Source of the DNA: Lautropia sp. SCN 69-89
Lineage (GTDB): Bacteria > Pseudomonadota > Gammaproteobacteria > Burkholderiales > Burkholderiaceae_E
NCBI GenBank assembly: GCA_001724855.1
Contig: MEED01000007.1
Location: forward strand, 1 to 38,874
Reading direction: 5' to 3'
Length of the DNA stretch: 38,874 bases
Below are positions 1 to 38,874 of the stretch, one piece after another. The notes beneath the pieces were generated by a model. The model ran no database searches and was not told the DNA's origin. It was given only the letters and a program-made list of their open reading frames with translations. The position numbers and the translations under genes are program-made. Numbering within the stretch: the stretch's first letter is position 1; the number at the start of each line of letters is the position of its first letter.

Positions 1-1449
1 CGAGAGGACGAGCGAACTGCCCAACGCGAATACGATCGTCATCGCCACCGGCACGAAGAACTTGCCTTCGAGACCTTGCAGCGTCATCAGCGGCAGGAAG
101 ACGACGGCGATGATCAGGATGCCGGCGGCGACCGGCGCGGCCACCTCACGCACCGCACGAAACACCATGTGCTGACGAGGCAGCTTGTCCTTGCCGTCAT
201 GAGCCATGTGCTGGACGATGTTCTCGACCACCACCACCGCGCCGTCAACCAGCATGCCCAGCGCGATAGCTAAACCGCCCAGGCTCATCAGATTGGCCGA
301 CATGCCGTACCAGCGCATCAGGATGAAGGTGGCCAGGGCCGACAGCGGCAGCACCATGGCCACCGTCACGGCAGCCCGCAGGTTGCCCAGGAATGCTCCC
401 AGCAGGACCAGCACCAGTACGGTCGCTTCCAGCAGCGCCGTTGACACCGTGCCGATCGCAGTCTCGACAAGGCTGGCGCGGTTGTAGAAGACCTTGAGTT
501 CGACGCCCTTCGGCAAGGTCGGCTTGAGTTCTTTCAACTTCTTCGTCACGCCTTGCACGACTTTCTGTGCATTGGCCCCGGCCAACCCAAGCACAAGACC
601 CTGCACGGCCTCTCCCTGGCCGCTTTGCGTCACCACGCCATAGCGAGTGAGGTAGCCCTCGCGGACCTGCGCGATGTCGGCGATGCGCACGCTCGCACCG
701 CCTTCGGCCTTCACGACGATGGCGCGAACGTCGTCCATGTTCTTGATGCTGCCTTCGCTGCGCACCAGCAGCACTTCATCGCCTTCACCCAGGCGGCCTG
801 CGCCGTCATTGCGGTTGTTTGCCTCGATCGCTTTCCGCAACTGCGTTGTGGAAAGGCCCACCGCGGCGAGCTTCACTGGGTCGGGAACAACCTCGAACGT
901 GCGCACCTTGCCGCCAAGAGCATTGACATCCGCCACGCCCGGCACCGAGCGCAGGGCGGGCCGGATCACCCAATCGAGCAAGCTACGTCGCTCCTCTAGC
1001 GACATCTCCTTCGACTCGACGGTGAACATGAACATCTCGCCGAGCGGCGTGGTGATCGGCGCCATGCCACCGCTGATGCCCCCAGGCAGATCGGCACTGA
1101 TGTTGGACAGCCGTTCAGCCACCTGCTGACGTGCCCAATAGATGTCGGTGCCGTCCTCGAAATCGACTGTGATGTCGACGATGCCGTACTTGGACATCGA
1201 GCGCAGGATGCGCTGATTGGGAATGCCCAGCATCTCGACCTCGATCGGTACGGCGATGCGGGTTTCGATCTCCTCGGGCGTCATGCCCGGCGCCTTCATG
1301 ATGATCTTGACCTGCGTGCTTGCCACGTCGGGAAACGCATCGATCGGTAGGTTGCGGAAGGCATACCACCCCCCACCGGCCAGCAGTGCACCGGCCAGTA
1401 GGACAAACAGGCGCTGTGCGAGCGCGAATTGAACGAGACGGGTCAGCAT
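1..1449 (-). CDS. RND heavy-metal efflux permease, CusA/CzcA family (3' end outside window)
   Basis: This is the inner-membrane pump subunit of a tripartite proton-driven metal exporter. The first 483 codons are present; the gene runs off the left edge, where about 550 more residues would be expected. It starts with MLTRLVQFAL and a first membrane helix, followed by periplasmic porter sequence (PIDAFPDVASTQV, ISADLPGGISGG), both typical of the family. The TM4 region reads ALGMLVDGAVVVVEN: the DGAV..VEN core of HME-type pumps is kept, but the preceding DFG of CzcA is ALG, so the substrate (Zn, Co, Ni or Cu) cannot be assigned. The ATG lies one base after the TGA of the membrane-fusion gene, so the two are surely co-transcribed. 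No outer-membrane czcC-like gene is visible in this operon. The family call is firm; the metal is not. Confidence 0.93.
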   Translation of the reverse strand, partial: MLTRLVQFALAQRLFVLLAGALLAGGGWYAFRNLPIDAFPDVASTQVKIIMKAPGMTPEEIETRIAVPIEVEMLGIPNQRILRSMSKYGIVDITVDFEDGTDIYWARQQVAERLSNISADLPGGISGGMAPITTPLGEMFMFTVESKEMSLEERRSLLDWVIRPALRSVPGVADVNALGGKVRTFEVVPDPVKLAAVGLSTTQLRKAIEANNRNDGAGRLGEGDEVLLVRSEGSIKNMDDVRAIVVKAEGGASVRIADIAQVREGYLTRYGVVTQSGQGEAVQGLVLGLAGANAQKVVQGVTKKLKELKPTLPKGVELKVFYNRASLVETAIGTVSTALLEATVLVLVLLGAFLGNLRAAVTVAMVLPLSALATFILMRWYGMSANLMSLGGLAIALGMLVDGAVVVVENIVQHMAHDGKDKLPRQHMVFRAVREVAAPVAAGILIIAVVFLPLMTLQGLEGKFFVPVAMTIVFALGSSLVLS

Positions 1450-1450
1450 G

Positions 1451-2566
1451 TCAATTGCTCCCGCCCTTGCCGAGCCAAGCCGCCTTCAGTCCAATCACGG
1501 ACGTGACGGCGATCTCCTGACCGGGACGAAGCGCGCCCTTGACTCGCAGGGCTTGGCCGGCGCTATCCAGCACATCCACGGGCGTGGCAACGAAACCCTT
1601 GTCGGTTCGGACGAAGACATAAGCCTTGTCACCCTGTCGCACCACGGCAGCGACCGGGACCGCCCATCCTTCGCCGCCAGCGGCAAACGCCACTTGGGCC
1701 TGGACGAACTCGCCCGGCCGCAGCAACGCCGTCCCGCGCGTGACCTCCGCGCGCAGCACGACGGTCTGACTGTCGCTGACAGTGGTGCCTAGGCTCGTAG
1801 TGACGGCGTCTGCATCCCGACCGACCACGCTGACCTGGCCGCCGCGCGCCGTCACCTGCGACTGCCGCTGCACCGGCAACTGGATGTCGAGCCACAGCTT
1901 GCGCGTATCGGCGATCCGCACCAACGGATCGGATTGCTGGACACGCTGGCCAGGGTTGATGCCCAGATCGGTCACGATGCCCCCAGCGCGCGCCCGGATG
2001 ACCAGAGCATCCTGCATGGCGCCGTCCTCGGCGACGCGGCGTATGGAGGCCGCATCCAGTCCTGCCAGGCGCAGGGCGGCTTCCGCTTGGCGCAGACGGG
2101 CTTGGTCCTCGGCTGCGGCGATCTCCGCGTCCTGCGCTCTGCGATCGGGAACAATGCCTTCGGCCGCCAATTGCTTCTCGCGTTGCAGAGTCCTTTGTGC
2201 CAAGCGGTTGCGCGAAGCCGCTTCCATCAGCTTGAGCTGCTGTTCGCCCAATTCCGGGCTGGCTAGGCGCAACAAAGCCTGGCCGGGCTTGACGGCTTCG
2301 TTCTGCCCGACAAGCAGTTGATCGACAACGCCGGCCAGCGGTGCGCTGACGACGTACTCCTGCGATGGAGGGAGTACGACCCGGGCTGGGTACGTCATGC
2401 CCGGAATAGACGCAGGTTTGTCCAGACGTTGCAGTTGAACGCCCAAGGCTTGCATCTGCGCCGCAGAAACGGCGAACTCGTCGGCAGCCAAGGCCACCGC
2501 AGAGAGAGAGAACGCGAACGCGGTGACGCAGCACGCGCGCGTCCAAAGGGAAGATTGATAAGACAT
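1451..2566 (-). CDS. RND efflux periplasmic adaptor (membrane-fusion) subunit, CzcB/CusB-like
   Basis: This is the periplasmic adaptor linking the RND pump to an outer-membrane channel. The chosen start at 2566 gives 371 aa and is preceded by GGAG seven bases upstream. A longer frame to 2629 would put 21 odd residues before the signal peptide. Residues 1-28 form a signal peptide (cleavage near AVALA-ADEF). Then come a barrel-sandwich/lipoyl half (YVVSAPLAGVVDQLLV), an alpha-helical hairpin rich in Q, A and E (about 110-170), the second lipoyl half (IRARAGGIVTDLGI) and a C-terminal beta-barrel (LRPGEFVQAQVAF). It lacks the long N-terminal His-rich metal-binding segment of some CzcB proteins. 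It lies between a small membrane protein gene (77 bp upstream) and the pump gene (1 bp downstream). Confidence 0.92.
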   Translation of the reverse strand: MSYQSSLWTRACCVTAFAFSLSAVALAADEFAVSAAQMQALGVQLQRLDKPASIPGMTYPARVVLPPSQEYVVSAPLAGVVDQLLVGQNEAVKPGQALLRLASPELGEQQLKLMEAASRNRLAQRTLQREKQLAAEGIVPDRRAQDAEIAAAEDQARLRQAEAALRLAGLDAASIRRVAEDGAMQDALVIRARAGGIVTDLGINPGQRVQQSDPLVRIADTRKLWLDIQLPVQRQSQVTARGGQVSVVGRDADAVTTSLGTTVSDSQTVVLRAEVTRGTALLRPGEFVQAQVAFAAGGEGWAVPVAAVVRQGDKAYVFVRTDKGFVATPVDVLDSAGQALRVKGALRPGQEIAVTSVIGLKAAWLGKGGSN

Positions 2567-2642
2567 AAAGACTCCGCGGAAATGCCGACCCGCCGCCACA
2601 ATCGGCGAGCAGGGCCCTTGACTGGTCAATGGAAAACCGACG

Positions 2643-3119
2643 TCAAGCGCGGAGTGGTGGCGCTCTTACCTGTGGACGGATTACGCCTGTGAAGTGCAGG
2701 GTGGCCGCCTGGCGTGGCCAATCGTGAGGCTGCCGGCGAATATCGACCGACGGTGCTGACACTGCCATGAGCAGCGCAACGAAGGCTACATGCTGGCCCG
2801 CATCGGACTTCTCGGGCGAGGCGACGACTGTCCTGCCCTCAACGCGAAGTGCGAGGACCGAATGGCCGCTGCCGATTCCCGGGCAATCCTCGACGTGCGG
2901 CGCATCTAGGGTGTGCGCGTCATGCACCTCGGCGAGGGCCACGCCATCGATACCGAAGTCATGGTGATGCGCATGCAGCGGTGCTCCTACGTGATCGACC
3001 ACCAGCAGCAACACCAGGACCAGTCGCGCCATCCATGCGAATGCGCGCACAACAGCGTGCGCTGGCGTAGCGTGCACCGTCGCTGTCGGAGATGGTGGCT
3101 GTTGGATTTCCATCGTCAC
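2643..3119 (-). CDS. small histidine-containing membrane/exported protein of the metal operon
   Basis: I do not recognise a named family. The 158-aa product has one strong hydrophobic segment (about 29-45, ARLVLVLLLVVDHVGA) followed at once by a His cluster (LHAHHHDFG) and scattered Asp/His residues (EVHDAHTLDAPHVEDCPGIG). This suggests a signal anchor with a metal-binding periplasmic part. Its place between a P-type ATPase and the adaptor/pump pair resembles the small CzcI-type proteins that precede czc structural genes, but this is analogy, not homology I can show. The start is GTG at 3119, overlapping the ATPase stop (GTGA); ATG two codons later (3113) is equally possible. The overlap supports translation as part of the operon. 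Confidence 0.55.
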   Translation of the reverse strand: MTMEIQQPPSPTATVHATPAHAVVRAFAWMARLVLVLLLVVDHVGAPLHAHHHDFGIDGVALAEVHDAHTLDAPHVEDCPGIGSGHSVLALRVEGRTVVASPEKSDAGQHVAFVALLMAVSAPSVDIRRQPHDWPRQAATLHFTGVIRPQVRAPPLRA

Positions 3120-4980
3120 GTACCAGCTATCTTCACCCGCAACAGCTTCACGGAATTCAGGAACACCATAACGTCAGGGCCGAGGTGGATGAAGGCCGCC
3201 TGAATCGGTCCGATCCACCCCAGCAACGCGGCAGTGATCCCAAGGACATGCACAACGCCGACGCCAACCCACAGATTCTCCTGGATGGTGCGGTAGGAGC
3301 GGCGTGCAATGCTGCGTGCAGCCACGATCTTGCTGAGGTCGTCGGTCATCAACGCGATGTCTGCCGCCTCAAGAGCTGCTTGGGCACCGCCGCCGCCCAT
3401 GGCGATGCCGACATCAGCGCTCGCCAGTGCGGGTGCGTCATTGACGCCATCGCCGACCATGGCGACCTTGAATCCTTGTTTCTGAAGTTCTGAGATCGCG
3501 GCGACCTTGCCCTCCGGCATCAGGTCGGCCCTCACATCATCTACGCTGAGTTCGCCCGCAATTGCGTTGGCTGTTGCGGCGTTGTCTCCCGTCAGCATGA
3601 CGACGCGCTTGACGCCGCTTTCCTTGAGCGAGGTAATCGCTTCGCGCGCTCCCCGCCGCAACGTGTCGGCAATGAAGATGACACCGGCGAGCTTCCCGTC
3701 TACCGCCACATGCACCGGGGTACGACCGGACTCGGCGACAGGCCGGTCGATCGTCACCCCAGCCTCAAGCAGCAGCGCAGAATTGCCCACCAACACCATC
3801 CTGCCGTCGATGGTTGCCTTGACGCCGCGCCCCTGCAACTGTTCGAAGGTCTGCGGCTCAGGTACCTGAATGCTTCGGCGTGTTGCGCTCTCGAAAACGG
3901 CTTTGGCCAGCGGATGCGCAGAACGTCGGTCGGCTGCAGCCGCAACGCGCAGAAGATCGTCCTCGTTGAGGGTCGGATCAAAGGACTGAACCTGTACAAC
4001 CTCCGGCCTGTTCGCGGTCAGGGTGCCGGTCTTATCAAAGACCACCGCGTCGGCCTTCGCCAGCAGCTCCAGGTAGAGGCCGCCCTTGATCAGAATGCCG
4101 CTCCGCGCGGCGCGGGCGATTTCATGACAAGCGGGGTCGCCAAGCCAAGTTCTGCCGGCGACGTGAAGATCAGTAGCGTCACCACCTTCGAGACATCGCG
4201 CGTGACGAGGAATACACCTACCAGAAAGATCAGAACGACCGGGACCAGCCAGCCCGCAACCTTGTCCGCCAGCTTCTGTACTGGTGCTCTTTCGGACTCG
4301 GCGCTCTCGACCAAGGCAATGATTCGGGAAAAGATCGTGTCACCGCCGACCCTATCCGTGCGCACGTCGATCGCACCGGATTCGACGATTGTTCCGGCGA
4401 AGACTTGCGTGCCCTCGGTTTTGTCCTGCGGCACGCTTTCGCCCGTGATCGGCGCCTGATTCACTGCAGCGCTGCCGCCGACCACAACGCCGTCCACCGG
4501 AATCTTCTCGCCGGTGCGCACGAGAACGACTTGCCCGGCTTTGACCGCGGCGATGGGCACTGTCCGCTCTGTCCCATCTTCGCGGACCAGTGCCGTCTGT
4601 GGCACAGCGCCGATCAGCGCCTTGATGGATGCTCGCGCGCGATCAGTGTTCAACTCGGCGATGAACTCGGCAATGAGGATGATGACCATCAACACAGCAC
4701 CCGCGACTGTTTCGCCGCCGAACACCGCGACGAGCGTCGCAATCGTGACGAAGATCTCGGTGCCGATTTTTCGTTCGGTGAACAGATCAATCAGCCCAGT
4801 CTTGACGAGCGGGTAAAGGCCGACGCTTACGGCTGCCCAGAGGACGTAGAGCGGGACGAGTTGCCGCCAGTAGAGTAGTGCAACGGCTCCGGTCAAAGCG
4901 ATGCGCCCGACCTCGATCCAGCGCTCCCGCGTCATGAGCCCGAGGACGCTATTCGTGGAGGTATCAGCTAAGGAGTTCAT
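3116..4980 (-). pseudogene. P1B-type heavy-metal ATPase, frameshifted near 4120
   Basis: This gene would encode a metal-exporting ATPase of about 620 aa. The first part (4980 to about 4120) has four to six membrane helices, the actuator motif ITGESVP and the metal-site helix IFTSPAELGLATPLVM. The second part carries DKTGTLT, the HP-loop region and GDGVNDAPALA. The two are in different frames. In CopA-type ATPases 13 residues separate ATP from GILIKGG; here there are 10 codons plus 2 nt, so 7 nt appear to be missing. Frame one ends shortly after at GAAF-stop. The membrane motif reads SPA, not CPC or SPC, so the usual transmembrane cysteines are absent. There is no N-terminal metal-binding domain. 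The ATG at 4980 overlaps the upstream stop (ATGA). It is a pseudogene unless the gap is a sequencing error. Confidence 0.88.
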
Positions 4981-6302
4981 CGTTCCAAACCCGGCCAACG
5001 GGGGTGCAGGTCGTCCACCACATAGGGGTGAGTGTGTCGCAGCCCTGCGGTCCTAGGCTCGCTGCCATCCGCGTGCGCGTGACCTGGCGGCAGGTCATGG
5101 TGCTCATGCTCAAGCACTTCCGGGTCATCGGCCGGCCACAGCTTGAGGGTCAGTACGAGTGCGACTACCGCTGCCGCAGAGTGCATTGCGAAGGCCCAGG
5201 GCAACCCAGCTCGTGCCCCAAGCCACCCCGCCAATGGATAGAACACTAGCCAGCAGGCATGTGATAGCGCGAACTGCGCCGCGTACACTGCCGGTCGATC
5301 CTCTGGATGCGCAGAGCGGCGTAGCAACCGACCCGAAGGTGTCTGAGCAGCGGAGTATCCAAGGCCGAGCACGAACCACAACGGAAGCAGGCCACTCATT
5401 CCCTGAATGATCGACCCAAGGGCCAGGCCCGGCACCAGCACGGCTAGACCCGCGAGCATCACTGGCCGATCAGGTAAGCGCTCCAGTGCTCGCGGCAAGG
5501 CCAGCGCCGCAACCATGGACCCGGCACCGAATGTTGCCAAGGCCAATGCCACCTGGGTTTGATTCAAGCCCCAAGAGGATTGCACCAGTACGACGGTGTT
5601 TACGAAGACCATTGCACCAGCCGCCGCTACACCGACCTGCACTGCCCATAGTCCCCGCAACCGGGGCGTCGCGAGGTAGATGCGCAGGCCGCGCGTCGTG
5701 CGGTCGTAGATGCCGCGACGCTCACTCGCCTTGGGGCTCGGTAGCACGACCGAGACCACCAGCGCGGCAGACGCAAGAAAACCGACGACTGTGCCAGCGA
5801 ACAAGTTGTGAAAACTGACAACCGTCAGAAGTGCCGCGGCCAACATCGGGCTCACGAGGCTTTCCAGATCGTATGCCAGGCGCGAAAGCGAGAGCGCCTG
5901 CGTGTAGTCCTTCTCCTGAGGCAGCACGTCCGGAATCGTGGCCTGGAAGGTGGGCGTGAACGCAGCCGACGCCGCTTGCAGCACGAAGATCAGGACGTAG
6001 ACCTGCCACACCTGCGACACGAAAGGCAGCGCCACGGCCACTACAGCGCGCACGATATCCAGACAGACCAGCATCGTCCGGCGGGGCAGCCGGTCCCCCA
6101 GCGCGGTGGCGACGGGTGCCACGCCGACGTAGGCCGCCATCTTGATTGCGAACGCCGTGCCAAGCACGGTTCCCGCGTCCGCCTCGGCCAACTGGTACGC
6201 CAGTAGGCCGAGTGCCACGGTCGCCAGCCCGGTACCGACGAGCGCGATTACCTGCGCGAGGACGAGGTGTCGGTAGGTACGGTTGGCAAGAATCTGGAGC
6301 AT
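4977..6302 (-). CDS. nreB: NreB-like MFS nickel-resistance exporter
   Basis: This is a major facilitator superfamily transporter of 441 aa with about 12 hydrophobic helices and the loop motif GDRLPRR between helices 2 and 3. The C-terminal tail after the last helix is His-rich (EHEHHDLPPGHAHADG, then RHTHPY). That tail and the length match NreB, the nickel exporter of the Achromobacter xylosoxidans nre locus, in which the His-rich tail aids resistance. The gene follows a CsoR/RcnR-type repressor (59 bp upstream) as in nre loci, and its stop overlaps the ATPase start. Nickel export is inferred from family and context; cobalt is possible. Confidence 0.85.
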   Translation of the reverse strand: MLQILANRTYRHLVLAQVIALVGTGLATVALGLLAYQLAEADAGTVLGTAFAIKMAAYVGVAPVATALGDRLPRRTMLVCLDIVRAVVAVALPFVSQVWQVYVLIFVLQAASAAFTPTFQATIPDVLPQEKDYTQALSLSRLAYDLESLVSPMLAAALLTVVSFHNLFAGTVVGFLASAALVVSVVLPSPKASERRGIYDRTTRGLRIYLATPRLRGLWAVQVGVAAAGAMVFVNTVVLVQSSWGLNQTQVALALATFGAGSMVAALALPRALERLPDRPVMLAGLAVLVPGLALGSIIQGMSGLLPLWFVLGLGYSAAQTPSGRLLRRSAHPEDRPAVYAAQFALSHACWLVFYPLAGWLGARAGLPWAFAMHSAAAVVALVLTLKLWPADDPEVLEHEHHDLPPGHAHADGSEPRTAGLRHTHPYVVDDLHPRWPGLER

Positions 6303-6361
6303 GGCGTCAGGCGTTCGCGTCTTCCTGCTACATCAGTTCGGCAAGAGAAGGCATCGCGGGC

Positions 6362-6646
6362 TCACAGGTACCGGGTGATTTCTTTGAACTCCGCCATGGA
6401 GTCGCGCTGGTCGCGCGCCAACGGGCCGATCACGTCCTCCAGGCAATGGTCAAGATGATCCTGGATCAGCGCCTTCTTGGCCTGCTGAATTGCCTTCTCC
6501 ACAGCCTGGAGCTGTTGTGCGACGTCCAAGCAGGAGCGTCCATGCTCGATCATCGCCACGATGCCGTTCAGATGCCCGCCGGCGCGGCGCAGCCGCTTGA
6601 CGATTGCGGGGTGTGACTGGTGCGTATGGGCGTGTTGTGCATGCAT
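6362..6646 (-). CDS. CsoR/RcnR-family metal-sensing repressor (NreA-like)
   Basis: This 94-aa all-helical repressor belongs to the DUF156 family. Cys39, His64 and Cys68 have exactly the spacing of the CsoR C-H-C site (25 and 4 residues). His7 lies 32 residues before Cys39, the spacing of the fourth ligand in the nickel sensor InrS. The N-terminus MHAQHAHTHQ offers other candidate histidines. A nickel-type four-ligand site therefore fits, in line with the NreB-like gene next downstream. It is the first gene of the minus-strand metal operon. The intergenic region holds a CCCCCTGAGGGG element inside the divergent promoter, the likely operator, implying repression in both directions and autoregulation. 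Confidence 0.87.
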   Translation of the reverse strand: MHAQHAHTHQSHPAIVKRLRRAGGHLNGIVAMIEHGRSCLDVAQQLQAVEKAIQQAKKALIQDHLDHCLEDVIGPLARDQRDSMAEFKEITRYL

Positions 6647-6663
6647 AAGCGCTAGAAGTTGGA

Positions 6664-6693
6664 TTGATCCTATGCCCCCTGAGGGGATATAAT
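6664..6693 (+). promoter_or_regulatory. sigma70-type promoter with CsoR/NreA-type operator in the spacer
   Basis: A perfect -10 TATAAT (6688-6693) is preceded by a -35-like TTGATC (6664-6669) with an 18-bp spacer. The spacer contains CCCCCTGAGGGG (6675-6686), a near-palindromic C/G tract like the operators of CsoR/RcnR repressors. It drives the His-rich protein, HupE-like and anchor genes, and lies between them and the divergent repressor gene. A repressor bound here would block polymerase directly. Confidence 0.65.
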
Positions 6694-6733
6694 ACTACCT
6701 TTTAACCTCCATCTCCATCCCTATAGGCAGCCC

Positions 6734-7132
6734 ATGCGGCGCGTGCACGGATTCACCGACTTGATGCGTTCATCCAGCTTGCGCTGGATGGCGCTGGTGA
6801 CGCTCGCGTTCGGGCTGCTGTTTTCCACTATTGGCGCCACCAGTTCACATGGCTCTGCCGTGCTGGCAGCCATGGATCACGGCATCGGAAGCAGCCTGGA
6901 CCAGAAGCACGGCCACTCGCACGGCGATGATGGTGATACGGGCGCGGACACCGACTCCGATCATCCGCACCACTCCAACGACCACTCTCACGACAGCCCG
7001 CATGCCCTGGCAGAAAGCTCGCGCGCGTGGAGACCAGAGCCATCGATCCGGCTTGCCAGCACGGACACCCGGGCCAGACAAGTCTTTGCCTCTCGGTTGG
7101 AACGGCCTCCGCGAATGGACTACTGCGCCTGA
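6734..7132 (+). CDS. His-rich exported protein, first gene of nickel/cobalt permease operon
   Basis: No family name is recognised. The 132-aa product has a hydrophobic N-terminal segment (about 18-46, WMALVTLAFGLLFSTIG) that could be a signal sequence or anchor. A metal-binding-like stretch follows, dense in His and Asp (KHGHSHGDD, HPHHSNDHSHD). It lies 40 bp after a strong promoter and 61 bp before the HupE-like gene. A periplasmic nickel/cobalt-binding or buffering role is plausible but inferred only from composition and position. Confidence 0.6.
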   Translation: MRRVHGFTDLMRSSSLRWMALVTLAFGLLFSTIGATSSHGSAVLAAMDHGIGSSLDQKHGHSHGDDGDTGADTDSDHPHHSNDHSHDSPHALAESSRAWRPEPSIRLASTDTRARQVFASRLERPPRMDYCA

Positions 7133-7193
7133 GCCTGCACGCATCCGAGTGCCGCAGCCGTCTCTCTTCTAGTCCTGTTTCTTTGGAGTATTT

Positions 7194-7931
7194 ATGCACA
7201 GCCGCCAACGCGGCGGGCCGGCAGTTCTTCCGTGGTTGAACTGGCGAGCCCGTCCTCTCTTCGTCGCACTCGTATTTCTTCTGACGTTTGCCGGCATCAC
7301 CGAAGCCTTTGCGCATGCCGTGACCGCGGGAGACAAGGGGTACATCCAGGAAATATCCGGGGTGAACTTGCTACCCTTCGTCTACCTGGGCGCCAAGCAC
7401 ATGATGACCGGCTATGACCACATCCTCTTTCTGCTCGGTGTCATCTTCTTTCTGTACCGCCTGACGCACATTGGTATCTATGTGAGCCTGTTTGCGTTGG
7501 GGCATTCCACGACCATGATTCTCGGCGTGTACTTCAACGTCGGGATCAATAGCTACCTCATCGACGCCATCATCGGCCTGTCCGTGGTCTACAAGGCCCT
7601 CGACAACATCGGCGCCTTCCAGCGTTGGCTGGGATTCCAGCCGAATACGAAGGCCGCCACTCTCGTGTTCGGGTTGTTCCATGGGCTTGGTTTGGCCACC
7701 AAGATCCTGGAGTACGACGTCTCGCCCGATGGCCTTGTTCCGAACCTGCTGGCGTTCAACGTCGGCGTGGAAATCGGTCAGTTGCTGGCCCTGGCGGTGA
7801 TCCTGATTGCCATGAGCTACTGGCGTCGGACCTCCAGCTTCTTTCGTCACGCCTACAGCGCTAACGTGGTCATGATGTGCCTGGGCTTCATGCTCATGGG
7901 CTATCAGTTGACCGGCTACGTCGCTTCCTGA
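7194..7931 (+). CDS. HupE/UreJ-family membrane permease
   Basis: This 245-aa integral membrane protein has six to seven hydrophobic segments after an N-terminal signal-like helix. The signature region GAKHMMTGYDHILFLLG carries the His and GYDH residues typical of HupE/UreJ proteins, which transport nickel or are tied to its supply. Further conserved His residues occur in ALGHSTTM and FGLFHGLG. The start is supported by TTTGGAG seven bases upstream. In the divergent nickel operon it is more likely to serve metal homeostasis than hydrogenase maturation, as no hydrogenase or urease gene is nearby. The transport direction cannot be told from sequence. Confidence 0.82.
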   Translation: MHSRQRGGPAVLPWLNWRARPLFVALVFLLTFAGITEAFAHAVTAGDKGYIQEISGVNLLPFVYLGAKHMMTGYDHILFLLGVIFFLYRLTHIGIYVSLFALGHSTTMILGVYFNVGINSYLIDAIIGLSVVYKALDNIGAFQRWLGFQPNTKAATLVFGLFHGLGLATKILEYDVSPDGLVPNLLAFNVGVEIGQLLALAVILIAMSYWRRTSSFFRHAYSANVVMMCLGFMLMGYQLTGYVAS

Positions 7932-8286
7932 ACTCCAAGGATTCCATCCATGTACAACAGCGATACCCCTTTGCATGTCGAGTTGCCTTCGTCGAGGCAA
8001 CTGCAGCGCTCCACAATCCTGGCTGCCCTCAGCGCAGCGGTCCTGCTCGCCACCGTCGTTCTTCCCGCCGAGTACGGCATTGATCCCACGGGTATTGGCC
8101 GCGTGCTGCGCCTGACCGAGATGGGCAAGACGAAGATGCAGCTCGCTGCCGAGGCGGCCAACGATGCTGCGGCGGATGCCAAGCAATCGGAAGTGAAGTC
8201 CAAGGTCGCCGGTGCGCCAACCAGCGATACTGTGGAGTTGACCCGCTTTCGTGGACACCTGATCCTTGTAAAGGAAGGAGTCCACC

Positions 8287-8598
8287 ATGCCCCAATCCCA
8301 TGCTCCCTATGCGCCGGAATTTCGCCAGCAATTAATCGAGTTGGTGCGCGCCGGTCGCTCTCCCGAGCAACTCGCAGAGGAATTTGGCTGCTCAGCGCAG
8401 TCGATCCGAAACTGGGTGGCACAAGAGGCCATTGATGAAGGCAAGCCGCTGCCCGGCAAAGCAGGACTGACGACGGCTGAGCGCGAGGAGCTGGCGCGTC
8501 TGCGTCGTGAGAATCGGCAGCTGAAGATGGAGCGCGACATCCTGGCAAAGGCTACGGCCTGGTTCGCCGGCAAGAACGGCGGCTCTTCGAACTCGTAA
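8287..8598 (+). CDS. IS3-family transposase OrfA (DNA-binding)
   Basis: The 103-aa OrfA carries an N-terminal helix-turn-helix (YAPEFRQQLIELVRAG, then LAEEFGCSAQSIRNWV), as in HTH_Tnp_1 proteins, followed by a leucine-zipper-like coiled coil (ELARLRRENRQLKMERDIL) used for multimerisation. It binds the terminal inverted repeats. GGAG lies six bases before the ATG. OrfA alone is usually regulatory; the active transposase is the OrfAB fusion made by -1 frameshifting near the end of this frame. I do not see the common A6G slippery heptamer, so the shift site is unclear. Confidence 0.9.
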   Translation: MPQSHAPYAPEFRQQLIELVRAGRSPEQLAEEFGCSAQSIRNWVAQEAIDEGKPLPGKAGLTTAEREELARLRRENRQLKMERDILAKATAWFAGKNGGSSNS

Positions 8599-8615
8599 GC
8601 GCGAACCAGGCCGCC

Positions 8616-9488
8616 TTGCCGGTGCGGGCGATGTGTCGGGTGCTGGGCGTCTCGGCCAGCGGCTATTACGCGTGGCGAGAGCGGCCGCCGTCGCAGCGGG
8701 CAATCGAGGACGCGGTGCTCAGCGAGCGGATTCGGGCGATTCACGCGAGCTCGGATCAGACGTATGGGAGCCCGAATATCCACGCCGAGTTGCGCGATGA
8801 AGGCAGCCGCGTCGGTCGCAAGCGCGTGGCCCGCTTGATGCGACAGGCGCTCATTCGTGGCGTGAGCCGTCGGCGCGGCTTTGTCGTTACCACACGGCGC
8901 GATGCGAGGCAGCCGCCGGCGCCGGATCTGGTCAATCGACGCTTCGTCGCGTCGGGTCCGAATCAACTGTGGGTGGCCGACATGACTTATGTGCCGACGT
9001 GGGCAGGCTTCATCTTCCTGGCGATCGTGCTCGACGTGTGGAGCCGCCGTATCGTCGGTTGGGCCATTGGCGAGCAGATGACCACCGAGCTCGTGCTCGC
9101 GGCGCTGAACATGGCTACTGCCCAGCGGCGCCCCAGCGATGTCATCCATCATAGCGACCAAGGCTCCCAATACACGAGCATCGCCTTCGGGCAGCGCTGC
9201 CGAACGATGGGCGTGCGCGCCTCGATGGGCACAGTCGGCGATGCGTACGACAACGCCATGGCTGAGAGCTTCTTCGCGAGCCTGGAGTGCGAACTCATCG
9301 ACCGGCGCAGCTTCAAAACCAAGGCCGAAGCCCGACTCGCGCTGTTTGCCTACATCGAGGGTTGGTACAACCCGCGGCGCCGTCACTCGGCACTCGGCCG
9401 CATCTCGCCGGCCAACTTCGAAAGGAGCCGTCTGCAGCCCAACTCACCGATGAATCAGCACCTCATTGCAGCCCCAGCGCTCGCTTGA
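8616..9488 (+). CDS. IS3-family transposase OrfB (DDE integrase core)
   Basis: This is the catalytic half of the transposase. The given start is a TTG, but the frame stays open upstream into orfA (..RRLFELVSANQAALPVRAMC), as expected for a product made by -1 frameshift from OrfA. The HTH_21 region (YGSPNIHAEL) precedes the rve integrase core. The catalytic triad is visible: Asp in VADMTY, Asp in HHSDQGSQY and Glu in AMAESFFASLE, with the downstream K/R region and the typical GWYNPRRRHSALG. The frame is intact, consistent with an active element. Confidence 0.92.
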   Translation: MPVRAMCRVLGVSASGYYAWRERPPSQRAIEDAVLSERIRAIHASSDQTYGSPNIHAELRDEGSRVGRKRVARLMRQALIRGVSRRRGFVVTTRRDARQPPAPDLVNRRFVASGPNQLWVADMTYVPTWAGFIFLAIVLDVWSRRIVGWAIGEQMTTELVLAALNMATAQRRPSDVIHHSDQGSQYTSIAFGQRCRTMGVRASMGTVGDAYDNAMAESFFASLECELIDRRSFKTKAEARLALFAYIEGWYNPRRRHSALGRISPANFERSRLQPNSPMNQHLIAAPALA

Positions 9489-9952
9489 GAACCAAGCGGG
9501 AAACCGTCCACTGAAGCGGGGCAACTCCACTGCACAAGTCAAGAGTCCCGCCGCAGGCGCGTCCCCATCGGCGCAGACGAGGTGGCGCGACGAGACGCGC
9601 TTCACGCTCGCCCCCGGCCAGGGGATCGAAATCAAGCTGCGCATGAACGAAGGGACCAAGGCGGCATTTGCCTGGGCGGTTCAGGGAAAAGGTGCCGTCA
9701 ACTATGACACCCACGGCGATGGCGGCGGACGTTCGATCAGCTACCAGAAGGGTCGGGGCGTTCCCGCGGACGAAGGTGAACTCGTGGCCGCGTTCACCGG
9801 CAATCACGGCTGGTTTTGGCGCAATCGAGGCAACACTGAAGTGGCCGTCGTGCTGCGGACTAGAGGCGACTATCTCGAACTCCGGCGACCGTTGTAGCTG
9901 TTGGATCGATGAGCCAGCGCGCAGCGTGTGACACTGCACACACGCTTGAAGC

Positions 9953-9974
9953 GGCGGAGCGGCCTGGCTCCGCC
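9953..9974 (+). terminator. hairpin, possible rho-independent terminator
   Basis: A perfect 8-bp stem GGCGGAGC / GCTCCGCC with a 6-nt loop is followed by GGCTTTCG. It lies 55 bp after the stop of the interrupted anchor gene, between convergent genes, so it could end that operon. The T-tract is short, which lowers confidence. Confidence 0.45.
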
Positions 9975-10156
9975 GGCTTTCGTGCTGGGCCGCCCGACAA
10001 CGGTCGCGGATGGGCGTGGCCGCCTCGTCCCCCCGGGCTGCGTTTCGGCACAGAGCGCGGAATGTCTAAGCCACATCTATGTGGCCTGCCGATCAGTCCA
10101 CAGTGACGATCGCGACATAGACGCGAAGGCCCCGCCCCCCATTGGCGACGTTAGAT

Positions 10157-10435
10157 TCACTTCATGTAGCTGCGCAGAATTGCGATCAGTTCCGCCGCGC
10201 CTTGCTCCCGCGTACCGTCTCCGGGTTCCTGCGGATTGGCGATGTGCGAGTTGATATGCCCCTCCATGACTTCGCGCATCAAGCCCGTCAGCGCGCCGCG
10301 TGCCGCAACGATCTGATGCAGGACCTCCGCAGATCTCTTTTCGGCTTCCAGAGCACGCTCGATCCCCTCTAGTTGTCCACGGATGCGACGCACACGAGCG
10401 AGGAGCTTTGGCTTTTCCCTGACTGTGTGATTCAT
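10157..10435 (-). CDS. RcnR/FrmR-type repressor lacking the conserved cysteine
   Basis: This 92-aa DUF156 repressor aligns along its length with E. coli RcnR (MNHT start, RGQLEGIERAL, VLHQIVAARGALTGLMREV, HINSHI). His3, His60 and His64 of the RcnR metal site are kept, but position 35, Cys in RcnR and FrmR, is Ser (KRSAEVLHQ; codon TCT, one change from TGT). Loss of that ligand would be expected to alter or abolish metal or formaldehyde sensing while leaving DNA binding possible. A G-tract operator lies just upstream. No intact exporter gene is next to it, suggesting a leftover of a dmeRF- or rcnRA-like pair. Confidence 0.85.
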   Translation of the reverse strand: MNHTVREKPKLLARVRRIRGQLEGIERALEAEKRSAEVLHQIVAARGALTGLMREVMEGHINSHIANPQEPGDGTREQGAAELIAILRSYMK

Positions 10436-10456
10436 AGTAGGTGTTCATCTTTATTT

Positions 10457-10476
10457 AGGATAGGGGGGTATGGTAT
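10457..10476 (+). promoter_or_regulatory. candidate RcnR/FrmR-type operator (G-tract with AT flanks)
   Basis: The sequence GGATAGGGGGGTATGGTAT between the repressor (minus) and the LysR remnant (plus) has the G6 tract flanked by ATA/TAT that characterises RcnR- and FrmR-type operators. It is the expected autoregulatory site of the repressor starting at 10435. Confidence 0.6.
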
Positions 10477-10559
10477 ATTGGCATCATCCTTGGAACAAGA
10501 ATGGGGCGGATGTGTGGGTCGGATCGGCCACACCAAAACAACGCGAAAAGGAGGCCGCT

Positions 10560-11445
10560 ATGGAGTTCAGGTTGTTGCGCTACTTCATCGCCGTAGCGGA
10601 GGAGTTGCACTTGGCCCGAGCGGCCGAACGTCTAGGCATTGAGCAGTCGCCGGTATCGCGTGCGATGCGCGACCTCGAACGTTTGCTTGACGTGCAGTTG
10701 TTCGACCGCAGCACGCGCCAAACGCGTGCTGGGCGAAGCCCGGCGCGTGCTCGCAACGGTCGAACATGCGGTACAGGCGACCAAGAGCGCCGCCCAAGGC
10801 TATCAGGGCACTTTGCGCATCGGCATCTGCGACAGCCTGGCCCAGCCGCGCATCGCTTTGCTGTTGGCACGTAGCCGTGAGGAAGAGCCAGAGTTAGGCA
10901 TCCGGGTCTTTGAGTTGCCGTTCTCACAGCAACTCAAGGGCCTGCACAACGACCTGCTCGACATAGGCTTTGCGTTATCGGATGGGGTCAACGACGGGTT
11001 GGTGGCCGAGCCGGCTTGGAGCGATCCGCTGTCGGTGATTGTGCCGGCGCGCCATCCGCTGCTTGCGCATGTCCAAGTCAAGTTGCAGGACGCCTTGAAG
11101 TTCCCATTGGTGCTGTGCCACCCGGATGCGGGCTCGGGCTGTCACAACCAAATCCAGGCGGTGCTGGATGGAGCAGCCGTAGCGCCCAAGGTGGCCGACC
11201 ACGTGACGAGCCTGGGCGTGATGCTGACGCTAGTGGGCGCGGGCTATGGCATTGGCTTCGCGATCGGCTCACAGGTGCAGACATGGCAGCGCCCGGACAT
11301 TGCAATCCGGCCGCTGGCCGGCACGGCACCGACGCTCACCACCTTCCTGCTGCGCCGCCAGGGAGAGCCGTCCGAGCCGATGAAGCGGTTCATCAGTCGC
11401 GTGAAGGCGATTGGCGGGGCACCAAGCGGCGAGACACGCGCTTGA
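10560..11445 (+). pseudogene. LysR-family regulator with small frameshifting deletion
   Basis: The start is well marked (AAAAGGAGGCCGCT then ATG). The N-terminal HTH (LRYFIAVAEELHLARAAERLG.., SPVSRAMRDLE) reads to LFDRSTRQTR. The rest continues in another frame from LGEARRVLATVEHAV to the end, including an effector domain (LRIGICDSLAQPRIALLL, FELPFSQQLKGL, TLVGAGYGIGF). In relatives about eight residues (of the LTWAG type) lie between these parts, so roughly 25 nt appear deleted near 10728. The CbnR-like effector domain suggests an aromatic or acid-type inducer, but targets are unknown. It is non-functional as it stands. Confidence 0.85.
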
Positions 11446-11600
11446 ACGCGAGCCGTCGGAACCAGAGCCTTGATGGCTTTTGCTGGCCGTCCCAAGACGG
11501 CGACGGAAGCAATGCGTTGTCGAGCGCGATTGACTGGTACAATATATGGTCTTTTCCCGTGCAGCTAATGGGAAAAACCCGTTCTCAATCAACGGGTTGG

Positions 11601-11636
11601 GTGCTAGGAAATGTTCCCGTGCTAGGAAATGTTCCC
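11601..11636 (+). repeat. two tandem copies of an 18-bp unit abutting the att core
   Basis: GTGCTAGGAAATGTTCCC occurs twice head to tail (11601-11618 and 11619-11636) with no mismatch. Each unit contains GGAA-ATG-TTCC, a short inverted repeat. The last five bases (TTCCC) of copy two are also the first bases of the tRNA-Gly-like att core. They could be recombinase or accessory-factor sites. Confidence 0.8.
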
Positions 11637-11649
11637 TTCACCCGCTCCA
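11632..11649 (+). other. attachment site: 3' end of a tRNA-Gly gene without the tRNA body
   Basis: TTCCCTTCACCCGCTCCA matches the T-arm and acceptor 3' end of bacterial tRNA-Gly genes (from memory, E. coli glyU ends identically except G for A at one position). The bases before it are not tRNA-like. ICEclc-type elements and related islands integrate at tRNA-Gly 3' ends, leaving an 18-bp repeat. The integrase gene starts 235 bp downstream. This is therefore an element boundary. Confidence 0.75.
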
Positions 11650-11883
11650 CTCCATGAATCTGGGGACTTCCAGGATAGTCCAAGGTGGTTTTTAAGTCGT
11701 TGTCACGCAACGATTTTTTCCCCTTCGATCTTCCAGTGTGGTCCGCTGCGATCCGCCGACAGCCAGGACTTTTAAGTCCACTTTTGAGTCCATTTTGCGG
11801 GTTGTGCGGCTTCCGGATTGTTGATGGAGGGCCGCGGCTGAGATGAACAGCATCTGCTACCTGACGCGTTCAGGAGCAAGCGC

Positions 11884-13560
11884 ATGGCTCTCTCAGACTT
11901 GGTGATCAGGCAAGCCAAGATCACCGGAAAGGCGTACACCCTCCCCGACATCGACGGCCTTAGCCTCGCCGTCACCCCCATGGGCAACAAGAGCTGGCAC
12001 TTTCGCTACTACTGGCTAGGAAAGCAGAAGCGGATGTCGCTGGGCAACTACCCGGAGGTGTCCCTGCGCGATGCACGCGCTCTGCGCGACGAGGCGCGCG
12101 TCCTGGTGGCCAAGGACATCAATCCGCACCTGCACCGCAAGCAGAAGCGTGCCGCGGTCAAGCTCGCCGGTGAAAACACGTTCGAGGCGATCTACCAGAA
12201 GTGGCTGGCCCACCGCGAACTGAGCCTCAAGAAGGGCCGGCAGACCACACTCTCGATCCTGCCGCGCGTCTTCGCCAAGGACGTATTGCCGGCGCTGGGC
12301 AAGCGCTCGATCTACGACATCAAGCGGCCCGACCTGCTGGAAGTCATCGCCAAGATCGAGAAGCGCAAGGCGCTCTCCGTGGCCGAGAAGGTTCGCACCT
12401 GGTTCAACCAGTTGTTCCGCTATGCGCTGGTGATCGTGCCGGGCCTGGAGCAAAACCCGGCATCCGACCTCGACGTGGTGGCGGTCCCGCTGCCGCCGGT
12501 CAATCACAACCCGTTCCTGCGCATGGCCGATCTGCCGAAGCTGTTGCAGCGCCTGCGCAAGTACCGTGGACGCCTGCAGACCCAACTCGCCCTGCGCCTG
12601 CTGCTGCTGACGGGCGTGCGCACCGGCGAGTTGCGCCTGGCGACGCCGGATCAGTTCGACCTCGATCGCGGGCTCTGGATCATCCCACCGGATGTCGTGA
12701 AGCAGCTCCAGGTGGACATGCGCAAGAAGCGGCAACTGCCCACCGACGTGCCGCCCTACATCGTGCCTCTGTCGGTGCAGGCCATCGAGATCGCTCGCCA
12801 CATGCTGGAGCAATTCAAGCCGGCCCAGCACTACCTGTTCCGGCACGACAGCGAGATGAAGAAGCGCATGAGCGAGAACACGCTCAACAGCGCGCTCAAG
12901 CGCTTGGGCTACCGCGACCTGCTGACAGGACACGGCATGCGCGCCACGATGTCCACCGCACTCAATGAAATCGGCTACCCGAAGGTGTGGGTGGACGCGC
13001 AGCTCTCGCACGTCGATCCCAACAAGGTCAGCGCCACCTACAACCACGCCGAATACGTGGAGCAGCGCCGGCGCATGATGCAGGACTGGGCCGACCGGCT
13101 CGACCTCTTCGAGCAGAACATGGTCGAGGCAGCGAGCATGCCGCTCACGATCCGCCTGGAAGGCGTGCCCGTCGTCTCGGACGAGGAAGCGGCGGCAGCG
13201 CCTCCCGCAACCGCCGAGAAGGCGGCCGCGGCGCCGGTGCCGATGTTGATCGTCACGCAACCCGGTCACGCGAAGCCGTTGGTGTCCGCCGCAGCGCTTC
13301 GACTGCCCGCGGTCTCTTCGCCGCGTTCGGTGATGGAGCAGCCGCTCTCCGACATTCAGCGCGAGCGCATCGAACTCGTTGATGTCTTCGAGGCGCCCCA
13401 TAACCTCCCCGTCGTCGAGTTTGCGAAGATGGCCGGCAAGTCCCGCCGCTGGATCAGCTACGAGATCAAGGCAGGCAATCTGCTGGCGCTGCAGGTGGGC
13501 AACTGGTACAACAACCACGAGTACCATCACAGCGGCGTCCGCTATGTCAGCCCCGCTTAG
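11884..13560 (+). CDS. tyrosine recombinase/integrase, P4/ICEclc type, with C-terminal extension
   Basis: This 558-aa site-specific recombinase integrates and excises a genomic island. Residues 1-90 form the DUF4102 N-terminal arm-binding domain (WHFRYYWLGKQKRMSLGNYPE). About 95-200 is the core-binding SAM-like domain and about 205-400 the catalytic domain. Catalytic residues are visible: Arg246 (TGVRTGE), His350/Arg353 (HGMR), His376 (LSHVD) and Tyr386 (ATYNH). After it comes a 160-residue tail: an Ala/Pro-rich linker, then 503-558 with a small HTH-like unit (VVEFAKMAGKSRRWISYEI, KAGNLLALQVGN) resembling an excisionase or MerR-type DNA-binding fold. It lies just inside a tRNA-Gly att site. 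It appears intact. Confidence 0.92.
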   Translation: MALSDLVIRQAKITGKAYTLPDIDGLSLAVTPMGNKSWHFRYYWLGKQKRMSLGNYPEVSLRDARALRDEARVLVAKDINPHLHRKQKRAAVKLAGENTFEAIYQKWLAHRELSLKKGRQTTLSILPRVFAKDVLPALGKRSIYDIKRPDLLEVIAKIEKRKALSVAEKVRTWFNQLFRYALVIVPGLEQNPASDLDVVAVPLPPVNHNPFLRMADLPKLLQRLRKYRGRLQTQLALRLLLLTGVRTGELRLATPDQFDLDRGLWIIPPDVVKQLQVDMRKKRQLPTDVPPYIVPLSVQAIEIARHMLEQFKPAQHYLFRHDSEMKKRMSENTLNSALKRLGYRDLLTGHGMRATMSTALNEIGYPKVWVDAQLSHVDPNKVSATYNHAEYVEQRRRMMQDWADRLDLFEQNMVEAASMPLTIRLEGVPVVSDEEAAAAPPATAEKAAAAPVPMLIVTQPGHAKPLVSAAALRLPAVSSPRSVMEQPLSDIQRERIELVDVFEAPHNLPVVEFAKMAGKSRRWISYEIKAGNLLALQVGNWYNNHEYHHSGVRYVSPA

Positions 13561-13758
13561 CGCGATGCGGGTGAAGACGCGACGATCCGTGCGGCGCGCC
13601 ACCAACTGTATCGCGAGGCCCGCGCGCGCAACCCGCGACACGGGTCAGGTGAGACCCGCAACTGGACGCCGGTGGGCGTGGTGACTTTGAACCCAGAGCG
13701 CGACGATGTCGTCACGGCGCAATCAGCCTGCAGCGGGAAATCCGCCCAAGCAGCATGA
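13561..13758 (+). pseudogene. C-terminal remnant of an IS transposase
   Basis: Directly after the integrase stop, an open stretch of 65 codons without a start reads RHQLYREARARNP, then TRNWTPVGVVTLNPERDD, ending at TGA 13756-13758. This resembles the C-terminal tail of DDE transposases of the IS3/rve type, which end in a WTPxGxVxLNPER-like motif. Shortly after the stop, AGGCGACAAGTAGATTAACG looks like an IS terminus. The N-terminal part is missing. Family identity is from memory and only moderately sure. Confidence 0.4.
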
Positions 13759-14310
13759 ACGAGGCGACAAGTAGATTAACGCGGTTCGTACTACTGCAGT
13801 CTCCGCGGTGATTGCAGTGAAGGTATGTCGATGAACGCTCGTGGTCAATGCCGACTTGATAGGGCGAGGCGTTATGTCCCAGCGCGTGTCTTGCTCTTGT
13901 CGCTTTGGGTGAATGTAATTAGCGCGTAAGCCTCTCGTCATCCACGTCCCCCTATTATGGGCCTTCGTTGGGAAGGCCGCGCGTTTGCGGCAACGGCGCT
14001 TCGGCGTGTTCGCCGTGGGGTGTCTAGCAGGAAGACACGAGCTCGAGAGGCCGAGATGTAGATCCGCTTACCCTCCTTCGCAGCTCTGCTGAGCATCGAA
14101 ACGCGTTCGTTTGGTTTCCACTCGCTAAGCTGCGCGAACTCGCCGATCCCTGCATCGTGGATGGCAGCAGGGAGACTATTGCGCCATCGACCTCTTCAAC
14201 GCAAGGCACAGAGCCAACAATGCTCGTGCAGGTGCAGCTGAGCTAGTGCTGGAACAAGCGTCGGAGACCGACTCTTGTCATGACTCACATCCTTCCGAAG
14301 GAGAACTGCG
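13759..14310. other. intergenic stretch without recognisable gene
   Basis: Besides the possible IS terminus at about 13762-13782, no convincing coding frame, RNA gene or repeat is seen. The last 20 bases contain a good ribosome-binding site (GAAGGAGAACTGCG) for the Met-rich protein gene. Confidence 0.5.
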
Positions 14311-15006
14311 ATGAAGCCCACCGACAAATTGTCTAGGCCCGCTTTGCCTACCGCTGCACCAACTGCGCGTGGCAACGAGGCGGTTCTGCGTCCGTTTTTA
14401 GCGAGTGCATTGCTCGTACTCGCATTCGCCGCCTCGCCCGCAGGCGCCGTCGAGGAGCACCATCCGCAAGCGGGCGCGGGATCGATGCCGCCAGCCAGTG
14501 CGAATGCGACGCAGGAGACGGACACTACGGTCGAGAAGATGCAGGAAAACGTGCGTCGGATGCAGTCGCAACTGGAACGCGTCGCCTCAGCGAAGACCGA
14601 TGAGGAACGCCGCGCGGCACTTGCCGATCACATGCGAACGATGCAGGCCAACATGATGTTGGGTCGCAGCATGATGATGGGCGGCCATCCGGCAATGGAG
14701 GGCGGGATGATGGGTCCCGGCGCGATGGGCCCGGGGATGATGGGACCGGGGATGATGAGCGGGATGATGGGCTCCGGGATGATGTGCCCAGGCATGATGG
14801 GCCCGGGAATGATGGGCCCGGGCATGATGGGCCCGGGCATGATGGGCGGCCCGGGCATGATGGGCCGCGGGTCGAGCGGAGCGCCCGATTCCGCCGACCT
14901 GCAACGCATGGAGCGCCGGCTCGACATGATGCAGATGATGATGGAGCAGATGATGCGCAGCCGACCGGACCAACCCGGCGCGGGTCCTTCAATGCCGGCC
15001 CGATGA
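14311..15006 (+). CDS. exported methionine-rich protein with GPGMM repeats
   Basis: The 231-aa product has a signal peptide (about 25-48, FLASALLVLAFAASPAGA-VEEHH). A helical region follows (about 65-115, VEKMQENVRRMQSQLERVASAKTDEERRAAL), then a low-complexity part (about 130-190) built of GPGMM/GMM units with one Cys, and a Met-rich helix (MMQMMMEQMMR). Met-rich motifs of this kind bind Cu(I) in periplasmic copper proteins, and copper genes (CopZ-like, DUF411, copB remnant, DUF2933) are nearby. A periplasmic copper-binding role is inferred. AAGGAG precedes the ATG. I do not recognise a named family. Confidence 0.75.
   Translation: MKPTDKLSRPALPTAAPTARGNEAVLRPFLASALLVLAFAASPAGAVEEHHPQAGAGSMPPASANATQETDTTVEKMQENVRRMQSQLERVASAKTDEERRAALADHMRTMQANMMLGRSMMMGGHPAMEGGMMGPGAMGPGMMGPGMMSGMMGSGMMCPGMMGPGMMGPGMMGPGMMGGPGMMGRGSSGAPDSADLQRMERRLDMMQMMMEQMMRSRPDQPGAGPSMPAR
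14701..14870 (+). repeat. imperfect tandem coding repeat (about 15 bp unit, GPGMM)
   Basis: About ten imperfect copies of a unit like ATGATGGGCCCGGGC encode GPGMM repeats in the Met-rich protein. Spacing varies between 12 and 18 bp, and some units are degenerate (GSGMM, CPGMM). Copy number may vary between strains by slippage. Confidence 0.85.
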
Positions 15007-15146
15007 GCGGGAGCACCGTGATGGAGTTGCTCAACGCCGGCGCGCAGGTCGTCGCCGGCGACGACCCGTACGGCGAGGTGCACTACCTGCTCGAGCGCGT
15101 TCGAAGGGAGAGCGCCGGGGTGGAGTCGCCTTCGGCTTCTGTCTAA
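15003..15146 (+). CDS. small hypothetical protein overlapping the Met-rich gene
   Basis: This 47-aa frame starts at an ATG overlapping the preceding stop (ATGA), which suggests coupled translation. It reads MSGSTVMELL, then AGDDPYGEVHYLLERVRRES. No family is recognised and there is no membrane segment. The overlap and near-continuity with the next gene (10 bp gap) are the only support. Confidence 0.4.
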   Translation: MSGSTVMELLNAGAQVVAGDDPYGEVHYLLERVRRESAGVESPSASV

Positions 15147-15156
15147 CCAAACACGT

Positions 15157-16467
15157 ATGCCCGCATCGCACGACCTGCCGCTTCGTGACTTCGGCGAGAC
15201 GCGGCTCGATTCGCTGCAACGACATGCGTTCGAGTACTTCCTGCAGGAAACCAGCCCAGCGAACGGGCTCGTCGCGGACACCTCGCATCCCGGGTCGACG
15301 GCAAGCATCGCTGCCACCGGTTTTGGGCTGGCGACCTATGCGGTGGGTGTCACGCGCGGCTGGATGACTCGTGCCGATGCCGTTGAGCGAACACTGGCGC
15401 TGCTTAGGTTCTTGCGTGACAGCCCGCAGGGACCGGAACCCGACGCGACCGGATACAAGGGCCTTTACTATCACTTCAGCGACATGTCGACCGGCCGCAG
15501 GGTGGGCCGCTGCGAGTTGTCGACCGTAGACACCGCCTTTCTGCTTGCAGGAGTGCTGACTGCCGCGGTGTTCTTCGATGGCGAGTGCGAAGAGGAGGAC
15601 GAGCTACGTCGGCTCGCCGACGCGCTCTATCGGCGTGCGCAATGGACCTGGGCATGCAACGGCGGCGCGACGGTCACGCATGGATGGACGCCCGAGGGCG
15701 GTTTCCTGCCGTACCGCTGGGAAGGCTACGACGAATCGTTGCTGCTGTACGTCCTGGGCCTGGGCTCGCCGACGCATCCTCTGCCCGCCGAGAGCTACGC
15801 TGCGTGGCTTTCGACCTACCGCTGGAAGACGATCTACGGGTGCGAGTTCATCTACGGCGGTTCGCTCTTCATGCACCAGTACTCGCACGTCTGGCTGGAT
15901 TTTCGAGGCATTCAGGACTCCTTCGTGCATGAGAAGGGGATCGACTACTTCGAGAACAGCCGCCGTGCGACGCAGGTGCAGCGCGAGTACGCGATACGCA
16001 ATCCGCTTGCGTTCGCCGGCTACGGCAAGGATTTCTGGGGTATCACCGCGAGCGACGGCCCCGGCTGGACGACACGACGCATCGACGGCATCGAGCGCTC
16101 GTTCTTCGATTACGTCGCTCGCGGCGCGCCGTACGGACCGGACGACGGCACCGTTGCGCCGTGGGCAATTGTTGCCTCGTTACCGTTCGCCCCCGACATC
16201 GTTCTGTCGGCGGTCCGCAATTTCCAGGACGTGTACCCGCAGGTAACGGGCCAGTATTGCTTTCGCTGCAGCTTCAATCTGACCTTTTCCGATGACGTCG
16301 AGGGCGGAATCGGCTGGACCTCGCCGTACCACTTCGGCATCAATCTGGGGCCGGTCGTATTGATGTGCGAGAACTACCGTTCCGAGCTTCTCTGGCGGTT
16401 GATGCGCTCGTGCCGATACGTCGTGACTGGACTTCGACGGGCCGGGTTTCGGAACGGGTGGCTGTAG
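15157..16467 (+). CDS. glycoamylase-like protein (PF10091 family)
   Basis: This 436-aa protein has the signature features of the glycoamylase family, an (alpha/alpha)6-barrel fold found alone or as a domain of cyclic beta-1,2-glucan synthases: LDSLQRHAFEYFL near the N-terminus, TGYKGLYYHFSDM, CELSTVDTAFLLAG, GFLPYRWEGYDESLLLYVLGLG, HVWLDFRGIQD and FWGITASDGPG. It likely hydrolyses or binds a beta- or alpha-glucan; the substrate is not predictable. There is no signal peptide, so it is probably cytoplasmic. It lies 10 bp after a small frame and is on the same strand as the Met-rich and copper-chaperone genes, though a metabolic link to them is not evident. Confidence 0.85.
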   Translation: MPASHDLPLRDFGETRLDSLQRHAFEYFLQETSPANGLVADTSHPGSTASIAATGFGLATYAVGVTRGWMTRADAVERTLALLRFLRDSPQGPEPDATGYKGLYYHFSDMSTGRRVGRCELSTVDTAFLLAGVLTAAVFFDGECEEEDELRRLADALYRRAQWTWACNGGATVTHGWTPEGGFLPYRWEGYDESLLLYVLGLGSPTHPLPAESYAAWLSTYRWKTIYGCEFIYGGSLFMHQYSHVWLDFRGIQDSFVHEKGIDYFENSRRATQVQREYAIRNPLAFAGYGKDFWGITASDGPGWTTRRIDGIERSFFDYVARGAPYGPDDGTVAPWAIVASLPFAPDIVLSAVRNFQDVYPQVTGQYCFRCSFNLTFSDDVEGGIGWTSPYHFGINLGPVVLMCENYRSELLWRLMRSCRYVVTGLRRAGFRNGWL

Positions 16468-16588
16468 CGCGCGCATGCAAGCAACATGAACGAAATGTAA
16501 CCTCCCTGACCGGTTCCCGTTGGCAGGGCACGCATAGAGTGATGCGTGTGCGGCAAAGAAATGGAAACGTCGCAAGGAGGGAGTCGGA

Positions 16589-16999
16589 ATGTTCTTGAGT
16601 ATGTTAACCATCGCCGCGATCGTCCTGACAGCGAGCACAACGTCTGCGACTGCGCAGAGTGTTCCCGGCTTTTCGAGCATCGAGCGAAGTGTTCCCGCGG
16701 TTTTCGAGATTGCTGCCGAAAACGGCGACGCGGCGTCGACGCTGCCACATCGGGTGGCTCGGCTCGGCGACGTTTCGGAGCAGGAGCAACCGTTGGCAGA
16801 TTCCGCTGCCCGCTCCGCCGCCCGTGCCCGTGCTTCGGTTGAGTGCACGAGAGCCAGGTCGCAGCACGATCATGGCGTCGAACGCGGCGCTGCGCCAAGG
16901 TGGCTTACACCTTGCGCGCGGGCTGAAGCGGGCGTGGACCGCGCACCACCCGACAGGCCGCCACTGCACGATCACCGCAAATTCCACAAACAGCAATGA
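16589..16999 (+). CDS. hypothetical exported protein (uncertain)
   Basis: The frame has a very good ribosome-binding site (AAGGAGGGAGTCGGA before ATG) and a signal-peptide-like start (MFLSMLTIAAIVLTASTTSATAQS). After about residue 60 the composition turns into Arg/Ala-rich sequence with no recognisable domain, which could mean a frameshift or chance open frame in GC-rich DNA. A second frame stays open over the same bases. Treat it as a possible broken gene. Confidence 0.35.
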   Translation: MFLSMLTIAAIVLTASTTSATAQSVPGFSSIERSVPAVFEIAAENGDAASTLPHRVARLGDVSEQEQPLADSAARSAARARASVECTRARSQHDHGVERGAAPRWLTPCARAEAGVDRAPPDRPPLHDHRKFHKQQ

Positions 17000-17092
17000 G
17001 TTGCGCTATCGCGGAACCAGGCGGACAGGTCGAATACGTATCAGAACGTCGAGCACGACGGGTACAAACGCTTGAATCAAGGGAGTGATTTC

Positions 17093-17368
17093 ATGAACAC
17101 GGTAGAACTCACTGTCGACGGAATGACGTGCAACTCGTGCGTCACCCGGGTCAGACGTGCGCTCGAGTCCATCGAGGGCGTTGCAACAGTAGCTGTCGAC
17201 CTCGGGGCCGGTCGTGCGCGCGTAGAGGGAACGTTCGGCCCTTCGGCCAGCGCGCTCATCAATGCTTTGACCGACGCCGGCTATCCGTCGCGACTTGCAG
17301 GCGCGCCTGCTTCCTCGGCCGCAACGACGCAGTCGAAAGGCGCACGAGGCGGATGCTGCTGTAGCTGA
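17093..17368 (+). CDS. CopZ-like heavy-metal-associated (HMA) domain protein with CCC tail
   Basis: This 91-aa cytoplasmic metal-binding protein starts with the ferredoxin-like HMA fold: VELTVDGMTCNSCVTRV with the GMTCxxC Cu(I)/Zn site (Cys13 and Cys16), continuing to INALTDAGYPSRL. The C-terminus adds an unusual cluster, GGCCCS, which may offer extra thiols. AAGGGAG lies upstream of the chosen ATG. Copper chaperoning to a P-type ATPase is the usual role; the copB remnant 3 kb downstream is broken, so its partner here is unclear. A mercury-type MerP role is less likely as it has no signal peptide. Confidence 0.88.
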   Translation: MNTVELTVDGMTCNSCVTRVRRALESIEGVATVAVDLGAGRARVEGTFGPSASALINALTDAGYPSRLAGAPASSAATTQSKGARGGCCCS

Positions 17369-17448
17369 CCCGCGGATCGGAAAATCGCGCGCCATCGCAA
17401 TTCGCGCCCTGCCGCCTCCTCTCGACCTCGGCTTGTGTGGAGCATCCA

Positions 17449-17925
17449 ATGAAGAAGTTTCGACGTGCGATCGTCACGATGCCGGCCCTCGCTCTCGGCG
17501 CGTTCGTCACTGGCTTCCCAGGCTGGGTCGCCGCGCAGGCGTCGATGCCGTCGGTCGAGGTTTGGAAGAGCCCGACCTGCGGCTGCTGCAAGGATTGGGT
17601 GAGGCACATGCAGGACAACGGCTTTCGCGTGACAGTCAACGATAGCGGTAATACAAATGCGCGGGCTCGAGTCGGGATCCCGCAGAAACTCGGCTCCTGC
17701 CACACCGCCGTCGTCGCGGGATACGCGATCGAAGGACACGTTCCCGCCGGCGACATTCGACGTTTGCTGAGCGAGAAGCCGAAGGCAATCGGATTGGCGG
17801 TGCCCGGCATGCCCATCGGTTCACCCGGCATGGACGGCCCGGAGTATGGCGGCCGAAAGGATGCTTACGAAGTCCTGCTTGTTCAACACGACGGAACGAC
17901 TTCAGTGTATCGACGTTATTCGTGA
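17449..17925 (+). CDS. DUF411 periplasmic metal-binding protein
   Basis: The 158-aa product has a signal peptide (residues 1-32, ending WVAAQA) and the DUF411 core: VEVWKSPTCGCCKDWVRHM, then GIPQKLGSCHTAVVAGYAIEGHVP and LSEKPKAIGLAVPGMPIGSPGMDG. The CGCC pair, the second Cys-His (SCHT) and the Met-containing PGMP/PGMDG loop suit copper binding. DUF411 proteins commonly lie in copper-resistance loci. It is the last intact plus-strand gene before the convergent DUF3141 unit. Confidence 0.9.
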   Translation: MKKFRRAIVTMPALALGAFVTGFPGWVAAQASMPSVEVWKSPTCGCCKDWVRHMQDNGFRVTVNDSGNTNARARVGIPQKLGSCHTAVVAGYAIEGHVPAGDIRRLLSEKPKAIGLAVPGMPIGSPGMDGPEYGGRKDAYEVLLVQHDGTTSVYRRYS

Positions 17926-17939
17926 GAATTCGTGAGATT

Positions 17940-18164
17940 GATTGGGCGCTGAGCATTCCGGAACCCCAGGACGAGCCGCAGGCCGCGCTCCGGGCGTTCT
18001 AGCCACAGCCACCCGAGCCCATTTTGGCCCCTCGGACCACAGCCAATGCGTGATCGCGAGGGCCAGCCCGCTGATGCCGAGACACTTGTGCAGCCGTACG
18101 TTTTGTCCAGGCCGCCGATCCATCGCTCGAGCGCGCGCCAGAACGTGATCTCGATCCGCCTCAT
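17940..18164 (-). pseudogene. ferric-reductase-like transmembrane protein, N-terminal remnant with frameshifts
   Basis: The start overlaps the DUF3141 stop (ATGA at 18161-18164), so the gene was once coupled to it. Frame one reads MRRIEITFWRALERWIGGLDKTY. A second frame continues with RLHKCLGISGLALAITHWLW and SEGPKWA, and the first frame resumes with WLWLERPERG. Together these match the first membrane helices of ferric-reductase/ferredoxin-reductase-like proteins. At least two frameshifts are needed, and the NAD/FAD domains are absent because the sequence stops before the DUF411 gene. Confidence 0.7.
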
Positions 18165-20470
18165 CGAGGCGTCCCACGCCCTCGCTGTGCAGTCTTAGTG
18201 ATAGCCGCCGGCGCCTTGCGTCTCCCGTCCGATCCGGCGACGGCGCCGGCGCTCGATGCGCGCGCCTCCTTCGGGCTGCGCGCCGCCGCCTCGAACAGCG
18301 CTTGCATCTGTTCGAGGCGCTGCCGTTCTTCCGGCGTCTGCTCCGCCGAAGCCGCCACCGCCTCTTCGACGATCGCGGCCACGTCCCGAATGTCGGCCGG
18401 ATCGGCCTGTTCCAACAGCGCAGGGATCGCGGCCACTGCGGCATCTTCGTCAAGGTCCATGAGCAGCGCCTGCTGGCGAACCATCTGCTTATAGTCCGAA
18501 AGGGGAAGGATGCGGCAGCAATGGACGTCGCGGAACTTGCGGAGGATGTTGAACCCGCGCTCGTCGACCTCGCCGCGCGAGCGAGTGATGAAGCCGATCG
18601 CCCGCAGTCCGGCCTCGACCGCGCCGCCCTCGGCCAGGCTGGCGCGCAGCCTTTCGACTTCCCGTGCGACGTACTCCCGATGCTCGGGCGTCACCCCCGG
18701 ATGGGGTCGGGGGGCGGCGCCGTCATCGGCGTTCAGCCCGGCGAGCGCCTGGATCCAGGGCGAGCCGTAAATCGCCTCGAAGGTCTTCTCGCAGGCGTCG
18801 TCGCGGATCATGCGCCACTGGTCGAGCGATCTCGCGACGGTCTGCGAGAACATCTCCTGCAGCTGCAGAAACGGATTGTCGGCGCTCGCCGGCGCGCGGT
18901 TCTCGCGCACTTTGTCGGCGCCCTTGGCGATCGGACCCGACAGCGGACTGGCGTCAGACATCAGCTCGTAGGACAGGCGCAACGGATGCAGCCGCTGCAG
19001 CGACTCCGCCCAGTGGGGGGTGACGGCTGCGCGCACCAGCGGCTGGAGGAACGTTCGGTACAGGCCCAGGTTCATCTCGGAGATGCGGGCCGCCGCCGCG
19101 AATCGCCGGTCCGACTCCGGATCCGGCGCGACGATCTTGCGCACCTCCTCGACCCCGCTCTTTTCGAACGCGAGCACGTAGTCCCCCACCACGAGGTCCG
19201 GGTTGAGGGTGTGCTCCGTCTTCGCGTCCAGCCTGGCGTGGTAGATGCCCGGCGGCAGCACGTCGATGTAGTCGATGTTCTCGCCGAACTCCTTGTGCTC
19301 TTTGCGTCCCACGCTTCCCGACACGAAGATGCCGAGGTGGCCGACGCTCTCGTGCAGGGCGTAGACGATGGTCTGGCCGTGCGCCTTTACGTCGGCGTCG
19401 TCGCGATAGAGGTCGATGATCCAGCCGAGCGCCTGGGGCGGCGGCGTGATGTTGTCGCCCATCGAGCAGAACACGACGATGGGCGAGCGGATGTTGCGCA
19501 GGTCCAGGCGGATGCCGTCGGAGGTGATCAGTTCCGCCGTCGCCAGGCGATTCCCGACGAACAGGTTGTCGACGAGCCACTGCATCTCGACGTCGCTCAG
19601 GAAGACGTACCCGCCCCAGTACTGCTCGAAGCCGAGATAGCGCTCGGCCTCCGTATCCACCTTGGCGTACAGGTCGTACTGCTTGGTCCACAGGGTATTG
19701 GCGGGATTGAGGTTCTCGAAGTTCGCGACCAGCCACGCGCCGTCGAAGCGGCCGGCGCCCAGGTCGCTGGTGAGCGCCGTCAGCCAGCTCCCGCCGAGCA
19801 ACCCGCCGGCGTAGCGCATCGGGTTCTTGCCCCGCCAGCCGGCCCAGTACGAGTGCGGCGTGCCGGGCACGATGATCGGGCCGAAGAGCTCCGGCCGCAT
19901 CGCGGCGGTCATCAGGACCTGCCAACCTGCCTGGCAGTTGCCGATCACCACCGGCTTGCCCTCGCTCTCCGGGTGCAGAGCGATGACGCGCTCCAGGAAT
20001 GCCGCTTCGGCGCGCATCACGTCCTCGACCGTTTGTCCCGGCACCGGGTCGGGCAGGAACCCGACGAAATAGCAGGGGTGGCCGGCGCGCAGGGCGACCC
20101 CGACCTCGCTGTCGGCCTTGAAGCCGCCGATGCCCGGCCCGTGTCCGGCCCGCGGATCGAGCACCACGAATGGCCGCTTGCGCGGATCGGTGGTCACGTC
20201 CTCGGAGAGCAGGATGCGGACCAGCCAGTAGTTGACCGGCCGCTCGAGATCGCGTCCCGACATGACCGGCTCGAAGGGGAAGTCGAGTACGTGCGGCACC
20301 GCCTCGCGGAGGTGCTCCTGGTACTGGTTGCCGCGCCGGCGCATCACGTCGGCGTACAGCGCGCCGCGCTGCCAGGCGTCGACGGCGTACTCCGTCGCGG
20401 CCTGCGCGAGGCGCCATCCGCCGAGCTCGAGAGGATTGAAATGGATGGGTTTCGTTTCGTCGGTGCTCAT
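18161..20470 (-). CDS. DUF3141 protein (PHA-synthase-like alpha/beta hydrolase)
   Basis: This 769-aa protein matches DUF3141 in length and in landmarks such as FNPLELGGWRLAQAATEYAVDAWQR. Residues 80-400 look like an alpha/beta hydrolase. VVIGNCQAGWQ (Cys179) occupies the place of the nucleophile elbow and has Cys as in the lipase-like box of PHA synthases (G-x-C-x-G). A later HESVGHLGIFV could supply the His. The C-terminal 250 residues are helical and Arg/Glu-rich. The molecular role is unknown; the family is common in stress-related clusters with phosphoketolase and other fermentative genes, as here. Second intact gene of the minus-strand unit after the thiolase. Confidence 0.87.
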   Translation of the reverse strand: MSTDETKPIHFNPLELGGWRLAQAATEYAVDAWQRGALYADVMRRRGNQYQEHLREAVPHVLDFPFEPVMSGRDLERPVNYWLVRILLSEDVTTDPRKRPFVVLDPRAGHGPGIGGFKADSEVGVALRAGHPCYFVGFLPDPVPGQTVEDVMRAEAAFLERVIALHPESEGKPVVIGNCQAGWQVLMTAAMRPELFGPIIVPGTPHSYWAGWRGKNPMRYAGGLLGGSWLTALTSDLGAGRFDGAWLVANFENLNPANTLWTKQYDLYAKVDTEAERYLGFEQYWGGYVFLSDVEMQWLVDNLFVGNRLATAELITSDGIRLDLRNIRSPIVVFCSMGDNITPPPQALGWIIDLYRDDADVKAHGQTIVYALHESVGHLGIFVSGSVGRKEHKEFGENIDYIDVLPPGIYHARLDAKTEHTLNPDLVVGDYVLAFEKSGVEEVRKIVAPDPESDRRFAAAARISEMNLGLYRTFLQPLVRAAVTPHWAESLQRLHPLRLSYELMSDASPLSGPIAKGADKVRENRAPASADNPFLQLQEMFSQTVARSLDQWRMIRDDACEKTFEAIYGSPWIQALAGLNADDGAAPRPHPGVTPEHREYVAREVERLRASLAEGGAVEAGLRAIGFITRSRGEVDERGFNILRKFRDVHCCRILPLSDYKQMVRQQALLMDLDEDAAVAAIPALLEQADPADIRDVAAIVEEAVAASAEQTPEERQRLEQMQALFEAAARSPKEARASSAGAVAGSDGRRKAPAAITKTAQRGRGTPR

Positions 20471-20540
20471 GTGTCGTCTATGCCTTCCTGGTTACTTGCA
20501 CGCTGCGTGCCGTTGCCGAAAACGCGTCGCGTTGAGTCGT

Positions 20541-20943
20541 TCACAGCCGCACGCGCCGCAGGAGCTGCGCATTGACCGCCACGATGATCGTGCTCAGCGA
20601 CATCAGCACCGCGCCGACCGCCGGAGTGAGCAGCACGCCCCACGGCGCGAGCACGCCCGCCGCGAGCGGGATCGCGACGATGTTGTAGCCCGCAGCCCAC
20701 CACAGGTTCTGGATCATCTTGCGGTAGCTCGCGCGCGAGAGATTCACGATACGCGGCACGTCGCGCGGATCGCTGCGCACGAGCACGACGTCGCCGGCCT
20801 CGTGTTGCGGAACATCGACACGCTGTAGCCGGCGTGCTTGTCATGGGCGTCGCGCGCGTGTGCCCGCCCTCGTGCATGGGCGGCGCCGCTTCGGCATGCG
20901 TAGTGCGGGCGCCGTGCGGGCCGTGATCGGTCGTCGGTTTCTC
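20541..20943 (-). pseudogene. copB-like copper P-type ATPase remnant with most of the gene deleted
   Basis: The C-terminal 81 codons ([58 protein letters not shown]) are the last part of a copper-translocating ATPase. Upstream, in other frames, lie a His-rich start (SEKPTTDHGPHG, APPMHEGGH) and then [15 protein letters not shown], typical of the CopB N-terminus. EAGDVVLV follows directly. Thus some 550-600 codons including actuator, CPx and phosphorylation domains are missing, and frames shift at least twice. The remnant begins right after the thiolase stop, in the same transcription unit. Confidence 0.8.
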
Positions 20944-20952
20944 ACTCAGTCG

Positions 20953-22140
20953 TCACCGAACCGCTTCGAGCGCGAGTGCAACCCCTTGCCCCCCGCCTAT
21001 GCAAAGCGTCACCAGGCCACGGCGGACGCCGTCGCGTCGCATCGAATGCAGAAGCCGGGTGGTCAGCACCGCCCCCGTGGCGCCGATCGGGTGTCCATGC
21101 GCTATTGCGCCGCCCTCGACGTTCACAACCTCCTCCGATAAACCGAGTTCCCTGGTGAGCGCGAGCGCGATCGCCGCGAACGCCTCGTTGATTTCCGCTC
21201 GCTCGATGTCTGCAAGTTGCCAACCGGCTCGCTGCAGCGCCTGACGTACGGCTGGCAAGGGGCCGAGTCCGAACATGCCCGGCTCGACGGCCCCGACGCC
21301 GTACGCCACAAGGCGTGCCATCGGCTCCAGACCGCGTTTCTCGGCCCACGCGGCGTTGGCAACGATCAGCGCGGCCGCACCGGCGTTCAGGCCCGGAGCG
21401 TTGCCCGCAGTGATGGTGCCGTCGTTGCGGAAGGCCGGCTTCAACTTCGCGAGCGACTCGAGCGTCATATCGGGGCGGTTGTGTTCGTCCCGCTCGAAAA
21501 CGACGCGTCCCTTGCGCGTCGGGATTTCGACCGGCGCGATCTCCGCGTCGAACTTGCCCGCCGCCTGCGCGCCGCTGAATCGTGTTTGTGAACGCAGCGC
21601 CCAGCGATCCTGAGCCTCACGCGAGATCTCGAACTTCGAAACCAGGTCTTCGGTCACCCAGCCCGAATGCTGGCCACTGAACGCATCGTTCAGTCCGTCG
21701 CGCAGCATGCTGTCGTGGATCTGCGCGTCCCCCATCCGGTAGCCCCATCGCCCGCCGTTCATCAGGTACGGCGACTGATCCATGTTCTCCATGCCACCGG
21801 CGATCGCACACTGGACGAAACCGAGCATGACTTCCTGCGCTGCCGTCGCAATGGCTTGTGCGCCCGATCCGCATACACGATTCACCGTCATCGCGGGGAC
21901 TGCGTCTGCGATACCCGCCGCCATCGCGGCCTGGCGCGCGGGATTCATCTTCGCGCCGGCCTGAACGACCTGGCCCATGACCACCGTATCGATGTCATCG
22001 CCGTTCAGGTTCGCTCTCGAGAGCACCTCGCGAATCGCCATTGCACCGAGGTCGGTCGCGGGAACGTCTTTCAGCGCGCCGCCGTAGCCTCCGATCGCGG
22101 TGCGCACAGCTGCGCACAGGACCACTCCAGGATTCGACAT
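20953..22140 (-). CDS. acetyl-CoA acetyltransferase (thiolase)
   Basis: This 395-aa thiolase is of the biosynthetic/degradative class II type. The start at 22140 is preceded by AAGGAGCTTTCG; a longer frame upstream is not needed. Catalytic residues are visible: the acyl-carrying Cys in NRVCGSGAQA, the His in EINEAFAA and GGAIAHGHPIGATG regions, and the second Cys in CIGGGQG. It condenses two acetyl-CoA to acetoacetyl-CoA or the reverse. It heads the minus-strand unit with the copB remnant and DUF3141. Pairing with a PHA-synthase-like DUF3141 is suggestive, but no reductase (phaB) is present. Confidence 0.93.
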   Translation of the reverse strand: MSNPGVVLCAAVRTAIGGYGGALKDVPATDLGAMAIREVLSRANLNGDDIDTVVMGQVVQAGAKMNPARQAAMAAGIADAVPAMTVNRVCGSGAQAIATAAQEVMLGFVQCAIAGGMENMDQSPYLMNGGRWGYRMGDAQIHDSMLRDGLNDAFSGQHSGWVTEDLVSKFEISREAQDRWALRSQTRFSGAQAAGKFDAEIAPVEIPTRKGRVVFERDEHNRPDMTLESLAKLKPAFRNDGTITAGNAPGLNAGAAALIVANAAWAEKRGLEPMARLVAYGVGAVEPGMFGLGPLPAVRQALQRAGWQLADIERAEINEAFAAIALALTRELGLSEEVVNVEGGAIAHGHPIGATGAVLTTRLLHSMRRDGVRRGLVTLCIGGGQGVALALEAVR

Positions 22141-22252
22141 CGAAAGCTCCTTCGCCGCTGTACCGGGAAGCAACGGCAGGCACAAGACGAAGGCCCGGTG
22201 AATCGATTGTCCTTCCTCGACCCGGCCCTGAGATGACCCCGGGATTACTTCT

Positions 22253-22292
22253 ATGTAACCCACGCTTTGCATTACGGACATGTAACGCACGC
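22253..22292 (+). promoter_or_regulatory. direct repeat ATGTAAC-C/G-CACGC in divergent promoter region
   Basis: ATGTAACCCACGC (22253) and ATGTAACGCACGC (22280) are two copies 27 bp apart, differing at one base. They lie in the 277-bp region between the thiolase and the DUF2933 operon. The spacing is close to 2.5 helical turns. They may bind a shared regulator. No recognised regulator matches with confidence. Confidence 0.4.
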
Positions 22293-22417
22293 GTCATCTG
22301 ATCACCACTTCCTCAGCGTCATACTGGCGCTAGCGGAATCGAGAACGACGATCGAACGCGACGTATTCGTGCAGTCCCAGGCCCGGTCGATGAAATCAAG
22401 CAGCAGGAAAGGCAATC

Positions 22418-22687
22418 ATGTCGAACCGCTCACAACGAGATCCCGGTCGAGGCGAAAGCGGCCGACGTGCAGCCTCATGGGTGTTCTTCGGCTTCCTCGC
22501 CATCGGCGCCTTCTTCCTGTGGACCGAACATCGCGCGCATCTGCTGGGCTGGCTTCCCTTCCTACTGCTTGCGCTGTGTCCGCTGATGCACTTCTTCCAC
22601 GGGGGACATGGAGGTCATGGCGGCGGTAATTCCGGCTCGGACGCTTCGACGCGCTCTTCGTCGCAGCAACCGACACACAAGCACTGA
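22418..22687 (+). CDS. DUF2933 small membrane protein
   Basis: This 89-aa protein has two membrane helices (about 20-36 and 42-60) and the family-like run [34 protein letters not shown]. The C-terminus is His/Gly-rich and Ser-rich. DUF2933 proteins are often next to an isoprenylcysteine methyltransferase-like gene and copper genes, exactly as here. Metal binding by the HGGHGGHG tail is plausible. AGGAAAGG precedes the ATG. It is the first gene of a long operon. Confidence 0.85.
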
Positions 22688-22707
22688 ACACGCCAACGAG
22701 AACGAGC

Positions 22708-23367
22708 ATGTCCCACGACAACGTACCGGCCTATGGACTGTGGTCCCTGGTAGTCATCAATTCGCTGGTGTTCATCATCTTCGCCTTCAGCTTCGCCAAG
22801 CCGCAGTCGAGCCGCGACTGGCGCTCCTTCGGCGCGTTCTCCGGATTCTTGGTCGCGTTGTTCGCCGAGATGTACGGCTTTCCGCTGACGATCTATCTGC
22901 TGTCGGGTTGGCTGGGCTCGAAGTTCCCCGGAGTCGACTTTCTGTCGCACGATGCCGGCCACCTGCTCGAGATGATGTTCGGCTGGCGCACAAATCCGCA
23001 TTTCGGACCGTTTCACCTGTTGAGCGCGGTGTTCATCGGCGGCGGCTTCTGGCTTTTGTCGGCTTCGTGGACGGTGCTCTATTCGAGCCAACGCTCGGGA
23101 ACGCTGGCAACGACCGGGCCCTACGCGAGAATGCGTCATCCGCAATACGCCGGCTTCGTGCTGATCATGTTCGGCTTTCTGCTGCAGTGGCCAACGCTTC
23201 TCACGTTGGCGATGTTCCCGATCCTGTGCGTGATGTACCTGCGTTTGGCGCTTTCCGAGGAGCGCGAAGTCGAGCGGCGCTTTGGCGCGCAATGGCGTGA
23301 GTACGCGCAGCGTACCCCGCGCTTCTGGCCAAGGGTTGGCCCAATCGCCGAAGCAGGTTCCGCGTGA
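22708..23367 (+). CDS. isoprenylcysteine carboxyl methyltransferase (ICMT)-family membrane protein
   Basis: This 219-aa membrane protein has five to six helices. Its C-terminal half carries the ICMT/PEMT signature: [23 protein letters not shown], then [27 protein letters not shown], forming the SAM-binding region. The N-terminal half has the extra [13 protein letters not shown] segment. Bacterial members rarely have known substrates; they may methylate a membrane lipid or protein carboxylate. It lies 20 bp after DUF2933 and 16 bp before the phosphoketolase gene. Confidence 0.85.
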
Positions 23368-23383
23368 AAGGGAGACAACGAGA

Positions 23384-25900
23384 ATGAGCACGATCCCGAC
23401 CGATCGAACCGGGGATGTTTCCGACGGCTCCCCGCCATTCCCGTACCGTCACGAAGCAGGTGCCTCGCTGCCGACGCATGAAATGCACCGCCTCGCGGCA
23501 GCGGCGGCGAGGGCACGACTGCGCGACGAAGACTTCGCACGGTGGACGAAGGGTTTCGGTGCGATACGTCACGACGATCAGACGCAGTTGCGCGTTCGTC
23601 GCCTGGTGCACGAGGTGGCACTGGAGCGCGAGCCCGCTGATGCGTCTGCCGACGTGTGGCGACTCTTCGCCGCCGCCGACCGCCTCGCCAGCGCAGCGAT
23701 GTGGCTCGTCGTGCACATGAGCTATGCCCGGAAGGTACGACTCGACGGAGAGCCTGTACAAGCCGGTGATTTCAAGAAGACGCCCGAGGGGCACGTCGGC
23801 GGATCGCTGAACATGGTCCCCGCATACGTCGGTTATCTGCTCGCCAACGCGCTCACCGGGCGGACGCGTTCATGGCTGATGGGGCAGGGACACAGTGTTG
23901 CGGCCATCGAGGCCGTGAATGCGCTGACGAGCAACCTGCATCCCGAACAGTCAGCGCGCTACGACGTCTCCGATACGGGCCTTTCCCGCCTGTGCGCCGA
24001 TTTTTACTCGTACGCGATCGACGCCGACGGCGAACCGGGCACGCCGCTCGGCAGTCATGTCAATGCGCACACGGCCGGAGGTCTCATCGAAGGCGGATAT
24101 CTCGGTTTCGCCGAGCTTCAATACGTGCACATGCCGATGCCGGGCGAAACGCTCGTCGCTTTCCTGAGCGACGGTTCGTTCGAGGAGCAACGGGGTGCGG
24201 ACTGGGCTCCGCGCTGGTGGCGGGCGCAGGACACGGGGCTGGCGGTGCCGATCATGATCCTCAACGGCCGCCGCATCGAGCAGCGCAGCTCGATGGAACA
24301 GGATGGGGGCGTCGCCTGGTTCACCGATCATTTGCGCCTGAACGGCTTTGACCCGATCGTCATCGATGGCACCGATCCCGCTGCCTTTGCATGGGCCATC
24401 CTGGAGGCGGAAGCACGCCTGGCTGCGTGCGCGGCCGCCGCCCACGCGGGTGCGCTCGAATATCCCGCCGCCCTTCACTACACGATTGCGCAGGCCCCCA
24501 AGGGGTACGGATTCCCCGGCGCCGGGACGAATCTTTCGCACAACCTGCCGTTGGGCGCGAACCCTGCGCTCGACGAGCAGGCGCGAACCCGCTTCAACGA
24601 GGCGGCACGAAAACTCTGGGTGCCGCCGGACGAGCTCTCGCAGTCGCTGCGCCGATTGTCCAATCACGAGTCGCAACGGCGCCCGTTGGAGCGCGACCAC
24701 CCGCTCGCCGTGCGCGACGTTCGTTGCGAACCGGCCGAGCTGCCCTGGCGCGATGCGGATTCCTCAGCGACCCGATCGCCGATGAGCGCGCTCGACGACG
24801 CGTTCATCGCGCTCGCGCAAGCAAATCCGACGTTGCGCGTGCGGATCGGAAACCCCGATGAATTGCGCAGCAACGGCATGGCTCGCACGCTCGAGCACTT
24901 CCGGCATCGAGTGGCCGAGCCGGAAGCGAACGTGCCGGAAGCGGTCGACGGCGCAGTAATTACCGCGCTCAACGAGGAGGCGGTCGTCTGCGCGGCGCTC
25001 GCCAACAAGGCGGGGCTGAATCTCGTCGTCAGTTACGAAGCGTTTGCGGTGAAGATGCTTGGCGCCATGCGTCAGGAGATGATTTTCGCTCGCGGCCAGG
25101 CGGCGGCGGGACGCCCACCGCGCTGGCTTTCGGTGCCAATCGTCGTCAGTTCTCACACTTGGGAGAACGGCAAGAATGAGCTGTCGCACCAGGATCCGAC
25201 GTTATGCGAAGCGTGGATGGCCGAGCCCCCCGATCGTGCCCGGGTTGTATTTCCGCCCGACTGGAACGCGGCGCTCGCCTGCATGGATGCCTGCTACCGC
25301 ACTCAGGGCCAGATATGGGTGATGGTCGTGCCGAAGCGACCCGTGCCGAGTGTATTGAATGAGGCGCAGGCTCGGCGACTTGCCGCACAAGGAATGTTGC
25401 GCCTGGTCGGCTCTGGTGCGTCCGAAGAGAAGCTCGTTCTGGTGGCGGTCGGCTCGTACCAACTCGTCGAGGTGCTTCGTGCATCGAAACGGTTGGCGCA
25501 GCACGCCGTGGCGCATGCAGTGGTCGTCGTCATCGAGCCCGGCAGATTCAAGACGCCGCACGACAGCGCCCAGGCCGGCGCTACCCTGACGGACGACGAC
25601 CTCGCCGAGATGTTTCCCGAGCACAGCGACGCGCGGATCGTTGTCTCGCACACGAGGCCTGAGCCGATCGCCGGCGCGCTTCGCCGGATCGACACCGGTC
25701 CGCGACGAACCTCGTACCTTGGCTTCATCAACCGCGGCGGAACGCTGGACACGTTCGGCATGTCGTTCGCGAATCGATGCACCTGGGCCCATGTGCTCGC
25801 GCGAGCGGCGGAGACGATGGGCGTTCCGTCGGAGAACTGGCTGGCGGCGCCCGAATGGGCTGCCGTGCAGGGGCACGGCGACCCGGAAACCTTGCGTTGA
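23384..25900 (+). CDS. divergent phosphoketolase/transketolase-family TPP enzyme
   Basis: This 838-aa protein fits the length and order of phosphoketolases. Its N-terminal TPP domain has GHVGGSLNMVPAYVGYL, GQGHSVAAIEAVNAL, GSHVNAHTAGGLIEGGYLG and SDGSFEEQRGADWAPRWWRAQ. A central domain carries NEEAVVCAALANKAGLNLVVSYEAFAVKMLG, and the C-terminal domain has GTLDTFGMSFANRCTWAHVL. Known Xfp proteins have GDGE(A/S)ETG where this has SDGSFEEQ, and GHWGT where this has GHVGG, so it is a distant branch, sometimes annotated as xylulose-5-phosphate 3-epimerase. The expected reaction is xylulose-5-P or fructose-6-P plus Pi to acetyl-P. The ATG at 23384 has AAGGGAGA upstream. Substrate is untested. Confidence 0.82.
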   Translation: MSTIPTDRTGDVSDGSPPFPYRHEAGASLPTHEMHRLAAAAARARLRDEDFARWTKGFGAIRHDDQTQLRVRRLVHEVALEREPADASADVWRLFAAADRLASAAMWLVVHMSYARKVRLDGEPVQAGDFKKTPEGHVGGSLNMVPAYVGYLLANALTGRTRSWLMGQGHSVAAIEAVNALTSNLHPEQSARYDVSDTGLSRLCADFYSYAIDADGEPGTPLGSHVNAHTAGGLIEGGYLGFAELQYVHMPMPGETLVAFLSDGSFEEQRGADWAPRWWRAQDTGLAVPIMILNGRRIEQRSSMEQDGGVAWFTDHLRLNGFDPIVIDGTDPAAFAWAILEAEARLAACAAAAHAGALEYPAALHYTIAQAPKGYGFPGAGTNLSHNLPLGANPALDEQARTRFNEAARKLWVPPDELSQSLRRLSNHESQRRPLERDHPLAVRDVRCEPAELPWRDADSSATRSPMSALDDAFIALAQANPTLRVRIGNPDELRSNGMARTLEHFRHRVAEPEANVPEAVDGAVITALNEEAVVCAALANKAGLNLVVSYEAFAVKMLGAMRQEMIFARGQAAAGRPPRWLSVPIVVSSHTWENGKNELSHQDPTLCEAWMAEPPDRARVVFPPDWNAALACMDACYRTQGQIWVMVVPKRPVPSVLNEAQARRLAAQGMLRLVGSGASEEKLVLVAVGSYQLVEVLRASKRLAQHAVAHAVVVVIEPGRFKTPHDSAQAGATLTDDDLAEMFPEHSDARIVVSHTRPEPIAGALRRIDTGPRRTSYLGFINRGGTLDTFGMSFANRCTWAHVLARAAETMGVPSENWLAAPEWAAVQGHGDPETLR

Positions 25901-25906
25901 ACCACC

Positions 25907-26539
25907 ATGGCCGATTCCGCGAAACCTCCCGTTCCAGCGAAACCCATCGATCGACCCGATGCTTCGCGCCGCCGCATCACCTGGATGACGACCGGCGTCG
26001 GTGGCGCCGGAGTGGTCGCTGCCGGCGTTCCGTTCGTTGCGTCGTTCGCGCCGAGCGAACGCGCGAAGGCGGTCGGCGCGCCGGTTACGGCGTCGATCGC
26101 CGGCCTGCGGGAAGAGAAACTGATGACCGTCGAATGGCGGGGAAAGCCGGTATGGATCCTTCGACGCAGTCCCGCTCAGCTGGAAAGCCTGCAGTCGCAG
26201 GAATTGCACGCATTGCTGGTCGATCCGTTGTCGCACCGCGCCGAACAGCAGCCTCCCTATGCCTCGAATCCGTATCGTTCGATTCGTCCGGAGATCGGCG
26301 TCTACGTGGCGATTTGCACGCATCTCGGCTGTATTCCCACGTACCGCCCGGACGTCAACGCGCCCGACCTTCGTCCCCGCTGGCCGGGCGGCTTCTTCTG
26401 TCCGTGTCACGGCTCGTATTTCGATCTCGCCGCCCGCGTCTATCGCAACGTGCCCGCGCCGACGAATCTGGTCGTTCCTCCGTACCGCTTCGTCTCCGAC
26501 GCCGTCATCGAAATCGGCGTAGATCCGAAATCCACTTGA
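25907..26539 (+). CDS. Rieske iron-sulfur subunit of ubiquinol-cytochrome c reductase type
   Basis: The 210-aa protein has SRRRITWM and a hydrophobic helix (about 27-48), the membrane anchor/Tat-like signal of bacterial bc1 Rieske proteins. The 2Fe-2S ligand motifs follow, CTHLGCIP and CPCHGSYFD (two Cys and two His, plus the disulfide Cys pair). It would pass electrons from quinol to cytochrome c1. No cytochrome b or c1 gene is adjacent, which is unusual, so it may substitute for the chromosomal subunit or serve another complex. It starts 6 bp after the phosphoketolase stop. Confidence 0.92.
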   Translation: MADSAKPPVPAKPIDRPDASRRRITWMTTGVGGAGVVAAGVPFVASFAPSERAKAVGAPVTASIAGLREEKLMTVEWRGKPVWILRRSPAQLESLQSQELHALLVDPLSHRAEQQPPYASNPYRSIRPEIGVYVAICTHLGCIPTYRPDVNAPDLRPRWPGGFFCPCHGSYFDLAARVYRNVPAPTNLVVPPYRFVSDAVIEIGVDPKST

Positions 26540-26546
26540 GGTAGTG

Positions 26547-27908
26547 ATGCAACTCGCCTTCCATGGCGCTGCCGGAACGGTCACCGGCTCCCGGACGCTG
26601 GTGACGCACGGGGGCCGCAATGTTCTCGTCGACTGCGGTCTGTTCCAGGGTTACAAGAACCTGCGGTTGATGAACTGGGACCCTTTCCCGTTCGACCCGG
26701 GCGCGCTTGAAGCGGTCGTCCTGACGCACGCGCATCTCGATCATTCGGGAGCTCTTCCTCTTCTGTTCAAGCGGGGTTTCACCGGCCCCGTGTTCGCGAC
26801 GCCGGCGACCATCGAGCTTTGCGAGATCCTGCTGCGCGACAGCGGGCGGCTGCAGGAAGAGGATGCCGAGTACGCCAATCGGCGCAAGACGTCGAAACAC
26901 CGACCCGCATTGCCGCTGTACACGGAAGACGATGCGCAGCGATCCCTACGCCTGTTCCGAGCGCTGCCGTTCGAGGAGGAGCGAGAGATTGCGACCGGCA
27001 TTCGCGTGCGGCTGCAGGGCGCGGGGCACATTCTCGGCGCCGCCTCGGTCCGGCTTTCGGCGAACGCCACCTCCGTACTGTTCTCGGGCGACCTCGGTCG
27101 ACCCGATGACCCGATCATGAATGCACCGGCCCCGATCGGAAAGGCGGATTACGTGGTCGTCGAGTCGACTTATGGAGATCGCCTGCACGAAGCGCAGGAT
27201 GTCGAGGCGGTCCTCGGCGACACGATACGACGCACGGCCGCACGCGGCGGGACCGTGCTCATCCCGGCCTTCGCCGTCGGTCGCGCGCAGTCGCTGCTCT
27301 ACGCGATCTATCGCCTGAAGCAAAGGCGCGCCATTCCCGACCTTCCGGTTTTTCTGAACAGCCCGATGGCGATCGACATGACCGACATTTACCACCGGCA
27401 TCGAGCGGAGCATCGATTATCCGACGCCGAGTGCGCCGGCATGTGCAAAGTGGCGACGATGGTGAGGAGCGTCGAAGAATCGCGTGCGCTCAACGCGATG
27501 ACGTATCCGGCCGTAATCGTCTCGGCCAGTGGAATGGCCACCGGGGGGCGCGTCCTGCATCATCTGAAGACACTCGCGCCCGATCGCCGCAACACGGTCG
27601 TCTTTGCGGGGTACCAGGCGGCAGGAACGCGCGGCGCACGGATGGTCGCTGGCGAGAGCAGCATCCGGATCCACGGACAGGACATCCCCGTGCGTGCAGA
27701 GGTGATGAGCCTGGAGGGCATTTCCGCGCACGCCGACGCCCGTCAGATCGTCCAGTGGCTCGCCACCGCGCAGCGTCCACCGCGCCGGGTATACCTGACC
27801 CATGGCGAACCGGGGCCAGCCGACACGCTGCGCCAGCGTATCGAACGCGAACTCGGCTGGGATGCCTACGCGCCGCGGCTCGGCCAGACGATCGAGGTCG
27901 AATCGTGA
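26547..27908 (+). CDS. metallo-beta-lactamase/beta-CASP hydrolase, probable RNA-processing nuclease
   Basis: This 453-aa protein has the MBL motifs [12 protein letters not shown] (HxHxDH), [10 protein letters not shown] and SGDLGRPDD for two zinc ions, then ESTYGDR. The beta-CASP domain has [16 protein letters not shown] and [11 protein letters not shown] with the late catalytic-site His. Bacterial relatives (of the TTHA0252/RNase J-like type) cut or trim RNA. A GTG one codon upstream is an alternative start. Its stop overlaps the start of the phosphorylase gene (GTGA), implying coupled synthesis. Confidence 0.9.
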
Positions 27909-29446
27909 GCGTGCGGCCTCTCGATACGGTCGACGTGCCCTCGTCGGACGCGTTGCGTCTTCGAACCCTCGGCATCGATACGCACGACGAGCATGTCGTC
28001 TACATGCACCGCGACTGCCACGTTTGCCGCGCCGAGGGCTTCACTGCACTGGCACGCGTCGAAGTAAGGCTGCACGAGCGGCGAATCGTCGCTACGCTGA
28101 ACGTCGTCGACTCCGATCTCGTCGGTGTGCATGAAGCGGGACTATCAACCAGCGCGTGGCGGGCGCTGCAAGCGAGCGATCGGGAGTCGGTGTGGGTATC
28201 GCACGCGCCCACGCTCGACTCGCTGAGTGCGTTGCGCTCCAAGATCTACGGCAACCGCCTCGATGCTCGCGCGTTCGCGTCCGTCGTCGGCGATATCGCC
28301 TCGGGCAATTACGCGGATGTGCACATCGCCGCGTTCCTCAGTGCGTGCGCCGGCGGGCGCATGTCTCTGGAGGAGACCGTCGACCTCACCCGGGCGATGG
28401 TCGGCGCCGGTGACATCCTTTCGTGGGGGAAGACTCCGATCGCGGACAAGCACTCGGTCGGCGGTCTGCCCGGCAACCGCACCACGCCGATCGTGGTCGC
28501 GATCGTGGCTGCGGCCGGGCTGACGATTCCCAAGACGTCGTCGCGCGCGATCACTTCGCCGGCAGGCACGGCCGACGTCATGGACGTGCTTACCCGCGTC
28601 GACCTCGACACGCGCGAGATGCGCGAGGTCGTCGACCGCGAAGGCGGTTGCCTCGTCTGGGGCGGCGCGATCAATCTGAGCCCGGCCGACGACATCCTGA
28701 TCCGGGTTGCACGCCCGCTGGACATCGACGGCGACGCGCAGCTTGTCGCCTCCGTGTTGTCGAAGAAGATCGCCGCCGGTGCGAGCCACGTCCTGATCGA
28801 CATGCCCGTCGGTCCGACGGCAAAGGTGCGCAGCGCCAGCGACGCGGATCGGCTCCAGGTGCTGCTCGAGCAGGTTGCCGCCGCTTTCGGGCTGCAGACA
28901 AGCGTGCAGCGTACCGATGGCAATCAGCCGGTCGGTCGGGGAATCGGGCCGGCACTCGAGGCGCGCGACGTCCTCGCGGTGTTGCGTCGCAGCCCCGATG
29001 CACCGGCGGACTTGCGCAGTCGGGCGCTGAAGCTGGCCGCCGAGGTGCTCGAACTGTGCGGTGACAGCCCTGCGGGAACCGGCGAAGCACGAGCATCCAG
29101 CCTGCTCGACAGCGGTGCGGCATGGGCGAAGTTCCGTGCGATCTGCCAGGCACAAGGCGCGTTTCGCGAGCCCGATGTCGCGCCGTTGATCGACCCGATA
29201 CCGGCGGGTCGGGTCGGACGCATCACCGCCATCGATTGCCGCCGGCTCGCCCGCGTCGCGAAACTGGCGGGAGCGCCGAATGTTCCGGTGGCCGGTCTGG
29301 AGCTGCATGTCCGACTCGGTGACCTCGTGCAGCGCGATACGCCGCTGCTCACGCTGCATGCGCGAGCACCTGGGGAGCTGGCCTACGCGAAGCGGTACCT
29401 CGCCTCGCATCCGGTCGTCTCGCTCGGCCCAGTGGAGGCACCATGA
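27905..29446 (+). CDS. thymidine phosphorylase-family protein, AMP phosphorylase-like long form
   Basis: This 513-aa protein belongs to the archaeal-type thymidine/AMP phosphorylases. An extra N-terminal domain of about 90 residues, absent from DeoA, precedes the catalytic part: [35 protein letters not shown] (phosphate/nucleotide loop), [18 protein letters not shown] and [14 protein letters not shown]. In archaea the long form phosphorolyses AMP, CMP or UMP to base plus ribose-1,5-bisphosphate. Bacterial members are annotated as putative thymidine phosphorylase. The start is GTG overlapping the upstream stop; its own stop overlaps the PRPP-synthetase start. Substrate specificity (nucleoside versus nucleotide) is undecided. 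Confidence 0.88.
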
Positions 29447-30354
29447 ACCCGGTCATTCTGGCGATGCCGGGTAACGAGCGCGTGGCCGATGCGCTTGCCG
29501 CTGTGCTTAGCTTCGATCGAGGCGCTGCCAGCGTGCGACGCTTTCCGGACGGTGAATCGCACGTCCGGGTGGAGTCTCCGCTCGAGCATCGCCATGCGCT
29601 GATCGTATGCACGCTCGACCGACCGGACGACAAGCTCGTGGCGCTGCTGCTGCTTGCCTCAGCGGCGCGCGACAGCGGGGCGCGCTCGATCGGCCTGGTG
29701 GCGCCGTACCTTGCCTATATGCGCCAGGACCACCGCTTTCACCCCGGCGAAACGATCAGTACACGACATTTTGCCGAATGGATTTCGCGCCGGTTCGACT
29801 GGCTCGTTACGGTCGATCCGCACCTGCATCGGATCAAGGAGCTGTCCGAGGTATACACGATCCCGACTCGCGTCGTGCATGCTGCCGACAGCATTGCCCG
29901 CTGGGTCGGTTCCGAGGTCGAGCGGCCCCTTCTCGTGGGTCCCGACGAGGAAAGCAATCAGTGGGTGGCCGATGTCGCGCAGCGCGCCGGCGTGCCGTTC
30001 ACCGTGCTCGAGAAGACGCGTCGCGGCGATCGCGACGTGGAGGTGTCGGTGCCGGATGTCGCCCGATGGCGCAGCCACACCCCGGTGCTGGTCGACGACA
30101 TCGTGTCGACCGCCCGGACGATGATCGAAACGGTTCGTCACCTGCGGCAGGCGATGACTGAGCCGCCCGTGTGCGTGGGCGTTCATGCGATCTTCGCCGG
30201 TGCTGCGTTCGACGACCTCAGGCGCGCTGGCGCGGGAACGATCGTCAGTTGCGACACGATCGCCCATCCGTCGAATCGCATCGAACTCAGTGCTGCGATC
30301 GCCGACGGCGTGCGCGCTCTGATGCCGACCTCGTTCCGGGAGATCTCGCCATGA
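29443..30354 (+). CDS. ribose-phosphate pyrophosphokinase (PRPP synthetase) family protein
   Basis: This 303-aa protein has the N-terminal and C-terminal phosphoribosyltransferase folds of Prs. Key parts are [32 protein letters not shown] (the flexible loop, normally RQDR/RKDR), VDPHLHRI and the PRPP loop [14 protein letters not shown] (usually VDD.VDTAGT). These changes place it in a divergent branch. The housekeeping Prs makes PRPP from ribose-5-P and ATP; this copy may use a product of the upstream phosphorylase. It shares 4-bp overlaps with both neighbouring genes, so the three-gene block MBL-phosphorylase-Prs is coupled. Confidence 0.88.
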
Positions 30355-30611
30355 CCCCGCTTCGCGCCGGATCCACGCTTGCCATCACGGTCGCAGTCTT
30401 CTATTTCGCCTGCGCGCTGATCTGGACACTGGCGCCACAAGCCTCGCTGACGTGGATGAACAGCCTTTTCCACGGGCTCGACTTCACGACCATGATGCGG
30501 CCGCGCGCGTTCACCTGGGGCGGCTTTCTCTATGCAATCGTCGTCCTGGCGATCTCGGGGCTCGCGCTCGGCGCCTTCTACAACTGGCTGGCTTCGCGGC
30601 TGAATGTGTAG
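30351..30611 (+). CDS. DUF5676-like small membrane protein
   Basis: This 86-aa protein has two membrane helices (about 9-27 and 58-78) separated by TWMNSLFHGLDFTTM, and ends AFYNWLASRLNV. This fits DUF5676 membrane proteins in length and pattern. The ATG overlaps the PRPP-synthetase stop (ATGA). Function unknown; such proteins occur near copper and stress genes. Confidence 0.75.
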   Translation: MTPLRAGSTLAITVAVFYFACALIWTLAPQASLTWMNSLFHGLDFTTMMRPRAFTWGGFLYAIVVLAISGLALGAFYNWLASRLNV

Positions 30612-30638
30612 CCGCCGCGGAGCGCCTGGAATGTACGA

Positions 30639-32276
30639 ATGAATGCGGGCGAACTGGCCCGCCTTCGGGAGATCGCGCGGGTAGCGGTCGCCAAAGGTTG
30701 GAGACACTACGCCGAGCAACTCGGCTTCCGGGCCGACCGAGGCGATCGCTCCTCGAGGTCGGCAAGCGACGCAACCCGCCTGCGCGAGGCGCTCGAGGAG
30801 CTGGGGCCGACTTTCGTCAAGTTCGGCCAGATGCTCTCGCAGCGCGAGGATCTCTTCCCGGACGCGTTCGTGGCGGAGTTGCGCGGGCTGCAGGACCGAG
30901 TCGGATCGTTCCCGGCCGAAGTTTCAAGACGGATCATCGAAGACGAGACCGGGCGCACGATCGGCGAGTTGTTTAGCCGTTTCAAGGACGAACCGATGGC
31001 TGCGGCATCGATGGCGCAGGTGCACTGCGCAGTGCTGCCCGACGGAACGGACGTGATCGTCAAGGTGCAGCGCCCCGATCTCGAGCGGACCGTCGAGGCC
31101 GACATTGCCGTCCTGAAGCGGCTCGTGCGCATGCTCTCCGGATTGCTTCCCGCTCTTCGCGCACTGAATCTGGCGGAGCTGGTGGACGAGTTCTCCGTCA
31201 CGCTGCGAGGCGAGCTGGACTTCGAGCAGGAGGCGCGCAATGCCGAGCGCTTCGCGGAGCTCAACCGCGGCGAGCCCCTCGTGTACGTGCCCCGGATTTT
31301 CTGGCACGCCACCACCCGTCGCGTGCTCACGATGGAGCACAGCACCGGTCAGCGAGCCGATGCGCCTCACGGCGCGAGCGAGGACCCGCGCGCCCTGGCG
31401 CAGTCGCTCATGCGCGTCTTTCTGGCTCAGGTCTTCGAGCAGGGCGTCTTCCATGCGGACCCGCATCCGGGGAACGTCTTCGTTCTGCCCGATGGTCGGC
31501 TGTGCTTTCATGATTTCGGTGCGATCGGCGAGTTGTCGCCCCGCGTGCAAGAGAGCCTGCGGCAGCTGTTTCTCGCTGTGATGGCGCGCGATCCGGATTG
31601 GGTGGCAAGCGCCTATATCGGCATGGGGGGTGCCAGCGCCGAACTGGACCGCGCAGCATTCGTCAGCGACCTCTCCGCTGCGCTCGATCGCTACTATCGC
31701 GCCTCGGGAGCGGGGCGCCATTCGTTCGGCGCCATCATTCACGAGTTCATTGGGCTGGGTCGCAGGCATCATATCCGGCTGTTGCGCGAGACTACTCTGC
31801 TGATGCGCGCGTTCGCGGAGCTGGAAAGCCTCGTTCAGCGGCTCGATCCGCAGTTCAGTTCGCTTGCGGCCTTCCAGGCGTATAGCGGCCGACTCGTCGC
31901 GCGCGCGTTGCGGCCCGAAGCCGGCGCAGCGCAGTTTGCGAAGTTGTACCGGTCGCTCGTGACGGTCCGCGAACTTACCGATGAGGCGCCGATCGCACTT
32001 CGCCGCCTCGCCGGTCGCCTCGAACGCGGCGAACCGCTGTTCGATATTCGCCACCAGAGCGGCCGGTCCGTCGAGCGCCACTTGCTGCAAGCGAGCAATC
32101 GGCTCGCCTTCGCGATGATCATCGCTTCGATCGTCGTCGGCTCGGCGCTTCTTCTCGCGTCCCATGCGGGCCCACATTGGGAAGGCCTCCCGGTGCTCGG
32201 CATCGTCGGCTTCGTTGCTGCCGCTGCGCTGGGCCTTGCGTGGGCAGTGCTCGCTCTGCGTTCGAGAGAGCTCTGA
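30639..32276 (+). CDS. UbiB/ABC1/AarF-family atypical protein kinase-like ATPase
   Basis: This 545-aa protein has the ABC1 hallmarks: GPTFVKFGQMLSQREDLFP (the KxGQ motif), AAASMAQVHCA (Ala-rich replacement of the glycine loop), VIVKVQRP (Lys), ELDFEQEARNAERF, FHADPHPGNVF (catalytic loop) and FHDFGAIG (metal-binding DFG). Two C-terminal helices (about 483-540) anchor it to the membrane. Family members support ubiquinone biosynthesis as ATPases. Its operon includes a Rieske protein, so a role in quinone supply under stress is plausible. It begins 27 bp after the previous gene. Confidence 0.92.
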   Translation: MNAGELARLREIARVAVAKGWRHYAEQLGFRADRGDRSSRSASDATRLREALEELGPTFVKFGQMLSQREDLFPDAFVAELRGLQDRVGSFPAEVSRRIIEDETGRTIGELFSRFKDEPMAAASMAQVHCAVLPDGTDVIVKVQRPDLERTVEADIAVLKRLVRMLSGLLPALRALNLAELVDEFSVTLRGELDFEQEARNAERFAELNRGEPLVYVPRIFWHATTRRVLTMEHSTGQRADAPHGASEDPRALAQSLMRVFLAQVFEQGVFHADPHPGNVFVLPDGRLCFHDFGAIGELSPRVQESLRQLFLAVMARDPDWVASAYIGMGGASAELDRAAFVSDLSAALDRYYRASGAGRHSFGAIIHEFIGLGRRHHIRLLRETTLLMRAFAELESLVQRLDPQFSSLAAFQAYSGRLVARALRPEAGAAQFAKLYRSLVTVRELTDEAPIALRRLAGRLERGEPLFDIRHQSGRSVERHLLQASNRLAFAMIIASIVVGSALLLASHAGPHWEGLPVLGIVGFVAAAALGLAWAVLALRSREL

Positions 32277-32304
32277 ATGCCTGGCGCAGCGACCGAAGCG
32301 CTAT

Positions 32305-32640
32305 TCAGGAGCCGAGTGCGTGCACCGGTCCGTAGAGGCGGTGTTTCGCCTCATGCTCGCCCCTGCTTTGGCCGGCAGCGGCGCGCTGTACCTGCTCGCG
32401 GGTCAACGTCGATGCGATCGGCTTCTCCGCGCCCGGAAACTCGAACGAGAGCGGAATACTCCCCGCGTTCTGCGCAGCCTGCAAATCGGCGATCACTTGC
32501 GCGCGCGTCGTCTTGCTCGGGGTCACATGGACGAACTGGTAGCCGATCTCGTTGTTCACGAACTCCACGCCGCTATCGGCGAAGGCGGGCACGCTCACCG
32601 ACAACACCGCTGCGGCGAACAACAAGGCTTTCGAGGACAT
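32305..32640 (-). CDS. DUF4148 exported protein
   Basis: The 111-aa product has a signal peptide (MSSKALLFAAAVLSVSVPAFA-DS) and the DUF4148-type core SGVEFVNNEIGYQFVHV, then KTTRAQVIADLQAAQNAG, common in Burkholderiales as small periplasmic proteins of unknown role. AAAGGAGT lies eight bases upstream of the ATG. It is on the opposite strand to both neighbours and shares a promoter region with ftsH. Confidence 0.8.
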   Translation of the reverse strand: MSSKALLFAAAVLSVSVPAFADSGVEFVNNEIGYQFVHVTPSKTTRAQVIADLQAAQNAGSIPLSFEFPGAEKPIASTLTREQVQRAAAGQSRGEHEAKHRLYGPVHALGS

Positions 32641-32702
32641 TTCGCTACTCCTTTCAGGTTTCGTGGTTCGCAGCGTCTGCTGCTGCGAGCGATGCGTTTT
32701 CG

Positions 32703-32731
32703 TGCATCACGGCTATCACTGTAGTGATGCA
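32703..32731. promoter_or_regulatory. inverted repeat TGCATCAC-N13-GTGATGCA, candidate operator
   Basis: An 8-bp perfect inverted repeat lies between the divergent DUF4148 and ftsH genes. A second overlapping palindrome, ATCACT-GT-AGTGAT (32715-32728), shares one arm. Three ATCAC half-sites in this arrangement suggest a dimeric regulator rather than a terminator, as no T-tract follows. Confidence 0.5.
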
Positions 32732-32827
32732 TCCCCAACGGCAATGTTTCACGACGATTACATTTCCTTCAGGTAGCTGCCCAACGACCGGATTCAGTTT
32801 CGACCGCTGAGCGCGGACAGGTGAGCC

Positions 32828-34648
32828 ATGGAAAAGAAACAGCAGTTTTCGATCTGGTATTTGTTCGCGGCGTTGCTGCTGATCGTCGCGCTGCAGGACT
32901 ATCTCGCGCCGCCGCACGTCGACAATCTGCCCTACAGCGATTTCAAGTCGTTCCTGCGCTCGGGGAAGATCACGGAGGTTGCGCTCGGCGAGGCCGTGAT
33001 CACGGGAACGCTCTCGAACGACGGCGCTGGGGAAGATCTGTCGCCCAAGACCGCCGAGCGCCTTGCAACGCTATCGAAAGGACCGCACCCGTTCACCACG
33101 GTGCGGGTGGATGACCGTGCGCTGGTGGGCGACCTGGAAGCGGCGAAAGTACCGTTTGCGGGTCGTGTCGAAAGCAAGTGGCTGCCTGCGCTCCTTTCCT
33201 GGGTGATTCCGGCGCTCGTCTTCTTTGCCCTGTGGAGCTTCCTCATCAAACGCATGGCCGGCTCGCAAGGCATGGGGGGATTCATGTCGGTCGGCAAGAG
33301 CAAGGCCAAGGTGTACATGGAGACCGATACCAAAGTTACATTCGACGACGTGGCAGGGGTGGACGAAGCGAAGGAGGAACTGCAGGAAGTAATCGGCTTT
33401 CTCAAGGATCCCGCGCGGTACGGGCGCTTGGGCGGTCGCGTTCCCAAGGGCGTTCTGCTCGTGGGTCCACCGGGCACCGGCAAGACGCTTCTCGCGCGCG
33501 CCGTGGCCGGGCAGGCCGGTGTGCCGTTCTTCTCGATCAGTGGCTCGGAATTCGTCGAGATGTTCGTAGGCGTGGGCGCAGCACGGGTTCGCGATCTGTT
33601 CGAGCACGCGCGCGGCGCATTTCCAATGGGCGGCCACGACGAGAAGGAACAGACGCTCAACCAGCTCCTCTCCGAGATGGATGGGTTCGACCCCAGTGCG
33701 GGGGTCGTGCTGCTCGCCGCCACCAACCGCCCAGAGGTACTCGATCCGGCGCTGCTACGGGCAGGTCGTTTCGATCGCCAGGTGCTCGTCGACCGTCCCG
33801 ACCGCAAGGGTCGCGTGCAGATCCTCGAGGTGCATCTGAAGAAGGTGAAACTCGCCTCCGACGCCGATCCGGAGAAGATCGCCGCGCTCACACCGGCCAA
33901 TCTCGTCAACGAGGCGGCGCTACTCGCCACGCGACGAGGAGCGGATGCGGCGGGACTCGATGATTTCACGGCGGCGATCGAGCGTATCGTTGCCGGCCTC
34001 GAGAAGCGGAACCGGCTGCTGAACCCGCTCGAACGCAAGGTCGTCGCATATCACGAGATGGGTCACGCGCTCGTCGCTCTCTCGCTGCCCGGGGTGGACC
34101 GGGTGCACAAGATCTCCATCATTCCACGCGGTATCGGCGCGCTGGGTTACACCATTCAGCGACCCACCGAGGACCGGTTTCTCATGACTCGGGAAGAGCT
34201 CGAGAACAAGATGGCCGTTCTGCTCGGCGGACGCGCGTCCGAGCATCTGGTCTTCGGCCACCTTTCCACCGGAGCGGCGGACGATCTGGCGAAGGCCACC
34301 GACATTGCCCGTAGCATGGCCATGCGCTACGGGATGGAAGCGAAGCTCGGGCACGTATCGTACGAAGGGGAAGGCGCACGCTTCCTGGACATTCCCCAAG
34401 GGATGAGTCGCCGACACGATTTCAGCGAGGAGGTTGCGCGGGAGATCGACCGCGCTGTCAAGGCGATTCTCGATGCGGCGTTCGCGAACGCAATGCGGGT
34501 TCTCGCAGCGCATCGGTCGATTCTGGACCGGGGGGCGGCGCTGCTGCTGGAGAAGGAAACGCTGGACGAACAGAATCTGCGCGAGTTGACAGGCGCGGTC
34601 GGGTCTCCGGAGAGTGCGGAGCAGCCGGCGCAGCGGCAAACCGCTTGA
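32828..34648 (+). CDS. ftsH: FtsH-type AAA+ zinc protease with in-frame deletions (no Walker B)
   Basis: This membrane ATP-dependent protease homologue has 606 aa. It has TM1 (9-27), a periplasmic part, TM2 (about 119-142), Walker A GPPGTGKT (213-220), the pore loop [10 protein letters not shown], the SRH ([21 protein letters not shown]) and the zinc site HEMGH (409-413). FEHAR (to 262) joins directly to [13 protein letters not shown], so about 19 residues carrying the Walker B hhhhDE box, normally between them, are missing. At 356/357 LTP joins ANLVNEAA, so the seven residues GFTGADL are missing too. Both gaps keep the frame. Without the Walker B acidic pair ATP hydrolysis should fail. It belongs to the subfamily found in stress islands. 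Confidence 0.88.
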
Positions 34649-34753
34649 GCAGGCGTTTCCCGGCACACCGGGTTCACCCTCGGCTTGACTTGTCGACACC
34701 GGTCAGATCCGGGCCGAGCGCTTACACGCCCATATTCCGACAAAAGGGATCTC

Positions 34754-35005
34754 ATGACAAACAAGCGACGGCGAAGACGCATCTACGCGGAGCCTGATCC
34801 ACTTGAACGCGAACTGGACAGGGCGCTGGAAGAGACCTTTCCAGCCAGCGATCCAATTGCTATTGACAGTGCCGACGTCCACGAAGAGCGGCGCCACAAA
34901 GCGCAGCGGGAATCGGCCGCCCGACGTTCTGATACGCGCACGACATCTCGCAGAGCCGAAGCCCATCCGGGCCCTATCCCCGCTCCATCCGCCGCCAAAA
35001 AGTAA
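34754..35005 (+). CDS. small charged protein with ETFPASDP motif
   Basis: This 83-aa protein begins with a basic run (TNKRRRRRIYAE) followed by LERELDRALEETFPASDPIAID, a short motif seen in many small proteobacterial proteins of unknown function, then a Ser/Arg/Pro-rich tail. No membrane segment is present. AAAGGGAT precedes the ATG. It lies 105 bp after ftsH and convergent to the GH65 remnant. Confidence 0.6.
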   Translation: MTNKRRRRRIYAEPDPLERELDRALEETFPASDPIAIDSADVHEERRHKAQRESAARRSDTRTTSRRAEAHPGPIPAPSAAKK

Positions 35006-35092
35006 GCCATGTTTGCCGGGCAGTGCGATTGTCTCCCCGGGTCCACGCTGCAAGGTGATCTCGGAATGCACCTCACCGGCGACGTCGACGCT

Positions 35093-36266
35093 TCATCCCG
35101 AACGGTGCGTCCCGAGATGGAAGACCTGCGTGCTGCCGCTCGGAAGTAGGCGAATGTCGTCTTTCACCTGAAGACGGACGGGTACGGCGTCGCTTTCGTG
35201 CGAGCGCACCTCGAGTGCACCGGCGGTGAGCTTCAGATCGAGCGTATGGCCGCGATATCGGATGCGCATATCGAGCCGCGTCATGGCGTCGGGCAAGCGG
35301 GGGCTGAACCTCAAGACGTCGCCTGTGATCTCAATCCCCGTGCAGACCCGCTGCACGAGATCGACCGTGCCGCCCATCGCACCCAGATGCACGCCTTCGG
35401 CAGTCGTACCCTGCTGGATGTCCGCCACGTCGCTCTGGAGCGCCTCTGCAAAATACTTCTTCGCGCGCTTGCGGTCCGACCGTGCGAGCACCCAGGCATG
35501 AACTACTCGGCACAGCGTGGATCCGTGTGACGAGCGGCGATCGTAGTAGTCGACGTTTCGGGGTATCGCCTCGGGCGCCAGCTCGTATCCGAGGCGCCCG
35601 AAGAGCTCGCGAAGCTCGTCGGCCGAAAAGACGTAGAACAGCATGAGAACGTCGGCCTGCTTCGACGCCTTGTAGCGATTCGCGCTGTCGTTCTCCGCTT
35701 CGAGTATGAGCTCCAGGCGCTGGATGTTTCCGTAGCGCAGACGGTAACGTTCCCAGTCCAGCTCCTCCAGCCGCTCGTAGCCTTCGAACTGGCTGATGAT
35801 GCCGTCACCATGGAATGGCAGATACATTCTGCGGCTCACGTCGTCCCAGCGCGCCGTTTCGTCTGCAGTCAGCTGCAGCCGCTCTGCCAGTTCGGCCCGA
35901 CGCAGGTCGGGCAGCAGCTCGAGGACGTCGAGCGCCCGACACAGCACCCACACCGCCATCACGTTGGTGTACGCGTTGTTGTCAAGGCCCGGCACGGGCG
36001 CGTCCGGGTAGGCCTCATGGAATTCGTCGGGGCCCATCACGCCCCGAATCTCGTAGCGTCCACGACGCTCGTTGAACGTTGCGATGCTCGACCAGAAGCG
36101 CGCCACTTCGAGGATCAGTTCCGCGCCGAAATACTGCAGGAACTCGACATCGTGCGTGACCTGGAAGTACTGCCACCCGTTATGGGCGATCGCGGCGCTG
36201 ACGTGACGCTGCCGGTACGAGTTGTCGGGAACCCATCGCTCCGAAAAAGGATTCAGGTTCACTTCC
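35093..36266 (-). pseudogene. GH65 glycoside phosphorylase/hydrolase, 5'-truncated by IS21 insertion
   Basis: The remaining 391 codons are the C-terminal half of a GH65 enzyme of the trehalose/kojibiose/maltose phosphorylase type. The catalytic acid motif GVMGPDEFHE is kept, as are RHVSAAIAHNGWQYFQ, ISQFEGYERLEELDW, SSHGSTLCRVVHAW and the C-terminal beta domain. The N-terminal beta-sandwich and first half of the barrel (about 350-400 residues) are cut off where an IS21-family terminus (TGTTAGCGCC) begins at 36267. The frame upstream of GTG 36262 ends at a stop inside the IS. It cannot be functional. Confidence 0.88.
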
Positions 36267-36413
36267 TGTTAGCGCCGATGTAAGACTGACCCACCTCGTC
36301 GGAGTAAATCTGACTGGCCGGCGACAATTAGCCTGACCGGTTGACGACAACTATCTTGGCCGGTCGACCTGGACCGGGCGGTCCCGGATGCGTGGCTACA
36401 GTGCGCCCTCGAT

Positions 36414-37928
36414 GTGAACGTCGAGGGGAACTGGGTGCCCGGCAAGAGGATCACGGACCGACAGGTGAACGAGTACAAGAGGTACCGGCTGGTGAGCAGC
36501 CAGGAGACGGCGGCGGCCAAGGCCGGGATGAGCGTGCGCACGGCGCGGCGAGTGGAACGGGCGACGGCATTGCCGTCGCAGCGCGGGCCACGGAGATGGC
36601 GAACACGCGAGGATCCGCTGGCGGCGGTATGGGAGAGCGAAGTGGTGCCGCTGCTGGAGCGCGATGCGCTGTTGGACGCGGTGACGCTGCTCGAGGAGTT
36701 GCAGCGTCGGCACCCGGGACAGTATCCGCACGCGGTGCTGCGCACGCTGCAGCGACGGCTGCGGCAGTGGCGGGCGCTGCACGGGGCCGAGCGCGAGGTG
36801 TACTTCGCGCAGGAGCATCCGCCGGGGCGGCTGGGGCTGTCGGACTTCACGGTCGCCGACGACCTGGAGGTGAAGATCGGCGGTGCGTCGTTCGATCACC
36901 GGCTGTACCAGTTCGCGCTGGCGCACTCGGGCTGGCGGCATGCCGAGGTGGTCGAAGGCGGCGAGAGCTTCCTGGCGCTGTCGTGCGGGCTTCAGGCGGC
37001 GCTGTGGTGCCTGGGCGGCGTACCCGAGGAACACCGCACCGACAGTCTGTCGGCGGCGTTCAACAACCTGGCCGAGCGCGAGGAGCTGACCCGGCGTTAC
37101 GAGGGGCTGTGCGCGCATTACGGGATGCGGGCGAGCCGCTGCAACCCGGGGCAGTCGCACGAGAACGGCTCGATCGAAGCGCGCAACGGTTCGTTGAAGG
37201 TGGCGATCGATCAAGCGTTGCGGCTGCGCGGCTCGCGCAGCTTCGAGACGCGCGCCGAGTACGAGGCGCTGGTGGCGACGGTGGTGCAGCGGATGAACGC
37301 CCGGCTTGGCAAGCGACTCGAGGCCGAGCGGGCAGTACTGCGCGCGCTGCCGGCGCGACGCACCGCCGAGTACGCCGAAGTGCCGGTGCGGGTGAGCAAG
37401 TTCGGCACCTTCATCGTGAACCGCGTGCTGTACTCGGCGACGAGCCGGCTGATCGGTCACCGGCTGATGGTGCGCGAGTACGCCGAGCACATCGAGGGCT
37501 GGCTGGGCGGGGTGTGCGTGCTGCGCGCGCCGCGCGGCAAGAAGAGCGCCGACAGCCGCTGGGGCAAGGTGATCGACTACCGGCATCTGGTGCAAGCGTT
37601 GCAGCGCAAGCCGGCGGCGCTGGCGCGCTGGGTTCACCGCGATGCCGCGTTCCCGCGGCCAGTGTATCGGCGCACGTGGGAACGGCTGATCGCGCAGCGC
37701 CCCGAACGCGAGGCGTGCCGCACGATGGTGGGGCTGCTGGCGCTGGCGGCCAAAGGGCACGAGGCGCAGCTGGCCGGCGAACTCGAACAGTTGATCGAGA
37801 TCGACGCGCTGCCGGAGTTGGACGCGATCACGCAATTACTGGCGCCGCCGGCGACGGCGATCCCGAACGTGCGGGTCGAGTTGCCGGAACTGAAGCGCTA
37901 CGACGAGGTGCTCGGAGGTCGGGCATGA
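36414..37928 (+). CDS. istA: IS21-family transposase IstA
   Basis: This 504-aa DDE transposase has an N-terminal HTH (QETAAAKAGMSVRTARRVE), then the integrase core with Asp in LSDFTVADDL, Asp in HRTDSLSAAFNN and Glu in HENGSIEARNGSLK. A C-terminal beta-barrel and helical domain follow (VRVSKFGTFIVNRVLYS). It starts at GTG 36414; GTG at 36435 is an alternative. The stop overlaps the istB start. The frame is intact. Confidence 0.93.
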   Translation: MNVEGNWVPGKRITDRQVNEYKRYRLVSSQETAAAKAGMSVRTARRVERATALPSQRGPRRWRTREDPLAAVWESEVVPLLERDALLDAVTLLEELQRRHPGQYPHAVLRTLQRRLRQWRALHGAEREVYFAQEHPPGRLGLSDFTVADDLEVKIGGASFDHRLYQFALAHSGWRHAEVVEGGESFLALSCGLQAALWCLGGVPEEHRTDSLSAAFNNLAEREELTRRYEGLCAHYGMRASRCNPGQSHENGSIEARNGSLKVAIDQALRLRGSRSFETRAEYEALVATVVQRMNARLGKRLEAERAVLRALPARRTAEYAEVPVRVSKFGTFIVNRVLYSATSRLIGHRLMVREYAEHIEGWLGGVCVLRAPRGKKSADSRWGKVIDYRHLVQALQRKPAALARWVHRDAAFPRPVYRRTWERLIAQRPEREACRTMVGLLALAAKGHEAQLAGELEQLIEIDALPELDAITQLLAPPATAIPNVRVELPELKRYDEVLGGRA

Positions 37929-38701
37929 GCGCGGCCGCCCAGGGACGGCTCGCCCTGATGCTGACCGAGCTGCGACTGCCCACGGTCAAGCAGCTGGCCG
38001 CGGACATCTGCGAACAGGCCGATCGTGAAGGTTGGCCGGGGCTGCGACTGCTCGAAGCGCTGTTCGAGCACGAGATGGCGCAGCGCGAAGTGCGTCGGAT
38101 TGCCCGGCACCGGCTCGAATCGGGGCTGCCGCCCGAGAAGCTGCTCTCGAGCTTCGAGTTCGCGGCGGTGCCCGCGGTCTCGAAGGCGCAGATCAACGCC
38201 CTGGCCGAGGCCGACGCATGGCTCAAGCAGGGGGCTAACCTGCTGCTGTTCGGTCCGCCCGGCGTCGGCAAGACTCACCTGGTGGCCGGACTCGGGCACG
38301 CGCTGGTCGACGCCGGCCACCGAGTCCTGTTCACGCGCACCAGCGAACTGGTGCAGCGGCTTCAGGCGGCGCGCCGCGATCTGCGGCTGCCGCACGAGTT
38401 GGCCAAGCTCGATCGCTTCGATCTCCTGATCCTCGACGACATCAGCTACGTGCGTCGTGATCAGGCCGAGACCTCGGTGCTGTTCGAGCTGATCGCCGAG
38501 CGCTACGAGCGGCGCAGCCTGGCGATCACGGCCAACACCCCGTTCTCGGAATGGGGCGCCGTGTTCCCCGAGCCGGCGATGACGGTAGCCGCCATCGACC
38601 GACTCGTGCACCACGCGACGATCCTGGAGATGAACGTGGAGAGCTACCGGCGGCGCGCCGCCCGGCCGGGGCATGCCCCGGCCGGGCGTAAGGCCAAGTG
38701 A
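37925..38701 (+). CDS. istB: IS21-family helper ATPase IstB
   Basis: This 258-aa AAA+ ATPase assists IstA and selects targets. An N-terminal helical domain (TVKQLAADICEQADREGWP) precedes Walker A GPPGVGKTHL (about 117-126), Walker B LLILDDISYV, sensor-1 ANTPFSEW and the C-terminal DRLVHHATILEM. It starts at the ATG overlapping the istA stop and ends in a basic tail encoded by a perfect palindrome. It appears intact. Confidence 0.93.
   Translation: MSAAAQGRLALMLTELRLPTVKQLAADICEQADREGWPGLRLLEALFEHEMAQREVRRIARHRLESGLPPEKLLSSFEFAAVPAVSKAQINALAEADAWLKQGANLLLFGPPGVGKTHLVAGLGHALVDAGHRVLFTRTSELVQRLQAARRDLRLPHELAKLDRFDLLILDDISYVRRDQAETSVLFELIAERYERRSLAITANTPFSEWGAVFPEPAMTVAAIDRLVHHATILEMNVESYRRRAARPGHAPAGRKAK
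38661..38686. repeat. 26-bp perfect palindrome in the last codons of istB
   Basis: The sequence is CCCGGCCGGGGCA followed by its exact reverse complement TGCCCCGGCCGGG. It lies 15 bp before the istB stop and can form a very stable GC hairpin in RNA. It may act as a transcriptional barrier or protect the mRNA 3' end; no U-tract follows. Confidence 0.85.
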
Positions 38702-38820
38702 GCGAGCAGGAATGAACCGCGCATCCACCGGCCAAGACAATTGACGCCCGCCGGCCAGGATAGTTGACGCCGGGCATCTGACCCACCTGGGGGAGGATCG
38801 CGGTATTTGGGCCGCGAGCG

Positions 38821-38874
38821 ATGTTGACCCAGGAGCAGGCGGTGGAGATACGAGTGCTGGCCCGTCAGGGGATG
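38821..38874 (+). CDS. istA: second IS21-family IstA, 5' end only
   Basis: Eighteen codons reach the window edge: MLTQEQAVEIRVLARQGM. This is the typical start of IS21-family IstA proteins of a different subgroup from the inner element, leading into their HTH. The leader with GGGGGAGG lies upstream. It is interpreted as the transposase of the interrupted outer element. Confidence 0.65.
   Translation, partial: MLTQEQAVEIRVLARQGM

Follow-up and report, generated by a model that had tools for sequence, protein, structure and literature searches.

A conserved phosphorylase and PRPP synthetase-like pair in an operon of Lautropia sp. SCN 69-89, and its possible role in nucleotide breakdown

In the archaeal NMP shunt, or pentose bisphosphate pathway, of T. 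kodakarensis, a long-form phosphorylase produces ribose-1,5-bisphosphate (R15P), according to the available parts of two sources (PMC8376864, PMC9700705). The operon of Lautropia sp. SCN 69-89 analysed here encodes a phosphorylase of the same family, but its constant partner is a homologue of PRPP synthetase (Prs), and in 24 of 24 genomes carrying the pair no R15P isomerase exceeds the profile cut-off. The homologue shares the fold, the adenine contacts and the catalytic Lys and Arg residues of the described Prs classes, but has GPDxE(S/A)..W in place of their SPDxGG..R (PMC13252144, PMC4363470, available parts). According to a 2026 preprint, in the part available, the major Prs classes all keep the universally conserved catalytic residues, which weighs against a changed activity.

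The same three annotated genes are found in Bradyrhizobium diazoefficiens, where bll3117-bll3116-bll3115 (phosphorylase, Prs and metallo-beta-lactamase (MBL), likened by annotation) form a predicted operon with a FixK2 box at -74 (PMC9104804, PMC6515984). In the fixK2 deletion, bll3115 is 30.6-fold and bll3117 6.6-fold lower, bll3116 being entered in the FixK2 table only as an operon member, and all three proteins are up in microoxia (log2 2.1 to 4.4). The phosphoketolase and acetate kinase genes bll2518-bll2517, and bsl7992-bll7991-bll7990, which starts with DUF2933 and ICMT, are separate FixK2 units, and all three units are associated with FixK2 boxes and fall in fixK2 mutants at 0.5% O2. 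The available parts of these two sources propose no function for bll3117-bll3116-bll3115. What is split among three units in Bradyrhizobium stands in Lautropia in one operon, with no FNR/FixK box found upstream. The lxa locus of Burkholderia cenocepacia, likened here by description, is a 50-gene low-oxygen cluster that includes an MBL protein, BCAM0300, which is up 23.9-fold in late compared with early infection isolates, as well as a PHB enzyme, universal stress proteins and a heat shock protein; no phosphorylase or Prs is named in the available part of that source (PMC6127331).

We analysed a 38,874-nt stretch of contig MEED01000007.1 (hereafter, the window). An earlier note on this DNA had described a nine-gene, one-strand operon with gaps of at most 28 bp and three 4-bp overlaps, and this holds: the + strand carries all nine open reading frames at 22418-32276, with junction gaps, in operon order, of 20, 16, 6, 7, -4, -4, -4 and 27 bp. 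From this spacing, we infer co-transcription of the nine genes. Between 20500 and 33000, no sigma-70-like promoter was found and terminator-like sites were not above shuffles (9 vs 7.5, sd 2.8); the next gene, FtsH, lies 551 bp past the operon end. The gene names proposed earlier agree with Pfam and NCBIfam, with three corrections (phosphoketolase, phosphorylase and Prs homologue), giving the following features:

22418..22687, +, DUF2933 small membrane protein (PF11666, 75 bits)
22708..23367, +, ICMT/PEMT-type membrane methyltransferase (PF04191/PF04140)
23384..25900, +, divergent phosphoketolase-family protein, XFP2 (Pfam XFP, 134 bits)
25907..26539, +, bc1-type Rieske iron-sulfur protein (TIGR01416, 197 bits, cut-off 97; ligand motif CTHLGC...CPCHGS)
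26547..27908, +, beta-CASP MBL, probable ribonuclease (Lactamase_B; Beta-Casp 125 bits, RMMBL 63 bits)
27905..29446, +, long-form phosphorylase, probable NMP phosphorylase (NF003338, 665 bits)
29443..30354, +, Prs-fold enzyme of subfamily NF005537 (430 bits, cut-off 322)
29938..29964, +, rewritten pyrophosphate loop of the Prs homologue, GPDEESNQW, residues 166-174
30351..30611, +, DUF5676 two-TM protein (PF18926, 55 bits)
30639..32276, +, UbiB/ABC1 atypical kinase (PF03109, 244 bits; below the UbiB equivalog cut-off, 351 vs 488)

The MBL gene has an alternative GTG start at 26544.

Among 200 sampled genomes of the phylum, searched with the profile cut-offs of the phosphorylase and Prs families, both families were found in the same 24 genomes (25 loci each), and the phosphorylase adjoins Prs at 24 of the 25 loci; at the other, L030, only MBL and XFP2 stand between them. 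A second survey covered 80 further, independently recruited phosphorylase loci (62 clusters at 85% identity). Of these, 70 have Prs in the flank, without exception on the phosphorylase strand and in 67 cases no more than 400 bp away, and 56 have a flanking MBL. No Prs match was present in the flank at nine loci, where no replacement enzyme was seen either; a tenth, L109, has only a Prs piece, at a contig end. The other genes are rarer in these flanks, namely ICMT (24/80 loci, 10/62 clusters), the DUF2933-like gene (17/80), UbiB (13/80, 4/62 clusters) and DUF5676 (6/80). The operon core consists of the phosphorylase and Prs, frequently joined by an RNase-like MBL, and Rieske, UbiB, DUF5676 and DUF2933 are loose companions of this core. 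The nucleotide-breakdown core envisaged earlier is strongly conserved.

The phosphorylase passes the NCBIfam models for "putative thymidine phosphorylase" (665 and 604 bits) and falls short of the AMP phosphorylase equivalog TIGR03327 (446.7 bits, cut-off 535). Its nearest solved structure, 4ga5, is also labelled "putative thymidine phosphorylase" (322 bits, the best PyNP scoring 120), and we take it to be the T. kodakarensis AMP phosphorylase. The protein is of the long form, with an N-terminal domain (model aligned over 2-484 of 500), and contains the AMPpase-type motifs GxPGN[RK]T and [15 protein letters not shown]. Across 81 sequences, 30 family-conserved positions are as in T. kodakarensis AMP phosphorylase and unlike PyNP, compared to seven for the reverse. 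Four of those 30 positions are gaps in PyNP. By these comparisons, the enzyme is most like archaeal NMP phosphorylases, and it would probably split NMP and phosphate into base and R15P.

Within the Prs family, the homologue falls in a subfamily of its own, NF005537. Its AF2 model (pLDDT 91) best matches the PRPP synthetase 3mbi (TM 0.86), and the 50 structure matches listed are all Prs. Residues E38, R94, K191 and R193, as well as D219 and H127, are retained in 94 of 94 members; by motif, K191 and R193 correspond to human PRS1 K194 and R196, which all three Prs classes share, and E38 and R94 to the adenine contacts E39 and R96 (PMC13252144, PMC4363470, available parts). The loop GPDxE(S/A) is present in all 101 phosphorylase-linked copies (94 + 7, sets that may overlap through possible shared species) and in 0 of 21 others, whereas 16/16 canonical Prs and 5/5 paralogues without a phosphorylase link carry SPDxGG. 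We take SPDxGG to be the pyrophosphate-binding loop (D171-G174 in human PRS1). Furthermore, E170, W174, H129 and R130 occur in 94/94 members, against G, R, D/E and Q in 16/16 canonical Prs. The 94-member set comprises the window copy, 24 survey loci and 69 of the 80 further loci, all with Prs matches >200 bits (a 110-bit piece at L058 lies outside it), and the 16 canonical sequences come from 30 loci after 12 short and two out-of-frame translations were left out. Another 12 Prs loci were hand-picked (eight of 167-211 bits, three of 260-295 and the canonical copy of the Lautropia genome): seven have a phosphorylase neighbour and the E loop (7/7), and five, judged on a few kb of flank, have neither the neighbour nor the E loop but SPDxGG (5/5). 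In a tree, 45 subfamily members sampled from the 94 form one clade (support 0.957), placed beside archaeal enzymes with support 0.368.

Two further positions were considered and dropped: R225, an extra Arg/His in the ribose-5-phosphate loop, as a subfamily mark, given that unlinked paralogues vary there too, and the PRS1 K99 position as a second lesion. The residue aligned with K99 is basic (K or R) in 58/94 members, so it is not clear that ATP cleavage has been lost.

Because its pyrophosphate loop is rewritten, the Prs homologue probably does a different job, and we consider it fairly likely, from sequence, that it is not an ordinary PRPP synthetase; the name "ribose-phosphate diphosphokinase" is then probably wrong for the copies in 24 of the 200 sampled genomes. 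The available parts of the literature report no activity for any member of NF005537 or of the phosphorylase-linked pair. An active PRPP synthetase with an atypical loop, making PRPP for base salvage while NMPs are split, would agree with the retained fold, adenine-contact and catalytic Lys/Arg residues and with database names (ribose-phosphate diphosphokinase or pyrophosphokinase), but is unlikely given the loop change in 101/101 linked copies and the canonical Prs already encoded in the same genome (401 bits, C44), and it leaves the pairing with an R15P-forming enzyme unexplained. The idea that ribose phosphate is recaptured as PRPP is weakened accordingly, the loop being rewritten in every linked copy examined.

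We propose that, at its centre, the operon encodes a bacterial module for NMP breakdown that feeds the pentose-phosphate/phosphoketolase route, and assign this whole explanation a probability of roughly 0.38. Since R15P isomerase over the TIGR00511 cut-off was found in 0/24 phosphorylase-Prs genomes and PhnN in 4/24, another sink for R15P is wanted. Tentatively, the Prs-fold partner might provide it by moving a single phosphate instead of pyrophosphate, R15P + AMP <-> R5P + ADP; this would be Prs chemistry with ADP replacing ATP, and would dispose of R15P without an isomerase, its phosphate saved as ADP. The reaction is a candidate for the step from R15P to pentose-5-phosphate that was absent from the earlier pathway. 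R5P would then pass through pentose-phosphate enzymes and, where present, phosphoketolase, to yield acetyl phosphate and ATP; the acetate kinase, which the earlier note had not seen in the window, is encoded elsewhere in the genome. If the loop change can be taken at face value, a textbook fold now serves the transfer of single phosphates, and bacteria lacking the archaeal isomerase would have a route of their own for using R15P. More broadly, and somewhat doubtfully, NF005537 could be a new enzyme, a reversible ADP-forming ribose-1,5-bisphosphate:AMP phosphotransferase that evolved from PRPP synthetase by loop rewriting and, together with NMP phosphorylase, gives many Pseudomonadota and some Bacteroidota an NMP pathway that needs no isomerase, drawing energy from RNA under oxygen limitation.

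The operon phosphoketolase is a divergent second copy; the genome also holds a normal phosphoketolase outside the operon. It belongs to the family named earlier, but as a divergent paralogue: the best NCBIfam score of XFP2 is 138 bits against cut-offs of 777-1518 for six models, its C-terminal domain XFP_C scores 20.2 against a Pfam cut-off of 23.4, and it is 20-23% identical to five canonical XFP. Its predicted fold (pLDDT 82) best matches phosphoketolases (TM 0.70-0.74), which make up the best 20 PDB matches, with transketolases next. Like canonical phosphoketolases (3ai7, 6gua, 8io8), it has most catalytic residues, the window copy keeping the equivalents of H64, H97, H320, S440, E479, Y501, N549 and H553 (B. 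longum numbering), which we take to be ThDP-related or catalytic. However, H548 is replaced by K, H480 by E and Q546 by N in 20/20 XFP2 copies, and R442 is not conserved (G in the window copy). A phosphoketolase-family gene flanks the phosphorylase at 27/80 loci. Among the 46 loci where neither MBL nor Prs is more than 1.5 kb from the phosphorylase, 23 have such a gene in the flank, so the triplet does recur with phosphoketolase elsewhere. Any XFP is found in 9/24 phosphorylase-Prs genomes and 23/176 others (Fisher p 0.005, kinship ignored), and phosphoketolase as a fixed or obligatory partner was rejected on the strength of that 9/24. Overall, the earlier functional interpretation holds in part.

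The nearest solved structure to the MBL is Ribonuclease TTHA0252 (265 bits; RNase J, 27 bits). The beta-CASP protein probably supplies RNA fragments; because it resembles TTHA0252/CPSF far more than RNase J, its trimming of RNA to NMPs, as suggested earlier, is a guess.

The free energies of the proposed phosphotransfer favour R15P formation in isolation; therefore, breakdown would have to be drawn forward by an irreversible step, for instance phosphoketolase. The same preference speaks for the opposite direction, in which R5P + ADP would give R15P + AMP, and R15P + base then NMP + Pi, as a PRPP-free rescue of bases at low energy charge. This shares all the sequence evidence of breakdown, but the RNase-like protein at 56/80 loci and the phosphoketolase family at 27/80 fit breakdown better, and we regard it as distinctly unlikely. 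A weakly catalytic regulator that senses AMP/ADP and adjusts the activity of the phosphorylase or of the true Prs, resembling mammalian PAP39/41, reported as negative regulators of PRS1 (PMC13252144, PMC4363470, available parts), would account for the perfect pairing in the 200-genome sample; it is improbable, with K191, R193, D219 and H127 retained in 94/94 members arguing for catalysis, and these intact residues keep the pseudoenzyme reading a rival. We give equally little credence to isomerisation of R15P by an unrecognised or MtnA-like isomerase towards RuBisCO, as in the archaeal shunt, with a separate role for Prs: RuBisCO in 15/24 phosphorylase-Prs genomes, including Lautropia (forms I, II and III not told apart), and sub-cut-off isomerase-family matches in 16/24 make a promiscuous route to RuBP possible, but 9/24 have no RuBisCO match, none has an isomerase over cut-off and the match in the Lautropia genome reads as MtnA.

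Returning to NMP breakdown, the operon plausibly feeds nucleotide ribose into energy metabolism when oxygen is short, which, if true, would offer a function open to testing for genes that published data show to be induced when oxygen is lost. The respiratory-stress setting put forward earlier gains from the FixK2-dependent Bradyrhizobium units and loses from the lack of an FNR box before the Lautropia operon: TTGAY-N4-RTCAA was not found near 22300-22418 at 0-1 mismatch, nor TTGA-N6-TCAA in a relaxed scan upstream of the operon. FNR boxes are enriched near relatives and present at 18 of 62 loci; only three boxes lie within 200 bp ahead of a gene for MBL, phosphorylase, Prs or XFP2. The module is carried on low-oxygen/metal-stress islands, in both chromosomes and plasmids.

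The part of this operon that we consider most interesting is the Prs homologue (29443..30354, forward strand), a member of a phosphorylase-linked Prs subfamily (NF005537) with a rewritten pyrophosphate loop. Its predicted structure is that of a Prs, and the equivalents of the adenine-contact residues (E38 and R94, numbered as in the window protein) and of the catalytic Lys and Arg (K191 and R193) are invariant in 94 subfamily members. In the same set, the loop SPDxGGxxR is replaced by GPDx-E-(S/A)-xxW (E170 and W174 in 94/94, S171 in 92/94), and the motif H-x-D/E-Q by H-L-H-R (H129 and R130 in 94/94). Canonical Prs (n = 16) have G, G and R at the positions of E170, S171 and W174, and the first loop glycine is also kept in archaeal enzymes (APDKGA, APDRGA, SPDDGG). 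We take the altered loop to be the pyrophosphate-binding loop, D171-G174 of human PRS1. For the catalytic residues, the accessible portion of PMC4363470 supports the human PRS1 positions K194 and R196 only.

The subfamily forms a single clade in a tree sampling 45 members. Twelve further Prs loci were fetched from the table of Prs matches: the E loop was present at all seven with a phosphorylase neighbour, and SPDxGG at all five without one, including both other Prs genes of the window's genome. Because of these loci and the 94-member set, we conclude that, among the sequences compared, the E loop tracks the phosphorylase (101/101 linked copies versus 0/21 others). One of these two, the third Prs-like gene of this genome (contig C15, 57873-58814; 193 bits; 674-aa open frame), has the loop SPDPGG, with no phosphorylase in the 9 kb fetched around it. 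New bacterial Prs classes have been defined (PMC13252144), and the word phosphorylase is absent from the main text of that article. In the literature searched, mostly outside subscription papers, we found no account of the loop change, nor one that treats phosphorylase and Prs together as a pathway.

The 3.8 Mb genome comprises 70 contigs, of which the window is C7. The window sequence confirmed nine genes on a single strand (22418-32276), spaced by 20, 16, 6, 7, -4, -4, -4 and 27 bp, with the FtsH start 551 bp beyond their end; domain searches upheld the gene names, with corrections. From this operon the earlier note had inferred a route from RNA through NMPs to PRPP or acetyl-P under respiratory stress, an interpretation that survives in part. 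Among 200 Pseudomonadota genomes, NF005537 and the long phosphorylase NF003338 were over the cut-off in the same 24, one of which carries two copies of each. Phosphorylase and Prs share a cluster at 24/24 non-window loci and adjoin at 23; at locus L030, MBL and XFP2 sit between them. When loci were picked by phosphorylase alone (the best 80 of 585 candidates, forming 62 clusters), Prs was in the flank at 70/80, on the phosphorylase strand in all 70 and within 400 bp in 67, and MBL at 56/80. Flanks at these best 80 loci held the divergent phosphoketolase XFP2 at 22 (10/62 clusters), a canonical XFP at 5, ICMT at 24, UbiB at 13 (4/62 clusters) and Rieske at 2. Given these flank and co-occurrence counts, phosphorylase-Prs is the core, MBL is a frequent third member, and the remaining genes are an accessory stress set. 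A 13.5 kb stretch of a Sulfitobacter plasmid holds Rieske, DUF5676, phosphorylase, Prs, XFP2, DUF2933 and ICMT; the wider grouping thus also occurs outside the window. Two separate phosphorylase loci lie on a single contig of Ralstonia pickettii SSH4 (L058 and L059), and genome G154 holds two phosphorylase-Prs loci (L030 and L044).

The solved structures nearest to the window phosphorylase are 4ga5 (322 bits) and 4ga4 (308 bits), both of T. kodakarensis AMP phosphorylase, followed by the best PyNP at 120 bits. Among the positions conserved at >=97% in 81 phosphorylases, 30 agree with T. kodakarensis and not with PyNP (four being gaps in PyNP), and seven show the reverse. The window protein did not attain the AMP phosphorylase equivalog score in the profile search. 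Quite probably, the long phosphorylase is an NMP phosphorylase. The T. kodakarensis enzyme, formerly misannotated as thymidine phosphorylase, is described in PMC8376864 as converting all natural NMPs to R15P, with CMP preferred.

In the Prs reaction, O1 of R5P attacks the beta-phosphate of ATP and AMP is released. The same attack with ADP in place of ATP would yield R15P and AMP, and an acidic side chain at the second-phosphate site of the transferred group would fit a one-phosphate donor. R15P would be the expected product of the neighbouring phosphorylase. Across the 24 phosphorylase-Prs genomes, R15P isomerase was over the cut-off in none (profile search) and PhnN in four, and RuBisCO had no match in nine. 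On the basis of the acidic loop residue, the R15P-forming neighbour and these distributions, we propose that the Prs homologue may catalyse R15P + AMP <-> R5P + ADP; the wiring of the proposed NMP pathway is what we infer from sequence.

XFP2 has a phosphoketolase fold, judged by its predicted structure against solved ones, with 20-23% identity to canonical copies and several substrate-pocket changes fixed in 20/20 copies; its plasmid relatives are named 'xylulose 5-phosphate 3-epimerase' in RefSeq. The window's genome also encodes a canonical phosphoketolase (296 bits) and acetate kinase (303 bits). Any phosphoketolase was present in 9/24 phosphorylase-Prs genomes versus 23/176 others (p 0.005, kinship not corrected). 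Six genomes without the pair (G023, G058, G062, G138, G146 and G174) have phosphoketolase-family genes at 146-154 bits, approaching the low XFP2 scores (135-139). MBL is a relative of the TTHA0252/CPSF-type ribonuclease.

For B. diazoefficiens, Table 2 of PMC9104804 names units associated with a FixK2 box whose expression falls in fixK2 mutants at 0.5% O2, among them bll3117-bll3116-bll3115 (phosphorylase-Prs-MBL), bll2518-bll2517 (phosphoketolase-acetate kinase) and bsl7992-bll7991-bll7990 (DUF2933-ICMT-hypothetical). Compared by gene name, these three units match the window operon, so that 6/9 of its annotated gene kinds are spread over three FixK2 units there. In microoxia, protein levels rose by log2 2.1 for phosphorylase, 4.4 for Prs, 2.9 for MBL and 4.3 for phosphoketolase (PMC6515984 Table 2). 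After de-duplication to 62 loci (1.04 Mb), the FNR box with spacing 4 occurred 30 times at 18 loci, versus 2-11 times for each of twelve other spacings (0 to 12); only three boxes lay within 200 bp upstream of an MBL, phosphorylase, Prs or XFP2 gene. All 80 loci gave 36 boxes versus 6.5 expected under a first-order model. No FNR box was found upstream of the window operon, and two 1-mismatch sites elsewhere in the window are at chance level. Given the FixK2 units, the microoxia proteins and the FNR-box excess, low-oxygen control is likely for this kind of gene set and unproven for the window copy, which lacks a box.

The phosphorylase was found on 115 plasmids, 46 typed as conjugative and 15 as mobilizable. 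Near-alike islands with ICMT, MBL, phosphorylase, Prs, UbiB and XFP2 (L084, L086, L092, L096, L097 and L098) occur in Achromobacter, Hydrogenophaga, Pseudomonas rhodesiae, Pigmentiphaga and two Burkholderiales MAGs; their phosphorylases form one 85% identity cluster, and the islands probably spread by recent horizontal transfer. A Variovorax plasmid carries DUF3141, DUF2933, ICMT, MBL, phosphorylase, Prs and two other genes, then a metal ATPase and an MFS transporter; the window shares with it DUF3141, MFS genes and apparent metal ATPase parts. Three further features of the window are as follows.

3116-4998: metal P-type ATPase, seemingly divided between one ORF at 3116-4045 (HAD domain) and another at 4090-4998; it adjoins MFS, HlyD and metal-sensitive repressor genes.

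20541-20786: small ORF similar to the C terminus of metal P-type ATPases, with a homologue inside an annotated ATPase at locus L173; probably a gene remnant.

11884-13560: tyrosine integrase with an arm-binding domain, consistent with an integrated island.
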